A DNA stretch of 64,000 nucleotides from Segetibacter sp. 3557_3. GTDB taxonomy: Bacteria > Bacteroidota > Bacteroidia > Chitinophagales > Chitinophagaceae. Made by a program: the position numbers and the translations under genes. The stretch lies in contig NZ_SMSK01000001.1 in the NCBI RefSeq assembly GCF_004354985.1, positions 248,001-312,000 on the forward strand. The letters run 5' to 3'. This document shows positions 1 to 64,000 of this stretch, in pieces (positions within the stretch are counted from its first letter, which is position 1; every line of letters begins with the position of its first letter). The notes below the pieces were generated by a model. That model was not told the DNA's origin. It did not search any database and was given only the letters and a program-made list of their open reading frames with translations.

Positions 1-140
1 AATGCCATCGTAAAAACATGCAGGTAATTCCCTGGACGGTTAACACGGTTAATGAAATGAATAGCCTGGTAGATATGGGAGTTGATGGGATTATTTCAGA
101 TTATCCCAACCTTTTTAAACAACTGCAGGTAAATAAATAG
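1..140 (+). CDS. Glycerophosphodiester phosphodiesterase, C-terminal fragment
   Basis: The reading frame is open from the left edge (first full codon at 3) and stops at TAG 138-140, giving the last 45 residues. The segment contains VIPWTVN, followed about 15 residues later by [11 protein letters not shown] and then a short LFKQL tail. This is the standard end of GDPD-family TIM barrels, where W-T-V-N forms the penultimate beta strand and GVDGIxTDxP closes the barrel. The enzymes hydrolyse glycerophosphodiesters to an alcohol and glycerol-3-phosphate. The catalytic His/Glu residues lie outside the window, so activity and localisation cannot be judged. No terminator is obvious after the stop. 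Confidence 0.8.
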
Positions 141-570
141 CTTCAAGGGAGCGTTCCGAACAACCTCACTACGCGCTCATCTAAAGCTGAATAGCCAATA
201 TGTGGTTGAAGGGTTGCCGCCTGCCGAACAGGGCTTCATTCGGGCGGGCTCCAACTGGCGAAGCTGCAGGGGCAACAATGCACCATCCTGGTGATTCGCT
301 CATCACCAAAAAAGTTTAGTGCTTGCCGTTTGGATATCAATCGAGAACAGATCAATTAATAGCTTTTGTTGGTAGGGTAGGCGTGGATATTACCAGGACC
401 GCTAAATAACTGCCGCTCTCGCTGAATATGCCGGTGCATATTTGACTGCCATTGCTTGCAAAAGCATGGAAAACGTTCAAAACAATTATTTAAACGTATG
501 CAGCGCCAGGTTAGCAAATAGTCAATAATCGGTGATTTTATTCGTTTATATTTATTAACTAAGCCTGCTT
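141..570. other. Gene-free spacer before the giant surface protein
   Basis: No convincing ORF or RNA was seen. There is an imperfect GC-rich inverted repeat at about 208-244 (CCGCCTGCCGAA against TTCGGGCGGGC) and a weak GGTGA/TCACC pair near 290-308. The final 40 bases before 571 are very AT-rich, as expected for a promoter, but I cannot fix a TAnnTTTG box there. Confidence 0.5.
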
Positions 571-3500
571 ATGAATAAAACCCTACCCTTCAATTGCAAT
601 CCTGCTTCAGATACCCCACATAACACGATCATTTTTTCCGGACCAGGGATATATGGGCCCGGTAAAAAGGCCCGGGGATTGAAGATTATCATTTTACTGT
701 TGGTGTTTTTTTCGCAGGTAAACTTTTCAGCAAATGCACAAACCGTTACCATACCGGCCCCGCCTTCAGTTACACTCAGCCCCCTATTCTCGTCGAGCGT
801 GGTAACCTTTGTTGTAGAGAATACCAACAATGTGCCTTTAACGGTAAAGGGAGTATCCAATTACTTATTGCGAAGTGGTCCTGCAACGGTCTTTACACTG
901 TACTATTCTTCCACGTCACTTTCCGGCCCCTCAACAATCTCCTCACCTGAATGGCTTGAAGTTGCGACATCTGCTCCAATCCAGGCTACTGCAGATGGGA
1001 TTACTTCAATTTTCAGCAGCCTGAATTTGGTCGTTCCTGCAAACAGACAATTCCGCTTTGCGCTAAAGACTAGCCAGATAGGTGTACTGTATACTGCAAT
1101 TGACAGGGGAGAGACGAAGGTCTTCTCCTCAACGGGAATAAATTTGAAGACAGGTGATACAAAGATTGCGGAACAAAACGTTGGTTATTACGGACCAGGT
1201 AACCTTTTGTATTCTCCGGCGAATTTTTGTGGCACCGTTACTTGCGAAGTGGGCCCTTGCACGAGTCCGCCGGTCACGGTGCCCATTGTGGTTAACTCGA
1301 CAGTGCAGTGCGCACGGGATAGCTTTACCCTTAGTGAACCCACTTATGCGTCGGGCCTGGTATATCAATGGCAATATTCGCCCGACAATGTTACCTGGTA
1401 CAGCATTCCGGGCGCTTCCGGTGCAACCTTCAGGACGGTTCAGAATGTATCCACCTGGTACCGGGTGTTTCTCCTTTGCGGCACAACAACCGCTATGTCA
1501 GAAAGTGTCAGGATCACGACCCCGCTACCCATGTCGGGAACTTATACCATCAATAATCAACAACCTACAGCTGGTAGAAATTTCAATACTTTCTCCGACG
1601 CGTTTTCAAACCTGTGCCAGGTCAGTGGCCCCGTTGTATTCAATGTTCAGCCAGGCACACCTTACGTGGAACAGGTTAGGATGAAAGCAGTAGCCGGCAC
1701 ATCTGCCACAAATACGATCACAATAAACGGGAATGGTGCCGAGCTTACGTTTAATTCGCTTAACTCTAATGAAAGGCCGGTATTAAAGTTGGATGGAGCA
1801 GATCGAATAATCATCGATAGTCTGACCATCAACACCGGTTCAGGGTTATATGGATGGGGAATACAACTTGCAAATAACGCTGATACAAATATCATCAGGC
1901 GGTGCCGCATAGTTTCATCCCTAACGGCTGGCTCCGACAATGCTGCAGGTATCGTAATTAGCTCTGATTCGAAAAGCCCAACCTCAACGGGGACTGCTCA
2001 GGGCATTTGTAATTTTAACCTGATTACATCTAATTATATTACCGGCGGTGGTTATGGTATTACCATCGTTGGCTTCAACCGGCAATACAGTGACAACGGC
2101 AACACAGTAACGAACAATGTAATCACTGACTTCCAATCCAGCGGGATGTACCTCACTCAAACGAAAGCAACCATAATTGAGGGCAACGATATTAGTAATC
2201 CATTAAGGCAGGGTGCTTCCTTCACCGGTATCTACGCCACATACGACAACGCAAATTTTATCATTTCCAAAAACCGGATCCATGATCCTTTTGGCGGTGA
2301 TCCCTCCAGTCCAGCTTCGGCATATGGAATATATCTGAGCAGTGTTAACCCGTACCAGGGTGAGGAGGGAACAATCAGTAATAACCTCGTTTATAATATG
2401 CATGGCCAGGGATGGATATACGGCCTTTATCTTTTCAGTTCACGCGGCTTCAGGATTTATCATAACACGATTTCACTTGATGACAAAAAGCGGGCGGTCT
2501 ATAACAGCACCAGGATAGGTTTTTATTCCAACGCTACCGGTAGCGGAATCGGTACTGCTACTCACTTGTTCAACAACATCTTTAATATCGGAAGCGGCGG
2601 AAAGGGCAGCGCCCTGGTCTTTGATGTCCCTTCAACTTATTCATCCTCCGTTTTCCGCGCTGATTACAACAGTTATTATCTTACCGGAACTATAACAAAT
2701 TATATCGGGCAAACCAACAATACGTTCCAGTCTACGTTGGCCCAATGGCAGGTAGCATCGGGCCAGGATGTACACTCGCTTACGCTAAATCCTTTATTCA
2801 CCGATACTGCAGCCGCCAATTATCAACCGCTTGCCCTTGCGCTCAATAACAAAGGCGTATACGTTGGGATTACCACCGATATTTTGAACCAGCCGCGAAA
2901 TGTAAGCACTCCCGACATTGGTGCTTATGAGTTTACAACCTGCGTGAGCCCCGCATCAGCCGGAACGGCAACTTCACCCAACCCGGTAATATGTGCGGCA
3001 ACTGGGGTGTCCCTTAAACTAACGGGCAACTCAACTGGTGCAGGACAAACCTATCAATGGCAAACGTCGACTTCAGCAACAGGCCCATATACGTCCATAG
3101 GAAATCAGCTGTTTTACCCGGATACCATTGTCAACGCGATAAACAACAACTACTACCGCGCGGCAGTTACGTGCAGTGGAAGTACCCAGTACTCAATACC
3201 ATTCAGGGTCCAGGCCAGCCAGCTGTTCCCAGGAGGAACTTATACAATTAATTCATTCGTTAGTACCGGGGGAACAAACTTTAAAAGTTTTGCCGATGCT
3301 GTACTTGCGGTAAAGTGTGGTACTACAGGCCCGGTTGTTTTTAACGTTGCTCCCGGTAGCGGTCCCTATAATGAACAGGTAATAATGGACTCTGTTGCAG
3401 ACGGGTCTGCTGCAAACCCGGTTACATTCAATGGCAACGGGGCAATCCTTCGTTTCAGTTCAAATAACGCAGATGAGCGGGCTGTTATTAAACTCCGGGG

Positions 3501-6500
3501 TGCAAAACGGATTACGCTTGACAGTTTAGTAATTGACGCAAGAGGGAGCGGCAGGCGCCAGGTGGGCATTCAACTCGTGAACAATGCAGATTTTAACACC
3601 ATAAAGCGATGCACAATTTATACGGACACTACAATAGCGCCCACCGGGGAAATGTACACCGGGATACTGGTAAATGCCGATGACTTGAGCAAATTAGCTG
3701 CGTTAACAGGAAGTATTTCGTGTGACAGCAACACCATTAGCTCCAATAAAGTTGATGGTGGATACATTGGGATCTATCTTAATGGGAGCGATACGGCAGA
3801 GCAAAGAAATAACAGCGTAGCCGGAAATACCATAACCAACTTTTTTAATTATGGGATCCGGACAGTTTCAAATACGGATGTTGTCATCGAACGGAATATT
3901 ATCGCCCGCCCCGCCAGGGTTAATGTAGCAGAGTTCACCGGAATTGAATTAGATGGTGCAAGAAGCGCCGTAATAACCAGGAACCGCATTTCTGATCCTT
4001 TTGGTGTAAATCGCCTGGCTACTGTATCGGCCACGGGTATACACATTACCAGGGGCAAGCCAGGTGGACAAGGATACATCTTAACAAACAACCTGCTGTA
4101 TCACTTCTTTAGCGAACGCGGCATAGTTGGCATACGCAACTCAAGTGCCGAAAAGGTGAGCATATATCATAATACTATTGCTTTGGACGATACCAGTAGC
4201 AGATCACTTTGGGGCACCGTTGGGATGGAATTCCCCTCAAGTTCTAGCCCGTTATCACAGCAGCTAATATTCAATAACATCATCACGATCAATCGTGGCG
4301 GAACGGGCAACAAGTACCTTTTTTACTTCGCAAGTTCAAGTACCAATACCATTTTAAGCTCCGATAACAACGGGTTGTTTATTTCACCCGGCGCAAATAG
4401 TTTTGTGGCTTATTCAGGTGGTAATGTTTCCAGTTTGTCGCAATGGCAAAGGTTCGGAAGGGATTTAGCATCGGTTTTTACTGATCCGAGATACGTCGAT
4501 CCTTTAGCAGGAAACTACCAACCCCTCACGGCAGCGTTGGATAACAAAGGCAGACCGGTTGGCATTGCCATCGACATCAATGGTCAGCAGCGGAGTTTCA
4601 AATACCCCGACATGGGCGCATACGAATTTACCGGCCCATCTTGTACAACTCCTCCTAACCCTGGCTTGGCCAGGGATACGGTTACAGGAGTATCCAACTG
4701 GTGTAATGGATCCATGATCAGGTTATACCTGCAAGGGAACTCCGAGGGTGATGGCCAAACCTACCAGTGGCAGAAATCCGATTCAGAGCAGGGTCCGTGG
4801 ACGGCAATGGGCGAACCCATGTTGCTGCCCGATACCAGTTTCCTGGGTTCCGGTAATTTTTATTATCGCGCTGCCGTAAGCTGTGGAGGAAACACTGCGT
4901 TTTCGAATACCCTCCATATCAATTTACAACCTGTTTTTGCAGTCGGTATCTACACGATCAATTCAGCAGCGGCAACGGGCGGAACAAATTTTAAAAGTTT
5001 TAAAGATGCCGTTGATGCCATCAGGTGTGGCATTGATGGCCCAGTAATTTTCAATGTGGCACCCGGAAGCGGGCCATACAACGAGCAGGTTAAAATCATA
5101 TCCATACCCGGTGCTTCACCAGCTAACACGGTTACCTTTAATGGCAATGGAGCTGTCATCAGCTTCAACATCAATACATCAAGCGAAAAAGCCATTGTTA
5201 AGCTTGAGAGCGCAAAATTTGTCACCTTCGACAGCCTCATCTTAAATACCGGAACCGGAACATTTGGAACTGGGTTTGAACTGACTCGTCGGTCAGACTC
5301 TAATGTCATCAGGAGGTGTACCATCAACATGTCGCGAAGTACTACCAGTTTCGGTTTCATTGGAATAGACATGAATGGCAGCAGAGGGAACCTGTGCGCC
5401 GACAACAGCATATTAGGCGGATTTTATGGCATCCTGTCTAACGGGCAGCCAAACACCCTTGAACACAACATCGTGCAGGATTTTTACTCTCACGGCATTT
5501 ACTTATCCAATGCTCCAGGCGCAATTGTTCGACGCAATGACATCAGCAGGCCTTTAAGAAGCAATCCTGATCGATTTGTTGGAATTTTTGCAGAAGGTAC
5601 AGCCAATAACATCGACATTTCGCAGAATGTTATTCATCATCCTTTCGGTGGAAACCTCGTTCTTGACGCTTTGGCTACGGGTATTTCTGTTGCCTCTGCT
5701 TTTGCAACTGCAGGCAACGAAGTGCTCGTGAGTAACAATCTTGTGTACCAGATGGATGGAGCCGGCGGAAGAACTGGTTTGTTCGTGACAAACTCGAGCT
5801 TCATTAGGGTTTCAAATAACACAGTTGTATTTGCTAACCGATCTTCACAGTCCTTATCAGGCTCGACAGGCTACGAACATAATCGAAGTACAAATACGGA
5901 GTTTAAGAATAACATTATCAGCATTACAGGTGGGGGAACAGGAAAAAATGTAGGCCTTGCAGTTTCGGAAAGGACAACAGGGCTGACTGCTGACTTTAAT
6001 AACTACTTTATCAACGGTAGCTCAGGCAACAATGCCATAGGTGACACTACACAAATTACTTTTCGCAGTTTACAGCAATGGCAGGCAGCAACGGGTTGGG
6101 ATAAACATTCAACTACATTAAACCCCCAGTTCACTGATACGGCCGTGCTGAATTTCTTACCGACCAACGCCGCATTAGACAACAGGGGAACGCCCGTTGG
6201 TATACTTTCCGACTTTACGGGTCGCACCCGCGATACCAACACTCCCGATGTTGGTGCCTACGAATTTGGTGCAGCTACTTGTACTACGCCACCGGTCCCG
6301 GGAACAACAACAGCATCGTTAAGTTCTGTTTGTTCCGGAACCCCCGTATTACTTGAAGTAACAGGCCAGTCGGTAGGGCCAGGGCAAACTTACCAGTGGC
6401 AAACTGCCAACAATGCATCAGGGCCATATTCAAACCTGGGTACTCCACAATACCACCCGGATACCATTATCAACATATCAAATTCGCGGTACTACCGAGC

Positions 6501-9500
6501 TGCGATTACGTGTGCCGGAAACACAGGATTTGCACAGCCGGTACTTGTTAGTACAGGTCTGCTTTTCCAGGGTGGCACCTATACCATCAACTCGAGGGCA
6601 GTAACGGGTGGAGGAAATTTCCAAAGTTTTGCTGCCGCAACTGAAGCCACAAAGTGCGGGATCAGCGGACCTGTCGTGTTTAACGTTGCTCCCGGAAGCG
6701 GTCCGTATTATGAGCAGGTCGTTATCGATTCCATACCAGGAATGTCCGCAACGAATACCATTACGTTCAATGGAAACGGCGCATCTATAAACTACAGTTC
6801 CAATAACATGCAGGAACGGGCAGTTGTAAAACTGAATGGAGCGAAATTCATTACTTTGGATAGTTTGGTTATCGATTCCCGTGGCGCGGGCATGTACCAA
6901 TACGGTTTACAGTTCATCAGAAATGCAAGTTTTAACACAGTAAAGAACTGTTCGGTTTATATTGACACCACCACGGCATCAAATGCCTGGTCGTCTACAG
7001 GTATTGTGTTAAATCCCAACCTAAATGCCGCCGATCAGGCAGGTGCCGGTGCTTTCATTTGCCAAAGTAACCTGATCACATCAAATAAGATTAATGGAGG
7101 ATATTATGGAATAACAGCCATTGGCAATGACTCGTTCTTTTGCAAAAGCAACGTTGTTCAAAACAACAGCATTACCGATTTTCATTATACGGGCATATAC
7201 ATCGACCGTAATGAAAACGTAGTTATTGAAAAGAATGCACTTTCAAGACCCTACCGCTTAAATGTTGCACTATTCAGGGGCATTTACCTGATCAACAGTA
7301 AAGCAGCCGTTGTTTCAAAAAACCGGCTGTTCAACCCTTTTGAAATGAATCGTTCAAACAACTTGCAAATGAACGGTATTTCGCTTCAATCATGTACCGG
7401 GCTTGGTACACAGGATAACATAGTAAGCAATAACCTAATCTACAATCTTAATGGGCAGGGCAGTATCACCGGCATATCGCTAAGCTCTTCCACTAATGTG
7501 GGCCTTTATCACAATACAATTGTTCTCAACGATACAGTGACCACGTCAACCGGGGTGGTATATGGGATCATCATTCAGTTTGCAAATAATTCCTCCAACA
7601 AAATAGCCAACAACTTAATCAACCTGACCAGGTCAGGTACAGGCTTACAGGTAGCTGTATACATGCAACCTAATGGAGCTATATTCAACAACAACAACTA
7701 TTATGCTCCTCCAAAAGCAAACCGGTTTATCGGTGTTACAAATAGCATCAATTATGCAACACTATCGGCATGGCAGGCAGCCACCGCACAAGATGTGAAT
7801 AGTTCGAGTACCGACCCGCAATTCGTGAACCCGGCGAGCGGCAACTTTCAACCGTTTTCTCCTTTGCTCGATAACAAAGGCACACCTGTTGGTGTTTCAA
7901 CAGATATCAGGGACGTTGCAAGAAGTACCAGCACACCCGATATCGGGGCATATGAATTTACTGTTCCATTATGTGTAGATCCACCAACACCCGGAACGGC
8001 GGTAGCCACCTTAGGAGCAATAACCAACGCCTGTTCCCTGGCGCAGGTTCAGTTAGCACTTACAGGCAACTCAGCAGGGGCTGGTCAAACCTACCAATGG
8101 CAAAGGGCATTTAATGCCACGGGACCTTTTACTTCAATTGGTAATTTTTCTATACGGTCCGACACGATTGTCCAGGTCTCCGGCACATCCTACTATCGGG
8201 CAGCTGTAACCTGCGGAGGCAATACGCAATTCTCAACTCCGGTACAAGTGGTCTTTCCTGCACGGCTTTCCGGTACGTACACCATCAATCAGGCGAAGCC
8301 AACGGGAGGCAGGAACTACGAAAGTTTCAACGCCGCGGTTAACGCACTTGCATGTGGGATAGCGGGGCCGGTTGTATTTAACATCGCGCCTGGCACGTAC
8401 AATGAGCAGATCACGATCAATTTCATAAACGGATCTTCCGCTTCCAACCGAATAACCTTCCAGGCGGTAGATAGCCTTAACCGTCCTGAACTTTCGATGG
8501 TGACTACCGCATCTAATTATACACTGATCAACTTATTTTCAAGTTTTGTAACCCTTCGTGGTATTGCTATTCGGGCAGTGAACAATGTACCTTTTACCAA
8601 TCCATATGGAAGGGGTATAAACCTGAATGGCGGACATGCCGACAGCATTATTGCCTGTTCCATTTCGCTGCCTGCTGCTTATGACGATGCCACGGGTATG
8701 TCGGCCATCGGTATACAAGGGAGTATGGGTAACGATTGCGCCATCATCAATTCGGCTGTTTTTGCGGGTTCTTACGGCATCTACCTTGAGGCTGGTAGAA
8801 ACCTAACAATGAGAGGAAATTCAATAACTACCCTTGTTCAGGGGGTGAATATCACGCGCTCCCGGTTGCTCACCTTTAACGCTAATAAGGTTAGTACAGG
8901 TGGTGACACCCGTTTCAATACGGCCGTAATCTTGAATGGGGATAGTACAGTTGAAATTTTGAACAACAGGGTAAGTGCGGGCATCTCTTATAACTTTAAT
9001 CGTAGTGCTACTGCCTTCGTGATCAGTTGCTCTGCCGCAGGCTCGGAGCCGCTGAGAATAATGAACAATGCGGTTTCCGGCAGCGGTACATCGAATGACG
9101 CTGCTACCAGCCTTACAGGATTAGTGATCAGTTCGAATAACGTAATGTTTGTAAATAACACGGTTGAGGTTAATACTTATTTTTCAAACTCCGTGGCTTT
9201 ATCTATAAACGCCAATCAACTGGAGGCTTACAACAATACCGTGAGTATCGACGCAGGCGGAAATTCAACCAATGCCAACGTGCGGGGAACTTCGCTTAGT
9301 GCAGGCATCGGCATTCTTAAAAACAATATTTTTTCTCAGACTAACGGATTGGGTACAGCACTCTCTCTCCAAAACCCGGCTGCATTCACAAGCGACTACA
9401 ACGATATCTATAGCAGCGGTGCTGTACTTGTACGATCAGGATCTCCGGCCGCTGCTTACAATACGCTACAAGCCTGGCGAAATGCAACAGGGTTAGACAA

Positions 9501-10704
9501 AAACTCAATCAGCTATCCACCGGTATTTATCCGTGACTTTTCAGGCGACAATCCACGACCGTTATACCCCGACACCCTTAAAGCGGAAGTGTGGGCGTTA
9601 CATGGGCAAGGTGTGCAGGTGCCCGGAAATGACCGGGACAAACTTGGCAGGGCTCGTCCAACCACGTTAGTTGAAGGTGTTCCTGACCTTGGTGCATACG
9701 AGTTTACACCCCGTGTGGGGCCACCTGTTGCCACCGCAGTGCCTGCCCTTCCTTCAGCAGGAACAACCCAATCGTTTTTATTTGCAACAGATACAATTGC
9801 AAAAATCACGTGGGCCGCGGGTGCCCGGGTACCTGACTCCGTTAAGGTCAGCAGGTACTCCGGTGTCATTCCGCCTTCGGTCGTACCCACAACAAAGTCC
9901 ATGTACTTTTTCGACAGTATCCAGGCCTTTGGCACGGGCCCCTACAATTATAGTATCGATATCAACTATAAAGATCCATGGCTTGGAACATTACTAAACG
10001 AGAGGCTGACCAGGCTTGCTAAACGAAACAGTCCGGCAAGTTGGGTCACCTATGCTAACTCAATTCCCGATACGGTTTCGAATACAATAGGGTATAGTCA
10101 GCTCAGTAATTTTTCCTTGTTCGCGGCTATGGAAAACAATTCACCTCTACCTGTTAACCTGCTTACATTTACTGCGGCAAAGGCCGGCAACGATGTTGTC
10201 GTGGCCTGGAAAACGACAAACGGGGTAAATACCGCCAGTTTCGAAGTTCAACGATCGGCAAATGGACGAACGTTCGAAGGAGCCGGGCTGCTAAGTGCAA
10301 ATGGAATCTCGGGCGTTCAAAATTATACCTTAGTTGATCGGGGAATACTTAGTCGTGCAACGAGTAAGGTGCTTTATTACAGGTTGAAGATGATGAGTAA
10401 AGATGGCACCCTCGAATATTCAAGAGTGGTCCAGATTGACATCGAGACAGGAAGTAATTTGATCACCGTAACACCAAATCCTTTTTCCGACAGAGTTTTA
10501 ATTAACATCAATTCCGTCGCTGATGCCTCCGTAGTATTCTCCATTACGGACTCAAAAGGCGCTATGTTGATTAAGCGAAGCAGACAAGTTAGCGCGGGTC
10601 TTACTTCATTGCCCGTAGGAGGACTTGAACAATGGAGTAGTGGATTGTACCTGTTAAAGATTATAATAGCAGGCGAAACACATGTCATTAGATTATTTAA
10701 ATAA
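571..10704 (+). CDS. Giant repeat-built right-handed beta-helix surface protein, T9SS type A sorting
   Basis: A 3377-residue secreted protein. After an unusually long polar n-region, a hydrophobic segment at about residues 38-52 ending in ANAQ looks like a signal peptide. The body is five similar units starting near residues 323, 889, 1458, 2002 and 2567. Each unit begins with TYTIN and a SF-DA motif, runs through GPVVFNV-PG and NNxI/RCxI rungs typical of parallel beta-helix (right-handed) repeats, and ends with a NPQF-type loop and PDIGAYEF. The units are joined by Ig-like linkers carrying TYQWQ and YYRAAVTC. The C-terminus has an LPVNLLTF module and, from about residue 3298, a T9SS type A sorting domain (TPNPF start, GLYLLKI, RLFK end). 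By family knowledge it is an outer-surface or secreted adhesin or polysaccharide-interacting protein. No catalytic site is recognised. Alternative starts downstream would shorten the leader. Confidence 0.88.
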   Translation: MNKTLPFNCNPASDTPHNTIIFSGPGIYGPGKKARGLKIIILLLVFFSQVNFSANAQTVTIPAPPSVTLSPLFSSSVVTFVVENTNNVPLTVKGVSNYLLRSGPATVFTLYYSSTSLSGPSTISSPEWLEVATSAPIQATADGITSIFSSLNLVVPANRQFRFALKTSQIGVLYTAIDRGETKVFSSTGINLKTGDTKIAEQNVGYYGPGNLLYSPANFCGTVTCEVGPCTSPPVTVPIVVNSTVQCARDSFTLSEPTYASGLVYQWQYSPDNVTWYSIPGASGATFRTVQNVSTWYRVFLLCGTTTAMSESVRITTPLPMSGTYTINNQQPTAGRNFNTFSDAFSNLCQVSGPVVFNVQPGTPYVEQVRMKAVAGTSATNTITINGNGAELTFNSLNSNERPVLKLDGADRIIIDSLTINTGSGLYGWGIQLANNADTNIIRRCRIVSSLTAGSDNAAGIVISSDSKSPTSTGTAQGICNFNLITSNYITGGGYGITIVGFNRQYSDNGNTVTNNVITDFQSSGMYLTQTKATIIEGNDISNPLRQGASFTGIYATYDNANFIISKNRIHDPFGGDPSSPASAYGIYLSSVNPYQGEEGTISNNLVYNMHGQGWIYGLYLFSSRGFRIYHNTISLDDKKRAVYNSTRIGFYSNATGSGIGTATHLFNNIFNIGSGGKGSALVFDVPSTYSSSVFRADYNSYYLTGTITNYIGQTNNTFQSTLAQWQVASGQDVHSLTLNPLFTDTAAANYQPLALALNNKGVYVGITTDILNQPRNVSTPDIGAYEFTTCVSPASAGTATSPNPVICAATGVSLKLTGNSTGAGQTYQWQTSTSATGPYTSIGNQLFYPDTIVNAINNNYYRAAVTCSGSTQYSIPFRVQASQLFPGGTYTINSFVSTGGTNFKSFADAVLAVKCGTTGPVVFNVAPGSGPYNEQVIMDSVADGSAANPVTFNGNGAILRFSSNNADERAVIKLRGAKRITLDSLVIDARGSGRRQVGIQLVNNADFNTIKRCTIYTDTTIAPTGEMYTGILVNADDLSKLAALTGSISCDSNTISSNKVDGGYIGIYLNGSDTAEQRNNSVAGNTITNFFNYGIRTVSNTDVVIERNIIARPARVNVAEFTGIELDGARSAVITRNRISDPFGVNRLATVSATGIHITRGKPGGQGYILTNNLLYHFFSERGIVGIRNSSAEKVSIYHNTIALDDTSSRSLWGTVGMEFPSSSSPLSQQLIFNNIITINRGGTGNKYLFYFASSSTNTILSSDNNGLFISPGANSFVAYSGGNVSSLSQWQRFGRDLASVFTDPRYVDPLAGNYQPLTAALDNKGRPVGIAIDINGQQRSFKYPDMGAYEFTGPSCTTPPNPGLARDTVTGVSNWCNGSMIRLYLQGNSEGDGQTYQWQKSDSEQGPWTAMGEPMLLPDTSFLGSGNFYYRAAVSCGGNTAFSNTLHINLQPVFAVGIYTINSAAATGGTNFKSFKDAVDAIRCGIDGPVIFNVAPGSGPYNEQVKIISIPGASPANTVTFNGNGAVISFNINTSSEKAIVKLESAKFVTFDSLILNTGTGTFGTGFELTRRSDSNVIRRCTINMSRSTTSFGFIGIDMNGSRGNLCADNSILGGFYGILSNGQPNTLEHNIVQDFYSHGIYLSNAPGAIVRRNDISRPLRSNPDRFVGIFAEGTANNIDISQNVIHHPFGGNLVLDALATGISVASAFATAGNEVLVSNNLVYQMDGAGGRTGLFVTNSSFIRVSNNTVVFANRSSQSLSGSTGYEHNRSTNTEFKNNIISITGGGTGKNVGLAVSERTTGLTADFNNYFINGSSGNNAIGDTTQITFRSLQQWQAATGWDKHSTTLNPQFTDTAVLNFLPTNAALDNRGTPVGILSDFTGRTRDTNTPDVGAYEFGAATCTTPPVPGTTTASLSSVCSGTPVLLEVTGQSVGPGQTYQWQTANNASGPYSNLGTPQYHPDTIINISNSRYYRAAITCAGNTGFAQPVLVSTGLLFQGGTYTINSRAVTGGGNFQSFAAATEATKCGISGPVVFNVAPGSGPYYEQVVIDSIPGMSATNTITFNGNGASINYSSNNMQERAVVKLNGAKFITLDSLVIDSRGAGMYQYGLQFIRNASFNTVKNCSVYIDTTTASNAWSSTGIVLNPNLNAADQAGAGAFICQSNLITSNKINGGYYGITAIGNDSFFCKSNVVQNNSITDFHYTGIYIDRNENVVIEKNALSRPYRLNVALFRGIYLINSKAAVVSKNRLFNPFEMNRSNNLQMNGISLQSCTGLGTQDNIVSNNLIYNLNGQGSITGISLSSSTNVGLYHNTIVLNDTVTTSTGVVYGIIIQFANNSSNKIANNLINLTRSGTGLQVAVYMQPNGAIFNNNNYYAPPKANRFIGVTNSINYATLSAWQAATAQDVNSSSTDPQFVNPASGNFQPFSPLLDNKGTPVGVSTDIRDVARSTSTPDIGAYEFTVPLCVDPPTPGTAVATLGAITNACSLAQVQLALTGNSAGAGQTYQWQRAFNATGPFTSIGNFSIRSDTIVQVSGTSYYRAAVTCGGNTQFSTPVQVVFPARLSGTYTINQAKPTGGRNYESFNAAVNALACGIAGPVVFNIAPGTYNEQITINFINGSSASNRITFQAVDSLNRPELSMVTTASNYTLINLFSSFVTLRGIAIRAVNNVPFTNPYGRGINLNGGHADSIIACSISLPAAYDDATGMSAIGIQGSMGNDCAIINSAVFAGSYGIYLEAGRNLTMRGNSITTLVQGVNITRSRLLTFNANKVSTGGDTRFNTAVILNGDSTVEILNNRVSAGISYNFNRSATAFVISCSAAGSEPLRIMNNAVSGSGTSNDAATSLTGLVISSNNVMFVNNTVEVNTYFSNSVALSINANQLEAYNNTVSIDAGGNSTNANVRGTSLSAGIGILKNNIFSQTNGLGTALSLQNPAAFTSDYNDIYSSGAVLVRSGSPAAAYNTLQAWRNATGLDKNSISYPPVFIRDFSGDNPRPLYPDTLKAEVWALHGQGVQVPGNDRDKLGRARPTTLVEGVPDLGAYEFTPRVGPPVATAVPALPSAGTTQSFLFATDTIAKITWAAGARVPDSVKVSRYSGVIPPSVVPTTKSMYFFDSIQAFGTGPYNYSIDINYKDPWLGTLLNERLTRLAKRNSPASWVTYANSIPDTVSNTIGYSQLSNFSLFAAMENNSPLPVNLLTFTAAKAGNDVVVAWKTTNGVNTASFEVQRSANGRTFEGAGLLSANGISGVQNYTLVDRGILSRATSKVLYYRLKMMSKDGTLEYSRVVQIDIETGSNLITVTPNPFSDRVLININSVADASVVFSITDSKGAMLIKRSRQVSAGLTSLPVGGLEQWSSGLYLLKIIIAGETHVIRLFK

Positions 10705-10843
10705 AGCGAATGCAGAGGACCAGAGGAGCGGAGCTTTACGCGGTTTGCAGAATACTTACCCGGCGACTGAGCAGCCAGCAGGCAAAGCAATCAAGAAAAA
10801 AATTTACATAATCAAACCACATCAAAACCTATTCAGCTATATA

Positions 10844-11680
10844 ATGAGAATGAAATTATTTTCTTTCTTCCTGGTGATCTTTTTGGCAACCTTTGGCTGT
10901 ACACGCAAACTTGCGCAGACTGGTTCATCGGCTGGCACAAATACTAACTGGTCCAATGAACTTCATGTGCTTTGTTACAACATTCATCATGCAAGCCCGC
11001 CTTCAAAGCCGGGTGTGATCGATCTTGATGCAATTGCTAAAGTAATCAGGCAATCATCCCCGGATATTGTCGCCTTACAGGAAGTGGATGTGAACACCAA
11101 CCGTTCAGGAAAAACTTCGAACCAGGCAGAAGACCTTGCGCGATTGTCGGGCATGCCACACTATTATTTTGCCAAAGCGATCAATTACGATGGCGGGGAA
11201 TACGGGGTTGCGATTTTGTCGAGATTGCCATTATCAAACATGAAGAATACCCCTCTTCCAACAGCCGCCGGTACGAACGGCGAGCCAAGAACACTGGCAA
11301 CAGCCGAGGTTACCCTTCCCAATAGAAGCAAGTTTGTTTTTGCGTGTACACACCTCGACGCACAACGATCCGATACAAACAGGCTTTTGCAGGTACAAAA
11401 AATTGGAGAAGTTTTGAAACAGGAAAAACTTACAGTTGTGATTGCGGGCGATTTTAATGCCGTAGCAGGTGGAGAGGTCATCAACATACTAGATCAATCT
11501 TTTACCAGGAGTTGTATCCAGAATTGTGGCTTTACCATCCCGGTAATCAATCCAACCAAAACGATCGACTTCGTTGCTTACAAACCATCAACTGCTTTCA
11601 CCATTGTTAAACACCAGGTCATCGATGAAAAGTATGCTTCGGATCACCTGCCGGTAGAAGTTGTATTACAACTTAAATGA
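10844..11680 (+). CDS. Endonuclease/exonuclease/phosphatase family lipoprotein
   Basis: The frame is open from 10682, inside the previous gene, but I choose the ATG at 10844 (or 10850) because it starts a lipoprotein-like leader, MRMKLFSFFLV followed by FGC at the cleavage site. The mature part of about 260 residues has the EEP fold signatures in order: CYNIHH near the start, IVALQEVD (metal-binding Glu), ACTHLDA, IAGDFNA (Asp/Asn) and SDHLPV near the end (catalytic Asp-His). The closest named relatives are the secreted EEP phosphodiesterases of Bacteroidota; substrates range from nucleic acids to phospholipids and cannot be told here. It follows the giant gene by 139 bp and may be transcribed with it. 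Confidence 0.85.
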   Translation: MRMKLFSFFLVIFLATFGCTRKLAQTGSSAGTNTNWSNELHVLCYNIHHASPPSKPGVIDLDAIAKVIRQSSPDIVALQEVDVNTNRSGKTSNQAEDLARLSGMPHYYFAKAINYDGGEYGVAILSRLPLSNMKNTPLPTAAGTNGEPRTLATAEVTLPNRSKFVFACTHLDAQRSDTNRLLQVQKIGEVLKQEKLTVVIAGDFNAVAGGEVINILDQSFTRSCIQNCGFTIPVINPTKTIDFVAYKPSTAFTIVKHQVIDEKYASDHLPVEVVLQLK

Positions 11681-11734
11681 GTTACAGATTGATGAACACT
11701 TAGTTAGCACAGTTTCGAAAGGCTCCGGCTCAAT

Positions 11735-11870
11735 CAATGTCATTCCGTACGCAATTTTTTTTGAACCAGGCTGCAGGATCCCAATGGAACATCCTTGCCC
11801 GGTGTCGCATTCTTGTACCGCTGAAATTGATTGAGCAACAAACTGTATAATAAACTTAAATAAACGACAC
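11735..11870. mobile_element. MITE-like element, degenerate copy
   Basis: Left end CAATGTCATT and right end TAAACGACAC, with internal AATTTTTTTTGAACCAGGC and GGTGTCGCATTCTTGTACC. These correspond block by block to the well-preserved copy at 27948-28082. The terminal repeats are more eroded and no flanking duplication is visible. It occupies most of the spacer between 11680 and the next gene. Confidence 0.6.
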
Positions 11871-12043
11871 CCGCAAATCCATATTTGACTCTCCGGCATC
11901 CTTTGTTAGCTCATCAGCGTACGAACGTACAAGGGAGTGACCGGCCCATAATTGGAGGCACCGCACAACGATGGATCACATGGAATACAAAAGCTGGTCA
12001 CGTAAAAATTATTAACTACATTTCTCGCACAATCCCTGACGAT

Positions 12044-13450
12044 ATGAATAGGAGAAAACTTTTGAAGTCGTTTGCGCTTAGCCTCGGTGGAACCATTGTG
12101 TCAACCCAGCTTCTCGCGCGAACAGGTGAAGGCGCTTATGAGTTTGCGATTCCGCCGAACCCTTTACACAAACCCCTGGACAAGCCGATAACGGCGATTA
12201 CACTGGGTGCAGGCAATCGTGGAATGGTATATGGTGGCTTTGCTGCAGGTAATGCAACACAAATGAAGATCGTTGGTGTTGCCGAACCGGTACCTTACCG
12301 AAACGACCGTTATGCAAAGATCCACACCATTCCGGATGCGAACCGTTTCACGACATGGGAGCATGTTTTTCAACGCCCAAAATTTGCAGATGCAATTATC
12401 ATTTCGACCCCCGACAGGCTGCATTATGGCCCTTGTATGAAAGCGCTGGAGATGGGTTATGATGTGCTGCTTGAAAAACCCATCGCACCAACGGAACGGG
12501 AATGCCGCGACATACTTGCTTTGTCAAAAAAGACCGGCCGGATTGTGGCTGTTTGCCATGTGCTCCGGTATGCGCCTTACTTTGTTAAGATGAAAGAACT
12601 ATTGGCTAAGGGAGCAGTGGGAGAGATCATGAGTGTGCAACACCTTGAACCGATCGAGCATACCCACATGGCGCATTCGTATGTTCGTGGCAACTGGCAT
12701 AACTCGAAGGAGACGACACCAATCATACTTGCGAAGTCTTGCCACGACCTTGACATCATCAAATGGGTGATCGATAAACCAAGCAAGCAGATTATCGCAA
12801 TGGGCGACCTGAAATGGTTTAGGAAAGAAAATGCACCGGAGGGCAGCACCAACCGCTGTACCGATGGCTGCAAGGTTGAACGGGAATGCCCATACTCAGC
12901 CATCAGGAGTTATTACGATAAACGGCAACGGTTAAATGTGTTCGACCTCTCGGCCGATAAATCCAAACATGCTGATGAGATCATGGACCGGCTCAAGACC
13001 ACCAATTACGGTCGCTGTGTGTACCGGATGGATAACGACCAGCCTGATCACTACATCACGAGCATCAGGTTTGCAGATAATGTTACCGCCAATTTCTCGA
13101 TGGAAGCTTTTACCAGCTATGCAGGAAGACGAACCAGGATAATGGGTTCAATGGGTGATATGGAAGGCGATATGAACAACCTGGTCATCAACGACTTTAG
13201 AACGGGCAAGCAAACCAAGCTGACCCCGAAAGCAGAAGACGTAGAAGGTTATGCCAATAGCGGTCATGGCGGTGGTGACTGGTTACTGGCGCGCGACTTT
13301 GTACAAGCAGTTTCGCAACAAAACCCTGCCTTGCTGACCTCAACAATCGATGAATCCATTGAGTCGCATATTATGGGATTCATGGCCGAAGAAAGCAGAA
13401 AAAATAACCGGTTTATGGACATAAAAATTAATAGAAATAAAGCCGTTTAG
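12044..13450 (+). CDS. Gfo/Idh/MocA family oxidoreductase, exported
   Basis: The open frame reaches back to 11885, but the ATG at 12044 gives a natural leader, MNRRKLLKSFALSLGG, so I use it (468 residues). This leader resembles a Tat or Sec signal with a basic n-region. The NAD(P)-binding Rossmann part follows (ITLGAGNRGMVYGG, then ADAIIISTPD), then the LLEKPIAPT motif typical of the family, and the SCHDLDIIKW segment around the catalytic His. A Cys-containing insertion (RCTDGCKVERECPY) lies near the middle. Family members oxidise or epimerise sugars and sugar-like substrates with a tightly bound nicotinamide cofactor. The substrate is unknown. A strong terminator follows at 13488. Confidence 0.88.
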   Translation: MNRRKLLKSFALSLGGTIVSTQLLARTGEGAYEFAIPPNPLHKPLDKPITAITLGAGNRGMVYGGFAAGNATQMKIVGVAEPVPYRNDRYAKIHTIPDANRFTTWEHVFQRPKFADAIIISTPDRLHYGPCMKALEMGYDVLLEKPIAPTERECRDILALSKKTGRIVAVCHVLRYAPYFVKMKELLAKGAVGEIMSVQHLEPIEHTHMAHSYVRGNWHNSKETTPIILAKSCHDLDIIKWVIDKPSKQIIAMGDLKWFRKENAPEGSTNRCTDGCKVERECPYSAIRSYYDKRQRLNVFDLSADKSKHADEIMDRLKTTNYGRCVYRMDNDQPDHYITSIRFADNVTANFSMEAFTSYAGRRTRIMGSMGDMEGDMNNLVINDFRTGKQTKLTPKAEDVEGYANSGHGGGDWLLARDFVQAVSQQNPALLTSTIDESIESHIMGFMAEESRKNNRFMDIKINRNKAV

Positions 13451-13487
13451 CACGGGAAGCAACGATATCGCTTAGTAGGATAAACGC

Positions 13488-13515
13488 AAAATCCCGGGAG
13501 TCCGGGATTTTGTAT
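13488..13515 (+). terminator. Rho-independent terminator, probably shared by convergent genes
   Basis: A perfect 10-bp stem (AAAATCCCGG / CCGGGATTTT) around a four-base loop, followed by GTATTTT. It lies between the + strand oxidoreductase ending at 13450 and the - strand phosphoesterase ending at 13557, so it can serve both directions. Confidence 0.85.
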
Positions 13516-13556
13516 TTTGGAGGCATTAGGTTTTGTCAATTGCTTTTATGTTGCAC

Positions 13557-14390
13557 TCAAGTAAGCTTCCGGCTATTTACCTGTGCTTTTGCCCCGGGGT
13601 TCATTTGATAGGTGAGAATCTCCCCGTTTTCCATCACCTCGAGAATCCGGTATCCATAATAATCGGTGCCCCAGCTGCCGGAAATATGCGAGTCGAAGAA
13701 ATAGCATTTCCCTGCATTTTCTTTTACACTATCCTGGTCGTGATCATGACCATGAAAGACGGCTTTCAGGTTGAATTGCTTGTTGAACATCTCTACAATC
13801 TCAGGGCACTCAATTGCGTGGGTTGTCCATTTGATCGGGGTAATGTGCATAAATACAAACAACTGCCCGTATTTTGCATACTGTTGCAGCAGTTGCCTCG
13901 TTTTTTCAACGTCGGGGCTCACGTACTTACCCGTTACGTCTGCGGTATTCAACACCACAAAACCGATATCCTTGTTTTCAAAGCCATAGTGCCAACCGTG
14001 ATTAAATGTTTTTGTCCAGGTTTCCTCATCAACCATATCATGGTTGCCGTGAGACACGAAATAGGGCATTGTGAGTGTGTCCCAGTGTTTTTTCATGGGT
14101 TGAAAAAAAGCGACATCATTGTGAAACAAGTCGCCATTAATAAAGGCAAAGTCAACCCCCCGGTCAGCCTTCTCGGCATTGAAGAGGCGGATCATCTCGG
14201 TGTGCCGCTGCTCGTACGCGGTTTTAGGTTCACCATAATGCCCATCCGAACCGATTGCCACACGCAATTTCAACTTGTTCGCCGGCGGCAATGTAAAGTT
14301 GTTCCCAAGAACCTTAAGGGTGTTGCCCGTGCTGATACAAACTGCTCCTGTAATGGCTTGCTTTAGAAAGCGCCTCCGATGATAATGCAT
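13557..14390 (-). CDS. Calcineurin-like metallophosphoesterase with export signal
   Basis: 277 residues from the ATG at 14390. An upstream in-frame ATG at 14423 only adds 11 unlikely residues. The leader MHYHRRRFLKQAITGAVC is twin-arginine-like. The dimetal phosphoesterase motifs appear in order: GSDGHYG (Asp, His), INGDLFHND (Gly-Asp), SHGNHD (Gly-Asn-His-Asp), FMHITP (His) and FHGHDHD (Gly-His-x-His). The fold binds two metals and hydrolyses phosphomono- or diesters; the substrate is not evident. It is convergent with the oxidoreductase at 12044 and divergent from the one at 14662. A long ORF exists on the opposite strand but is a shadow of this gene. Confidence 0.88.
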   Translation of the reverse strand: MHYHRRRFLKQAITGAVCISTGNTLKVLGNNFTLPPANKLKLRVAIGSDGHYGEPKTAYEQRHTEMIRLFNAEKADRGVDFAFINGDLFHNDVAFFQPMKKHWDTLTMPYFVSHGNHDMVDEETWTKTFNHGWHYGFENKDIGFVVLNTADVTGKYVSPDVEKTRQLLQQYAKYGQLFVFMHITPIKWTTHAIECPEIVEMFNKQFNLKAVFHGHDHDQDSVKENAGKCYFFDSHISGSWGTDYYGYRILEVMENGEILTYQMNPGAKAQVNSRKLT

Positions 14391-14661
14391 AATCTGATAA
14401 ATGGTGGGTATAAAAGTAAGCATTAAGGTAGCTAATTGTTTGATAAGCCGGTTTGTGCGTATTACCTTTTGTTTAAGTTCTATCGCCTACCCGGAGACTA
14501 AAATAATAGACTCGGCTTGTGCGCCATTCCCGATTTGCTTAGGGGGTAAATGGGTGAGTATAATTTTTTTATTGGCTTAATAATCGTAACTATATTTATT
14601 CAGTTCAAACAGCCCCAGGCGCTGCATACCATAACAGCCGCATCACCCAAAAACAAATCTT

Positions 14662-15780
14662 ATGAGTTCTCGTCGTTCATTCCTGCAAAAACTGGCCGCA
14701 CCAATAGTTGCACTTCCACTGCTATCAGAGAAAACAAAAGCTGGTTCGATTAATCCCTTGGCCATGCCTTATCAAGGGCCGGTGTTAAGGGTAGCCATTA
14801 TGGGTCTTGGCAGCTATGGCAGAAGAGTAGCCGACGCGATGGTTGCCTGTAAAAAGGCAAAACTTACGGGTGTAATTAGTGGAACTCCTTCCAAAATAAA
14901 AGAGTGGCAGAGCAAGTTCAATATCCCGGAAAAGAACTGTTACAATTACGAAAACTTCGACCAGGTAAAAAACAACCCCGACATCGATGCGGTGTACGTT
15001 ATCACACCAAATGCACTGCACCACGACCAGGTAATTCGTGTAGCCAAGGCGGGCAAGCACGTGATCTGCGAAAAACCGATGGCTATAAACGCGAAAGAAG
15101 GGCAGGAGATGGTTGACGCATGTAAAGCAGCAAAGGTAAAATTGCTCGTGGGATATCGCCTGCACTTCGAACCAAAAACCCTGGAGATCGTGCGCATGCG
15201 CAAGGATGGAGAGCTGGGTAAGATTATGTTTTTCCAGGGACTTTCGGGTTTCAGAGCGGGAGACCCTACACAATGGCGGCTTAACAAGCAACTTGCCGGG
15301 GGTGGCGCAATGATGGATATTGGTATCTACTCAATAAATGGTTCCCGCTATATGGTCGGCGAGGAGCCGATATGGGTAACTGCCCAGGAAACTAAGACCG
15401 ACCCCGTAAAATTCAAAGCCGGTGTAGATGAGACGATACAATTTCAACTCGGATTTCCGAGCGGAGCAGTAGCCTCATGCCTGTCGACCTACAACATGAA
15501 CAACCTGGATCGCTTTTTCCTGAATGGCGAAAAAGGATTTGGCGAGTTACTGCCTGCAACAGGTTACGGGCCAATCCGGGGTCGTACTCATAAAGGCGAA
15601 CTCGATCAGCCCCATATCACCCACCAAACCGTGCAGATGGAAGAGATGGCAGGCATTATCCTCGAAGGAAAACAACCCATAATACCGGTAGATGGTGAAG
15701 AAGGCTTAAGGGACCTGAAGATCATCGATGCAATCTATGCGGCCGTAAAAGAGGGTAGGAAAGTCAGTTTAAAAGTATAG
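14662..15780 (+). CDS. Gfo/Idh/MocA family oxidoreductase, glucose-fructose-oxidoreductase-like
   Basis: 372 residues. The start MSSRRSFLQKLAAP carries a twin-arginine-type leader, as in periplasmic glucose-fructose oxidoreductases. The nucleotide-binding segment VAIMGLGSYGRRVADAM is followed by VYVITPNALHHDQ, the ICEKPMAIN motif (catalytic Lys region), a YRLHFEP segment, and GGGAMMDIGIYSIN with the C-terminal domain active-site Asp and Tyr. These match the GFOR-like branch more closely than the paralogue at 12044. The gene stands alone, divergent from the phosphoesterase. No obvious terminator is seen after the stop. Confidence 0.88.
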   Translation: MSSRRSFLQKLAAPIVALPLLSEKTKAGSINPLAMPYQGPVLRVAIMGLGSYGRRVADAMVACKKAKLTGVISGTPSKIKEWQSKFNIPEKNCYNYENFDQVKNNPDIDAVYVITPNALHHDQVIRVAKAGKHVICEKPMAINAKEGQEMVDACKAAKVKLLVGYRLHFEPKTLEIVRMRKDGELGKIMFFQGLSGFRAGDPTQWRLNKQLAGGGAMMDIGIYSINGSRYMVGEEPIWVTAQETKTDPVKFKAGVDETIQFQLGFPSGAVASCLSTYNMNNLDRFFLNGEKGFGELLPATGYGPIRGRTHKGELDQPHITHQTVQMEEMAGIILEGKQPIIPVDGEEGLRDLKIIDAIYAAVKEGRKVSLKV

Positions 15781-15914
15781 TCGGGAAGCTTAAACCCGAT
15801 TGATTAATATTGGTCATCCCTCTAAGTAGAAGATGCCTGGCAAGAATTGCGTTCAGACGGATGTCTATGATATGTTCGCAATGCTGACTCTCGTTACTTT
15901 TATATCTTGCCGAC

Positions 15915-16550
15915 ATGAAGCTTATTTCGCTTAACGTAGGCAAACCTCAACCTTATGCATATCGAGGGAAACACGGCATGACTTCCATTTTCAAGTTCCC
16001 TGTTGCTGGTGCGCGGGATGTAACAGCTGTTAATATCGAGGGCGACGAACAATCAGACCTTTCGGTTCATGGAGGCCGCCTTAAAGCTGTTTATTCGTAC
16101 GACCGTTCTTATTACGATCTATGGAAAAATATTATTGATCGCGAGGACTGGAGTTATGGCTTATTTGGTGAAAACCTTACAACTGAAGGCCTTGCGGACG
16201 ACAGCATATGCGTCGGCGATGTTTACCAGGTGGGTTCAGTTGTACTTAAGGCAGTTCAGCCCCGGTTTCCCTGCTTTAAGCTTAATATCAGGTTTGCAAA
16301 TAACAATATGATCCAGCTATTTACCAAAGTAGCAAGAAACGGCACTTACTTTTCCGTGTTACAACCGGGAAGGCTGCAAGCAGGTGATAAAATCCATTTG
16401 GTTGAAAAAACTCCGCATCAAGTCACCATTCAGCAACTCGTAGATTGCTATTACAACAAAGGAGCAGACAAAGACTTGTTGGCTGATATACTTAAAATTG
16501 ACTTTCTGCCGGAATATCTGTATAAGGCATTCAAAAGTTTCCATCAATAA
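15915..16550 (+). CDS. MOSC domain protein, YiiM-like
   Basis: 211 residues. The N-terminal two thirds match the MOSC beta-barrel: SLNVGKP at the start, SDLSVHGG, YGLFGENLTTEGL and VGDVYQVGS, then QPRFPCFKL with the conserved Cys at residue 120. The last ~60 residues form a helical tail like the 3-alpha domain of E. coli YiiM, which reduces N-hydroxylated substrates such as 6-N-hydroxylaminopurine using molybdenum cofactor. Binding of Moco via Cys120 is inferred from the family. The gene is monocistronic, convergent with the bestrophin gene. Confidence 0.88.
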   Translation: MKLISLNVGKPQPYAYRGKHGMTSIFKFPVAGARDVTAVNIEGDEQSDLSVHGGRLKAVYSYDRSYYDLWKNIIDREDWSYGLFGENLTTEGLADDSICVGDVYQVGSVVLKAVQPRFPCFKLNIRFANNNMIQLFTKVARNGTYFSVLQPGRLQAGDKIHLVEKTPHQVTIQQLVDCYYNKGADKDLLADILKIDFLPEYLYKAFKSFHQ

Positions 16551-16794
16551 CCAGCTATCGAAATTTGGCAGGCACAAAATGGTGATGCTGCTTAAATCCG
16601 GTTGTAAAGGGGAGTTGTTTTTAAGTGTCTTTCGTCAGAACCCATATAAGTTAAATGTAGTGCTTCTTCTTTCGAGAGGGTTGTTACGCATTCCCAATTA
16701 GTCGCGAGTCATGGATCATATTTCTAGTACTATTTGAATTGCTGCCGAAAAAGATTTGCAATCGTTACTGACGTAACAGGATAACTTAGCTCCC

Positions 16795-17721
16795 CTAAAA
16801 TACCTTGGTGTACAATGGGTTGGCAGGCTCCTGTTCGGGTTGGCGTAGCTCAAAAATTTCAAAAATATTCTTTTTAATGTTGTTCGCGATCTCTGCGATA
16901 GGCAGGTCGTTACAATCGAGCCCAAAAGGATCTTCTATTTCTTCTGCCATCAGTTCCAATCCGATGAAGGCAAAAAACACAAAGCCTACCAGCAGCACCG
17001 ACCAGTAGTGGAACATCGGAATCAGTGCAAACGGCAGACATAGGGCATATACGGTGATAAACAATTTCAGGTAAACATTGTACGAAAATGGAATAGGTGT
17101 CTTGCGGATCCTCTCGCAGGCACCTGCTATATTCAGTAACGCTTTTGAGTGTTCATGCAGATTGATCAGGTCTTCACCCCTGATTTCACCTGCTTTTAAA
17201 AAGCCTTGTATGTGGTGCATGATTTCATAAGCAATAAATGAGGGCAAGTGCGATTTTGTTGAATATACCCGGATATCTTCCTCGCTCACACTCAGCAGTT
17301 CTTTCATTTCGATACTGTTACGCAAATGGCCCTTTAGCACAATACAAAAATTACTCAGCCTGAAAGCAATAAAACGCCTCGAACTTAAGTCTTCATCTGG
17401 CAGAGTGCTGTGGAGGTAAGCCGCCATATTCCTGCAATTGTTTACGAGCTCACCCCATAGTTTGCGGCCTTCCCACCAACGATCGTAGGCCGTATTCGTC
17501 CGAAACGAAAGCAGGATACTCAAAACAACGCCAAGTAAAGAAAATACCGTAACATCGAGACCCCGGCGTCCTAAATTAATCATATCTGATTGAACCCAGG
17601 CGATTACCCCGGTAAGTAGCATAACTAAGAGTGTACTTTTTACCACTTTCTGCATTGTGAAGCTGGTAAAAAGGTGCCGAATGTCGCGTAGCCAGTTCCT
17701 GTTTGATTGATAGATGATCAT
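16795..17721 (-). CDS. Bestrophin-like anion channel family protein (UPF0187)
   Basis: 308 residues from the ATG at 17721 (MIIYQSNRNW). The in-frame ATG at 17754 adds 11 polar residues and is less likely. Two early membrane helices (STLLVMLLTGVIAW; FSLLGVVLSILLSF) are followed by the family hallmark SFRTNTAYDRWWEGR, a long cytoplasmic helical part, a later hydrophobic pair (LFITVYALCLPFALIP; LLVGFVFFAFIGLE), and the IEDPFGLDCNDLP signature. Bacterial bestrophins such as KpBest form pentameric cation- or anion-conducting channels. The gene is alone. The spacer to the next gene on the right (18019) shows nothing clear. Confidence 0.88.
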   Translation of the reverse strand: MIIYQSNRNWLRDIRHLFTSFTMQKVVKSTLLVMLLTGVIAWVQSDMINLGRRGLDVTVFSLLGVVLSILLSFRTNTAYDRWWEGRKLWGELVNNCRNMAAYLHSTLPDEDLSSRRFIAFRLSNFCIVLKGHLRNSIEMKELLSVSEEDIRVYSTKSHLPSFIAYEIMHHIQGFLKAGEIRGEDLINLHEHSKALLNIAGACERIRKTPIPFSYNVYLKLFITVYALCLPFALIPMFHYWSVLLVGFVFFAFIGLELMAEEIEDPFGLDCNDLPIAEIANNIKKNIFEIFELRQPEQEPANPLYTKVF

Positions 17722-18018
17722 ATAAGATGTTGTCTTGCTGTGTTTTGTTTTCAAACTTGCACCGAAACGCCCCCTTTAATGGCGATCCGGAGATGAACCC
17801 TTATGAAAGCTCCTGCGTATGCATCACCAAATTGGAGGCGTTACATTTTCTGAGCTAGCGTCAACCAATTACTTCGAGAAAGGTTGCCCCGAACTTAGTA
17901 ATAATTCTGGTAACCCCCGTGCAAGACCAACATCGGTGGATGTGTAATAATGATGGCATCGTTTTTTTAAGGCTGATTACAGGACAACTCAGATTCATTC
18001 ACCTCAAAACATTACGAT

Positions 18019-18822
18019 ATGAATTACGACTCAAGAGACTTCGACGATGAATACTATGGTACATCGTATACAGATAACAACAAGGAGGACGCAAATAAGA
18101 TTATTATCGGGGCGTTGGCAGGAGCCGCGTTCGGTACACTTGTAGCAGGTGCATTTACCCCTCAGGGCGTCCAGATCCGCCACCGTGCAGCTCAGCAAGG
18201 GAAGAAATTAGCTGATAACATTAAGCATAAAGCTGTTGATGTTAAAGATGCGGTTGTCAACAGTTTCGAGTCTGCCAAAGAAGGAGCTTCCAGCCTGATC
18301 GAGAAAGGTAAACAGAAAGTTGGCCTTTCATCCAGCAGAACAAGTTATGGCGGGCGACCAGCTTATGCCAGCAGCGCCGGTTATACCACCAACCAGCTTT
18401 ACAGTAGTCACAGCAGCAGCAACGACACCAAGAAGAAAGTATTGTTGGGCGCATTGATCGCTTCGATAGCTGGCACAGTAATCTGGAGTTTCGCAACTGA
18501 AAAAGGCAAAGACACCAGGAAGCGGCTGGCTAAGGGCAGTAAGAAGATGGCGTCTGACCTAAAGGAGAAAGCATCGCAGGTAAAGGAGGTTTTGGCAGAT
18601 ACCTACGAGGCAGCAAAAGAGGGTGCAAATGACCTGATTGCACAGGAACAACAAAGAACCCAGCAAGAGCAACAGGGACTTACCGGCGCAACGGGTACAT
18701 CTGGTGCCGGTACGTCAACAGCACCTACCACTTATTCACCGGGCACAACACCACTTTCAGGGTCAACTACTGTTGGCGGAGGTGGTACTTATACCGGCGG
18801 AAGCGGCATTGGCGCTTTATAA
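18019..18822 (+). CDS. Tandem YtxH-domain protein
   Basis: 267 residues made of two related halves. Each has a short Gly/Ala-rich hydrophobic helix (IIIGALAGAAFGTLVAGAF near 30-48; VLLGALIASIAGTVIWSF near 140-157), followed by a Lys/Ala-rich amphipathic helix of about 60 residues (KLADNIKHKAVDVKDAV; KMASDLKEKASQVKEVL). This is the YtxH (general stress) arrangement duplicated within one chain. A Thr/Gly/Ser-rich low-complexity tail ends the protein. In other bacteria YtxH proteins are membrane-associated stress proteins; the role here is unknown. A strong terminator follows at once. Confidence 0.82.
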   Translation: MNYDSRDFDDEYYGTSYTDNNKEDANKIIIGALAGAAFGTLVAGAFTPQGVQIRHRAAQQGKKLADNIKHKAVDVKDAVVNSFESAKEGASSLIEKGKQKVGLSSSRTSYGGRPAYASSAGYTTNQLYSSHSSSNDTKKKVLLGALIASIAGTVIWSFATEKGKDTRKRLAKGSKKMASDLKEKASQVKEVLADTYEAAKEGANDLIAQEQQRTQQEQQGLTGATGTSGAGTSTAPTTYSPGTTPLSGSTTVGGGGTYTGGSGIGAL

Positions 18823-18845
18823 GTCAATCCCTCATATAACGATGA

Positions 18846-18884
18846 AAGGGCTGAAGCACAATAAGTGTTTCAGCCCTTTTTTTA
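18846..18884 (+). terminator. Rho-independent terminator of the YtxH gene
   Basis: An AAGGGCTGAA...TTCAGCCCTT stem, extended by GCAC/GTGT, encloses an AATAA-type loop and is followed by a run of seven T. It begins 24 bp after the stop at 18822. Confidence 0.9.
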
Positions 18885-18894
18885 TCAGAAGACG

Positions 18895-19405
18895 ATCCTT
18901 AACGGCAGAGAACAAGAGAGGCAGTTCATTGCGAATTGCGAATGGACGAATTCCGGATTCTACCGCAGAGAACAAGAGAAGCAGAGGCTACGCAGAGGAG
19001 AGTTCATTGGGGATTGCGGATGAACGGATTCCGGATTTTTACCGCGGAGAACAAGAGACGCAAAGGAGAGCCAGTAATCAATATTATTCGAGCAAGGGTC
19101 ATGATCCAGTTTAAACTCGGCTTTTTACTTTTTACTTTTGACTTTTGCTTTTTACTGCGGAGAACAAGAGACGCAGAGGACAGCCAATAATCAATTTAAT
19201 TCGATCAAGGGCTTGATCCAGTGTAAACTCCGCTTTTTACTTTTTACTTATGACTTTTTACTTTTGACTTTTTTACGCGGAGAACAAGAGCGGCAGAGAC
19301 TGCGCAGAGAAAAGCCAACTACCGATCTTAATCGAGCAATGGTCATGATCCAATGCGAACTCCGCTTTTTACTTCTTACTTTTTACTTTTGACTTTTGCT
19401 CCATT
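18895..19405. repeat. Irregular tandem intergenic repeat, five copies of a GGAGAACAAGAG unit
   Basis: The motif GCGGAGAACAAGAG (or GCAGAGAACAAGAG) recurs at about 18905, 18964, 19043, 19156 and 19276, spaced 60-120 bp. The later units also share GCCAATAATCAA/TTCGA, CAAGGGTCATGATCCAGT and a TTTTTACTTTTTACTTTTGAC tract. Units differ in length and sequence, so they look like segmental tandem duplications of a non-coding unit. Short ORFs crossing the region simply read the repeat. Confidence 0.8.
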
Positions 19406-19424
19406 GCGTTCATCGATGCTCCCA

Positions 19425-20273
19425 TCAGATATTATCCTTCGCTATGATACTCCAATCCTGGTTGCCGTTCCCCTGTGCTATCCATTGATCCATTTCAGCT
19501 GCAATTGCGGGGATTATAGCGAGCCGGGTTCCGGCAGCTTCCGCGGCACTTAACATCAAACCTGCATCTTTGCGAGCCATGACCAGTTCCCATGATGGGT
19601 CATGAAAATTGCCTTCAGTAATTTTCTTTAGTCTCGCCGGCACACCTGCACCCGGGTTCCAGCCATCAAATAGGCCAAGCACTTCAGCGGCACTAATGCC
19701 ATGTGATTTAGCGACAGCAAGTGCATCGGACAATCCTGCGGTCAGGCTCAGCAGGAAGGAATTACCTGTTAGCTTAATACCTGCAGCTTTACCTTCTACA
19801 GGTCCGAGATTGATGAATTTGCCGGTCATCTTTGATAGTACAGGCTCCAGCTCTTTTATGAGTTCCTGGTCACCTGAAGCCAACATCGCACCGCTGCCTT
19901 CTAATGCGTTGGAAGGTCCCATAAAAACTGGCGCATGCAGGTACCTGACACCACGGCTTTTCCAGGCTTGCACACGTTCAATGGCCCCCCTGGCCGAAGT
20001 TGTGGTATGATCTACGATTATGGCTCCCTGCTGAAACCCTGAAGCAGCATTTCCAAGCACCTCATCTACAGCGGCGTCATCCTTCAGGGTAACATGTATA
20101 ATGTCTGCTCCCTGCACCGCTTCGTGTACCTGTTCAAAGGATTTAGCACCAAATTGTTCCAATGCCTGTGCCCGGGCAGTAGTACGGTTCCAGACTTGTA
20201 CCTCTTCCCCTTTTTGTAACATTGCTTTTACAAAGTTCGAACCCAATAATCCCATCCCTAAGAAAGCTTTCAT
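19425..20273 (-). CDS. NAD(P)-dependent oxidoreductase, 3-hydroxyisobutyrate dehydrogenase / 6PGDH-like
   Basis: 282 residues from the ATG at 20273. The frame stays open to 20441, but residues before MKAFLGMGLLGSNF lack the family character, and the Rossmann GxGxxG (GMGLLGSN) must start near the N-terminus. Features in order: VWNRTTARAQAL after the second strand (Asn-Arg at its end suggests NADP preference), DIIHVTLKDD, IIVDHTTTSA, YLHAPVFMGP (the DAPVxGG-like motif is altered), GKAAGIKLTGN with the catalytic Lys, then an all-alpha C-terminal half with MARKDAGL. Family members oxidise beta-hydroxyacids or reduce succinic semialdehyde/glyoxylate. The substrate is not assignable. Confidence 0.85.
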   Translation of the reverse strand: MKAFLGMGLLGSNFVKAMLQKGEEVQVWNRTTARAQALEQFGAKSFEQVHEAVQGADIIHVTLKDDAAVDEVLGNAASGFQQGAIIVDHTTTSARGAIERVQAWKSRGVRYLHAPVFMGPSNALEGSGAMLASGDQELIKELEPVLSKMTGKFINLGPVEGKAAGIKLTGNSFLLSLTAGLSDALAVAKSHGISAAEVLGLFDGWNPGAGVPARLKKITEGNFHDPSWELVMARKDAGLMLSAAEAAGTRLAIIPAIAAEMDQWIAQGNGNQDWSIIAKDNI

Positions 20274-20612
20274 ATAATCTTGATTTTTCGCAAAGTTAGG
20301 TGTTGAAACCAGTGATAACATTGCAAGGTTGGATGGGGACAAGATCATGTTGTTTAACGGCGGGAGGTGACCCAGAATCTTCTCTGAGACAAGGCATACC
20401 AACCCAATACCCTGATGTTCCTTGAGGACCCCGGTGAACAATACATGGGAAGCAGCTTTTCATCACCACCTGGATGACACGCATTGCAGCAAACGCTAAA
20501 ATGTGAATAATTACAAAGCCTCCGGGACCCTGCATACACCAAATGATTTCCGTCCTCTTCCACGAAAGAGCGATATTTTCGAAGCGGCTTGCAACCCGTA
20601 AAATCAAGATCA
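20274..20612. other. Spacer between two divergent dehydrogenase-type genes
   Basis: It holds the promoter regions of the genes starting at 20273 (-) and 20613 (+). Two overlapping - strand ORFs (20296-20613 and 20354-20620) cross it, but they have no recognisable motif and run into the start of the ornithine cyclodeaminase gene. I do not call them. Confidence 0.4.
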
Positions 20613-21554
20613 ATGATCATAATATCAGACGAACAAATAAGCGTTGCCTTAAAGTATGAAGCCCTGATCCCTGCGCTTAAAGAAATCTTTGCCTCCGCAT
20701 ACCAAATGCCCTTACGCCATCATCATTTCTATAAAAACAAATCAGGTGATGATAATACACTCATCCTGATGCCGGTCTGGAACGAGGATTATATGGGCAT
20801 TAAGCAGGTGATTGTTGCGCCAGGTAACCGTGATGAAAATCTTCCGGCTATCCATGCCCAATACACTTTGCTAGACACTCGAACCGGTGTTCCGTTAGCG
20901 TTCATGAATGCAACTGAGCTAACGGCAAGGCGAACGGCATGCACATCTGCATTGGCTGCTTCTTACCTTGCCCGTAAAGACGCAAAGACCCTGCTGATTG
21001 TAGGCGGGGGCAGTGTAGCAAAACATCTGGTAGCTGCACACGCGGTGGTACGTGATTATGAAAATACTTACGTTTGGATGCGTGACCCTGCCAAATCTCA
21101 AGCCTTTGTGACGGAGGCAGGGCGGAGCGGAATTAGGGTTGTTCCCGTTAGTGACCTGGAGTCGGCTGCGAGACAAGCTGATGTTATTACTTGTGCAACG
21201 CTTTCAAAAACACCACTGATAAAAGGATCCTGGCTTAAGCCGGGTACCCACCTCGACCTTGTGGGGGCACATAAACCCGACACCCGCGAGGCCGACAATC
21301 ATGCGATTGGGCTTAGTTCCATCTTTGTGGATTCCCGGATGGGTGCGCTTCATGAAACGGGGGAGTTGGCCATACCAATTGCCACCGGCTTAATCAGCGA
21401 AAATGACGTAAAAGCCGACATCGTTGAATTGGTTAAAGGCATTCACCCCGGACGAACCAGTGAACAGGAAATTACCTTATTCAAATCCGCGGGACTCGCA
21501 GTAGAGGACCTTGCAGCAGCGTTAATAATTTACCGCTCACAAATGCACGAATGA
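20613..21554 (+). CDS. Ornithine cyclodeaminase / mu-crystallin family protein
   Basis: 313 residues from ATG 20613 (MIIISDEQIS). An in-frame codon at 20589 adds eight residues of unlikely character. Family features include MPLRHHHF with basic substrate-binding positions, LILMPVWNE, GIKQVIVAPGN (Lys contacting substrate), LTARRTACTSALAASYLA, the NAD-binding LIVGGGSVAKHLVAA, and HLDLVGAHKPDTRE. Ornithine cyclodeaminase converts ornithine to proline with ammonia release, but relatives include Delta1-pyrroline-2-carboxylate reductase and alanine dehydrogenase. The exact reaction is therefore open. It is divergent from the dehydrogenase at 19425. Confidence 0.87.
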   Translation: MIIISDEQISVALKYEALIPALKEIFASAYQMPLRHHHFYKNKSGDDNTLILMPVWNEDYMGIKQVIVAPGNRDENLPAIHAQYTLLDTRTGVPLAFMNATELTARRTACTSALAASYLARKDAKTLLIVGGGSVAKHLVAAHAVVRDYENTYVWMRDPAKSQAFVTEAGRSGIRVVPVSDLESAARQADVITCATLSKTPLIKGSWLKPGTHLDLVGAHKPDTREADNHAIGLSSIFVDSRMGALHETGELAIPIATGLISENDVKADIVELVKGIHPGRTSEQEITLFKSAGLAVEDLAAALIIYRSQMHE

Positions 21555-22020
21555 CTTTCCGTACATTGGAAAAGTTGATTGTTCAAGATGGAAGGTCTTA
21601 TGCTAACGCTCTGATCCTCGTTACTCCCAGGTTTTAATAACCTATCGAAGCGGCTTTATCGAATCAATCATGGATAACGAGATTTTGACTCAGTTTTCAA
21701 TGAGAATAATTTATTCTTGAGGAAGTCCAGGTTACGTCACCCTCCAAGATTATCGCAGTATGTCCATTTTTGATCAGGCAGTAAGGGAGTAACCAGGAGC
21801 CTATATCGTAAGCCGCCTCAGTCTTATCTACCCATTGCCGGTCATGGCTAACCGCGTTGACTTACAAGTATGGTTACGGTTCACTTCTACACATAATCAG
21901 GCGGATATTTGGTCGATGAACGCAGCTGCAGGAATGCTTAGTTGAGTACAGCTGGCATTTACAGTTTTCCATCACCAGCTTATTGAAGAAACGATTCTTG
22001 TAGCCACCAACTAAATAAAT
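21555..22020. other. Gene-free spacer
   Basis: About 470 bases between two convergent genes with no supported ORF, RNA or long repeat. Only the terminator at its right end is clear. Confidence 0.5.
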
Positions 22021-22052
22021 ACACGGATGAGCTTGACCAAGCTCATCCGTGT
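22021..22052 (-). terminator. Rho-independent terminator of the carbonic anhydrase gene
   Basis: A perfect 14-bp stem (ACACGGATGAGCTT / AAGCTCATCCGTGT) with a four-base loop, 11 bp beyond the - strand stop at 22063. In the - direction it is followed by the A/T-rich ATTTATTTAG. Confidence 0.85.
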
Positions 22053-22062
22053 TTGCTAAGTC

Positions 22063-22728
22063 TTATGCCATTGCTGCTGTTGCAGGATTATTGATGGTAA
22101 TTGTGTGCTCATATATTTCCACATTACCACTTTTTACATCATACATGGCTCCGCAGATGCCGACTTTTCCTTCTTCCACCATTTCCCTAAGAATGTTGCT
22201 TCGCTCAAGAATTTCCCGGACACCTTTCTCTACGTTTAATCTCGCTACCCGTTCAACGAAATCAGCATTAGCAGAGGTTCGATTATCCTGTGTCGTATTT
22301 TCCGCCTCGACCGCTGGCTCTATTTTATGAAGCAACTCAGACAGGTGACCCATATCTACATGGTCGCATGCGCCCTTAATCGCCCCACAGTTCGAATGTC
22401 CCAGCACCATAATCAACCTGGAGCCCGCCACTTTACAGGCAAACTCCATGCTGCCTAATATGTCGTTGTTGATAACATTGCCAGCAATCCTGACGCTGAA
22501 AATATCGCCCAACCCCTGGTCGAAAATCAATTCTGCCGAGGTCCGACTGTCAATGCAACTTAAAACAACTGCAAATGGCCACTGACCATCACGGGTATCA
22601 TTTACCTGTTCCAGCAGGTCACGGTGTAATTGCAGGTTTTTGATAAACCGCTTATTACCCTCCTGGAGTAATTCGAGCGCCTTGTGCGGCGTAATCTGTT
22701 GCTGTAACTCTTTGTTAAGTGTTCTCAT
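22063..22728 (-). CDS. Beta-class carbonic anhydrase
   Basis: 221 residues. The zinc ligands and catalytic dyad of the beta class are visible: Cys58 and Asp60-Arg62 in SCIDSRT, and His111 and Cys114 in GHSNCGA. Further family features are IFDQGLGDIFSVRIAGN and, near the end, VGICGAMYDVKSG. The enzyme interconverts CO2 and bicarbonate. It is 23 bp downstream of a SulP-type transporter gene on the same strand, an arrangement known from bicarbonate-uptake modules, so supplying or consuming transported bicarbonate is the likely role. There is no signal peptide. The start at 22728 directly precedes the MRTLNKEL leader. Confidence 0.94.
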   Translation of the reverse strand: MRTLNKELQQQITPHKALELLQEGNKRFIKNLQLHRDLLEQVNDTRDGQWPFAVVLSCIDSRTSAELIFDQGLGDIFSVRIAGNVINNDILGSMEFACKVAGSRLIMVLGHSNCGAIKGACDHVDMGHLSELLHKIEPAVEAENTTQDNRTSANADFVERVARLNVEKGVREILERSNILREMVEEGKVGICGAMYDVKSGNVEIYEHTITINNPATAAMA

Positions 22729-22751
22729 TATTGAACTGTTTACGATTAAGC

Positions 22752-24380
22752 TTAATGAAATGCGACCGCCGGCTTATGTTTAGCCTGGCTTTTCTCTGTA
22801 TGTACTTCTTTATCCTGGTGCTCTGATAGTACATGGTGATTGTTGTGGATGTTGTACTTTTCCTTAAACCCGGTTAGAATACATTCAATGTTTTTATCAG
22901 GCGCCTTTATGTTTTTGAATTCGGTAATCAGCTCCAAAACATCGAAGTCTATATACCGGGTCTTGGAAGCATCTATTACTACCCTGGATCCTGCGGGTAA
23001 ATGATCAAGGGTGAGTTTGATACTTGCCTTATTCAGAAAAGATACTTCTTCAGACAAATAGATCTTTATGATTTCACCCTGGTGATGATTCTCCTTATGA
23101 AAGTAATAGGGATTTTTCATGTTGCCATAAAGCACCCCAAGCATACTGGTTAGCAAACCAAGCCCTACGCCCAACAACAAATCGGTAGTGACCACAGCAA
23201 CTACGGTAGCAAGAAATGGAACAAACTGAAACTTGCCGTTGGCATACATGTTTTTGAAAATTGAAATACGCGCAAGTTTATACCCCGTGAGCAACAAAAT
23301 AGCGGCGAGTGCACCCAGTGGAATCATATTTAAAATACCGGGGATTAATGCGGAACAAACCAGGATCAATAAGCCATGAAAAATGGTCGAGGCTTTTGTT
23401 TTTGCTCCTGCATTGATATTGGCCGAAGATCGTACAATTACACTGGTTAATGGCAACCCGCCCAGGAGACCCGCAACCATATTGCCAATACCCTGTGCCT
23501 TCAATTCACGGTTCTGACTGGTGATCCTGCGCAGCGGATCCATCTTATCCACTGCTTCGATACACAGGAGTGTTTCAACAGAGGCGACAGCTGCGATTGT
23601 TATGGCCGTTATAATTACATCTTTGTTTGTTATGGCTGTAAAATCCGGGTGCGTAAACAGTGCTAAAAAGTCGTTGAAACTGTCGGCAACCGGTACCTGT
23701 ACCAGTTGCTTGCCTGATACGGCAAGAGCAGGAAAAGCTGCTGTAAATAAAATATTTAGCAGTATGCTCACTAACACCGCTGCCAATGCGCCGGGCAAAA
23801 GTTTTAGTCGTTTCATAAACGGCTTTTCCCAAAACAGAAGTATGGCTATGGACACCAGGGTGATTATGGTGACCCCGGGATGTATGTGTTGCAAGGGCGC
23901 GAACCAGCCACTAAAATTGTCGCTCCCGGGAGTAGCTGCGGCTGCGCCCTCCGCAGGTGCTTCGTAACCAACAGCGTGCGGTAGTTGTTTTAATATGATA
24001 ATAATGCCAATGGCAGTAAGCATACCTTTAATAACGCTGCCCGGAAAATAGTTGGCAATGCTTCCTGCTCTTAAAAGTCCTAAAATCAACTGGAACACCC
24101 CTGCAAGAAACACCGCAACCAAAAATACCTCAAATGTTCCCAAGCGGGTTATTCCGGCTAGTACGATGGCAGTCAACCCCGCTGCCGGGCCACTTACACT
24201 TAGGTTGGAATTACTGATCGATCCGATTACAATGCCGCCGACAATGCCGGAAATTAAACCGCTGAAGAAAGGGGCACCTGAGGCAAGCGCTATACCAAGA
24301 CACAATGGCACCGCAACCAAAAAAACCACTATACCCGATGGAATATCGTATTTCAGATTTGCCAATAAAGACCTTTTCAT
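22752..24380 (-). CDS. SulP family anion transporter with STAS domain, likely bicarbonate transporter
   Basis: 542 residues from the ATG at 24380 (MKRSLLANLKYDIPSG). The open frame begins 21 codons earlier without family resemblance. The N-terminal part has the SulP signature VFLVAVPLCLGIALASGAP and SNSNLSVSGPAAGLTAIV, then about ten to twelve further membrane helices to about residue 400. A cytoplasmic STAS domain follows (EEVSFLNKASIKLTL; VVIDASKTRYIDFDVLE) to about 515, then a His/Lys-rich tail. SulP proteins move sulfate, dicarboxylates or bicarbonate. Coupling to the carbonic anhydrase gene 23 bp downstream favours bicarbonate, as for BicA. That substrate is inference. Confidence 0.9.
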   Translation of the reverse strand: MKRSLLANLKYDIPSGIVVFLVAVPLCLGIALASGAPFFSGLISGIVGGIVIGSISNSNLSVSGPAAGLTAIVLAGITRLGTFEVFLVAVFLAGVFQLILGLLRAGSIANYFPGSVIKGMLTAIGIIIILKQLPHAVGYEAPAEGAAAATPGSDNFSGWFAPLQHIHPGVTIITLVSIAILLFWEKPFMKRLKLLPGALAAVLVSILLNILFTAAFPALAVSGKQLVQVPVADSFNDFLALFTHPDFTAITNKDVIITAITIAAVASVETLLCIEAVDKMDPLRRITSQNRELKAQGIGNMVAGLLGGLPLTSVIVRSSANINAGAKTKASTIFHGLLILVCSALIPGILNMIPLGALAAILLLTGYKLARISIFKNMYANGKFQFVPFLATVVAVVTTDLLLGVGLGLLTSMLGVLYGNMKNPYYFHKENHHQGEIIKIYLSEEVSFLNKASIKLTLDHLPAGSRVVIDASKTRYIDFDVLELITEFKNIKAPDKNIECILTGFKEKYNIHNNHHVLSEHQDKEVHTEKSQAKHKPAVAFH

Positions 24381-24470
24381 GACCTGACATTTAAGTTCGT
24401 AAATCAATGAGCATACTAGACGACACATCGTTAGCCTGTGCAAGGAGATGTCGACTTAAGTGGAAAGATG

Positions 24471-24770
24471 TCAGATCCGGTTGGGAGGGGGAGTATTTGG
24501 GCGATCGTGAAAACTGCAATAATTCTTTTGATCGCGAAAGGCAGCCGATGATTTTAAAAACGAAGCCAAATGCTGAATGTTGGCTGTATGATATTCATGA
24601 ACCTGGTCGCCATTATCTTTGGAATTCTTCTCGTTATTTTTCTCTGTTTTACCCTCCTCATCTTCCTGGGTAAACAGGGCCATACTACTCTTGCCCGCAA
24701 GGATGCTGCAGTTTGTAACGTTCTTAAATAACGTTGCAAGAGTTATCAAAATCAGCAATACGCGTAACAT
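24471..24770 (-). CDS. Small exported hypothetical protein upstream of the SulP gene
   Basis: 99 residues. A hydrophobic N-terminal helix (MLRVLLILITLATLF) is followed by a very acidic/basic polar stretch rich in Glu, Lys, Asn and Asp, and a Pro-rich end. I recognise no family. It ends 90 bp before the SulP start on the same strand, so it could be the first gene of the SulP-carbonic anhydrase transcript. The composition is that of a coding frame with a signal anchor, but the call rests on that alone. Confidence 0.45.
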   Translation of the reverse strand: MLRVLLILITLATLFKNVTNCSILAGKSSMALFTQEDEEGKTEKNNEKNSKDNGDQVHEYHTANIQHLASFLKSSAAFRDQKNYCSFHDRPNTPPPNRI

Positions 24771-25062
24771 AAGCCCATCAGATGATGCATAAAACCGCCA
24801 ACAAAATGTATGCAGATCTTAGTTTAATGGTTGAAAATTTTTTTGTATTCCGGGATTTTAACGCCACCAATCCTGGTTCATGTGAGCCGGCATGCGAGTT
24901 CCATTTGACAGGATGCACCAATCAACCAAGTTCGTGCATGCGCCATTGGCAACAATGACCAGGGCATAAGTTTGCAACTTTCCAGGTGTCAACACTTAAA
25001 TTGGTGAAAAGTTTCCATAACCTTGTGGATCAACTTTGTTGCCGAGCCTACCAAGAAATCCT

Positions 25063-27426
25063 TTATTTCAACAATCGTATATAGTAAACGTTTGCCGTTG
25101 ATGAGTTCGGTTGTGCAATAAATTTTACCCGCAACAGTCCATTGGCGGAAGTCTTCAGCACCGCCTCCGGAATGTCATAATCTACGTCTACGAATTTGCC
25201 ACCTGAGGTTCCATCTAGCTGAACTGTTTTTACAAGGGTGTCGTTGATTGTAATATTAAAGTTCCGGTCTTTTTCAGCACCATAATAGGTTACCCTAAGT
25301 TTGCTTGCTTGCCCGGCAGTATTCTTCAAATCATAACTGAACCAGCCTTTGGCGTTTCGCCAGTGCTGGTCTTTATAAACCCCGGTTTCGGATCGGTCGC
25401 CCTGGTAGTTATGGTCCGACTCAGGTTGTTGTTCCCCTGGCGCTACCTGGTCTATGGTAATTTTTTCCAGTGCAAGCCGGGTTTCTTCATGTGCTTTGAA
25501 GGCTTGCAGCTTTTCTGTAAGCTTATCGGCTGTTGTCACCGGCCAGTACACCATATAACGGCTGTCATGTATCGTGTAAAACGGAACCAGTTCAACCCTT
25601 TTGAAACGGTCGGGATATATGAAATTTGCTGCCGAAAAAGTGATGGGTTTACCAGGTACCGGTGTTAACGCCGGTTTGAAGTCTTTGTTTTCAGCTACGA
25701 TAAACGGTGCTTCTTCTACCGGGTAAAGCGGACCATTGGCAATATGGCCCATCCTGCTGCTGTCTGCACGCAACCCAACGAGGTCGGTTGTATCTGTTGC
25801 AGCGGCGAGAACAACAGGACCGTGAACAAAAGACACCCAATCGGAGCCATCAGGCAGGTACTCTGTTTTCGTTTCCATAGGTAGCGAAATCGTTACCCGG
25901 TCGCCGGATTTCCACGTCCGGTTAATCGTAATGTAAGTTGCGGGGCTTGCACCAATGGCCACAGGTTTGTTGTTCACCAACACTTTTACTTGACCTTTTT
26001 TTACCCATCCCGGGTACCTCAGGTTTAGCGCAAAGCTGCTTGGGCGATTCATGGTTATTGCAATGGTTGATGTTTCGCTGGCAGGGAAGGATGTTGTTTG
26101 GGTAACGTTGATTCCTTTTTCTTTCCAGTTCAGTTGAGAAGGGATAAACAGGTTAACATAAAGGTCGTTTTCATGGTGACTGTATATCAGTTCACCATAT
26201 TTGCCATGATTTTCCAGTCCCGAACCTACACAACACCAAAAACCCTGGTCTGGCTGTGAGTATACCCGGTAATGCCTTGGTCGCATAGGAGTGAAATAAA
26301 CAAATCCGCCATCGGGATGTTGCGAGGACAAGATGTGGTTGTACAACGTACGCTCATAATAATCCATATATTCAACTGAAGGCTTTGCCAGAAAAAGGTG
26401 CTTCGTAAGTTTAAGCATGTTGTACGAATTACAGGTTTCGGGACCCTCTTTGGACTCCATCATTGATGCAAAATTGTCAGCAGGATGAAAGTGTTCCCTT
26501 ACACTGTTTCCACCAATAGAAACTGTTCTGTTCTCCACTACCGTGTTCCAGAAGAAGCGGGCTGCATTTGCCCAATCTTCCTGGCCCGCAACTTCGGCCA
26601 CCCGCATATACCCGATTACTTTCGGTATCTGCGTGTTTGCATGTAGGCCCGTTAAGGAGTCTTTTGACTCGAGTAGGGGATTAAGGATTGTCTGATGGGA
26701 AAAGCGCTTTGCGAGTTGAAGGTATTTTGGGTCACCTGTTATTGCAGATACATCCGCAAACACTTCGTTCATGCCACCATGCTCACTTCGTAGCATACGT
26801 TGAACCTGTTGGTCGCTTAGGCCGGTGGTCAAGTTGATTGCCCAATCGGAAAGTTTGACCAACACCGTTTTTGCTTTTTGATTACCCGCAATAAGGTATA
26901 CATCGGCCAGCCCCGCGAACAGCTTATGGATGTTGTACCATGGCACCCACTTATTGTTAAGCGAAAAGCTCCCTGCATTGATCTTTCCTTCTGCAACATC
27001 CTTCCACATGGCTTTGCCACCGGGCACCCCGCCTACATATCCGTCACCGTTCTTCTGCTGGCACTCCGCCAGCTTGTCGATCATATAATTTAACCTCCTT
27101 AACAACTCTTTATCTCCCGTTGCCGCATACATATTGGCGAGAGCCGACAGATAATGCCCACCTATATGCCCATCAAGCCCGGTTCCTTCCCAGTTCCCAT
27201 AGGTTCTTACCCCGGGTTCGATACCAGCTTCGCGTAGGTAGGGGGCAAGCAATTTATCAGGATTAAGGGCGAGTATATACTTCAGGTCTGTTTGCTGCGC
27301 CTGCCTGAAAGGGCTGTTCAACAGCCGGACGGCCGAAAGGGGAAACATTTTTACCTGGCCTGTTTGCGTGAAACCCCCAAATGGAACAGCCAACAAGATC
27401 GTTAAGGCAAGCAAGATACATTTCAT
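25063..27426 (-). CDS. GH127/GH146-type beta-L-arabinofuranosidase (DUF1680), secreted
   Basis: 787 residues with a signal peptide (MKCILLALTILLAVPFGG, cleavage near FTQ). The (alpha/alpha)6 catalytic part shows GNWEGTGLDGHIGGHYLSA, YNIHKLFAGL and the zinc-thiolate site of the family: Glu330 and Cys332 in EGPETCNSYN, and Cys398-Cys399 in GFWCCVGSG. These align with Glu338/Cys340/Cys417/Cys418 of bifidobacterial HypBA1, whose Cys417 is the nucleophile. Beta-sandwich domains follow (SWVSFVHGPVVLAA), and a C-terminal module from about 650 (VTYYGAEKDRNFNITIN) resembles a carbohydrate-binding extension. The likely role is removal of beta-L-arabinofuranose from plant glycans. It has no SusCD or other CAZyme neighbours, which is unusual for such genes. 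Confidence 0.9.
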   Translation of the reverse strand: MKCILLALTILLAVPFGGFTQTGQVKMFPLSAVRLLNSPFRQAQQTDLKYILALNPDKLLAPYLREAGIEPGVRTYGNWEGTGLDGHIGGHYLSALANMYAATGDKELLRRLNYMIDKLAECQQKNGDGYVGGVPGGKAMWKDVAEGKINAGSFSLNNKWVPWYNIHKLFAGLADVYLIAGNQKAKTVLVKLSDWAINLTTGLSDQQVQRMLRSEHGGMNEVFADVSAITGDPKYLQLAKRFSHQTILNPLLESKDSLTGLHANTQIPKVIGYMRVAEVAGQEDWANAARFFWNTVVENRTVSIGGNSVREHFHPADNFASMMESKEGPETCNSYNMLKLTKHLFLAKPSVEYMDYYERTLYNHILSSQHPDGGFVYFTPMRPRHYRVYSQPDQGFWCCVGSGLENHGKYGELIYSHHENDLYVNLFIPSQLNWKEKGINVTQTTSFPASETSTIAITMNRPSSFALNLRYPGWVKKGQVKVLVNNKPVAIGASPATYITINRTWKSGDRVTISLPMETKTEYLPDGSDWVSFVHGPVVLAAATDTTDLVGLRADSSRMGHIANGPLYPVEEAPFIVAENKDFKPALTPVPGKPITFSAANFIYPDRFKRVELVPFYTIHDSRYMVYWPVTTADKLTEKLQAFKAHEETRLALEKITIDQVAPGEQQPESDHNYQGDRSETGVYKDQHWRNAKGWFSYDLKNTAGQASKLRVTYYGAEKDRNFNITINDTLVKTVQLDGTSGGKFVDVDYDIPEAVLKTSANGLLRVKFIAQPNSSTANVYYIRLLK

Positions 27427-27529
27427 GATTACATATTATTATCCGGGTGATCGCAAGACGGCCGGTCGGGTAAACCGCGTTTTGGGCCGCCATTCGCCCC
27501 AAAAATAGCGAGAGTCGTTGGTTTATGCT

Positions 27530-28250
27530 GATGTTATATGTAGAAAGTTGGATGTAGAGAGTTAAGAATTAGGAGTGCAGCGTTATGTAGGGAGTTGAGA
27601 TTTAAGAGTGCAGAGTTATGAGTCGATAGCTTATGTTATATGTTGTATGTTGAATGTTGTATGGAGGGAGTTGAGATTTAAGAGTGCAGAGATATGAGTC
27701 GGCGGCTTATGTTATATGTTGTATGAAGGGTGTTAAGAGTTAAGAGTTCAGAGTTATGAGTCGGCGGGCTATGTTGAATGTTGTATGTAGGGAGTTAAGA
27801 GTAAAGAGTGCAGAGTTATGAGTCGGTGGCTTATGTTATATGTTGTATGTTGAATGTTGTATGTAGAGAATAATGAGTTAAGCGTGCAGAGTTATGAGTC
27901 GGTGGTCTATGTTGGATGTTGTATGTAGGGAGTTAAGAATTATGAGTCAATGCCGTTTAGTTAAGCAAATTTTTATGGACCCGGCCACAGGAATTCTATA
28001 GGACATCGTTGCGTCGCACTCTTGTACGATTGGAAGTAGCTGGGCAAACAAATTGCATAATCGGCTTAACTAAACGACATTGAATTATGAGTGCAGAATT
28101 ATGAGTCGGTTGCTTACGTTATATGTTGTAGGGTAAATTTTTGTATGGGAGAGCTATGAGGTATGAGAGCAGCGTTATGAGTTGAGTTATGTTACACGTT
28201 GAATGTTGTATGGGAGAGTTATGAGCGCAGGGTATGAGTCTTGGTGTGTG
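27530..28250. repeat. Low-complexity tandem repeat region (GAGTTAAGAGT-type units)
   Basis: Imperfect units of about 75-120 bp share GTTATATGTTGTATGTTGAA, AGGGAGTTAAGAGT, GTGCAGAGTTATGAGTCGG and GGCTTATG. Five or more can be followed between 27530 and 27945, and decayed pieces continue after the MITE insertion to about 28250. There is no coding frame. Repeat lengths are irregular and there are no conserved spacers, so it is not a CRISPR array. Confidence 0.8.
27948..28082. mobile_element. MITE-like element, best-preserved copy with target duplication
   Basis: A 135-bp element. The left end CAATGCCGTTTAGTTAAGC and the inverse of the right end agree at 18 of 19 positions. The flanks are an exact 10-bp direct repeat, AATTATGAGT, at 27938-27947 and 28083-28092. 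It contains the family block GTTGCGTCGCACTCTTGTAC (28008-28027) and no ORF. The terminal repeats plus duplication are what a non-autonomous DNA transposon leaves. A 10-bp duplication would suit an IS4-type transposase, but none is in the window. Confidence 0.75.
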
Positions 28251-28263
28251 TTGAATGTTACAT

Positions 28264-28420
28264 CAATGTCGTTTAGGTATTGCAATCTTTTATGGACCAG
28301 GCAGCAGTTTTCTAATTGTAAATCGTTGCGCGGTGCCCCCAATATGTGGGTGGGTGGCACTCCTGTACTACAGCTACAACACGCAGCTCTCATGCAGTGC
28401 AACAGCTGAACTAAACGACA
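28264..28420. mobile_element. MITE-like element, second copy
   Basis: It begins CAATGTCGTTTAGG and ends CTGAACTAAACGACA. Internally it has TTTTATGGACCAGGC and a variant of the core (GTTGCGCGGTGC...CACTCCTGTAC), in which a GC-rich hairpin (TGCCCCC / GGGTGGCA) interrupts the block. The flanking duplication is not exact. It sits 180 bp from the preceding copy in the same orientation. Confidence 0.65.
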
Positions 28421-28692
28421 ACAGATGTTGTATGTAGACCATTATGAGCTATGGGTACAGCTTTTGGAGGCTTTGGTCTATGTTGATGTTATCCGTTGAA
28501 TGTTGTACGGGGGGGGATTGGCAGGATGGGGGGGAAGTGGGTTGTGCTAAATGGTAATGTTCTTTGAGAATTAAAGCACAGGCCTTATACGGGCGAGAAA
28601 GGATGTGTTTTAGTAAGATTATGCAAAGCGATAGTTTGATTTCTCAGTTTAAATAAAAACGGTGCGCAAGGCACCGGTATCATGGACGCAAC

Positions 28693-29112
28693 TTATTCAT
28701 TCACGATGTTCAACCAGATCTTTTCCTTGCGTTCGTAAGTTTTTAAAGCCGCCACCAGGCTATTTACCTTGCCTGCACAATTCCAGATGCGATTTTTCAT
28801 ATCGCCTTCGGCGCCGATCAAAATACAACCTTCGCTGTTTTCACTTGTATTGCCGCCATGTATTCGAATTCCTTCGAAGCAGCAGACATTAAGCACTAAC
28901 GGCAGGTACTTTTTGAAGCGATTACTAAAGCTTAGGATGACTTCATATTTACCCCTGTCAATTGCCGTTTTGTTTTTGACTTTTTTACTGCAATCACCAT
29001 TAAGTCCCCTGTCTTTGTCTTCACAGGTGTACGCAAAAAACTTACCATCGAGATACATCTTTCCCATAATGGAAGTATCTGTAAATACCGAACGAACTAC
29101 TTTAAGCTCCAT
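28693..29112 (-). CDS. DUF5675 family protein
   Basis: 139 residues from the ATG at 29112 (MELKVVRSVFTDTS). The frame is open to 29247, but the extra 45 residues have no family character and run into a repeat element. Typical features are SIMGKMYLDGKFFAYTCED, DRGKYEVILSFSNRF, and the conserved IRIHGGNTSENSEGCILIG. The His-Gly...Ser-x-Gly-Cys pattern resembles the active site of YkuD-type L,D-transpeptidases, although homology is unproven. DUF5675 proteins often sit near phage or contractile-tail genes; here the neighbour is the LamG/IPT protein. Function unknown. Confidence 0.82.
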   Translation of the reverse strand: MELKVVRSVFTDTSIMGKMYLDGKFFAYTCEDKDRGLNGDCSKKVKNKTAIDRGKYEVILSFSNRFKKYLPLVLNVCCFEGIRIHGGNTSENSEGCILIGAEGDMKNRIWNCAGKVNSLVAALKTYERKEKIWLNIVNE

Positions 29113-29229
29113 AATATATTTTTTAGAAAAGTAGAAGAAACATTTCGATGGTGCAATAGCCGCTAATAGTTTATCCCGGATTGTTGACTTCAACTGCAGG
29201 CAGAGCAGCGGCGAATAGTATTGTTGTGG

Positions 29230-29300
29230 TATAAGAGTGCGACGCAACCGGGGCTACAACAGCGTATCTGCCGCCGGGTTCATAAAAATGCGCTTATGTA
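29230..29300. mobile_element. MITE-like element, partial copy, inverted orientation
   Basis: Read on the - strand, this stretch gives GCATTTTTATGAACCCGGC followed by CCCCGGTTGCGTCGCACTC, the internal landmarks of the 27948 element. Terminal repeats were not recognised, so the ends are approximate. It lies just after the end of the LamG/IPT gene and before DUF5675. Confidence 0.55.
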
Positions 29301-29396
29301 TACCAAAGCCAAAACAGGTTCGGAAACGTATACATAAACCCGCAGCCGGCAGGATACTGTATTTCCTGCCGGCGGGGGTGTGCTTAGGAATGCCTA

Positions 29397-30938
29397 CTAG
29401 AAGGCGATTGCTTCTGCATTCAGGTCGAGGGTGTTCCAGTTTGGTACCGTTACAACCAGGTCGTGGTTGGTGGGCACGTTAAGTCCGCTGATTTTTTTAT
29501 TGACCGGAACATTTGTAGTTCGCTCGATGGTAAATGCGCGTACTTCCACGTTTTTAACACTGCTACGATTACCCAGCCTGAACAACGACAGATCGGGTGC
29601 AACCGTAATATCTACTTCGGTTGCGGGGCCGCCGCCTACCCCGGTAAGCGCCAGGGATCGCATTTGGGTGCCCACCAGTTTTGAAAATGTAACGCTGAAG
29701 CTTTTTTCGGCATGCGGAGCAAACCTGATTTGCGAAGCATCGGCATTAACCATCAATGTATCCTGGTGCCCGGCCTGTGTACTTACATCTTCAATTACGA
29801 GCGTTGTTCCATCTGGCATTATGCTGTTGTAGGTATACTTGCCCGTGCCGGTTCCAACAATCCGTTTGGTGTAGTTTCGATCTACAGGCATGAGGTATGC
29901 GCCTTTGAAAAGGTAACAAGGATGTGAGTCGGGTACTTCGCTGAGGATTTGTTTACCAAAGGTGCCAACCCGCAGGCCATCCTCGTCGGTAATCTCGAGT
30001 TCGGCAGGCGACAACAGGAAATCAATGATAAAACTGGTTAGTCCAAATGGGCCGCTGAAAGGCAGATCATGGTCGGCAAGCAGGTAATCGCCATTGGTCA
30101 TCATGCCCAGTGTAATCCCATCTTCACTGCAAAATTTGCGTGTTGTACCACCATCAAAGTAATCGAACCTTATCTCCCCGCCGGTGCGCCTGAACTTTAA
30201 ACGGCAATTTGAGTTGGTGGGATTATTACAGTCCCAGCAAAACAGTTCAACTTCGTTGGGATCGGTGACGGTTGTACTACCATCAGGACTTAGTTGTGGG
30301 TTTCGCCCCGCGGGATAAACAAAACGGAATGGCATAATGCAATGCGAGTCGCTCAACTTATCGAAATAACCGGAGTCCCAAACTTCGCCGGATGGAATGA
30401 AGAACAGGAGCGGAGCAACATTGCGATCGCAGCCGGTCATAAAAGTATGCTCGATTTCGCGATACGTTTTTTGTACCCTCGCATTGCCCTCACGTCCCTG
30501 GTCGTGGAAGGTAAGTAAACTTTCGCGGCTGAGTAACTTGCCATGCACCCCGGTTAACCATGGCTTCCAGGCAGCCTCCGTTTGCGTGATGGTATCGTTT
30601 TCACCCTTCCACAACTTATCCGCGACAAGACTTGCGAGCGAAGTGCAATAGCCGGTAGCAAGTCCCCCGTTGGCTTTGCCTTTTAAGAAGTGCTTATAAA
30701 AGGCGAAGTAAGCCCCGGTAAGAACAGGGTGCCCGAAAACAGGATCGAGGAGTTCGTGCCATACTTCGGCCTTCCCAAAAGTATCTTCGAATGTGCCCCA
30801 TGTTGGTAGCCCATCGGTAAAGTTGTCGAAAGGCAGGTTGTTAACCCCATAAGTAAAAGGTATTTCGAGGATGCCCGGACGTGTTGCTGTGCGGCTATTG
30901 CTGACAAGCCCGTCGGGGTTGCGCACCTGTACCACCAC
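29397..30938 (-). CDS. C-terminal part of the frameshifted LamG/IPT protein; predicted papain-like domain
   Basis: 513 residues as an isolated frame. It begins in the middle of an IPT/TIG domain (VVVQVRNPDGLVSNS) whose first half is encoded in another frame just upstream, so this is the 3' part of one interrupted gene. About 100 residues on is GGLATGYCTSLASL, with a Cys at the start of a helix (codon at 30645-30647). Later come DSHCIMPFRFVYP (His codon 30342-30344) and FCWDCNNP (Asp codon 30231-30233). This Cys...His...Asp/Asn-x-N-x-P order is that of papain-fold cysteine peptidases, so I infer such a domain. The last ~200 residues are beta-rich and unrecognised. There is no T9SS tail. Confidence 0.7.
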   Translation of the reverse strand: MVVQVRNPDGLVSNSRTATRPGILEIPFTYGVNNLPFDNFTDGLPTWGTFEDTFGKAEVWHELLDPVFGHPVLTGAYFAFYKHFLKGKANGGLATGYCTSLASLVADKLWKGENDTITQTEAAWKPWLTGVHGKLLSRESLLTFHDQGREGNARVQKTYREIEHTFMTGCDRNVAPLLFFIPSGEVWDSGYFDKLSDSHCIMPFRFVYPAGRNPQLSPDGSTTVTDPNEVELFCWDCNNPTNSNCRLKFRRTGGEIRFDYFDGGTTRKFCSEDGITLGMMTNGDYLLADHDLPFSGPFGLTSFIIDFLLSPAELEITDEDGLRVGTFGKQILSEVPDSHPCYLFKGAYLMPVDRNYTKRIVGTGTGKYTYNSIMPDGTTLVIEDVSTQAGHQDTLMVNADASQIRFAPHAEKSFSVTFSKLVGTQMRSLALTGVGGGPATEVDITVAPDLSLFRLGNRSSVKNVEVRAFTIERTTNVPVNKKISGLNVPTNHDLVVTVPNWNTLDLNAEAIAF

Positions 30939-33379
30939 AGAACCACCTGGCTTCCGGCCCCGCCAGTACCAGGAATTACAAAGCTTAGGGTATTGGAATT
31001 TACCACACTCGCTGGTATCGCGGAGCCATTGATGAGCACAGCGGCGCCTGCCAAAAATGCTTTTCCGGTTAACTGCACGGTGGCATTTGGTGCAAGGGCC
31101 GCGGTAACAGGCTCAAGTTGTGGCTTTACCCTGATGGATACCCGGTTACTTTCTGTACCGTCAGGGCGGCGGACAAATATTGACTTCGCACCACCGGTAA
31201 TGTTTGCCGGTACGGTAATGCTTAAACTTTCGTCGGGATTAATGTTGGGTGCAATCGACGCACTTTCGATTACCACGCGATCGCTATCGGTAAACCGACT
31301 TCCCCGAAGGGTAATGGTATTGCCGGGAAAAACCTGGTTGGGTGCAACTTCGGTAATGTATGGGCGGGTGAGCATCTCCTCCCATGCATCTTCACTAAAC
31401 TGGAAAAACTGGATAAGGCCATCGCTGCCTGTTGAAGCACCGTCGGGACCCTGTGCACCTGGCTGACCTGGTGCACCGCGGCGACCATTGTCGGCACTGC
31501 GGCAAGTGTCGCCATTGCCGCTACGTCCGCCAGAACCTCCTGAACCGCCGACGCCTCCGGGTCCACCACGGCCCTTTTGACCACCCTGGTTTTTTAGCCT
31601 GAAGCTGTTGTTTGTAACAGTGCCCGCTAGTGTGCCGTCCAGTACGCCAATGGTCAGGCTTGCACCATTACCACCGCGCCCGCCGAGACCCCCACGACCA
31701 CCATTGCCGCCGTCCCCACCATGGCCGCCATCGCCGGGGTCAGCAGTGCAGTGCCAGCCGAAAAACCATATCCGCTCGCCGCCTGCTGCGTCGGCCCCAT
31801 CTCCACCGCGACCGCCCCGTTGACCAGCTCCCCCGATAATGCCATCTTCGCCATTCAGGTCGATGTTTGGTATGTTCGTCATCTCCTTAACCCACATTTC
31901 AAGTGCGGGGGCATGGCGACCTGTGGCCCCACCTATACCTGCTTCGCCACTTCTGCCATCATCTCCATCTAAGCCGTCACGCGAACCCGGCTTGGTATGA
32001 ATGCCGTTCCAGCCACGCCCGTTAAGATCGGGATTGGACGCCCGCGGTGCGGTTGAACCCCCCGGCCGACGCCAGGTGATTTTCGCATTAGGTCCACAGA
32101 TTACCTTCTCTGCAATGATGTAAAGCTTTTCAACATCGGGTTCAATAATCAAATGTGTATCGGTAAGATCGAGTACCTGGGCGATGATCACCGAAGAACC
32201 AACGGGTATTGTTTTCAATAACACCGGTTGCGGAGGTTCTGAAAGTTTGGGCCAGAGTGAGGGTGTTTTATCAGCCAGGTTTTTTATCAGCAGATCAGGA
32301 TTAACGATCTTAAAACCCGGATCCTGAATTTTGATGTGGTTGGCAATGTTTATGCCCGGCCGGAAGGCACGTGCAGCAGCTGCAAGGGGCGGCACACCCG
32401 GCACCCTTGGAGGCCGAACTGGTGCAGAAGATGGCTCTATCGATGCGGTTTTGAAGGTTGCAGTGCTGTTGCGATTTGGAAGGAATTTAGCCAGTTGTTC
32501 TTTTTTCTTTGTCACATCGAGTGTAGTGAAACTGGTTGCGATCTTACCCCAGTCCACGGTGGCCACGTCGTTCTTTTTTGCGGCAACCAGTATTTTGCCC
32601 CGCGACATTTTTGTAGGCACGGTAACGCGAAGGGTCGACAAATCAGACAACTTCTGTACACCCGCTGCATTCATGATATCCTTGATCGGCTGTAAGCGGG
32701 AATGACTTTCATCGAGACTTGCGACTACGCGTATGCCCGCATGGGTTCCGATTTTTGTTCGTATTGCATCTTCAAGGTTTTTGGCGATTGCAAACCGGCT
32801 TTTAACTTCAGCTGCGTTGATTGCGCCTTTAGCGATTTGTACATCAGCAATTTCGCCCGTAAACTGGAACGCACGTCCGTCCATACCAGCACCAACTTTC
32901 ACCGGCAGATTACCCACCGGAACGAGTTTACCTGGAATGCTTTTACTCCCTACATTGTTTCCATTTAGCTCAAGATTAAGCTGTCCGTTGTCGTCGCGGC
33001 TAAACCGGACCATGGATGTTTGACCCGCAGGCAGCGCTTGTTGACTTTGGACAGACTGCCAGCCGGCGGGGGTGTGTACACTGCCAACAATCAGGCCCGC
33101 AGGATCGATAAAAAAGGCTGCGGGGGGACTTTGCGATTCGATAATGTTTTGCCTGCCTGGCCCGATTGCCTGCGGTGTAACATAAGCTTCAAAAGTGAAG
33201 GAATCGCTTGTTTGCCACTCCGGAATGGTTCCCAACTCGATACTTCCGCGTTTGATGACGAAAGCGTTTTCACGTTTCGAGTGGGTAACATCGCCAACAA
33301 GCTTTACCGCGGTACCCTTAACTGATCCATCGAAAACATCATTGTTTTCGGTTCGCAAAAAGACAAGTGTTTTTGACAT
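30683..33379 (-). CDS. N-terminal part of the frameshifted LamG / Gly-rich / IPT protein
   Basis: The frame is meaningful from 33379 to about 30958 (about 807 residues); what follows to 30683 is out-of-frame translation. Domains: a concanavalin/LamG-like sandwich at about 1-205 (SFTFEAYVTP, GEIADVQIAKGAI), an unassigned region to about 440, and a 200-residue Gly-rich segment at about 446-653 with GGxGGxGG and a GAPGQPGAQGPDGA collagen-like stretch. One IPT/TIG domain follows at about 670-755 (ITEVAPNQVFPGNTITLRG), then the first half of a second (LTGKAFLAGAAVLING). There is no signal peptide or lipobox. The break lies at the CCCC run 30958-30961; one extra base there joins both frames into one IPT domain. 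Confidence 0.72.
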   Translation of the reverse strand: MSKTLVFLRTENNDVFDGSVKGTAVKLVGDVTHSKRENAFVIKRGSIELGTIPEWQTSDSFTFEAYVTPQAIGPGRQNIIESQSPPAAFFIDPAGLIVGSVHTPAGWQSVQSQQALPAGQTSMVRFSRDDNGQLNLELNGNNVGSKSIPGKLVPVGNLPVKVGAGMDGRAFQFTGEIADVQIAKGAINAAEVKSRFAIAKNLEDAIRTKIGTHAGIRVVASLDESHSRLQPIKDIMNAAGVQKLSDLSTLRVTVPTKMSRGKILVAAKKNDVATVDWGKIATSFTTLDVTKKKEQLAKFLPNRNSTATFKTASIEPSSAPVRPPRVPGVPPLAAAARAFRPGINIANHIKIQDPGFKIVNPDLLIKNLADKTPSLWPKLSEPPQPVLLKTIPVGSSVIIAQVLDLTDTHLIIEPDVEKLYIIAEKVICGPNAKITWRRPGGSTAPRASNPDLNGRGWNGIHTKPGSRDGLDGDDGRSGEAGIGGATGRHAPALEMWVKEMTNIPNIDLNGEDGIIGGAGQRGGRGGDGADAAGGERIWFFGWHCTADPGDGGHGGDGGNGGRGGLGGRGGNGASLTIGVLDGTLAGTVTNNSFRLKNQGGQKGRGGPGGVGGSGGSGGRSGNGDTCRSADNGRRGAPGQPGAQGPDGASTGSDGLIQFFQFSEDAWEEMLTRPYITEVAPNQVFPGNTITLRGSRFTDSDRVVIESASIAPNINPDESLSITVPANITGGAKSIFVRRPDGTESNRVSIRVKPQLEPVTAALAPNATVQLTGKAFLAGAAVLINGSAIPASVVNSNTLSFVIPGTGGAGSQVVLWWYRCATPTGLSAIAAQQHVRASSKYLLLMGLTTCLSTTLPMGYQHGAHSKILLGRPKYGTNSSILFSGTLFLPGLTSPFISTS

Positions 33380-34034
33380 GATTTAGGATTGAAAGTGAAT
33401 AATTGCGTTTGTTGCCCCTTAAGTGTTTTTGATCAGCAGCATGTATCGCCTGTCCGGGAGTCGTTAGCATTAAAAGGGACTAACAATAACAGCATTATTT
33501 TATTTAAATGCAACCCCCACCCCTGTGATAGATCAAGAAAGTAGGAGTGTAGTCTCGAATTCGTCGTGGTGATTTCATCACCTTTCAAGTAAATTCTTAG
33601 GGCGATTTTTGATGTAAGGTTTTGCTTTGCCAGGCTGTGGTATGCTTAGCAGCCATTAGAACTTGAACCAGGAGGGCTGAGGTGCACCAGATGGCACATC
33701 AGCAAAAGCCTGATTGAGCGCGCCAACTTAAAGAAGTTGGTCGAGGTATTCTGTGGTTGTATATAATTGTGGTAATATGGCGGTAAATGAGTCTTAACCG
33801 GGGTGATTACCGGTAGTGCTTTGGCTGGTTCCTCTTCTGCAATGCTCGTGTGGACACATCTGCCGAGCCGGTTTAAAAAGGAACAGGGATGATAGGGATA
33901 ACCCGAATAATTACGATCTATAGATCTGCCAGGCAGAGAAATGATTATTCGTTTGAGGCCGGAGCGAGAAGAAATGTTTAGGCGATGAATAATATTCGCA
34001 AATCGGTTTAATTACAAACGGCATAGCAACAGCG
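33380..34034. other. Gene-free spacer
   Basis: About 650 bases with the promoter region of the LamG/IPT gene at its left end. Only short inverted repeats are present (GGTGATTTCATCACC near 33570; ACCGGGGTGATTACCGGT near 33798). No ORF with coding character was seen. Confidence 0.5.
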
Positions 34035-34685
34035 CTAAACGAGCTTGTTGCGGATGGCTTTTGAAACGGCTTCATTAACACAGCTTACGTGCAATTTCTT
34101 ATAAATGTTTTTAACATGAGAATGTACCGTTTCATAGTTGATAAACAGCTTACCGGCAATAAGTTTATAGCTGAGGCCGTCAACGAGCAAGCCTAAAATC
34201 TCCTGCTCACGGCTACTTAAATTATAGTCGGTGATGGAATCAACCTGAACGTTCTGGTGCTTAAACATTTTTAATACTTTAGCTGCAATTACCGGTGACA
34301 TAGGAGAACCGCCTTCTGCCACTTCCCTGATAGCGTCGATGTATTTGGAAGGCACAGTACTTTTGAGCAGGTAACCATTAGCTCCGGCACAGATTGCCGC
34401 GAAAATTTTGGACTCTTCTTCAAACACCGTTTGCATTAACACCGGTACATCACTGTACTGCTGCCGGATGATCGCGACAGCTTCTATACCGGAAATTCCA
34501 GGCATTTGAATATCCATAAGCACGACATCGAGATCACTTTCGGTTAAACGTTTTACCAGGTTGTTACAATTTGCAAATGCACCGGAACAGGTAAACCCGG
34601 GACTACAATTTAATATTGCCTGGATGCTTTCCCGGGTATCTTTCTTGTCTTCAAAAAGTGTTACTTTGATGAGGGGGATCGACAT
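34035..34685 (-). CDS. NarL/FixJ-type response regulator
   Basis: 216 residues. The receiver domain (about 5-125) has the acidic pair in FEDKKD, the phosphoacceptor Asp58 in VLMDIQMPG, and the conserved Lys in GYLLKST. The C-terminal LuxR-type HTH (about 150-215) shows LSSREQEILGLLVDGLS and INYETVHSHVKNIYKKL. It is 57 bp downstream of the histidine kinase on the same strand and is surely its partner. Target genes are unknown. Confidence 0.94.
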   Translation of the reverse strand: MSIPLIKVTLFEDKKDTRESIQAILNCSPGFTCSGAFANCNNLVKRLTESDLDVVLMDIQMPGISGIEAVAIIRQQYSDVPVLMQTVFEEESKIFAAICAGANGYLLKSTVPSKYIDAIREVAEGGSPMSPVIAAKVLKMFKHQNVQVDSITDYNLSSREQEILGLLVDGLSYKLIAGKLFINYETVHSHVKNIYKKLHVSCVNEAVSKAIRNKLV

Positions 34686-34742
34686 GGTGACGGTTGACGA
34701 TTACAAATAAACACCGGAATGACTATAAATACTATCACCACA

Positions 34743-37055
34743 TCAGGTGATTTTTGCTTTCAGAATTATGGATGTGCCACTATCCCTGCGACTTTGGATT
34801 TCAATCGTTGCATTAATTTCGGTAGCACGGCGCTTCATACTGCTTAATCCATTACCCTCCCTTGCGCTCATTGGATCAAACCCTTTTCCATCATCATGGA
34901 CGATCATTTTAAGGCTATGATTACCCTGGTAAAAGGTTATGTCGATCTCGTTGCAATCCGCATACTTTATTGCATTGTGTATGGCTTCCTTAAAAATGAG
35001 ATAGATGTTTTTACGTTGACGCATATCGAGGTTTGCTGTTGCAATTTGGTCATCTGCCGTAAACCTGTATGCAATTCCCCTTTCGCTACAAATCTCCGCA
35101 GCATGAAGTTTCATGCGTTTTAAGAGATTTGCGGACACATCATTTTCGGGATTGATGAGCCATACAACGTCACTCATATTGTTAATTACATTCCTGGCGT
35201 TGTCGCCGATTTTTCCAAGCAGGTTGTTGGCAGTGCCGTTTTCTACTGCCAGGTTCATCCGGGCCATCTCACTGTAGAATGAAATACTGGAAAGTTCAGA
35301 GCCTACATCGTCATGTAGATCACTGGCTATCTGCATTCGCATTTTATGTTTTTCCAGCAGGTTGTTGGCGATCTGCCTGCGCCGGTGGTTTTGCCAAAGG
35401 GCGATACCTAAAACCAGGATGGCAACAGCTGTTGTTACAATAACATTTCGCTCCAGTGATTTTGCTTTTACTTCCTCGGTTTTGAGCAACAGTTCATGAT
35501 TTTTGATTTTCAGGTTGGCTTGTTCAAGTGCCTTTTCATTTGCGAGGATAATAAGCTGCTTTTCGCGCTCTTGCCGTTGACCTTGTTCTACCTGTAGTTC
35601 AGCCTGGGTTCGAAGGTAGGCCAGCCGGTTCAGTTCCTTTTGCTGCTCTGTCAAACTAAGCGAAGCCAATTGTAATTGCATGCGTTGCCGCTGTTGAATA
35701 GTCAGGAGTTGTTGCCGTTTAAGCATTTCGGCGGTGAGCAGCTGCTCCGTTTTAAGCGAGTCTTCTTTCCTGATGTATTCATATTCTACTTTGGCCTTTA
35801 TCGCATTGCGCGAGGTCTCATCATTAAAGGTACTGTCGCGATATGTTTTACCGGCTTTAAAGTGCTCATAAGCCTGGCGAAAATTGCCATCAATGCTGTC
35901 AAGCTGGGAAAGGCTGTAGTAACTTAATGCAACAAACGGTTTAAAATGCTCTTCTTTGTATAGTGCTAAGGCTTCCTGGAAGTGTTTTCGCGCAAGTTGA
36001 TATTTTTTGAGCTTGGTATATATACTTCCAAAATGCCAGTTCACGTCAGCCTCACCCATTTTGCTTCCCTGTTCCCGGTTTGATTTAAGCGCCTGGCCAT
36101 AATACGACAAAGCATCGCTGTAAAGCCGGTTTGATGTGGTGGTATCACCGGCTGCAGCAGCGATTTGTGCCAGTGCCTCAACATCGCCCCCGAGCCGGGC
36201 ATGGGTCATAGGCAAAAGCCAGCGAATCCCCTTTATTTCATTTGCAATCTTTAAGGCCTTTAGATGCGCCTGCATTGCATCATCATATTTGCCGATTACA
36301 AAATAGGCGGTACCTAAAAGATTACTTACCCTGGCAATTTCTACCCTGTTTCCAACTTCTTCTAATAATTTCAAACTTTGCCGGTAATAATTAATGGTTA
36401 GTGGGTGGTTTTCCTGCAATTGGTGTTCTCTCGCAATCCTCGACATACAAAGTGCGAGCGGCATTTTATCCGGCAGTGGTTCATAAAGCTTTAAGGCCGA
36501 ATAGTAATTTCTTAACGCCTCAGGGCTGATCTGCTGCGCAGAATAAGTATCGCCAATTGAACGATATGTATTTGCGATCCCTCGCTTGTTGTTTACTGCT
36601 TTATAATGTTGTAGCACGACGGAATAGCTATTTACCGCCGCCGAAAAATTCCGCATGGCTGCATAAGTATCGCCAATACTGAACATGGCTTGCCCAAGTC
36701 CGTCTTTATCATTTATTGCCCTAAAGCAATCATGAGCTATTTGAAAATGGGCCAGTGCTTGCTGGAATTGTTTTTGGTTCATTTTAATTAAACCTAATTC
36801 GCGATTAGCACGCCCTTCGCCACGTTTGTAATGGAGTTTATTAGAAATTGACAGGGCCTCCTTTGCGCAACGAATTGCTTCGGCGGTATCTCCCTGCATA
36901 AGTATTCCCCTTGTAATGTGGAGTAACGTGTTCACTTTATTGGTGTCCTCCATATGCACATGAAGGGCTTTATAAAGTGAGTCGATTGTTTTATGCTGGG
37001 GGAAGGAGTAGGATACACAGAAAAAAAGGAAAGCAAATAGCAGTGCCTTTTTCAT
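34743..37055 (-). CDS. TPR-containing HisKA_3 sensor histidine kinase
   Basis: 770 residues from the ATG at 37055 (MKKALLFAFLFFCVSYSF, a signal peptide). The open frame runs 38 codons further up without such a leader. About 400 residues of tetratricopeptide repeats follow (YKRGEGRANRELGLIKMNQK and similar). Then come a Gln/Glu-rich coiled coil at about 430-530, a membrane helix near 536-553 (VTTAVAILVLGIALW), the HisKA_3 dimerisation motif with His581 in SDLHDDVGSEL, and a HATPase_c domain (FKEAIHNAIKYA, VHDDGKGFD, GLSSMKRRA). The TPR part is expected in the periplasm, so it probably senses a protein or envelope signal. It is paired with the regulator at 34035. Confidence 0.93.
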   Translation of the reverse strand: MKKALLFAFLFFCVSYSFPQHKTIDSLYKALHVHMEDTNKVNTLLHITRGILMQGDTAEAIRCAKEALSISNKLHYKRGEGRANRELGLIKMNQKQFQQALAHFQIAHDCFRAINDKDGLGQAMFSIGDTYAAMRNFSAAVNSYSVVLQHYKAVNNKRGIANTYRSIGDTYSAQQISPEALRNYYSALKLYEPLPDKMPLALCMSRIAREHQLQENHPLTINYYRQSLKLLEEVGNRVEIARVSNLLGTAYFVIGKYDDAMQAHLKALKIANEIKGIRWLLPMTHARLGGDVEALAQIAAAAGDTTTSNRLYSDALSYYGQALKSNREQGSKMGEADVNWHFGSIYTKLKKYQLARKHFQEALALYKEEHFKPFVALSYYSLSQLDSIDGNFRQAYEHFKAGKTYRDSTFNDETSRNAIKAKVEYEYIRKEDSLKTEQLLTAEMLKRQQLLTIQQRQRMQLQLASLSLTEQQKELNRLAYLRTQAELQVEQGQRQEREKQLIILANEKALEQANLKIKNHELLLKTEEVKAKSLERNVIVTTAVAILVLGIALWQNHRRRQIANNLLEKHKMRMQIASDLHDDVGSELSSISFYSEMARMNLAVENGTANNLLGKIGDNARNVINNMSDVVWLINPENDVSANLLKRMKLHAAEICSERGIAYRFTADDQIATANLDMRQRKNIYLIFKEAIHNAIKYADCNEIDITFYQGNHSLKMIVHDDGKGFDPMSAREGNGLSSMKRRATEINATIEIQSRRDSGTSIILKAKIT

Positions 37056-37834
37056 AGCGGGTGTTTTGTAAAGAATGTTGGCACTATTAAGATATAATAC
37101 TTTTATCATATCATCTAGCAGATCAGCAAGTTTATTAGTGATTGCAAATCCGTGATCATAGTGGATCATAACTCAATATCATTCAATTTAGCCGCTGCAG
37201 GCATCAAAGGCTTTTGTTTACAATGCAGTGCGAGTCCTTCCCGGATGGGCGATTGTGTGGCAACATCACAACGTGCAGACGCCTTAGTTGAGTACACAAG
37301 AAACGTGTTAAACAGATATAATCATAATAGGCCCATTCAGTTGTATCAATAATAAATACCAGGAAATGACATCGACAAAATACACCTTAGCTTGCGGCGG
37401 CTTTAAGAAGATTGTCAGCTACATCGACCGGATAGCTATGGGATAGATATTGCTGAGCCCGGAAGATTAATTTTCCAGGCTGTTGCATTCATTTCAGAAA
37501 TTGGTGGAAAGCCATATAAAAATGTTCGACAAACTACTCGCTAAATTATTTCCTGGGGAAAGAATGCGAAATAGTATGTGGTAGCATGGATTTAAATAGC
37601 CTTTTTATGGAGCAAGCAGTGGATGCCAGATTACACTACGGTTGGTCCCGCTGTGCCCGCCCGTATGAACCCTATGCAATTTAGACCCATTTATCATCAA
37701 AAATATTGTCGCAACGGCCAGAAAACAACTCCCTGACAGAAGCAGGAACATGCACCCAACTTTTTTTAAACATTTGATTAAAATACTTGAATAAATCCAA
37801 AAACGATTATACCTTTGAAGTAATAATAAGAAGA
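37056..37834. other. Gene-free spacer between kinase and TetR genes
   Basis: About 780 bases without a supported gene. Near its right end are two half-site-like motifs, TTTGATTAAA (37773-37782) and CTTGAATAAA (37786-37795), which resemble the palindrome upstream of the tolC-like gene and may be TetR operator sites. Confidence 0.45.
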
Positions 37835-38443
37835 ATGGACCAGGTATTGAAAGCAGACGAGAAGCTAACGACAGAAGAGAAAATTAAAGAGGCGGCCAGG
37901 ATTGTGTTTTTGAAAAAAGGTTATGCCGCTACAAAAACCCGGGATATTGCAGAACAAGCTGGTTTAAATCTTGCATTATTGAATTATTACTTCAGGAGTA
38001 AGGAAAAGCTTTTTGAGATCATTATGATGGAGAAGGTTCAACAGCTATTTGCTGCTATTGCTCCGGTATTTACTGATAAGGAAACTTCACTGAACACGAA
38101 AATTGATCTGATTACAACCAGGTACATTGATTTGCTTGTTAAAAACACAGATCTTCCGCTGTTTGTATTAAGTGAGATACGCAACAACCCGGAAAGCTTT
38201 AGTAAAGCGATCCATGTTGATGATGTTTTACTGAAATCGCACTTCGTAAAGCAGCTTGCAGAAAAGAAGCCGGATGTAAACCCGGTTCAGCTAATCATGA
38301 GTTTGCTCGGGATGCTTATTTTTCCGTTTATCGCTAAGCCGGTGTTACAAGCCGCAGGCGCAGTAAACGATAAAATGTTTGAACAGCTTATGGGAGAACG
38401 GAAAGAACTGGTTTCAAAGTGGATGAAATTGCTCGTCAGATAA
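37835..38443 (+). CDS. TetR family regulator of the adjacent export operon
   Basis: 202 residues from the ATG at 37835. The frame can be extended to a TTG at 37787, but that codon lies in an operator-like sequence and the extra residues are polar and poorly conserved in type. The N-terminal HTH is clear: EKIKEAARIVFLKKGYAATKTRDIAEQAGLNLALLNYYFRSKEKLF split over about residues 14-60. The C-terminal helical domain is the ligand-binding part. It stands first in a row with tolC, hlyD, two ABC ATPase and two permease genes, the same layout as E. coli cecR-ybhGFSR, where the TetR protein represses the pump. Confidence 0.9.
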   Translation: MDQVLKADEKLTTEEKIKEAARIVFLKKGYAATKTRDIAEQAGLNLALLNYYFRSKEKLFEIIMMEKVQQLFAAIAPVFTDKETSLNTKIDLITTRYIDLLVKNTDLPLFVLSEIRNNPESFSKAIHVDDVLLKSHFVKQLAEKKPDVNPVQLIMSLLGMLIFPFIAKPVLQAAGAVNDKMFEQLMGERKELVSKWMKLLVR

Positions 38444-38469
38444 GAAAATTTTTTTACCTCGCTTTTAAT

Positions 38470-38496
38470 CGTTTGACTAAATCAAATTAATAAACG
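38470..38496. promoter_or_regulatory. Putative TetR operator upstream of the tolC-like gene
   Basis: TTTGACTAAATCAAA (38472-38486) is a palindrome with five-base arms, nested in longer CGTTT...AAACG arms (38470-38496). It lies 11 bp before the ATG at 38508 and is echoed by TTTGATTAAA and CTTGAATAAA before the TetR gene. Position and symmetry fit a repressor site; binding is inference. Confidence 0.5.
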
Positions 38497-38507
38497 TCTT
38501 GATTAAC

Positions 38508-39785
38508 ATGAAAACTCCTTTCATCATATTATCAATCCTGTGCCTGGCTTCCGCCTCAAGCATTTCTCATGCACAGCGGGGGGATTACCTCACCCTTGAA
38601 GAGTGTTATGAGCTTGCAATGCGTAATTATCCCCTGGTGAAACAGCGTGGGCTGATCCAAAAAGCTTCGGCTTTAACCATTGAAAATATTCAAAAAGGGT
38701 TATTGCCACAACTCAGTGTGCTCGGCCAGGCCAGCTACCAGTCATCCGTAACAGAGCTCCCTTTCAAATTGCCCGGCGTTGTGCCGCCAACAATCAGTAA
38801 AGACCAGTACCGGCTTTATGGAGATCTAAGCCTGCTCGTGTTTGATGGCGGCCAAACACGGCAGCAAGAGCAGCTTCAACAAACAAGTGAGTCCATACAA
38901 CAGCAACAACTGGAAGCTGAATTGTACAAGCTAAAAGAACGCGTTAATCAATTGTTTTTTGGCACATTACTCATCGCCGAACAGTTAAAGCAAAGCCATC
39001 TACTCATTAACGATATTCAAACAGGAATAAACAAAGTTCAAGCGGCAATTAGTTACGGCACTGCGTTAAAAAGTAACGCAGATGTATTAAGGGCTGAGCT
39101 ACTCAGGAGTCAACAACGTACCATTGAACTCCAGGCAAATCAGACTGCTTATATCAATACGTTGAGCTTGTTTATCGGCCAAACAATCGGATCACCTTCT
39201 TTATTGGTCCGGCCGGCAGCTATTATAACAGGTAACGTCATCAACCGGCCTGAGTTGATCGTGTATAAGGAACAAAGCCGGCTGCTTGATGCGCAGGACA
39301 AAATGCTCGCGGTAAAAACCCGGCCCAGAGTGAACGTTTTCGTGCAGGCAGGCGCTGGCCGACCCGGCCTGAACATGCTCAGCAACAAGTTCGAGCCCTA
39401 TTACATCGGTGGCATTCGATTGAATTGGAGCCTTGTGGGAATATATACGCTTAAACGTGACCGGTCGCTCATCGAAATAAGTCGTCAGCATATTGAAGTG
39501 CAGAAAGAAACTTTTCTGTTGAACACCAACATGATGGTTAGTCAACAAACTTTAGAGATCAGCAAATACATTCAATTACTCGCTTCAGATGACGAGATCA
39601 TTGCTTTAAGAACAAAGTTTAAAAACACCGCTTTTGCACAACTGGAAAATGGTGTGATCAATTCAAATGATTACCTGAGAGAGGTGAACGCAGAGGACCA
39701 GGCCAGGCAAAGCAAAATAGTGCACGAGACCCAGTTATTAATGGCTGAATATAACCAACAAACAACCACAGGAAATAAACAGTAA
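38508..39785 (+). CDS. TolC family outer-membrane efflux protein
   Basis: 425 residues from ATG 38508 (MKTPFIILSILCLASASSISHAQ, signal peptide). A TTG three codons earlier is possible but unnecessary. The protein has the duplicated long helical/beta layout of TolC proteins: LTLEECYELAMRNYPLVKQ at the start, VFDGGQTRQQEQLQ, the KSNADVLRAELLRSQQRTIE coiled coil, and a repeat of LNWSLVGIYTLKRDRSLIE in the second half. It forms the outer-membrane channel for the ABC pump encoded next; the fusion-protein gene starts 3 bp after its stop. Confidence 0.9.
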   Translation: MKTPFIILSILCLASASSISHAQRGDYLTLEECYELAMRNYPLVKQRGLIQKASALTIENIQKGLLPQLSVLGQASYQSSVTELPFKLPGVVPPTISKDQYRLYGDLSLLVFDGGQTRQQEQLQQTSESIQQQQLEAELYKLKERVNQLFFGTLLIAEQLKQSHLLINDIQTGINKVQAAISYGTALKSNADVLRAELLRSQQRTIELQANQTAYINTLSLFIGQTIGSPSLLVRPAAIITGNVINRPELIVYKEQSRLLDAQDKMLAVKTRPRVNVFVQAGAGRPGLNMLSNKFEPYYIGGIRLNWSLVGIYTLKRDRSLIEISRQHIEVQKETFLLNTNMMVSQQTLEISKYIQLLASDDEIIALRTKFKNTAFAQLENGVINSNDYLREVNAEDQARQSKIVHETQLLMAEYNQQTTTGNKQ

Positions 39786-39788
39786 AGT

Positions 39789-40679
39789 ATGAAAACCGTA
39801 CCGATAATTACTTTGATACTAATCAGCTTTATCCATTGTAGACAAAAGGAAAACGTATTTGATGCTGCCGGAAGCTTTGAAGCTGTTGAAACAATTGTTT
39901 CGGCGGAAGCCTCCGGCACAATTAAAACCTTTGATGTTGAGGAGGGACAACTTTTATCAGCAGGTGTTGTCGTGGGATACATTGATAGCCTGCAGCTCTA
40001 CCTGAAAAAGCAGCAGCTAAGGGCGCAGGCAAGGGCCGTCTTAAGCAGGAAGCCCGACATAGCTGCACAAACGGCATCCCTGCAGGAGCAGCTTCGCCAT
40101 GCAGAAAGGGAGCAGCTGCGTTTGGAAAATTTAGTAAAGGCAGATGCAGCTACTCCAAAACAACTCGATGAAGCTAATGCACAAATCGCCATAATCAAAA
40201 AGCAAATCGCTGCCCAGCATTCATCTTTGGTGATCAGCACTGGCAGCCTGAAGGAAGAGGCGACACCAATCCAGGTACAGGTGCAGCAAATAGACGATCA
40301 GCTTGCCAGGTGCCGGATCGTTAATCCTATCCAAGGCACGGTGCTGACAAAATATGCCGAAAGCAATGAGGTGACCGCTGTAGGTAAACCGCTTTATAAG
40401 ATAGCCGATGTGGGCTCAATCACGCTCAGGGCATACATTACAGGTGATCAGATCAGCGGGGTAAAAACCGGGCAGCAAGTTAAGGTATTGGTCGACGACG
40501 TAAAGGGAACCTACAAAGAATACCCGGGCACAATTTCGTGGATCAGTAATAAAGCAGAGTTTACCCCGAAAACAATACAAACAAAAGATGAACGTGCCAA
40601 CCTGGTTTATGCAATTAAAATCCGCGTGAAAAACGACGGCTATCTAAAAATCGGCATGTATGGTGAAGTAATGTTTTAA
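39789..40679 (+). CDS. HlyD family membrane fusion protein, YbhG-like
   Basis: 296 residues. The leader MKTVPIITLILISFIHC ends in a Cys suited to lipidation, so the protein is probably anchored in the inner membrane. Biotinyl-lipoyl halves are seen in SAEASGTIKTFDVEEGQLLSAG split near 37-60, and in RIVNPIQGTVLTKYAE near 177. They flank a coiled coil of about 100 residues (RHAEREQLRLENLV). A beta-barrel domain follows (ITLRAYITGDQI). The protein links the ABC permeases to the TolC channel. Start 3 bp after the tolC stop shows translational coupling. Confidence 0.9.
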   Translation: MKTVPIITLILISFIHCRQKENVFDAAGSFEAVETIVSAEASGTIKTFDVEEGQLLSAGVVVGYIDSLQLYLKKQQLRAQARAVLSRKPDIAAQTASLQEQLRHAEREQLRLENLVKADAATPKQLDEANAQIAIIKKQIAAQHSSLVISTGSLKEEATPIQVQVQQIDDQLARCRIVNPIQGTVLTKYAESNEVTAVGKPLYKIADVGSITLRAYITGDQISGVKTGQQVKVLVDDVKGTYKEYPGTISWISNKAEFTPKTIQTKDERANLVYAIKIRVKNDGYLKIGMYGEVMF

Positions 40680-40791
40680 GTGAATTCCTGTCTTCTAAAT
40701 TTCCATGTTGATGTAACCACGGCTTACAACTACTACAACAGCTAATGATCAGCGAGGTATACAATAAGTCGTCTTCTCTTAAAAAACCGCT

Positions 40792-41706
40792 ATGAAAGCA
40801 GTAACACTTAACGGGCTCAGCAAGGTTTATGGCAAGGGAAAGGCTATTGCCGTAAACAAGGTGTCATTCGAAGTGAGCAATGGAGAATTGTTTGGTTTGA
40901 TCGGGCCCGACGGCGCTGGCAAGACGAGTATTTTTCGAATGCTAACTACGTTGCTTTTACCCGATGGTGGCTCCGCATCAGTCATTGGCCTCGACGTGGT
41001 AAAAGACCACAAGAAAATTCGCAGCAGGGTAGGCTACATGCCGGGCAGGTTTTCATTATACCCCGACCTGACGGTTGAGGAAAACCTGACCTTCTTCGCG
41101 ACTATTTTTAATACCCGTCTTGCAGAAAACTACCATCTCATCAAAGACATTTACATACAACTTGAACCCTTTAAAAAGCGCATGGCCGGCAAGTTATCTG
41201 GTGGTATGAAACAAAAACTTGCACTTTGCTGTGCGCTCATTCATAAGCCAGCCGTATTGTTTTTAGATGAACCCACTACAGGAGTTGACCCGGTTTCACG
41301 AAGAGAATTTTGGGAAATGCTCAAGCAACTTAAGCAGCAAGCAATTACCATTGTGGTCTCTACACCCTATATGGATGAAGCTAATCTTTGCGATAGGATT
41401 GGGTTGATTCAATCCGGGGACCTGCTCACCGTTGACACACCAGCGAACATCATATCCGCTTATCCCGAACAACTTTATGCTGTGAAAGCGGACAATATGC
41501 CAGCACTCCTTAAAACGCTGAGTGCTTACGACGAGGTACTAAGCAATAACGCCTTTGGCGAATATGCCCACGTCTCCTTCAAAGATCAAGCGATAGAGGT
41601 TAATGTCGTTCAAAGTTATTTGCAACAACAGGGGTTAAGTGGCATTGAACTGAGAAGAACTCCTGCGACCATAGAAGATTGTTTTATCAAACGCTTAAGC
41701 AACTAA
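40792..41706 (+). CDS. ABC transporter ATPase, first half of a YbhF-like pair
   Basis: 304 residues. Walker A GPDGAGKTS is at about 38-46, the Q-loop region is GYMPGRFSLYPDLTVEENL, the signature is LSGGMKQKLAL, and Walker B is VLFLDEPTTGVDP with a C-terminal extension of about 80 residues. In E. coli the YbhF ATPase carries two ABC domains in one chain; here the first domain is a separate gene, with the second starting after one spacer base (41708). The two proteins probably pair with the two permeases downstream to form a drug or lipid exporter. Confidence 0.92.
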   Translation: MKAVTLNGLSKVYGKGKAIAVNKVSFEVSNGELFGLIGPDGAGKTSIFRMLTTLLLPDGGSASVIGLDVVKDHKKIRSRVGYMPGRFSLYPDLTVEENLTFFATIFNTRLAENYHLIKDIYIQLEPFKKRMAGKLSGGMKQKLALCCALIHKPAVLFLDEPTTGVDPVSRREFWEMLKQLKQQAITIVVSTPYMDEANLCDRIGLIQSGDLLTVDTPANIISAYPEQLYAVKADNMPALLKTLSAYDEVLSNNAFGEYAHVSFKDQAIEVNVVQSYLQQQGLSGIELRRTPATIEDCFIKRLSN

Positions 41707-41707
41707 T

Positions 41708-42448
41708 ATGAGGGAAGCAGTAATCAAAACCGATAAGCTCACCAAAAGGTTTGGTGAGTTTATTGCGACAAATGCCATTTCGTTTGAAGTGCAGCAAGGA
41801 GAAATTTTCGGCTTCCTCGGAGCAAACGGGGCGGGTAAGACTACTGCAATGCGTATGTTATGCGGCTTGTTGATACCCAGCTCAGGAGCAGGAACTGTTG
41901 CCGGATTCGACGTTTATAAACAAACTGAAAAGATCAAGAAAAGCATTGGTTACATGAGTCAAAAATTTTCACTGTACGAAGACCTGACGGTATTGGAAAA
42001 CATCCGCTTCTTTGGCGGTATTTATGGCTTAAGCAACCAGCAGTTGAAAGCAAAATCAATCGAATTAATTCATAGGCTCAACCTGCAAAAAGACAAGGAC
42101 AGGCTGGTTGGCACGTTACCCCTTGGATGGAAACAAAAACTGTCTTTTTTGGTGGCAGTTTTACATAGCCCCAAGGTGGTGTTTCTCGATGAACCCACTG
42201 GCGGGGTGGACCCGGTAACACGGCGGCAGTTTTGGGAATTAATTTATGAGTCCGTCGAAAATAGTATTACGGTATTCGTCACCACGCACTACATGGATGA
42301 AGCCGAGTATTGCAATCGTGTTTCTATAATGGTTGACGGCAAAATTGAAGCTTTGGATACACCAGGAAACCTGAAAGAAAAGTACGGGGCCACTTCAATG
42401 GACGAAGTCTTTTACCAACTGGCACGTGGCGCTAAAAGGGGTGAATAA
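41708..42448 (+). CDS. ABC transporter ATPase, second half of a YbhF-like pair
   Basis: 246 residues. Walker A GANGAGKTT and Walker B VVFLDEPTGGVDP are intact and the H-loop is VTTHYMDEAEYC. The signature motif is degenerate, LPLGWKQKLS instead of LSGGQ, as is usual in the second ABC domain of YbhF/YhiH-type proteins. One composite ATP site may therefore be weak. It starts two bases after the previous stop. The downstream permease starts at 42460, 11 bp later. Confidence 0.92.
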   Translation: MREAVIKTDKLTKRFGEFIATNAISFEVQQGEIFGFLGANGAGKTTAMRMLCGLLIPSSGAGTVAGFDVYKQTEKIKKSIGYMSQKFSLYEDLTVLENIRFFGGIYGLSNQQLKAKSIELIHRLNLQKDKDRLVGTLPLGWKQKLSFLVAVLHSPKVVFLDEPTGGVDPVTRRQFWELIYESVENSITVFVTTHYMDEAEYCNRVSIMVDGKIEALDTPGNLKEKYGATSMDEVFYQLARGAKRGE

Positions 42449-42459
42449 ATGATTGATCA

Positions 42460-43566
42460 ATGAAACAGTTTTTAGCACTTATCAAAAAAGAATTTGCACA
42501 CGTGCTGCGCGACCGGAAAACCTTGCTAATCTTATTTGGCATGCCCGTGGTCCAGATACTCATCTTCGGATTTGCACTGACGAACGAAGTCAAAAATGCA
42601 AAAGTTTTGGTCGTCGACCAGGCAAATGATATCGCTTCACGACAAATCATAGATAAACTTGAAGCGTCACGATATTTCGAAATCGAAGAAAAATCAAACA
42701 ATGTGCATGAAGTTGAATCCACTTTTAAGCAAGGACAAGTCAAACTCGCAGTTGTCTTTCCGCTGAACTTCCACCACGACCTTTTGCATCAAAATAGTGC
42801 ACAGCTACAGGTAATTGCCGATGCCTCAGATCCAAATACGGCGGCTACCTTAACCAATTATGTAAACTCAATTGTACAGGATTACACAACGGATCTTAAC
42901 CGTTCCGAGGTGATGCCTTACCAGGTTACAACGCAGGTGAGGATGTTGTATAACCCACAATTAAAAGGCGCCCACAATTTTGTTCCCGGTGTGATGGCTT
43001 TGGTATTGATGTTGGTCTGCGTAATGATGACGGCCGTTTCCATCGTTAAAGAGAAGGAGACACGTACGATGGAAATTTTGCTGGCTTCTCCATTTAAACC
43101 CATACTCGTAATTGTAGCCAAAACAGTACCTTATCTATTATTGTCCCTCATCAATCTTGTATCCATTTTATTATTAAGTGTGTTTGTACTTGATCTACCG
43201 GTGAACGGTAGTGTTTTGCTACTCTTTGCTGAAAGCACACTTTTCATCATCACCTGTCTCACGATTGGCATTTTCATTTCGGTCAAAACGAGCTCGCAGC
43301 AGGTTGCAATGCTCATTTCGTTGATGGGAATGTTACTGCCGACCATTTTATTTAGTGGTTTTATGTTTCCGATAGAAAACATGCCGCTGCCTTTACAAAT
43401 TATCTCGAATGCCATTCCAGCGAAATGGTTCTACATTATCGCTAAAGCCATCATGATTAAAGGACTGGGTTTTAGTGCTATTTGGCGGGAGACGTTAATT
43501 CTTGCCGGCATAACTCTCGTCTTGTTAATGGTGAGTTTGAAAAGTTTCAAAATACGGCTATCATGA
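42460..43566 (+). CDS. ABC-2 type permease, YbhS-like
   Basis: 368 residues. A first membrane helix (LLILFGMPVVQILIFGFAL) is followed by a periplasmic domain of about 140 residues, then five to six helices from about 180 on (VPGVMALVLMLVCVMMTAVSIV; LLLSLINLVSILLLSVFVL; AMLISLMGMLLPTILFSGFMFP). The VKEKETRTMEILLASPFKP loop between them is typical for ABC2_membrane proteins and contacts the ATPase. Its stop overlaps the next gene by four bases (ATGA at 43563-43566). Confidence 0.92.
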   Translation: MKQFLALIKKEFAHVLRDRKTLLILFGMPVVQILIFGFALTNEVKNAKVLVVDQANDIASRQIIDKLEASRYFEIEEKSNNVHEVESTFKQGQVKLAVVFPLNFHHDLLHQNSAQLQVIADASDPNTAATLTNYVNSIVQDYTTDLNRSEVMPYQVTTQVRMLYNPQLKGAHNFVPGVMALVLMLVCVMMTAVSIVKEKETRTMEILLASPFKPILVIVAKTVPYLLLSLINLVSILLLSVFVLDLPVNGSVLLLFAESTLFIITCLTIGIFISVKTSSQQVAMLISLMGMLLPTILFSGFMFPIENMPLPLQIISNAIPAKWFYIIAKAIMIKGLGFSAIWRETLILAGITLVLLMVSLKSFKIRLS

Positions 43567-44681
43567 GAACGATCAGGTTTTTATTGCAAAAAGAATTCAG
43601 GCAGATCTTCAGGAATAAGTCTATTCTGGCAATGGTGATTTTTATGCCGGTGATGCAGTTGATCATTTTGCCGCTTGCTGCAAACTACGAAGTGAAGAAC
43701 ATCAACATAGCCATCATCGATAATGATCATTCATCTTACTCGCAAAAGCTAATTGCAAAAATTACCGCCTCAGGGTACTTCAAATTAGCAGCGTACAATT
43801 TTTCATTTAAACAAGCCTTTAAATTCATCGAGCAAGACCAGGCGGACTTAATTCTTGAAATACCTGCTGGTTTTGAGGGCAACCTGATTCGCGAAAACGA
43901 GCAACAACTTTTTGTTGCCGTAAACGCTATCAACGGTACGAAGGCTAATCTTGGCGGTGCTTATCTTGGTACCATCATTCGCGACTACACTGGTGAAATC
44001 CGCTTCGACCTGGTGCAACCGGGGCGATTAAGTCCACAACCCGTTATAAGCGTAGTTCCGATGAACTGGTTCAATCCTTTGCTCAACTATAAATTGTTTA
44101 TGGTACCGGGCATCCTTGCAATACTGGTTACCATGATCGGGGGTTTTCTTTCAGCACTTAACATCGTGAAGGAAAAAGAAGTCGGTACCATCGAACAGAT
44201 CAATGTAACCCCAATTCGTAAACATCACTTCATATTGGGAAAACTCATTCCCTTCTGGATCCTTGGCAATGTGGTTTTTTCTATTGGTCTTTTAGTTTCG
44301 TGGCTCATTTATGATATAGTTCCACTCGGGAGCATTGTATTATTGTACGGCTTTATTTCAGTGTACCTGCTGGCGGTGCTTGGCTTTGGCTTGCTTGTTT
44401 CCACCTATTGCGATACACAGCAACAGGCAATGTTTATAATGTTCTTTTTTATGATGGTATTTATTCTCATGGGTGGACTGTTTACCGCAATCGACAGTAT
44501 GCCACAATGGGCAAAAGTGGTTACCTGGTTTAACCCGGTAAGTTATTTAATAGAGGTAATGCGGATGGTTATTCTAAAAGGAAGCGGGCTTGTCGACATC
44601 TGGAAGCACCTTGCCATCATCGCCGGGTTTGCAGTAGTTTTAAACTGCTGGGCAATGTTGAATTATAAAAAGACGAGTTAG
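43563..44681 (+). CDS. ABC-2 type permease, YbhR-like
   Basis: 372 residues from the ATG at 43563. The frame is open to 43482, but that part lies inside the previous gene and the ATGA overlap is the natural start. The layout equals the paralogous permease before it: helix SILAMVIFMPVMQLIILPLA, a large periplasmic loop, VPGILAILVTMIGGFLSALNIV, the coupling loop VKEKEVGTIEQINVTPI, and four further helices. Two different half-transporters imply a heterodimeric channel. It is the last gene of the export operon. Confidence 0.92.
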   Translation: MRTIRFLLQKEFRQIFRNKSILAMVIFMPVMQLIILPLAANYEVKNINIAIIDNDHSSYSQKLIAKITASGYFKLAAYNFSFKQAFKFIEQDQADLILEIPAGFEGNLIRENEQQLFVAVNAINGTKANLGGAYLGTIIRDYTGEIRFDLVQPGRLSPQPVISVVPMNWFNPLLNYKLFMVPGILAILVTMIGGFLSALNIVKEKEVGTIEQINVTPIRKHHFILGKLIPFWILGNVVFSIGLLVSWLIYDIVPLGSIVLLYGFISVYLLAVLGFGLLVSTYCDTQQQAMFIMFFFMMVFILMGGLFTAIDSMPQWAKVVTWFNPVSYLIEVMRMVILKGSGLVDIWKHLAIIAGFAVVLNCWAMLNYKKTS

Positions 44682-45345
44682 GAATACTCTGTTGTAATTT
44701 TACGCTACCAGCCAACCACTCCACTCGTCATCTGGTTTTTTCAAAAGAGCTTGGAACAGCTGAAATAGAGTAACTCGCGTGTGGACACGTCTTTGAACAG
44801 GTTGTAAATGGCATACCGATGACCCCGATTGGACGGATAGGTGTGGACTATCGTTCTGCGTGGCAGAAATCTGCCTACCTGGTACAGGAAGTATAGCAAA
44901 GCGCTCTATGTATACGGATTTCGTTTAAAATTTGAATTCATTATTCCGTGAAATCCTTGTGCCTGTGCTTATTGTGTACACACGGTAGGCCTTTAACGGC
45001 AAAGCTTGATGGCAGCTATGTTTTCTTCCGGGAACGGCCGAGACTCGGTCACTTATAAAATCTTCGGTACAGTTCACTTTCAACTTTCACTGCTATTGCC
45101 CGAAAGATCATTCTCAATTCTTTAGTTTTGTTTACGTTATCTGGGATAGTTTTCAATTGAGAACAAACTGTACAAGAGTGCGACGCCCCCGTCCGAATGG
45201 CTTCAGCCGGGCGGGCAACGGCTGTTGCACATTGTTCTTTCTGCCTGACTCATAAAGGTGTTCTCGGGCGGGTAGTATAGCTATATAGTTCCCAGGGGTT
45301 CTTCTAAATAATAAAAACGCTTACTTTACTGTCTAAACAACTTAT
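44682..45345. other. Gene-free spacer with one partial repeat element
   Basis: About 660 bases without a supported ORF. Apart from the MITE-like piece at 45160-45235, a short motif CGTGTGGACACGTCT near 44779 resembles CGTGTGGACACATCT near 33849. The similarity is too short to name. Confidence 0.5.
45160..45235. mobile_element. MITE-like element, partial copy, inverted orientation
   Basis: GAACAAACTGTACAAGAGTG followed by CGACGC is the reverse complement of the family core (GCGTCGCACTCTTGTAC) plus the AGTTTGTT seen in the 11735 copy. A GC-rich hairpin (CCCCCGTCCGAA / GCCGGGCGGGC) is inserted at the position where the 28264 copy also has one. Terminal repeats are not recognised. Confidence 0.5.
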
Positions 45346-45855
45346 ATGCTCTCGAAATCGATGCAAGATGCGCTTAACAGGCAGGTCATGTTAGAAGCTG
45401 CCTCATCACAGGCTTACCTCGCTATGGCCAGCTGGAGTGAAATTCAGCCAGGTCTCGACAATGTAGCTGAGTACTTCTTTCTTCAAAGCGAAGAGGAGCG
45501 GGTGCATATGCTAAAGCTCATTCGCTTTGTAAACGAACGTGGCGGCTTTGCGCTGGTTCCGGCACTTCAACAACCCATTATAACTTTCAAAGGGTTAAAG
45601 AGCATGTTCGAAGAGTTCCTGAAACACGAGATAGACATTTCTCAAAGTATAAACGAGTTGGTTGACCTGGCATTAAAGGAGAAAGATTATGCTACCCATA
45701 ATTTCCTGCAGTGGTACGTTAGTGAGCAGATAGAAGAAGAAAGAAGTGCAAGGGTATTAAACGATAAGCTGGAGCTAATTGGCAACGATAAAAGCGGGCT
45801 TTACCTGTTCGACCGTGATATCATGTCGACCAGGCAAGGTGAACAAAAGAAGTAG
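45346..45855 (+). CDS. ftnA: Ferritin, non-haem bacterial type
   Basis: 169 residues, the usual length for bacterial ferritin. Ferroxidase residues are in place: Glu17 in RQVMLEAASS, Tyr24, Glu51 and His54 in EEERVHMLK, Glu95 in FLKHEID, and the acidic cluster around 127-132 in SEQIEEERS. The protein forms a 24-subunit shell that oxidises and stores iron. The leading motif LSKSMQDALNRQV is typical. The gene appears monocistronic and I see no Fur-type site. Confidence 0.94.
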   Translation: MLSKSMQDALNRQVMLEAASSQAYLAMASWSEIQPGLDNVAEYFFLQSEEERVHMLKLIRFVNERGGFALVPALQQPIITFKGLKSMFEEFLKHEIDISQSINELVDLALKEKDYATHNFLQWYVSEQIEEERSARVLNDKLELIGNDKSGLYLFDRDIMSTRQGEQKK

Positions 45856-46084
45856 GATAGCCGAATACCTGCCTATGTAAATAAGGTATTGCGACCATCA
45901 TCGTAAACATCGTTCTCCTATTGGCTTCATTAGGAATGATTGGCTGCTGCTTAAAAAACGGCGCCACTTTGGGATCGCAATGTTGCCTGGTAGTGTACGG
46001 TCTCCGCCTGGGGTACATAAGTGTGCCGACCGAAACTATATCGTAATTTTCGGCCTGCTGTTTCAGCTAAAGCCAATAACCACC

Positions 46085-48841
46085 ATGTTGAATAAACCAA
46101 TACGTGCCGGTATGAAATTGTTTGGACTTCGACTAACCTTTGGATCTTTACTACTTATTGCGCCGCTTAGCCAGTATGCCCAATCCTGGAAAGAGCTTGC
46201 TGAAAGGTCATCCGTGTTGAACCTTGAGCAGGGATCAATTCCTTTTCAATCGGCTTCATTCAGCGGCGGGTTTCTAAAGAGTTCACAAACACTTTCAGCT
46301 TTACATCCTAAGTCCGACACAGGGTTTGATTTTACCCCGGGCGACCGGCTAAAAGTACGCAGCAGTAAAGGCATGTATCATCCCGGCGACCTCAACATGC
46401 GCATTCGCCAGGGCGATTCTAAAGATTGGAAGTACTTCTCCACTGCAACAGACCGCAAGCCAGTTACAGCCTTGCCTGCTGCTGGTGCGGTGCTTGCTGC
46501 GGCCGACTTGTCGAACACCTTACCCGACGACATCCCGCTTAATGTTAAACGATTCTGGCAACTCGAAAGGGGTCAGCTTATACTGCGATTTGAACTCGTG
46601 AATCGTTCCAGCCAGGAAGTTGAAATTGGCTCCATGGGCATCCCCCTCATCTTTAATAACATTCTCGAAGGAAACACCCTGGTAAAGGCGCATGCAAAGA
46701 ACGTTTTGTACGATCCCTACCTTGGCCTGGATGCGGGCTACCTGCAGGTAACCCGGCTGCATGGACGCGATTCAACGCTGCTGGTGCTTCCATATAACAA
46801 AACACCTTTCGAAGCATACAACCCATTAAACGACGATCCCACGCCAAGGGGAGTGGCCTTTGAAGGTTTTTACGAATGGGTTGTTTGCAGCAAGGCATAT
46901 GCAGAGAATGAATGGAAAGCTGCAGAACAATGGAACCAACCCACGTCGATTATCGTCAAACCGGGAGAGACAAAAACATATGGCCTTCGCTTTGTGCTGG
47001 CAGGTCCGCCTGCCGGCATCGAAAAATCGCTCATGCAGCATAACCGGCCTGTCGCGGTCGGCATTCCGGGTTATGTATTGCCACAGGATGTAAATGGCAG
47101 CCTGTTTATTAATTACAAAAGCAAGGTAAAAGACTTACTGGTCGAGCCTGCCGGCGCGTTGACGATAGGTGCTGCGCAGACCGTTAAAAATGGCTGGAAA
47201 TCGTATGCCGTAAGGGGAACAAAATGGGGCAGGGCACGGATAACGATCCGCTACGACGACGGGCTGGTACAAACGGTTCACTATAAGGTGATCAAACCCG
47301 AAAGAGAAACCGTTTCAGATTATGGCAATTTTTCACTCACCAAACAATGGTTTGAAAAAGAAGGTGACCCTTTTGGTCGCAGCCCATCTGTAATCACCTA
47401 CGACAACGAAAAAAAGGAACAGGTGGTAGAAGATTCGCGGGCATGGGTTTCGGGCCTCAGCGACGAAGGTGGTGCGGGAAGCTGGCTTGGTGCAGTAATG
47501 AAACAATCTGTCATTCCCAACAAGTCGGAGATCGACAAATTGCAACGTTTTATCAACCAAACCATGTGGGGTCGCATACAGGTTTCGGAAGGGCCAACAA
47601 AGTTCGGTGTACGCAAGAGCGTTTTTTATTACGAACCAGACTCCTTACCCGCGGGTACCTATAAAAACCCGGTCAACTTAAAACAGTGGACATTCTGGCG
47701 AAAGAAAGAAGCCAACTCACTTGGACGTTCCTATAATTACCCACACGTTGCAGCGGCCCATTGGGTGATGTACCGGCTCGCCCGGAACCATACCGGATTA
47801 GTTACCGATCAAACCTGGGACTGGTACCTCGCCAATGCATACGAAACGGCCATGGCAATGGTTCGTCTCGCGCCACAGTATGCCGAGTTTGGGCAAATGG
47901 AAGGAACCATCTTTTACCTTGTGCTCAAAGACCTGAAAGCCGAAGGTAAAAGCGAGATGTCGGCCGCACTGGAAGCAGCCATGAAACAAAGAACCCTGCA
48001 TTGGGCCTCATTGCCATACCCGTTTGGAAGTGAGATGCCATGGGATTCTACCGGCCAGGAGGAAGTATACATCTGGTCGCTCTTTTTTGGCTACGAAGAA
48101 AAAGCAGCAGTTACCCTGGATGCAATACTTGCATACATGCCTACCATCCCGCATTGGGCTTATAACGGCAATGCTAGGCGCTATTGGGATTTCCTGTATG
48201 CCGGAGGCTTGCGACGGGTAGAGCGAATGATCCATCACTATGGTTCGCCCCTAAATGCCATCCCGGTGTTAACGGAGTACCGGCGGAAACCGGATAACTT
48301 TTATTTGTTGCGTGTTGGTTACGGTGGCGTGCTTGGTGCACTCTCCAACATTACCGAAGAAGGATTTGCACCAACGGCTTTTCACAGCTATCCTTCCACC
48401 CTTAAAAACGATCCTATATCCGGTGATTATGGTTCGGGCTTTTTTGGCTATGCTATCAATTCGGCGACATACCTGGTGCAGCATCCGGACTTTGGATGGC
48501 TGGCATTTGGCGGCAACGTAACCAGGAAAGACCAGTGGATAGAAGTGTCACCCACAACTGCTGGAAGAAGGTCTGTTTTCATCGCTCCTGCAGGTGTTAG
48601 CGTGAACCTAAAAGCAGGGCAGATAACAAAGATAGCTTACCAACCATCCACTGGTCAGATCAAGATACAGCTTGACGTAGCAGATCAATTTACGCCAAAA
48701 GCTTTTATGAGCATTGAGCAACCAGCAGCTAAAGCACGGTACGGTTATAAGGTGGGCGCCGGTATTCAGACGCGGGACAACTATGAAATAAACCTTGGAC
48801 AACGGGAAACAGAAGTAGTACTGGTTCGCGTAAATAAGTAA
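46085..48841 (+). CDS. DUF5695 domain protein, large secreted putative glycoside-active enzyme
   Basis: 918 residues from the ATG at 46085. The open frame begins at 45980, but only this start gives a good signal peptide (FGLRLTFGSLLLIAPLSQYAQ). The N-terminal half is beta-rich (LRFELVNRSSQEVEIGSMGIPL). The C-terminal half is helical with hydrophobic/aromatic repeats, SYNYPHVAAAHWVMYRLARN and FGQMEGTIFYLVLKDLKAEG. This suggests a toroid of the six-hairpin type, followed by a beta domain. I match it to DUF5695, a family found beside polysaccharide enzymes in Bacteroidota. Catalytic residues are unknown. It is not in a SusCD locus. Confidence 0.7.
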   Translation: MLNKPIRAGMKLFGLRLTFGSLLLIAPLSQYAQSWKELAERSSVLNLEQGSIPFQSASFSGGFLKSSQTLSALHPKSDTGFDFTPGDRLKVRSSKGMYHPGDLNMRIRQGDSKDWKYFSTATDRKPVTALPAAGAVLAAADLSNTLPDDIPLNVKRFWQLERGQLILRFELVNRSSQEVEIGSMGIPLIFNNILEGNTLVKAHAKNVLYDPYLGLDAGYLQVTRLHGRDSTLLVLPYNKTPFEAYNPLNDDPTPRGVAFEGFYEWVVCSKAYAENEWKAAEQWNQPTSIIVKPGETKTYGLRFVLAGPPAGIEKSLMQHNRPVAVGIPGYVLPQDVNGSLFINYKSKVKDLLVEPAGALTIGAAQTVKNGWKSYAVRGTKWGRARITIRYDDGLVQTVHYKVIKPERETVSDYGNFSLTKQWFEKEGDPFGRSPSVITYDNEKKEQVVEDSRAWVSGLSDEGGAGSWLGAVMKQSVIPNKSEIDKLQRFINQTMWGRIQVSEGPTKFGVRKSVFYYEPDSLPAGTYKNPVNLKQWTFWRKKEANSLGRSYNYPHVAAAHWVMYRLARNHTGLVTDQTWDWYLANAYETAMAMVRLAPQYAEFGQMEGTIFYLVLKDLKAEGKSEMSAALEAAMKQRTLHWASLPYPFGSEMPWDSTGQEEVYIWSLFFGYEEKAAVTLDAILAYMPTIPHWAYNGNARRYWDFLYAGGLRRVERMIHHYGSPLNAIPVLTEYRRKPDNFYLLRVGYGGVLGALSNITEEGFAPTAFHSYPSTLKNDPISGDYGSGFFGYAINSATYLVQHPDFGWLAFGGNVTRKDQWIEVSPTTAGRRSVFIAPAGVSVNLKAGQITKIAYQPSTGQIKIQLDVADQFTPKAFMSIEQPAAKARYGYKVGAGIQTRDNYEINLGQRETEVVLVRVNK

Positions 48842-48862
48842 TTGTGGCCTATCAACTTCAAT

Positions 48863-49027
48863 CAACGACGTTTAGATTTATTACAATGCAACGAGACTAA
48901 ATACTTGTGCAATTGAAATATGCAATCTCCGATTCGGGTATTTTTTTTGGCACCAGCCGGTGATTATCTATTTAACTTCCGTTGCGTCGCACTCTTGTAC
49001 TGGTGTAGTTGACTCGGCTAATCATTG
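48863..49027. mobile_element. MITE-like element, diverged copy
   Basis: Left end CAACGACGTTTAGATTTATT, internal TTTTTTTTGGCACCAGCCGG, core CCGTTGCGTCGCACTCTTG and right end CGGCTAATCATTG. Each matches a block of the 27948 element with small changes. It lies 20 bp after the stop of the DUF5695 gene. Confidence 0.6.
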
Positions 49028-49138
49028 TCACCTGCCAAACGCGTATACAATCCAATGGTAGTGCTAAGTCGGTAAAGGCACGGTGTTCATCTTGCTTTTC
49101 CTCGTTCTGTTGATAAGCATTACAACCGATGAAAGTAG

Positions 49139-49212
49139 TGCGTCGCAACCGGGGTTACATCTGTGTTACAAATGCCTGGTCCAAAAAAATGCTTTTTATT
49201 CTGCGTTTACTG
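49139..49212. mobile_element. MITE-like element, partial copy, inverted orientation
   Basis: GTGCGTCGCAACCGGGGTTA and, further on, GCCTGGTCCAAAAAAATGC form the reverse complement of the family landmarks. With the copy at 48863 it makes a head-to-head pair about 110 bp apart. The outer ends are unclear. Confidence 0.5.
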
Positions 49213-49443
49213 GGTTGTTGTTTTATGCATGAACAGTTGGCAAGCCTGGGTTCTATGGTGCCTTCCTTACTTCCACAAACATTGACGTTGGTTTAAGATC
49301 AATAACGTTTGCTTAGATTTTACATAATTCGGGAGCAATTGAAAAAGTGATACAGCGGAGATACTGAACACCCAAACACGTTCGTTATAAATCTCGCGCA
49401 AAGCGCTTTATACAATCACCATTAATTGCCCGATTAACTGTAA

Positions 49444-49905
49444 ATGAAAAACCTGATTTTCGCTGCAATCTTTACCATTGCCGCCACCTCGCTTTCTGCA
49501 CAAGCAGATTCAACTACTATCGACACATCGAGATCCGTACAAACAAATACGGTTGATAGTGCCTCGATGTCGAAAATTTATGTCATCAGATCCACCGGGC
49601 ATGTTGGTAGTGCCATAAACCTCAGGGTGCTGGTAGACGACATGATGTTTTGCAAAGTACACAACAACCGGTACGCCGAGTTTTTTGTTCAGCCCGGTAC
49701 CCACCTGTTTAATGCCACTTCCTGGGACAAGCCAGGTTCCAGAGAAAAATTCGCATTGAAAGTGCCGGTAGAAGCAGGGAAGACCTATTATATGACCATG
49801 AAGATCAAGCAGCGATTTGCAAGCACCGAAATCACCCTTGAGGAAATTACTTACAACACTGCCGCGCCGCTGATTGCAAAATATAAACACGACGAATGCG
49901 ATTAA
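49444..49905 (+). CDS. DUF2846-like exported protein
   Basis: 153 residues with a signal peptide (MKNLIFAAIFTIAATSLSAQ). The mature domain shows KIYVIRSTGHVGSAINLRV, VHNNRYAEFFVQPGTHLF and VPVEAGKTYYMTMKI, the pattern of DUF2846 proteins (a beta-sandwich that presents a small-molecule or envelope function of unknown type). It stands alone with repeats on its left. No terminator was recognised after it. Confidence 0.72.
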   Translation: MKNLIFAAIFTIAATSLSAQADSTTIDTSRSVQTNTVDSASMSKIYVIRSTGHVGSAINLRVLVDDMMFCKVHNNRYAEFFVQPGTHLFNATSWDKPGSREKFALKVPVEAGKTYYMTMKIKQRFASTEITLEEITYNTAAPLIAKYKHDECD

Positions 49906-50353
49906 ACTGCGGCCGGTACCAGTCCAGGTAATTATTGGTTCAAATGTAATTGTTAAGCATAACAGTTCCAGGTTGAAGATGATGATACCGTTTACAGGGT
50001 AGGCTGATACAATGTTTTTATGTGCATGAAAAAGCTGATAAAATATTTTGGGGGTTTATTGCTTTCACCTATTGTAAGTGGTTAAAGGATGGTGTAATTT
50101 GATGATTACTTAACCCGGTTCCACTTGCTTTCAGGAACCGCGGGTATGATGATGGCGGATAGCCTGAGAGGACATCAATTCTACTTTTCGCCATCGTGAA
50201 ATTGCGCGAAACCAACGGAAAACTCCAGGCGGTACGTAAAGTGTGCCTGTAAAGAACTGGCCAGGGCAGCATGTGCACTTAATCAAGCTAACACCCAGGT
50301 TGGCTTAATCATATCTGAACGCCAGAACCCGTTCGCTTAACAATCTCCATGTC
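49906..50353. other. Gene-free spacer
   Basis: About 450 bases between DUF2846 and the TRAFs-binding/trypsin gene with nothing I can support apart from expected promoter sequence. Confidence 0.45.
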
Positions 50354-52063
50354 ATGGCACCTTTAAAGCAGTATTTAATTCAACTGGTTGAAGCGCTAAA
50401 AACATTTGATAAAACGGGTGCAGTGGCAGTTGTTGAAGAACTGATCGCCTGGCTCACTTATACAAATGAGCCCTTCGATGTAGATGATGCAGAAACTATA
50501 ATGCAGCAACTACGAAGCAAACGGATGTTTGTTTCGATGATGAAAGTGGGCGACGCGCTTATCCAGACAGGAAAGGAATCGTTTAAAATTCGCAAGCTTT
50601 ACGGGCAATCCCTTGTTGATCAAAATATCTTCACGGCGGCAACTGCAATATTAAGCGGGTTGATTCATGATGCCGAAAAGGTGTCGCATGTTGATGCAAA
50701 TGCAAAAAGCGAGGCCAATGAAGCAAAGGGCCTGTTAGGGCGCATTTTTAAGCAGCTTTATATTAACCGGGTTCATGATTCTATTGAAAAGAAGACTTAC
50801 AATTTAAAGGGTGCAATTGATCACTACCTGGAAGTTTACAATTCGGAAAGTCAGACTTATACCTGGCATGGGATCAACGTAGTGGCGTTGTTGCATAGCG
50901 CGAAACGAAACGGCATAGACACATATTCATACCCCGATTTCACTTCTATTGCAAAGACGATTTTAGACACAATAGCAACAAGGTTTTACAAACAGGAAGC
51001 CCTTGCCTGGGATCTTGCAGTTGCCGCAGAGGCTTGCGTAGCACTTGGCCGTACTAAAGAAGCAGTTGAGTGGTTTAGCGTTTATGCACGAATGCCTCTC
51101 GTTAATGCTTTTGAACTTGCCGGAACGCTTAGGCAACTTGAAACCGTCTGGAACCTGAATATGAACTCAGCAGCAGGCAGCCTGATATTGCCTTTGCTCA
51201 GGTCTGAATTGCTCAAACGTGAAGGCGGAACTCTAACGATCAGTTTCGATGAGCTGCAAAAACAAAAAAGCAGTGAGATTGCCACGACCGAAGTCTACAA
51301 TTCCCTCGCGGTTAAGACCCCGGATCAATCCGGCCTTCGGCTTGAAAAGGTATTTGGTGATGACTCTTTCAAAACTTATAAATGGTACATGCGGGGGGCA
51401 TCGCGGTGCCTGCCAGTGGCAAGAATTGGAAGGGATAGCTCGAAGGGCGCCGGAACAGGATTTCTTTTAAAAGGCCAGGAGCTACATCACAATTTGAACG
51501 ATGAGTTGGTGTTAGTAACGAACGCGCATGTGGTAAGTGATGATCCCCATGAAAAAGGCTTGAGACCGCACGAAGCAGTCATTATTTTTGAGGCTTTGGA
51601 TCGTGATGAAGAATTTAAGGTTGGGGAGATCCTTTTTACATCATCCAGCTGGGAGCTGGATGCCACGATCATAAGGTTTACGCCACTTGACCAGCAACGA
51701 TTACAAAAGCTCACCTCGGGTATTGACCATTATCCAGTCGCTAAAACACTGCCTTTACCCGCTAGTAACGGTGTGGCTGAGCGAGTTTATGTTATTGGTC
51801 ATCCGTATGGAGGCACATTACAATTATCATTTCAGGATAACATTCTACTGGATTGCGAAGATCCCAGGTTGCATTACCGCACCCCTACTGAAGGTGGCAG
51901 TTCCGGCAGTCCTGTATTCAACCAGCAATGGGAACTGATCGGACTACATCATGCCGGCAGCGTAGAAATGAGCTGTTTAAACGGCAAACCGGGCACTTAC
52001 AACGCTAATGAAGGAATAGCTATCCAAACCATCAGGCGGAAATTCGCTGAAAAGGACTGGTGA
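50354..52063 (+). CDS. TRAFs-binding-like (DUF4071) N-terminus fused to trypsin-like serine protease
   Basis: 569 residues, no signal peptide, so cytoplasmic. The N-terminal ~320 residues are helical, and AKGLLGRIFKQLY, AIDHYLEVYNSESQTY, HGINVVALLHSAKRNG and LAGTLRQLETVWNL match the TPR-like domain first described as the TRAFs-binding part of MAP3Ks. From about 365 a chymotrypsin-fold protease follows with the triad visible: His in VTNAHVV, Asp in ELDATII and Ser in TEGGSSGSPVF, plus a GHPYGG segment. Comparable fusions have been predicted as sensor-effector proteins in bacterial conflict systems. No NTPase or partner gene is adjacent. It ends 268 bp before tRNA-Leu. Confidence 0.82.
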   Translation: MAPLKQYLIQLVEALKTFDKTGAVAVVEELIAWLTYTNEPFDVDDAETIMQQLRSKRMFVSMMKVGDALIQTGKESFKIRKLYGQSLVDQNIFTAATAILSGLIHDAEKVSHVDANAKSEANEAKGLLGRIFKQLYINRVHDSIEKKTYNLKGAIDHYLEVYNSESQTYTWHGINVVALLHSAKRNGIDTYSYPDFTSIAKTILDTIATRFYKQEALAWDLAVAAEACVALGRTKEAVEWFSVYARMPLVNAFELAGTLRQLETVWNLNMNSAAGSLILPLLRSELLKREGGTLTISFDELQKQKSSEIATTEVYNSLAVKTPDQSGLRLEKVFGDDSFKTYKWYMRGASRCLPVARIGRDSSKGAGTGFLLKGQELHHNLNDELVLVTNAHVVSDDPHEKGLRPHEAVIIFEALDRDEEFKVGEILFTSSSWELDATIIRFTPLDQQRLQKLTSGIDHYPVAKTLPLPASNGVAERVYVIGHPYGGTLQLSFQDNILLDCEDPRLHYRTPTEGGSSGSPVFNQQWELIGLHHAGSVEMSCLNGKPGTYNANEGIAIQTIRRKFAEKDW

Positions 52064-52181
52064 GCATGTCTACCCGGCAACAGATTTATAAGCAATGCAG
52101 CTGGCAACGCGCCATCGTTCCAATTGTTATTGGCAGGCAAGTGTTTGTGAGGTCGTTGGTGAATTTTAGACATCGTCTTCT

Positions 52182-52225
52182 TTTGGCGTAAATCGGTTCT
52201 TCTGCTAGGGTTTATTACGCCGAAA
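52182..52225. repeat. Inverted repeat between the trypsin gene and tRNA-Leu
   Basis: TTTGGCGTAA (52182-52191) and TTACGCCGAAA (52215-52225) are nearly perfect inverted arms around 23 bases. It could be a weak terminator or a protein site; there is no T-run. Confidence 0.35.
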
Positions 52226-52264
52226 GGACCCCAAAGCAGGTCGATAAATTTTAGCTCCAGTTGA

Positions 52265-52293
52265 TTGCCGGATTCCAGTTTTATCTATATTTG
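52265..52293 (+). promoter_or_regulatory. Bacteroidota-type promoter of tRNA-Leu
   Basis: A -7 box TATATTTG (52286-52293) fits the TAnnTTTG consensus exactly. An upstream TTG (52265-52267) sits 18 bases before it. The box ends 38 bp before the tRNA, consistent with a short leader. Confidence 0.55.
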
Positions 52294-52331
52294 CGCTCCT
52301 GACAGCAAAAAGTACCCCTTAATGTTGCAAT

Positions 52332-52415
52332 GCCCAGGTGGCGAAATTGGTAGACGCACTGTGTTCAGGTCGCAGCGTTCGCAAGGATGTGCTGGTTCGA
52401 ATCCAGTCCTGGGCA
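52332..52415 (+). tRNA. tRNA-Leu (anticodon CAG)
   Basis: 84 bases with a long variable arm, as in leucine tRNAs. The acceptor stem GCCCAGG / CCTGGGC is perfect with discriminator A at 52415. The D-loop is AAATTGGTAGA. The anticodon stem CTGTG / CGCAG encloses TTCAGGT with CAG at 52366-52368. The T-arm is GCTGG-TTCGAAT-CCAGT. CCA is not encoded. Confidence 0.95.
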
Positions 52416-52430
52416 CAACAAAGATTTCTA

Positions 52431-52465
52431 AACCCCTGTAAATGAGTGATTTACAGGGGTTTTTT
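52431..52465 (+). terminator. Rho-independent terminator of tRNA-Leu
   Basis: A perfect 13-bp stem (AACCCCTGTAAAT / ATTTACAGGGGTT) with a five-base loop GAGTG, then TTTT. It starts 15 bp after the tRNA. Confidence 0.92.
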
Positions 52466-53263
52466 AATGCTGTGGGCCATTTTTCGCCGCTTTTTCAAGC
52501 ATATTCTTACTGAGTTTGACACCCAATTGACGCTCACTTTGACACACAGCCGTTATGAATGGTACGCTCATAACACGAGTGTCATAGCAAAATTTTAGCT
52601 TCCATCTCTTGTTTTGCCAAGTTGCCCGGCATTGGCAATGGGATAAAATACGTTAGGATCTGTAGGATGAAATCCGATAAAGTCCATTCGCCCTATACCA
52701 TGCTCCTCCCCAGGTACAGCAAATGACCCTAGGATGTAAACATGGGCTTCGAAAAAACTCTTAATGTTCTTTGACTTCGACGTGAATCGGAGTTTTCAAA
52801 GTCCTTCCATTCGCTAATAGCCCTGGGTTCATCCGAATACTTACCGTTCGCTTCAACCCGTTTTACCCATATCCAATTGAACCTGTTATACACGTTGGAC
52901 ATCTCTTCGGTTTCGTCCTCAGCTACATTGCCTGGCCTGCCATTTGTTTTCAGTCGCTTTTTACGCCTGTCTCTTTCCTTCTTTCTCATATTCCCTTAAC
53001 TACTTGCATGAAGGAATAATGTTTTTGGATATTCATCATTTTCATCCAACGTTGAGCATGATATCTTGTGACCAGATCAGAAAAACCACGATTATAACGA
53101 AACATGTTTTCATATCGATACTAGCTAAGTTTTATTTTAAGGATCGTGATACCCCGTTCCGCCCAGAATGTTAAGTCCTGGTGTTCTTCTACTGTATCGT
53201 TTAATGGAAGCCTTTCAGTTGTGGTTAGGTTATAGGTAGTTCCGTTAGCCCCCAAGTCAGTAG
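52466..53263. other. Degenerate region downstream of tRNA-Leu
   Basis: About 800 bases. Near 52513-52545 the spaced motifs TTTGACACCC, TTGACGC and TTTGACACAC recall the repeated end sequences of IS21-type elements of Bacteroidota, so this may be an insertion-sequence remnant. One short - strand ORF (52729-52989) is listed separately. Nothing else is supported. Confidence 0.35.
52729..52989 (-). CDS. Small hypothetical protein, doubtful
   Basis: 86 residues with a very basic start (MRKKERDRRKKRLKTNGR) and a more ordinary middle containing YNRFNWIWVKRVEANG and RAISEWKDF. No family is recognised and no neighbour supports it. The amino-acid composition of the middle is plausible for protein, but the frame may be chance or a relic in the decayed stretch after tRNA-Leu. 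Confidence 0.28.
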   Translation of the reverse strand: MRKKERDRRKKRLKTNGRPGNVAEDETEEMSNVYNRFNWIWVKRVEANGKYSDEPRAISEWKDFENSDSRRSQRTLRVFSKPMFTS

Positions 53264-56200
53264 CTACCTCGTTATCTTAAACGACTGCCTGATCTTACCT
53301 GGTCCATTGACCTCGAGAAAGTAGTTACCTGTTAGTACATTGTAATCCAGTTGCAGGCTCTCGGTACTGCTTCCCGCGGTGTGGTTGATCGACTTAGCCG
53401 ATATCAGCTGACCAATGGCATTCGACAAGCGAACCGTGTATATCCCTGTTGGTTGGTTGACAAACTGCAGGTTGATAATTCCGCTAGTTATCGGGTTTGG
53501 ATAAACCAGGAAACCAGCTTTTTTATTGGTAATAAATACATTTACCACGTGGCTCAACTGTATCTGTCCATTTACTCCGATGCTGCGCAGCCGGTAGAAG
53601 TTGTTACCTTGTTTTGCATCCCTATCAAACCAGGCATAATCAACTTTACTCATGTTGTTACCTGTTGCCGGTTTTGTAATAGTACTTTTGAAAGTTCGGC
53701 CCTCATAAGACTTCTCCAGTTCATAGTGCTTGATACTACTTTCATTTTGCACCTTCCACTCAACGGCAATTCCATCAGCCTGCTGAAAAGCTTTAAATGA
53801 AGTAAGGGTAACAGGAAGCGTATTCAATGTTTTCACCACGACTTTGAAGCGGTCGGCAGCTGAAGAACGAACATCAGCGCTAACGGTATAATCTACATAA
53901 GTTGAAGTCGTAAGGTCGAGCGGGGTTTGACTGTTCAGGTAAGAGTCATGCAAATAAGCAGCATATCCCGACAACATGTTTTTACCGCTGATTTCGAAAC
54001 GGTAGCTTCCGATCCGGGTATTGGTGAGTTGTAAAAAGACCGTGTCTGCAATCATCACTTCAGGTCGCTTGTCTACGATCAGCATGGTGTTGCCGGCGCG
54101 CACCGCAAGGTTTTCTGAAAAGTTGTGCAGCTTTATAATATCTTCTGGAGTCACCTTGTCCGAATATGCATTATCAAAGTTCACCCTTACACCGTCAACT
54201 AATTCAGGAGCTTCACCGGCAGGCACCGACAAAAGATTTATCGAAAGCTCGGGCTGTAAGGCTACGGTTCGGAATGGATTGAATGGCGGCAGCTGGTCTG
54301 ACTTAAAGTCTTCAATAAATTTTACGACTGCATCTGCACCACTTGCCTTGAGCATAATTGCCTGCCCGGAATGGATGAACTGCAGGTTGCTATTGTCGGA
54401 GGCCGCTCCGGCAAGTTGTGGGGTTTGACGATACACACCAGGGCTGAGCCGTTCGACAAGCCGGTACCCGCCAACACCTGTTGTACCACCAAGGTTTGCG
54501 TCCCAGGCGTAATACAAGGGGTTTAGGTTTGCAGTAGAGGCAATGTTCTCGAAACTTACCGGGGATGCATAAGGGTTTCCCACCAGGGTATATCCCGGGC
54601 CTGTAGCAGGTACCACTATGGGTGGCTGTATTCCCATGTTTAAATCACCGGTGCTGCGTAGGGTAGTGGGTTTACGCAGGTTGTTTGATGGCAAGGCTGA
54701 CTTGTCGCCATGTACAAAAACCCGGTAAGCATTGTGGCTCGAAAGCGGGAGCGTAGTAGAAGGTAAGGGCAGCCATTGCGGACCGGCAATTCCGCCCTGC
54801 TTATACGTAAAAATTGTTGATGAGTCTGAAAACCCATCGAAGCCAGTAGCACCATGGTAGAAATTTGAAAAAAGAAGCGTTCCGTAGTATGGAAGCGCCT
54901 GTCCACTTTCTTGCCATGTTTCCATAATGCTCCGTGTTCCATTAACCGGCACACTTAACAACCTCCACGCCCGGTGACCATTATCCGGAATATACCGTTC
55001 TACGGTTACTTCGCCCATAACGCTACCTGATGATTTTCCAACGGAAGCAGTTCCGGTAGCTGATGACTTGATAATCATTTTTCCTCCCGGGTTGATCGTG
55101 ATCTTACCATTGACGATCATATCGGGCCCTTCACCATCTACAACCTCGAGGGTGAAGTTATTATTGATTGAGATGCTGCCCCCGGGCGTGATTGTAGTTT
55201 GATCAAGCATGATATCCGTGTTCAACCTAAGATCATGCCTAATGGTGATTGTGTTTGCCCTGTAGTCCGGGCGAGTCGTAGCCGGAGATACAATGATTGT
55301 TTTGAATGAGTCGGGTGAGGACTCCCAGGTACTATATGATGTAAATCCTCCAGGTTGTCGTGAGCGGAAGTGATCCGCAGGATTACTAAAGCCGGGCGGT
55401 GAGTCATCATTTAGTATACGGACCTCCAGGGTAGCAGTCAACAGGTAAGCATTAGTGATACTCAAAAGGTTCATGTAAAAATATTCATTGTCTTCACGAA
55501 TAAGATCCGCGAGTATTTTAATCGGTATGGTTGTCGAAATGTTTCCCGCAGAAATATGCCAATTTGTATCTAAAGGAACGTAGTCGTTTAAGGAACGTGC
55601 AGAGCCATCGAGGGTTCTGACCCTAAAGGTTACTCCACCTGCTGGTGCAGGTGCTGACAGGTCAACTTGAATGTTGAATGTTGTTGTCCCGCTGTTACCT
55701 TCGTTTTGCATTACCGGTGAGGGGGGCATCGTTATCTCACGGAGTTCAAGTACATCATCATTAGTGATTGTTGCAGTCGCAGTACCAACTGTGATATCTG
55801 CATTTGTCGCGTCGGTAATGCTTACGTTAAAAGTTTCGTCTGCTTCCTTCGCAAAGTCACCAAGAACATTTACGATAACCGTTGTTGAAGTACTATCATG
55901 TTGAATTCGACCAACGGACGTTAAAGACACGAAGTCACTTGCTGGTGATGCTGTGCCACCGATCGTAACAAATCTGAAAGTAACACCCTCGGTTGGCGCT
56001 GGAGAGGATAGGCTTACCTTGAATTCAAACTTCGTAGTGCCACCGTTCCCTTCAGCTTTTGAAATGTTTGCTACTGACAAGGCTGGTAACAAGAGCGTGT
56101 CATCGTTTAAAATTGTACCCGTACCAATAGAGTCAACAATTATAGCGTTGTAAGCGCTGGTAATAATCATTTGGAAGTCTTCATCTGCTTCGGCAGCGCG

Positions 56201-57445
56201 ATCACCCAGGATCTGAACAGGAATCACTGTTGATAAGCCTCCTTCCGGGATCTCATACAAAGTACTGCTGATTATCGGTCCATAATCGATGGAAACCTGA
56301 GCAATACCAGGCTTAAGTGCAACTGAAAATCTGACGCCGCCTGCTGGTGCCGGATGTGATAAAGCTACCTTAAAACCCATAATACCGCTGTTGTGTCCCT
56401 CAGTTTGCTGCACGTCGTCAATGGTAAGGTTAGGCGGAAGCACCCCGTCATCACTAATAATCGTTCCAACAGCAGTTCTGGGTGCAAAATTGTCGATGTT
56501 GGCCTGGGTGATATTTACGTTGAACGTCTCGTGGGGTTCTGTTGTTCTGTCGCCGGAGATATTGACGGGCACAACAATCGAACTACTGCCTGAGGGAATA
56601 GCAAAAGATCTGTTCACGGGCGTATAATCAACACCTGGGGTAGCCGTACCCTCGGAAGTGTTCAGGTGAAAAGTAATGCCTCCCGGAGGCGCCGGCTGCC
56701 GCAGGTTAACATTAAAATTGAAAAGGGTGGTACCTGAATCTCCTTCTGCTTGCTTCAAATCGCCTATTTCTATCGGGCCCGCAACGCCGATGGTAGAAAG
56801 GTGTTCGTAGCTTCCGCCGTTGATGGGTTTTCTCGACTGCGGATTTTGGTAGAACATTTCTGTAACATCTGTAATATCGGCAATGGTATTGGATTGATAA
56901 TAGAAATAGCTGATGGCGTTTTTTCCGCCGTTAGGTAGACTTACCATTAATATATCTGTAGCAAGAAGACTGCAATTGGATGTGCAACCTTCAAATTGAA
57001 CGGTCAGCACCTTCTGTTCTACGCCTGCAACATACGTATGAAAAATAGGCGTTGTGTATCCGAATACAATGGTGTATACAGAGTAAGGAAGATTATTAAT
57101 GGTTTCCATGCTGGTAACTACCTCAACATTTTCAGCCGTAATACCTGTATACAGGATATTAGGGCGTACTCCATTTAATCCGGGAACCAGGCCGGCCTGG
57201 TTAAGAATGGTTGGTGATTTCGACTCCCCCGGAACGGGTACAACACTTGCCGGTATCGCCAGGGTTATCGTAACCTGGTCATCATACCTTGAAAAAGACA
57301 CTGTAGACCTTGTATAAATATCAACACTTGTTGGGGTTGATCCGGGCTTTATCGTGGCTTGCATTTTCTGGCAAATCGCAGTTAATCCCTGCAACATAAG
57401 CGTCAATAACACAAGAAAATAACGAAGGGGTAAAAGATGGGGCAT
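53264..57445 (-). CDS. Calx-beta repeat surface protein with T9SS type A sorting domain
   Basis: 1393 residues with a signal peptide (FLVLLTLMLQGLTAICQ). Residues to about 220 form an N-terminal beta domain. Four Calx-beta domains follow at about 228-335, 338-450, 457-560 and 577-690, each with an xEGxxG start (QAEGDSGTT, QTEGHNSGI, KAEGNGGTT, QNEGNSGTT) and a DExF(N/Q) Ca-binding motif, ending in xDD. The middle contains a domain typical of Bacteroidota cell-surface proteins (MIVNGKITINPGGKM; YTLVGNPYASPV). The end has LPVTLTSFKAF near 1208 and a T9SS type A sorting domain from about 1308 (YPNPITSG, TGNYFLEV, QSFKITR). It is likely a Ca-dependent adhesin on the cell surface. A monocistronic gene. 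Confidence 0.9.
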   Translation of the reverse strand: MPHLLPLRYFLVLLTLMLQGLTAICQKMQATIKPGSTPTSVDIYTRSTVSFSRYDDQVTITLAIPASVVPVPGESKSPTILNQAGLVPGLNGVRPNILYTGITAENVEVVTSMETINNLPYSVYTIVFGYTTPIFHTYVAGVEQKVLTVQFEGCTSNCSLLATDILMVSLPNGGKNAISYFYYQSNTIADITDVTEMFYQNPQSRKPINGGSYEHLSTIGVAGPIEIGDLKQAEGDSGTTLFNFNVNLRQPAPPGGITFHLNTSEGTATPGVDYTPVNRSFAIPSGSSSIVVPVNISGDRTTEPHETFNVNITQANIDNFAPRTAVGTIISDDGVLPPNLTIDDVQQTEGHNSGIMGFKVALSHPAPAGGVRFSVALKPGIAQVSIDYGPIISSTLYEIPEGGLSTVIPVQILGDRAAEADEDFQMIITSAYNAIIVDSIGTGTILNDDTLLLPALSVANISKAEGNGGTTKFEFKVSLSSPAPTEGVTFRFVTIGGTASPASDFVSLTSVGRIQHDSTSTTVIVNVLGDFAKEADETFNVSITDATNADITVGTATATITNDDVLELREITMPPSPVMQNEGNSGTTTFNIQVDLSAPAPAGGVTFRVRTLDGSARSLNDYVPLDTNWHISAGNISTTIPIKILADLIREDNEYFYMNLLSITNAYLLTATLEVRILNDDSPPGFSNPADHFRSRQPGGFTSYSTWESSPDSFKTIIVSPATTRPDYRANTITIRHDLRLNTDIMLDQTTITPGGSISINNNFTLEVVDGEGPDMIVNGKITINPGGKMIIKSSATGTASVGKSSGSVMGEVTVERYIPDNGHRAWRLLSVPVNGTRSIMETWQESGQALPYYGTLLFSNFYHGATGFDGFSDSSTIFTYKQGGIAGPQWLPLPSTTLPLSSHNAYRVFVHGDKSALPSNNLRKPTTLRSTGDLNMGIQPPIVVPATGPGYTLVGNPYASPVSFENIASTANLNPLYYAWDANLGGTTGVGGYRLVERLSPGVYRQTPQLAGAASDNSNLQFIHSGQAIMLKASGADAVVKFIEDFKSDQLPPFNPFRTVALQPELSINLLSVPAGEAPELVDGVRVNFDNAYSDKVTPEDIIKLHNFSENLAVRAGNTMLIVDKRPEVMIADTVFLQLTNTRIGSYRFEISGKNMLSGYAAYLHDSYLNSQTPLDLTTSTYVDYTVSADVRSSAADRFKVVVKTLNTLPVTLTSFKAFQQADGIAVEWKVQNESSIKHYELEKSYEGRTFKSTITKPATGNNMSKVDYAWFDRDAKQGNNFYRLRSIGVNGQIQLSHVVNVFITNKKAGFLVYPNPITSGIINLQFVNQPTGIYTVRLSNAIGQLISAKSINHTAGSSTESLQLDYNVLTGNYFLEVNGPGKIRQSFKITR

Positions 57446-58007
57446 AGCAATGTTCTTAAAAAGGATAAATTACAACACGCGTGGTTTGTCAATCGAACAT
57501 GGAGGTAAAAGAAACGATATTGGCGTTAAACCTGAGTTTACCATCATCCAATTAATACATGATCTTATCCTTGAGCTTGTTCAAGAAATTACAAGATGTA
57601 TTGCCGAGTTAGGGTAAGCGACAGTGGGGAGTTTCATCGCTCAGTCAGATGATGAATATAATCTTTATTTCGCTGCTTTGCAACACAGATAGCTTCAACG
57701 GTAACAAACATTAAATACTATATTATCTCAAAACAGTAGACGAGGATCATCCTTTCGCCTCGTTACGGAATGTAAAAAGCCTTGAGGTCCATTGCGTCTG
57801 TCTACAACAGCCGGAACAAAGGTCTATAGATTTACTCCTTAAGTTCAGATTATTTAGGAGCTTAACAAATTAATCCAAGTTGGACACAAAGGCCGAAACT
57901 CGAAGGGTGCTATTTATAATGGCGTAAGAAGGGAAACGTTTTCTTGCAGCTATAGTTTAAAACGCACCTTATCCACAGGTCGATATATTTAAGTGTAAAT
58001 CTGAAGT
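57446..58007. other. Gene-free spacer
   Basis: About 560 bases holding the promoter region of the Calx-beta gene and the 3' region of the serine hydrolase. No ORF, RNA or repeat is supported. Confidence 0.45.
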
Positions 58008-59078
58008 TTATAACTTCATCACCAACTTAAGTTTACCCCAAAGATCATTATCAAAGCCAGACGCTGCAGGTTGAACATTGCCGGCATCTTCACCCATTCG
58101 GATCACTACGAGATTCTGTGAGGGAACGACATATAACTTCTGATCATTCTTCCCCAAGGCAGCGTAAGTGTCTGCCGGCGCATTGGAGATTAGTGAACCG
58201 TTAAATTTAAATTGTGTTTGGGGCAGCATGTAGCTGCTTTTTCCATTAAGCCAGGTTAAATAACCATAACTGGGGTTAATGTCTTGAGAACTATTTACCT
58301 GGGCGGATATATAAGCTGAATCGGTTAAAATAGGTTTTCCATCCCACATACCTTTGTTTAGTAACAGTAACCCAAAGCGAGCCATACTACGGGGTGTGCT
58401 GAAATATACGTTGTTGTAGCCCTGCCTTACCCAAAGCCCATTCATACCGATAGGATTCCTGATTTTTTGCTGAAAATAGTTGTTGTAAGTAGTATGAGTG
58501 GCAGCTTCTACCACTTTTTCCAGCAAGGTGTATGGTGCATTGTGATACGCCCAACGTGTTGATGCATCAGCTTTATACTGCAGGCAGGAGGGTAAAGTGC
58601 AATCGGGATTTCCTAATCCATCATCAAAACCGGTGGTCATAGTAAGTTGATGACGAATGGTGATGAGGTTTTCTTTTTCAGCTTGTAGTGACGTCCATCC
58701 CACACCGAGATATTTAGAGGTCTTATCGCTCAGCCTTAGTTTACCTTCTTGTTGCGCGATCCCTACCAGATATGATGTAAGTGTCTTTCCAGCCGATGCC
58801 CAATACCAGTTACTATCTGCATTGAACGATCCAAAGTATCGTTCCACTACTATGCGTCCGTTCTTAAGCACAATAAATCCTTTTGTGCCTTTCTGATCCA
58901 GGAAAGTATAAAGGTTATTAAGTTCTATCTCATTCCATCCTTGCGAAGATGGTGTAATCATCTCCCAGCTACTTGATAGCGGGGGAAAGTACATGCTGGA
59001 ATAAGAAAGTGTGTTGTTCTGTTTCTTACAACTCGTAGTTAGAATGGTCGCAAAAATTATTGATAAAAAGCATCTCAT
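58008..59078 (-). CDS. Serine hydrolase, class C beta-lactamase / D-aminopeptidase fold, lipoprotein
   Basis: 356 residues. MRCFLSIIFATILTTSC ends in a lipidation Cys. The penicillin-binding fold motifs are visible: the S-x-x-K nucleophile in YWASAGKTLTSYL, Tyr-x-Asn in RWAYHNAPYTLLEK, and a late KLYVVPSQNLVVIRMG segment near the third motif. FIVLKNGRIVVERYFG before the nucleophile is typical. Such proteins are esterases or peptidases rather than true beta-lactamases. The substrate is unknown. The gene is isolated. Confidence 0.9.
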   Translation of the reverse strand: MRCFLSIIFATILTTSCKKQNNTLSYSSMYFPPLSSSWEMITPSSQGWNEIELNNLYTFLDQKGTKGFIVLKNGRIVVERYFGSFNADSNWYWASAGKTLTSYLVGIAQQEGKLRLSDKTSKYLGVGWTSLQAEKENLITIRHQLTMTTGFDDGLGNPDCTLPSCLQYKADASTRWAYHNAPYTLLEKVVEAATHTTYNNYFQQKIRNPIGMNGLWVRQGYNNVYFSTPRSMARFGLLLLNKGMWDGKPILTDSAYISAQVNSSQDINPSYGYLTWLNGKSSYMLPQTQFKFNGSLISNAPADTYAALGKNDQKLYVVPSQNLVVIRMGEDAGNVQPAASGFDNDLWGKLKLVMKL

Positions 59079-59537
59079 AAGTTAACTATGACGATGGGGG
59101 TAATAAAACGTTTAATGTGTCAAAGCGATATTTACGCTTAGTGGACCAGAACAGTGAATATGAGACGCAACCCTAAAAAGTTGGCGGGTAATCAGCGTGG
59201 GTACAAACTTATTTGTAAAAATTAAAATTGTTTTAGTAGGAATTTTTACCTGATATCAGTGTTTGATGCATCTTAAGCCTAGCAGTTAAAATTTGCTGGT
59301 TGGTTCGCTCTTGTTTAAATTTTCATCCCGAAATTATCGCAGACGAATAAGTTTGTTAGTCAAGTTTGAACAACCATCAAAAGCTCGGCAGGTTCATACA
59401 CCTAAGCACAGCTCGATTACTAACCCACGATGAAAACACTTCACAGGTTCCTTAGAACAAGATAGAAGAGTGGGCGAACCCAAAAAACGATTGCTCACTT
59501 CGTCGAGCAATTAAAAAGAAAAGAGTTTAAAAAATAC
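59079..59537. other. Gene-free spacer
   Basis: About 460 AT-rich bases between the serine hydrolase and the resistance cluster; nothing is supported. Confidence 0.45.
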
Positions 59538-59871
59538 TTAAACCAGGTCCAGAAGACCATCCCTTAATCTTATAAGCTTTACATTAATGGGTGTGTACTT
59601 AGTGCATCCTGAAAGTATCCAGCCTTGCTCCGGGCGACGCTGAGCAGTCAGTTCCTGCATCTTCTCAGCACGCTTTTGCAGGGACGAGATCGCCGGTGGT
59701 AGCGTTCGGATACCGGCAGACAAGCTTACCAGCAAAAAATTCCGGAACCGGTCCCTGTGTTTTTCTACTAAAAGCCGTGATGGTGCTAAGTATTGCAAGG
59801 ACAAGGATGGCTATTAGGCTGTTATCAGGTGTTAGAACTTTCTTTGTGTGACTTTGTACTTGCACGGTCAT
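59538..59871 (-). pseudogene. Possible frameshifted small membrane protein downstream of chrA
   Basis: From 59871 a frame gives a leader with one membrane helix (SLIAILVLAILSTITAF). Its likely continuation, ISSLQKRAEKMQELTAQRRP...VKLIRLRDGLLDLV to 59538, is in another frame. The switch falls at or next to an A-run (AAAAAA on the + strand near 59730-59740), where one more base would give a single ~110-residue protein. I recognise no family. The chrA gene ends 31 bp upstream on the same strand. Confidence 0.35.
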
Positions 59872-59901
59872 TTCTTGTTTGTTTTTTGTTTGAACTATTA
59901 T

Positions 59902-61032
59902 TTATGGAATTAAAATTAAGAGATAGCCCAACAAGGCTCCACCTATAACAATGAATGCCGTATTCATCTTTTTAAAGTAATAAGTTACGGCAAAGCTGAG
60001 TACCACGATAGTAATGGTTCTCCAGTCCAGCAATGTCTCCCTGCTCATTTCTACTAAAATGGCAAAAATGATAGCAATGGACGCTACATTCACTGTATCT
60101 AAAAAAGCGCTGAAGATCTTAGAGTGTCGAAGCTTTAGTAATAAAGGGTTAAAAAGGGCAACAAAAAGAAAAGAAGGCAAGAATATACCTATTGTTGCGG
60201 CAAGGGCACCACCGAAACCACCAATCTGCCAGCCGATAAAGGTGGCTGAGGAAAAAACCGGCCCAGGGGTGAATTGTCCTACAGCTATCGCGTCAATGAG
60301 CTGCTGTTTTGTGAGAAGGCCGCTGGCTACCAGCTCCGCATCTAAAAAAGCAAACAAAACATAGCCGCTTCCGTAAAGGATAGCACCGACCTTTAAAAAA
60401 ATCAGAAACAATTTCAGTGACGTAACATTAGGATGTGAGTAGCCAATCTGAAACAAGGTGAACGGAAAGATGCTCCAGGCTGTGTTTCTACCGCTCTGAA
60501 TGAAATAGAGCAAGATCCCAACCAGGCCCGCACCAAACAGAACGAAAATTTCGTTCAGGCCAGCTAAGACAGCTATTGCGGACAAAGCACCTAAAATGGC
60601 TAATTGCACGTTTTTCAATGCCTTCTTTCCGAGATTGATCATAGTTACTACGATAACAGCAATTATCGCAGGCTTGATGCCATAAATAAAAGGTTGCACT
60701 TGTGGCAACTGGCCATACAATTGATATGCCCATGCAAACAAAGCCGTAATAACCACCGCCGGAATGATAAAACAACTACCAGCCACCACTAGTCCCTTCC
60801 AACCTCCTCTTTCATGGCCGATGTGCATGGTCATTTCCGTAGAATTTGGACCAGGGATTAAACTGGTAGCTCCAACTAAATCCAAGAAATGCTGATGGCT
60901 CATCCAGCCTCTTTTTCTAACAACTTCTTCTTCCATCATAGCGATGTGTACGGCAGGGCCGCCAAACCCGATTACACCTAACTTTAGAAATAATCGGGCT
61001 ATATCGCCAAGCCTGGTGTTATCCTGTCCCAT
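59902..61032 (-). CDS. chrA: Chromate transporter, CHR family, long-chain (two-domain)
   Basis: 376 residues from the ATG at 61032 (MGQDNTRLGDIARLF). The longer frame to 61071 overlaps the doxX remnant more deeply. Two homologous halves are seen. Half one has LFLKLGVIGFGGPAVHIAMM and the ATSLIPGPNSTEM signature. Half two has FLKVGAILYGSGYVLFAFL and VGQFTPGPVFSSATF. There are about ten membrane helices. ChrA exports chromate using the proton gradient. The start overlaps the stop of the doxX frame (61019) by 14 bases, so the two are probably co-transcribed in the arsenic cluster. Confidence 0.92.
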   Translation of the reverse strand: MGQDNTRLGDIARLFLKLGVIGFGGPAVHIAMMEEEVVRKRGWMSHQHFLDLVGATSLIPGPNSTEMTMHIGHERGGWKGLVVAGSCFIIPAVVITALFAWAYQLYGQLPQVQPFIYGIKPAIIAVIVVTMINLGKKALKNVQLAILGALSAIAVLAGLNEIFVLFGAGLVGILLYFIQSGRNTAWSIFPFTLFQIGYSHPNVTSLKLFLIFLKVGAILYGSGYVLFAFLDAELVASGLLTKQQLIDAIAVGQFTPGPVFSSATFIGWQIGGFGGALAATIGIFLPSFLFVALFNPLLLKLRHSKIFSAFLDTVNVASIAIIFAILVEMSRETLLDWRTITIVVLSFAVTYYFKKMNTAFIVIGGALLGYLLILIP

Positions 61033-61450
61033 TGCGTTGTAATTTACTGTCGACCGACCATCGGCCACCACCTTTGGTGATTAAGAAAATGCTACCTAAC
61101 AGCATTGCGCAGTCTGTTCGGCTGCCATGCATCATTGACCATAAACCTTCATTGGCTAAAACTTCAGCTTTTGTCGTAGGGATGGCTACCAGCATGATAA
61201 AGGAAAAGAGGAATAGCAGCAAGCCAGGTTAGTAGTCCCAAAAGAAGAAGTATTCCGCAAGTAATTTCCAAGGTCGCGACAAGAGGACAAAAAAAGTCCG
61301 GATTTGGTAACCCAACTTTGGCAAACCGTCCCGATACTAATTTTTTGCAAACAAAAACTTTTGTATACCATCTGTTAGAGATAAAGCTCCTACCGTTAGT
61401 CGTATCAGTACGGTGGTTTTCTGATTGTCTGTTCTGATTTTTGGAAACAT
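61019..61450 (-). pseudogene. DoxX family membrane protein, broken by two frameshifts
   Basis: Three successive frames make one DoxX-like protein. From ATG 61450, MFPKIRTDNQKTTVLIRL to ALSLTDGIQKFLFAK. A frame change at an A-run of six (near 61345) leads to FAKVGLPNPDFFCPLVATLE and GILLLLGLLTWLAAIP. A second change near 61210, at a CTTTTCC run, leads to FIMLVAIPTTKAEVLANEGLWS and ends at 61019. Both breaks are single-base and at homopolymers, so they may be sequence errors and the gene intact. DoxX proteins are four-helix quinone- or thiol-linked membrane proteins, often near metalloid genes. Confidence 0.72.
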
Positions 61451-61626
61451 GTTATTTTTCGTGTACTGATGGGTGAGAGCCGAAACCCAAGCACATTTTA
61501 CCTGTGTTTCGATACAGCCTAAGTTATCAGAAGTGTAGCAGTCGGTTGCTTTTTACTACGCGTTCAGGTGCAGATCATTCATAGTTTAGATCTCTTTAGT
61601 TTTTGATCTTTGCTTTTAGTGAGTCA

Positions 61627-62400
61627 TCAACATCCTTTTCTAAGCATTTCGGCGTATTCATTAGGTAAGGGACTTTCCTCAACGGCCTTAGCTGCCTTTT
61701 CTACATCATATTCAAACCTTACAAAGTCGACCTGAATGGCCGCCTTGTTTGATATTGAGCTCTCAGGATTTATCGTTAGAATGACATAGCAGCCCTTTGG
61801 ATAGTTATCCTTGGGCTTGCCTACAGAGCCAATATTAATGGCATGCCGATGACGGGGAGTTCCCCCAGGATCAGCTGAAAGGATCCGGTGATAGGGTTTG
61901 TGGGTATGTCCAAAGCACATGATATCAGCGTCAGCCTGCTCCATAATTCTCAGCAAGCTTTTCTCGTCTCTATCTTCAAAAAGGTACTCGTTTATTTTTC
62001 GGGGACTACCATGTACCAATAACAGGTTTAGGTTGTCTTCATTTAACTGAAATTCTACTTTGATGTGAGCAGGTAAGGTCCTTAGATATCTTCTCTCATC
62101 AGGTTTCACCAGCGAGTTTGTGTAGGATATCGAAATCTTACCCATGTCCTTTTCAGGTTCTGTTTTATAGGCGCAGCCACATTCGTCACTCATCAGGCCG
62201 ATACCCTGATCATAATTTCCTGCAATGGTTGGAATACCTCTTTTCCTGATTTCGTTGATTACTTCATTGGGCCAGATATTGTAGCCAACTAAATCCCCAA
62301 GGCAGTAAATGGCATCAGGCATCTGCGCTTCTATGCTCTTAAAGCAAGCTTCCAATGCAGGAAGGTTCGCGTGTATATCACTGAACAATGCAATTCTCAT
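61627..62400 (-). CDS. Metallophosphoesterase, YfcE/MJ0936-like, of the arsenic cluster
   Basis: 257 residues. The motifs are MRIALFSDIHANLPAL (Asp, His), IYCLGDLVGYNIWPNE (Gly-Asp), TIAGNYDQG (Asn, where many relatives have GNHD), LLVHGSPR, and MCFGHTHKPYHR (Gly-His-x-His). Close homologues lie beside acr3/arsM genes in other Bacteroidota. Its start follows the acr3 stop by 11 bp, showing one transcript. Whether it acts on an arsenical, a nucleotide or a phospholipid is unknown. Confidence 0.88.
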   Translation of the reverse strand: MRIALFSDIHANLPALEACFKSIEAQMPDAIYCLGDLVGYNIWPNEVINEIRKRGIPTIAGNYDQGIGLMSDECGCAYKTEPEKDMGKISISYTNSLVKPDERRYLRTLPAHIKVEFQLNEDNLNLLLVHGSPRKINEYLFEDRDEKSLLRIMEQADADIMCFGHTHKPYHRILSADPGGTPRHRHAINIGSVGKPKDNYPKGCYVILTINPESSISNKAAIQVDFVRFEYDVEKAAKAVEESPLPNEYAEMLRKGC

Positions 62401-62411
62401 GTAGAAGAGAT

Positions 62412-63494
62412 TTATGCGTTTTGAAGTTGAGGTTTGGAGTAATACTTATTTCTTAACCAGAATGCAACATTGACCAGGGCAATCAATGCAGGCACTTCTA
62501 CCAGCGGACCTATGACTCCTGCAAAAGCCTGCCCGCTGTTGATTCCAAATACCCCTATCGCAACAGCAATGGCTAGTTCAAAGTTATTTCCAGCTGCAGT
62601 AAAGGCGATCGACGCATTTGTTGAATAATCTGCTCCCATCTTTTTGCCGATAAAAAAACTGACCAGGAACATTACAGCGAAGTATATGACCAAAGGAATG
62701 GCAATTCGAACTACGTCAAGCGGGATACGTACAATCAGTTCGCCTTTAAGACTGAACATGATAACAATGGTAAAAAGCAGTGCTATTAAGGTAATTGGCG
62801 AGATGAACGGGATAAACTTCGTTTCATACCATTCAATGCTCTTAAGGCTAATAAGGGCATAGCGGCTTATAACACCAGCGGCAAATGGAATACCTAGATA
62901 GATCGCAACACTCTCAGCAATCTGGCCGATTGTGATATTTACTTCCGATCCCGTCCCGCCGAAGAGCGGAGGTAGTACAGTAATAAAAACATAAGCGTAA
63001 ATGCTGTAGAGAAGCACCTGAAAGATGCTGTTTAAGGCAACAAGTCCCGCGGCATATTCTCTGCTACCTTCGGCTAGTTCATTCCAGACGATTACCATAG
63101 CGATGCATCGTGCAAGCCCGATCAGGATCAGGCCCACCATATACTCAGGATAGCCATGTAAAAAGACCATGGCCAGGATAAACATAAGAATAGGCCCGAT
63201 TATCCAATTAAGCAGCAGCGAGACGCCTAAAACCTTAGTGTTCTTGAAAACCTCTTTTAGTTTGTCGTACTTCACCTTTGCAAAAGGGGGATACATCATC
63301 AAAATCAACCCGATTGCCAGAGGAATATTGGTGGTGCCTGTAGAAAACGAATTGATGAAGGTAGAGGAGGAAGGGAACAGATAGCCAAGAGCAACACCCA
63401 GCGCCATTGCAATAAAAATCCAAAGCGTTAAGTATCTATCCAGGAAACTAAGTTTCTTCCGTTCACTGGCCGGAGCACAGTTGTTTGCAGACAT
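62412..63494 (-). CDS. acr3: ACR3 family arsenite efflux permease
   Basis: 360 residues from the ATG at 63494 ([21 protein letters not shown]). The open frame to 63575 overlaps arsM and lacks family character. Ten membrane helices are expected. The diagnostic parts are [20 protein letters not shown], a long [13 protein letters not shown] helix, and [16 protein letters not shown] with the essential Cys of helix 4. [20 protein letters not shown] carries the conserved Asn and Glu. It extrudes arsenite (and antimonite) with the proton gradient. It lies 22 bp after arsM. Confidence 0.95.
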
Positions 63495-63516
63495 TTTGAG
63501 CAGATTTAGTATTGGA

Positions 63517-64000
63517 TTAATTGCAACATCCCGGAGCACAACAAGCTGCCTGCTCGGCAACGGGCTTCTCAGCATAAACTGTTATGCTTCGGATCCCGGT
63601 TCCTGACTGCTTAAAGTCTGCGTTTTGTTCAGCGGATAAATAATTGCTTAGGATATCATCAGGGATGACAATGGCCTTGTCTTTCTGAATGGTAAGGTTA
63701 GTGAAGCCATTGCTCTCTATTAGTTCCAAATAAGCGCCTTTTTGGATAGCACCAGCGACACAGCCTGCATACATTTCCGCAGCTTCTTTGATTTCGGCTG
63801 GTAGTTCGCCTTCCAACACGATATCTGAAATACTAAAGTGTCCCCCTGGCTTCAATACCCGGTAGATCTCTTTAAAAACCTCGTTTTTGTTGGGAACCAA
63901 GTTCAGAACACAGTTACTTACGATTACATCCGCGGTATTTGCTGTTACAGGCATCTTTTCTATGTCTCCCTGCCTGAACTCAACATTGTTAAAGCCTCTC
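63517..64000 (-). CDS. arsM: Arsenite S-adenosylmethionine methyltransferase, C-terminal part
   Basis: The frame is open to the right edge, so about 160 C-terminal residues are seen. They include the methyltransferase segment [42 protein letters not shown], and the arsenite-binding Cys in MYAGCVAGA. The chain ends in a Cys-rich tail ([10 protein letters not shown]) that could bind As(III). ArsM transfers methyl groups from SAM to arsenite, giving volatile methylarsenicals. It is the first visible gene of the leftward resistance operon; any arsR regulator would lie beyond the window. Confidence 0.93.

Follow-up and report, generated by a model that had tools for sequence, protein, structure and literature searches.

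The closest described systems are the REPs and REPINs of Pseudomonas. As given in parts of PMC3116915, doublets are inverted repeats in 93% of 430 cases, with common spacings of 71 and 110 bp, and singlets are put at 18%. The CGTC-tagged REPs are described, in excerpts of PMC3733652, as lacking a dedicated transposase and as dominated by head-to-head dimers; they are reported in Bacteroidetes among other phyla and have stems of 8-9 bp, a terminal CGTC (or TGTC, CCTC) and a CCA-like tail. The tnpAREP subclass 2.6 of Bacteroidetes has atypical repeats with copies elsewhere in the genomes (PMC6006769, extracts).

Here we describe two nested elements from 64,000 nucleotides of the Segetibacter sp. 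3557_3 genome (the window). The outer one is a MITE, an ordinary new family that resembles BrickBuilt of Porphyromonas gingivalis in being small and intergenic with inverted ends, as portrayed in part of PMC4596501. The inner one is unlike the BrickBuilt MITE of the same excerpt in having neither terminal inverted repeats nor duplications. With the Pseudomonas REPs and REPINs, within the excerpted text of PMC3116915, it shares extragenic position, hundreds of copies and inverted doublets beside singlets. It differs from them in that the unit is not palindromic, long loosely fixed flanks surround an invariant core, there are more single copies than pairs, no RAYT link was found and the core spans 65 genera. 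Like the CGTC REPs of the excerpted PMC3733652 it occurs mainly as head-to-head dimers and no dedicated transposase was found; unlike them, it has its CGTC internal to the core and no such stem. It can be likened to the subclass 2.6 repeats by their description in the extracts of PMC6006769, not by sequence, and Y1 genes do not track it.

The REP hallmarks present in the inner element are high copy number, extragenic position and inverted doublets. A palindromic stem-loop and a terminal GTAG or CGTC tag are absent. Because, as tested here, the element lacks a palindromic stem, a terminal tag and a RAYT link, it is not filed as a REP or REPIN. A literature search found neither a paper on this sequence nor one describing an intergenic repeat of Chitinophagaceae, some matches being judged by title. 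Our tentative preference is for an insertion element resembling REPs and REPINs, which an enzyme would move and selection would keep at certain places, a reading that we consider quite possible and stop short of calling probable.

The MITE of the window genome and the element inside it

The stretch at 27948-28082 is a genuine MITE. An earlier note on this DNA had described its ends and an exact 10-bp flanking duplication (AATTATGAGT), and both are present (Table 1); the same 10-mer also recurs within the surrounding low-complexity array. This array (27600-28550) is built of degenerate units tatgttgaatgttgtatg, gagttaagagt and ttatgagtcgg. Both MITEs (27948 and 28264) are inserted into it, and similar stretches match elsewhere in the genome.

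The window has four core matches at up to 3 mismatches, compared with 0 in 100 dinucleotide shuffles. Each of the seven places proposed earlier holds the core or a recognisable derivative (7/7, both orientations), and an eighth, overlooked copy faces the one at 11735. The MITE-end test is passed by the copies at 27948 and 28264. By eye, the ends are degenerate at 11735 and no MITE ends are seen at 29230, 45160 and 49139; at 48863 a weak likeness to the MITE ends (12/18) starts 79 bp from the element.

Table 1. Features of the MITE and of the inner element in the window
Feature	Position	Strand	Remark
MITE, 135 bp, ends CAATGCCGTTTAGTTAAG / CTTAACTAAACGACATTG	27948..28082	+	
10-bp target duplication AATTATGAGT, left copy	27938..27947	.	
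10-bp target duplication, right copy	28083..28092	.	
77-bp intergenic element within MITE; invariant core 28009-28027	27970..28046	+	limits from -38/+38 frame
Second MITE copy, 160 bp; hairpin after GTTGC in core; without clear duplication	28264..28423	+	
Solo element; core 29229-29247, one mismatch	29211..29287	-	limits by -38/+38 frame
Element with degenerate MITE ends, variant core CTTGCCCGGTGTCGCATTCTTGTAC	11735..11871	+	
Element with expanded B-like core, facing the 11735 copy	about 11927..12006	-	
Solo element, palindrome after GTTGC; 3' part of core 45170-45188	45169..45259	-	
Element, core 48982-49000	48943..49019	+	limits by -38/+38 frame
Element, right part of core decayed, facing the 48943 copy	49137..49190	-	

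The window genome (6.75 Mb) is placed in the same genus as G009. A 155-bp stretch has 51 or more BLAST matches in it, 16 of them near full length at 93% identity or above; BLAST scored 40 of 319 candidates, so that 51 is a lower bound. In the fetched DNA, 50 stretches of 113-217 bp are bounded by the same terminal inverted repeats (at most 4 mismatches, spacing 70-260 bp), most of them fetched for such ends and a few being composites of neighbours. A target duplication at no more than one mismatch flanks 30 of the 50 (29 of 10 bp, one of 9), and 6 of 250 with shifted boundaries as control. Besides 27948-28082, 28 copies are flanked by 10-bp duplications, whose sequence is nearly always a different one; L019 shares AATTATGAGT. 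Another 11 pairs of MITE ends, counted by distance alone in the fetched stretches, lie 500-3000 bp apart, and this survey of end pairs in fetched DNA brought no full-length IS with the MITE ends to light. Shared ends and 10-bp duplications thus recur at other copies across the genome, and the earlier concern that they might be confined to one pair falls away.

An A-like core lies within 28 of the 50 bounded stretches and a B-type or hairpin-expanded core in several others, and the MITE family therefore carries the inner element as filling. The earlier assignment of the core to a MITE-like family holds for 27948-28082, but the core is not the MITE's own: elsewhere conservation stops at -38/+38 without MITE ends. 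Among the own-genome loci fetched by MITE match, about a dozen cores are without MITE ends (by eye). The outer MITE may have picked up one copy of the inner element and would now carry that copy about.

The core is the centre of a separate intergenic element of about 77 bp, distinct from the MITE. Over 120 bp, 227 of 228 copies taken from other genomes fall below 75% identity with each other, yet information rises at -38 and ends at +38 relative to the core start. The frame consists, in order, of a T-run, CCnGGC, an AGC just ahead of the core, 19 bases that hardly vary and a TnnGC tail. MAFFT introduced no gaps in two alignments and did so in a third, which places the frame one or two bases off in some copies. 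The core has an A form (TTGCGTCGCAC[T/A]CTTGTAC) and a B form (TTGTGTCACTCACTTGTAC), with TGTC in B where A has the internal CGTC; a third variant, TTGCGTCGCA followed by other bases, occurs in two genera. Part of the loci were defined by an exact-A-core fetch, which biases core purity there, and later element calls (such as the 260 strong copies and spacer occupancy below) come from a model trained on exact-A-core copies. Around inner elements, pairs and single copies alike, no target duplications above the permutation level were found. A shared flank motif 43 bp apart was considered and rejected (likeness 0.342 within a copy versus 0.329 between copies).

Occurrence and pairing of the inner element

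Exact A or B cores occur in 188 of 394 Chitinophagaceae genomes and 65 of 101 genera; the reversed control pattern had no match in the rows shown. The window genome has 238 exact cores, and 201 sites match a 20-bp core at up to 3 mismatches. The richest genome, G254, has 1,954 exact cores in 5.4 Mb, and high numbers are also found in G188 (1,594), G196 (1,298), G107 (1,176), G119 (1,166) and G001 (1,111). At one mismatch the 19-mer is present in 20 of 36 genomes of the family and in 0 of 23 genomes from other families of the order. Among the matches listed, at least 113 public stretches belong to Chitinophagaceae or are named only as Chitinophagales or Bacteroidetes. Core number is patchy inside genera (for example 0 in G012 vs 191 in G151). 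Exact A cores lie on 7 IMG/VR viral contigs and exact B cores on 10, with one contig shared, and phage structural or replication genes are present on some of these contigs.

Neighbouring elements within 400 bp (n=45) comprise 43 facing, 1 tandem and 1 back-to-back pair. Facing pairs also predominate in tandem spacers (27 vs 1 back to back), so the arrangement is a property of the element, not a consequence of how the genes are oriented. Between the cores of facing pairs lie 24-196 bp, and by a count of the pair list A and B are mixed roughly at chance. Of 260 strong copies, 88 have a facing mate no more than 250 bp away and 5 have a mate on the other side; single copies outnumber pairs. One G196 pair matches many places in G254 over 149-198 bp at 75-85%, middle included, which suggests that pairs move as units.

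At L134:7799-7950 and L148:259-393 a hairpin, CCGTCATTGCGAGGC..CGAAGCAATCTG, lies between paired elements; it resembles a CGTC-REP as published. Two spacers of L301 (3900-4068 and 5684-5853) hold near-identical pairs with a variant core, the second lying between inverted AACAYGAGTTCGGGATAAG-like ends, perhaps those of another MITE that captured the element.

The Y1 transposases were compared with the element in 59 genomes, and no co-occurrence was found. Y1_Tnp was not found in G033 (146 cores) or G006 (103 cores), and it was found in several genomes with no cores. An element lies near 4 of 32 Y1 loci; all five such elements face inward, one locus being flanked on both sides, which is by a rough estimate about what density predicts. 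At L042:1020-2170 two inward-facing hairpin-expanded elements bracket a Y1 transposase gene, whose motifs by eye resemble subclass 1.2 as presented in the extracts of PMC6006769. Repeated peptides downstream of another Y1 gene (L041:2250-3180) point to a DNA repeat. The Y1 gene at L170:1200-2520 lies near CGTTCCGTAGGAACG palindromes, likely a separate REP family.

In the closed genome G013 the orientation of the element is about even on both arms, in a rough hand tally of 100 listed of 138 sites and of the exact sites, with origin and terminus taken from 20 sparse skew windows. The last of these 100 cores lies at 3.29 Mb of the 5.08-Mb chromosome and no more than 19 are in the first 1.1 Mb, and the density is thus uneven.

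Gene boundaries, rpoB and phage junctions

The inner element prefers spacers at transcript ends. In four element-rich genomes, the stretches anchored on rpoB have it in 26 of 28 convergent, 55 of 84 tandem and 14 of 39 divergent spacers, and in 1 of 70 gaps under 60 bp. The preference is weaker in genomes with fewer copies: G009 (394 cores) has it in 0/4 convergent, 6/16 tandem and 0/5 divergent spacers and G000 in 0/3, 2/17 and 0/6, together 0/7, 8/33 and 0/11. A sense copy is present in the spacer at 102 of 213 gene 3' ends, and 38 of the 102 begin no more than 11 nt from the stop codon. For 233 gene starts, a copy points towards the gene in 80 spacers and away from it in 64. These counts cover the element-rich genomes and 11 further contig starts, with G000 and G009 set aside. 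In loci fetched by the core, the element and its upstream neighbour share a strand in 119 of 193 cases.

Insertion specifically behind terminators was considered and rejected. Hairpins of -9 kcal/mol or below lie just upstream of the element in 12.5% of cases vs 3.8% of shuffles; since they are also in excess further upstream (9% of windows vs 4% of shuffles), they are mostly a property of spacers.

The element lies behind rpoB in 19 of 55 genomes whose stretch was searched or read, 20 of the 55 having been chosen as element-bearing; 15 loci came from the search, including G395, and G188, G196, G119 and G000 from reading. The rpoB-rpoC spacer holds an antisense element, a few tens of bases ahead of the rpoC start, in ten genomes of seven genera. 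Its core is exact A in G170, G395, G176 and G087, exact B in G117, one base off in G148 and G009, and decayed on the right in G197, G151 and G000, the G000 copy being decayed and recognised by eye. Some of these carriers have few exact cores genome-wide (G170 1, G395 4, G197 3), and the sole exact core of the whole G170 genome is the one between rpoB and rpoC. Eleven other readable spacers are without the element (G077, G133, G012, G076, G120, G091, G031, G169, G100, G082 and G140). In three genera one species has the copy and another lacks it (G077, G120, G012).

G170 and G395 are 83-84% identical in DNA. Their rpoB-rpoC cores are identical and the element aligns at 79%; the rpoB side of the spacer does not align, and about 40 bp beside rpoC do. 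Fourfold sites are 51% identical. Neutral survival of the core was rejected on a probability of 0.506^19 = 2.4e-6, a rough estimate given that the copies were found by their intact core.

Elsewhere behind rpoB, sense copies follow the terminator that ends the gene in G168, G112, G188 and G196, where the T-run of the terminator doubles as, or just precedes, that of the element. A terminator-like hairpin after rpoB, with no rpoC start in the stretch read, is seen in G188, G196, G119, G168, G112 and G101 (L378:980-1330, L388:7380-7780, L385:19330-19720, L424, L417 and L430), an arrangement from which other relatives differ. The occurrence of the element behind rpoB in 19 of 55 genomes led us to give more weight to readings as a functional signal and less to insertion.

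Some places are common to different species, and the core there is intact. G188 and G107 both retain a back-to-back pair that surrounds a terminator. In Limnovirga relatives, 6 of 7 element halves of four spacers were traced by hand to G254 and 3 of 6 to G119; the flanks of the traced spacers have diverged and some neighbours are on other contigs.

A phage gene junction also contains the element as a block: in a phage that carries genes for head, tail sheath and tape measure, the element makes up nearly all of a 73-bp spacer. Two related phages, with flanking proteins 34-41% identical, have 3-4 bp there. At a second element of the same phage the relatives have 28 and about 62 bp, without the element. 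The element was probably gained in the junction, the comparison fixing neither the direction of change nor the exact ends.

Insertion, retention and alternative readings

The strongest alternative is a functional chromosomal signal that came first and is rarely mobile, the core being read polarly by a family-specific factor (in termination, 3'-end formation or as an insulator) and copy number being set by selection. We regard this as possible and hold it with some reserve. It would account for the occupancy at transcript ends in element-rich genomes, and for the orientation behind rpoB, which follows context: antisense in 10 of 10 before rpoC and sense after terminators. Solo copies in tandem spacers of element-rich genomes are sense in 36 and antisense in 20, but in the loci fetched by the core they are split 52 to 48. 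Of 29 ortholog comparisons between species, 24 agree on the sense 3' copy; these comparisons are not independent and leave out the pair G000-G009 with its 6 joint absences. Several observations fit poorly with such a signal: 206 of the 394 family genomes are without any exact core, the phage operon of L162 has elements in both orientations, pairs also occur in divergent spacers, and antisense copies follow rpoB where rpoC is not next (G119, G101).

A combined reading, which we find rather doubtful, would make the 19-bp core in its two forms a dedicated polar signal of Chitinophagaceae that phages have adopted. A factor would read it at most transcript boundaries in element-rich genomes and at an old rpoB-rpoC site in element-poor ones, and its own insertion machinery would have spread it, so that members of one genus could acquire or lose a genome-wide transcript-end code.

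A structured RNA or single-stranded DNA element, with the core as a junction from which two small helices grow at fixed points, seems unlikely. A hairpin inserted at a fixed point of the core had been proposed earlier from two copies; such hairpins are real, and more than two copies have them. By eye, 10 of 10 candidates from the window genome look genuine and 5 from other genomes do not. The hairpins lie after GTTGC, and in three of the own-genome candidates a second point lies before CTTGTAC. Core positions 4 and 8 are C:G or T:A in 532 of 537 cores, but A and B differ at linked positions and the switch may therefore be a single event, and facing pairs combine A and B roughly as chance would. 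The proposed check by folding and covariation gave no flank covariation in the 77-bp frame, and the only conserved pairing was 4-5 weak pairs within the core; when 48 copies were aligned with gaps, no conserved fold was seen, and Rfam returned only a tRNA in the window and 6 loci. Of the structural role once suggested for the core, the fixed-point hairpins and the 4/8 switch leave the possibility, which covariation and folding do not bear out. The 4/8 pairing and the fixed-point palindromes fit a protein-recognised dyad or a tiny stem, proving neither.

It is very improbable that the core is simply part of old, decayed MITEs with CAATG ends (CAATGTCGTTTAGTTAAG). Many copies of the window genome have these ends and duplications, but copies elsewhere share nothing beyond -38/+38 and have no duplications above the permutation level, in pairs or singles; these limits and missing duplications largely refute one MITE family for everything. 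Haemophilus and Neisseria have DNA-uptake sequences, and a similar role for the core, for which copy numbers of up to 1,954 might speak, is scarcely credible for a 77-bp frame that was probably gained as a block and rarely lies in genes (28 of the 238 cores of the window genome overlap an ORF of at least 100 aa).

Insertion followed by retention is the simplest account. The inner unit of about 77 bp would be a non-autonomous extragenic element of Chitinophagaceae that spreads by insertion, often as an inward-facing pair, and leaves no target duplication. It would be mobilised in trans by a presumed enzyme, with the pair as the putative mobile unit. Copies would then be retained at certain places, where something would recognise the 19-bp core, and the function would most likely be that of a polar transcript-end or boundary signal. 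Against insertion stand the failure of Y1_Tnp to track the element and the apparent lack of a replication-direction bias in one closed genome (a rough hand tally). The element is also not a palindrome, solos outnumber pairs, placement weakens with fewer copies and the rpoB-rpoC copy varies within three genera. Presence likewise differs among 22 homologous gene pairs in the loci fetched by the core, where the same-strand 3' copy is shared in 2, one-sided in 6 and found on neither side in 14.

If the core marks transcript ends, the family has an undescribed punctuation signal, which would stand at most convergent gene ends in some species while close relatives do without it. If it is a mobile repeat, it would be among the densest bacterial repeat families known to us, one without the palindrome that defines REPs and without a known enzyme. 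On either reading, other mobile elements pick the core up, phages carry it, and in several genera the element sits between two genes for RNA polymerase.
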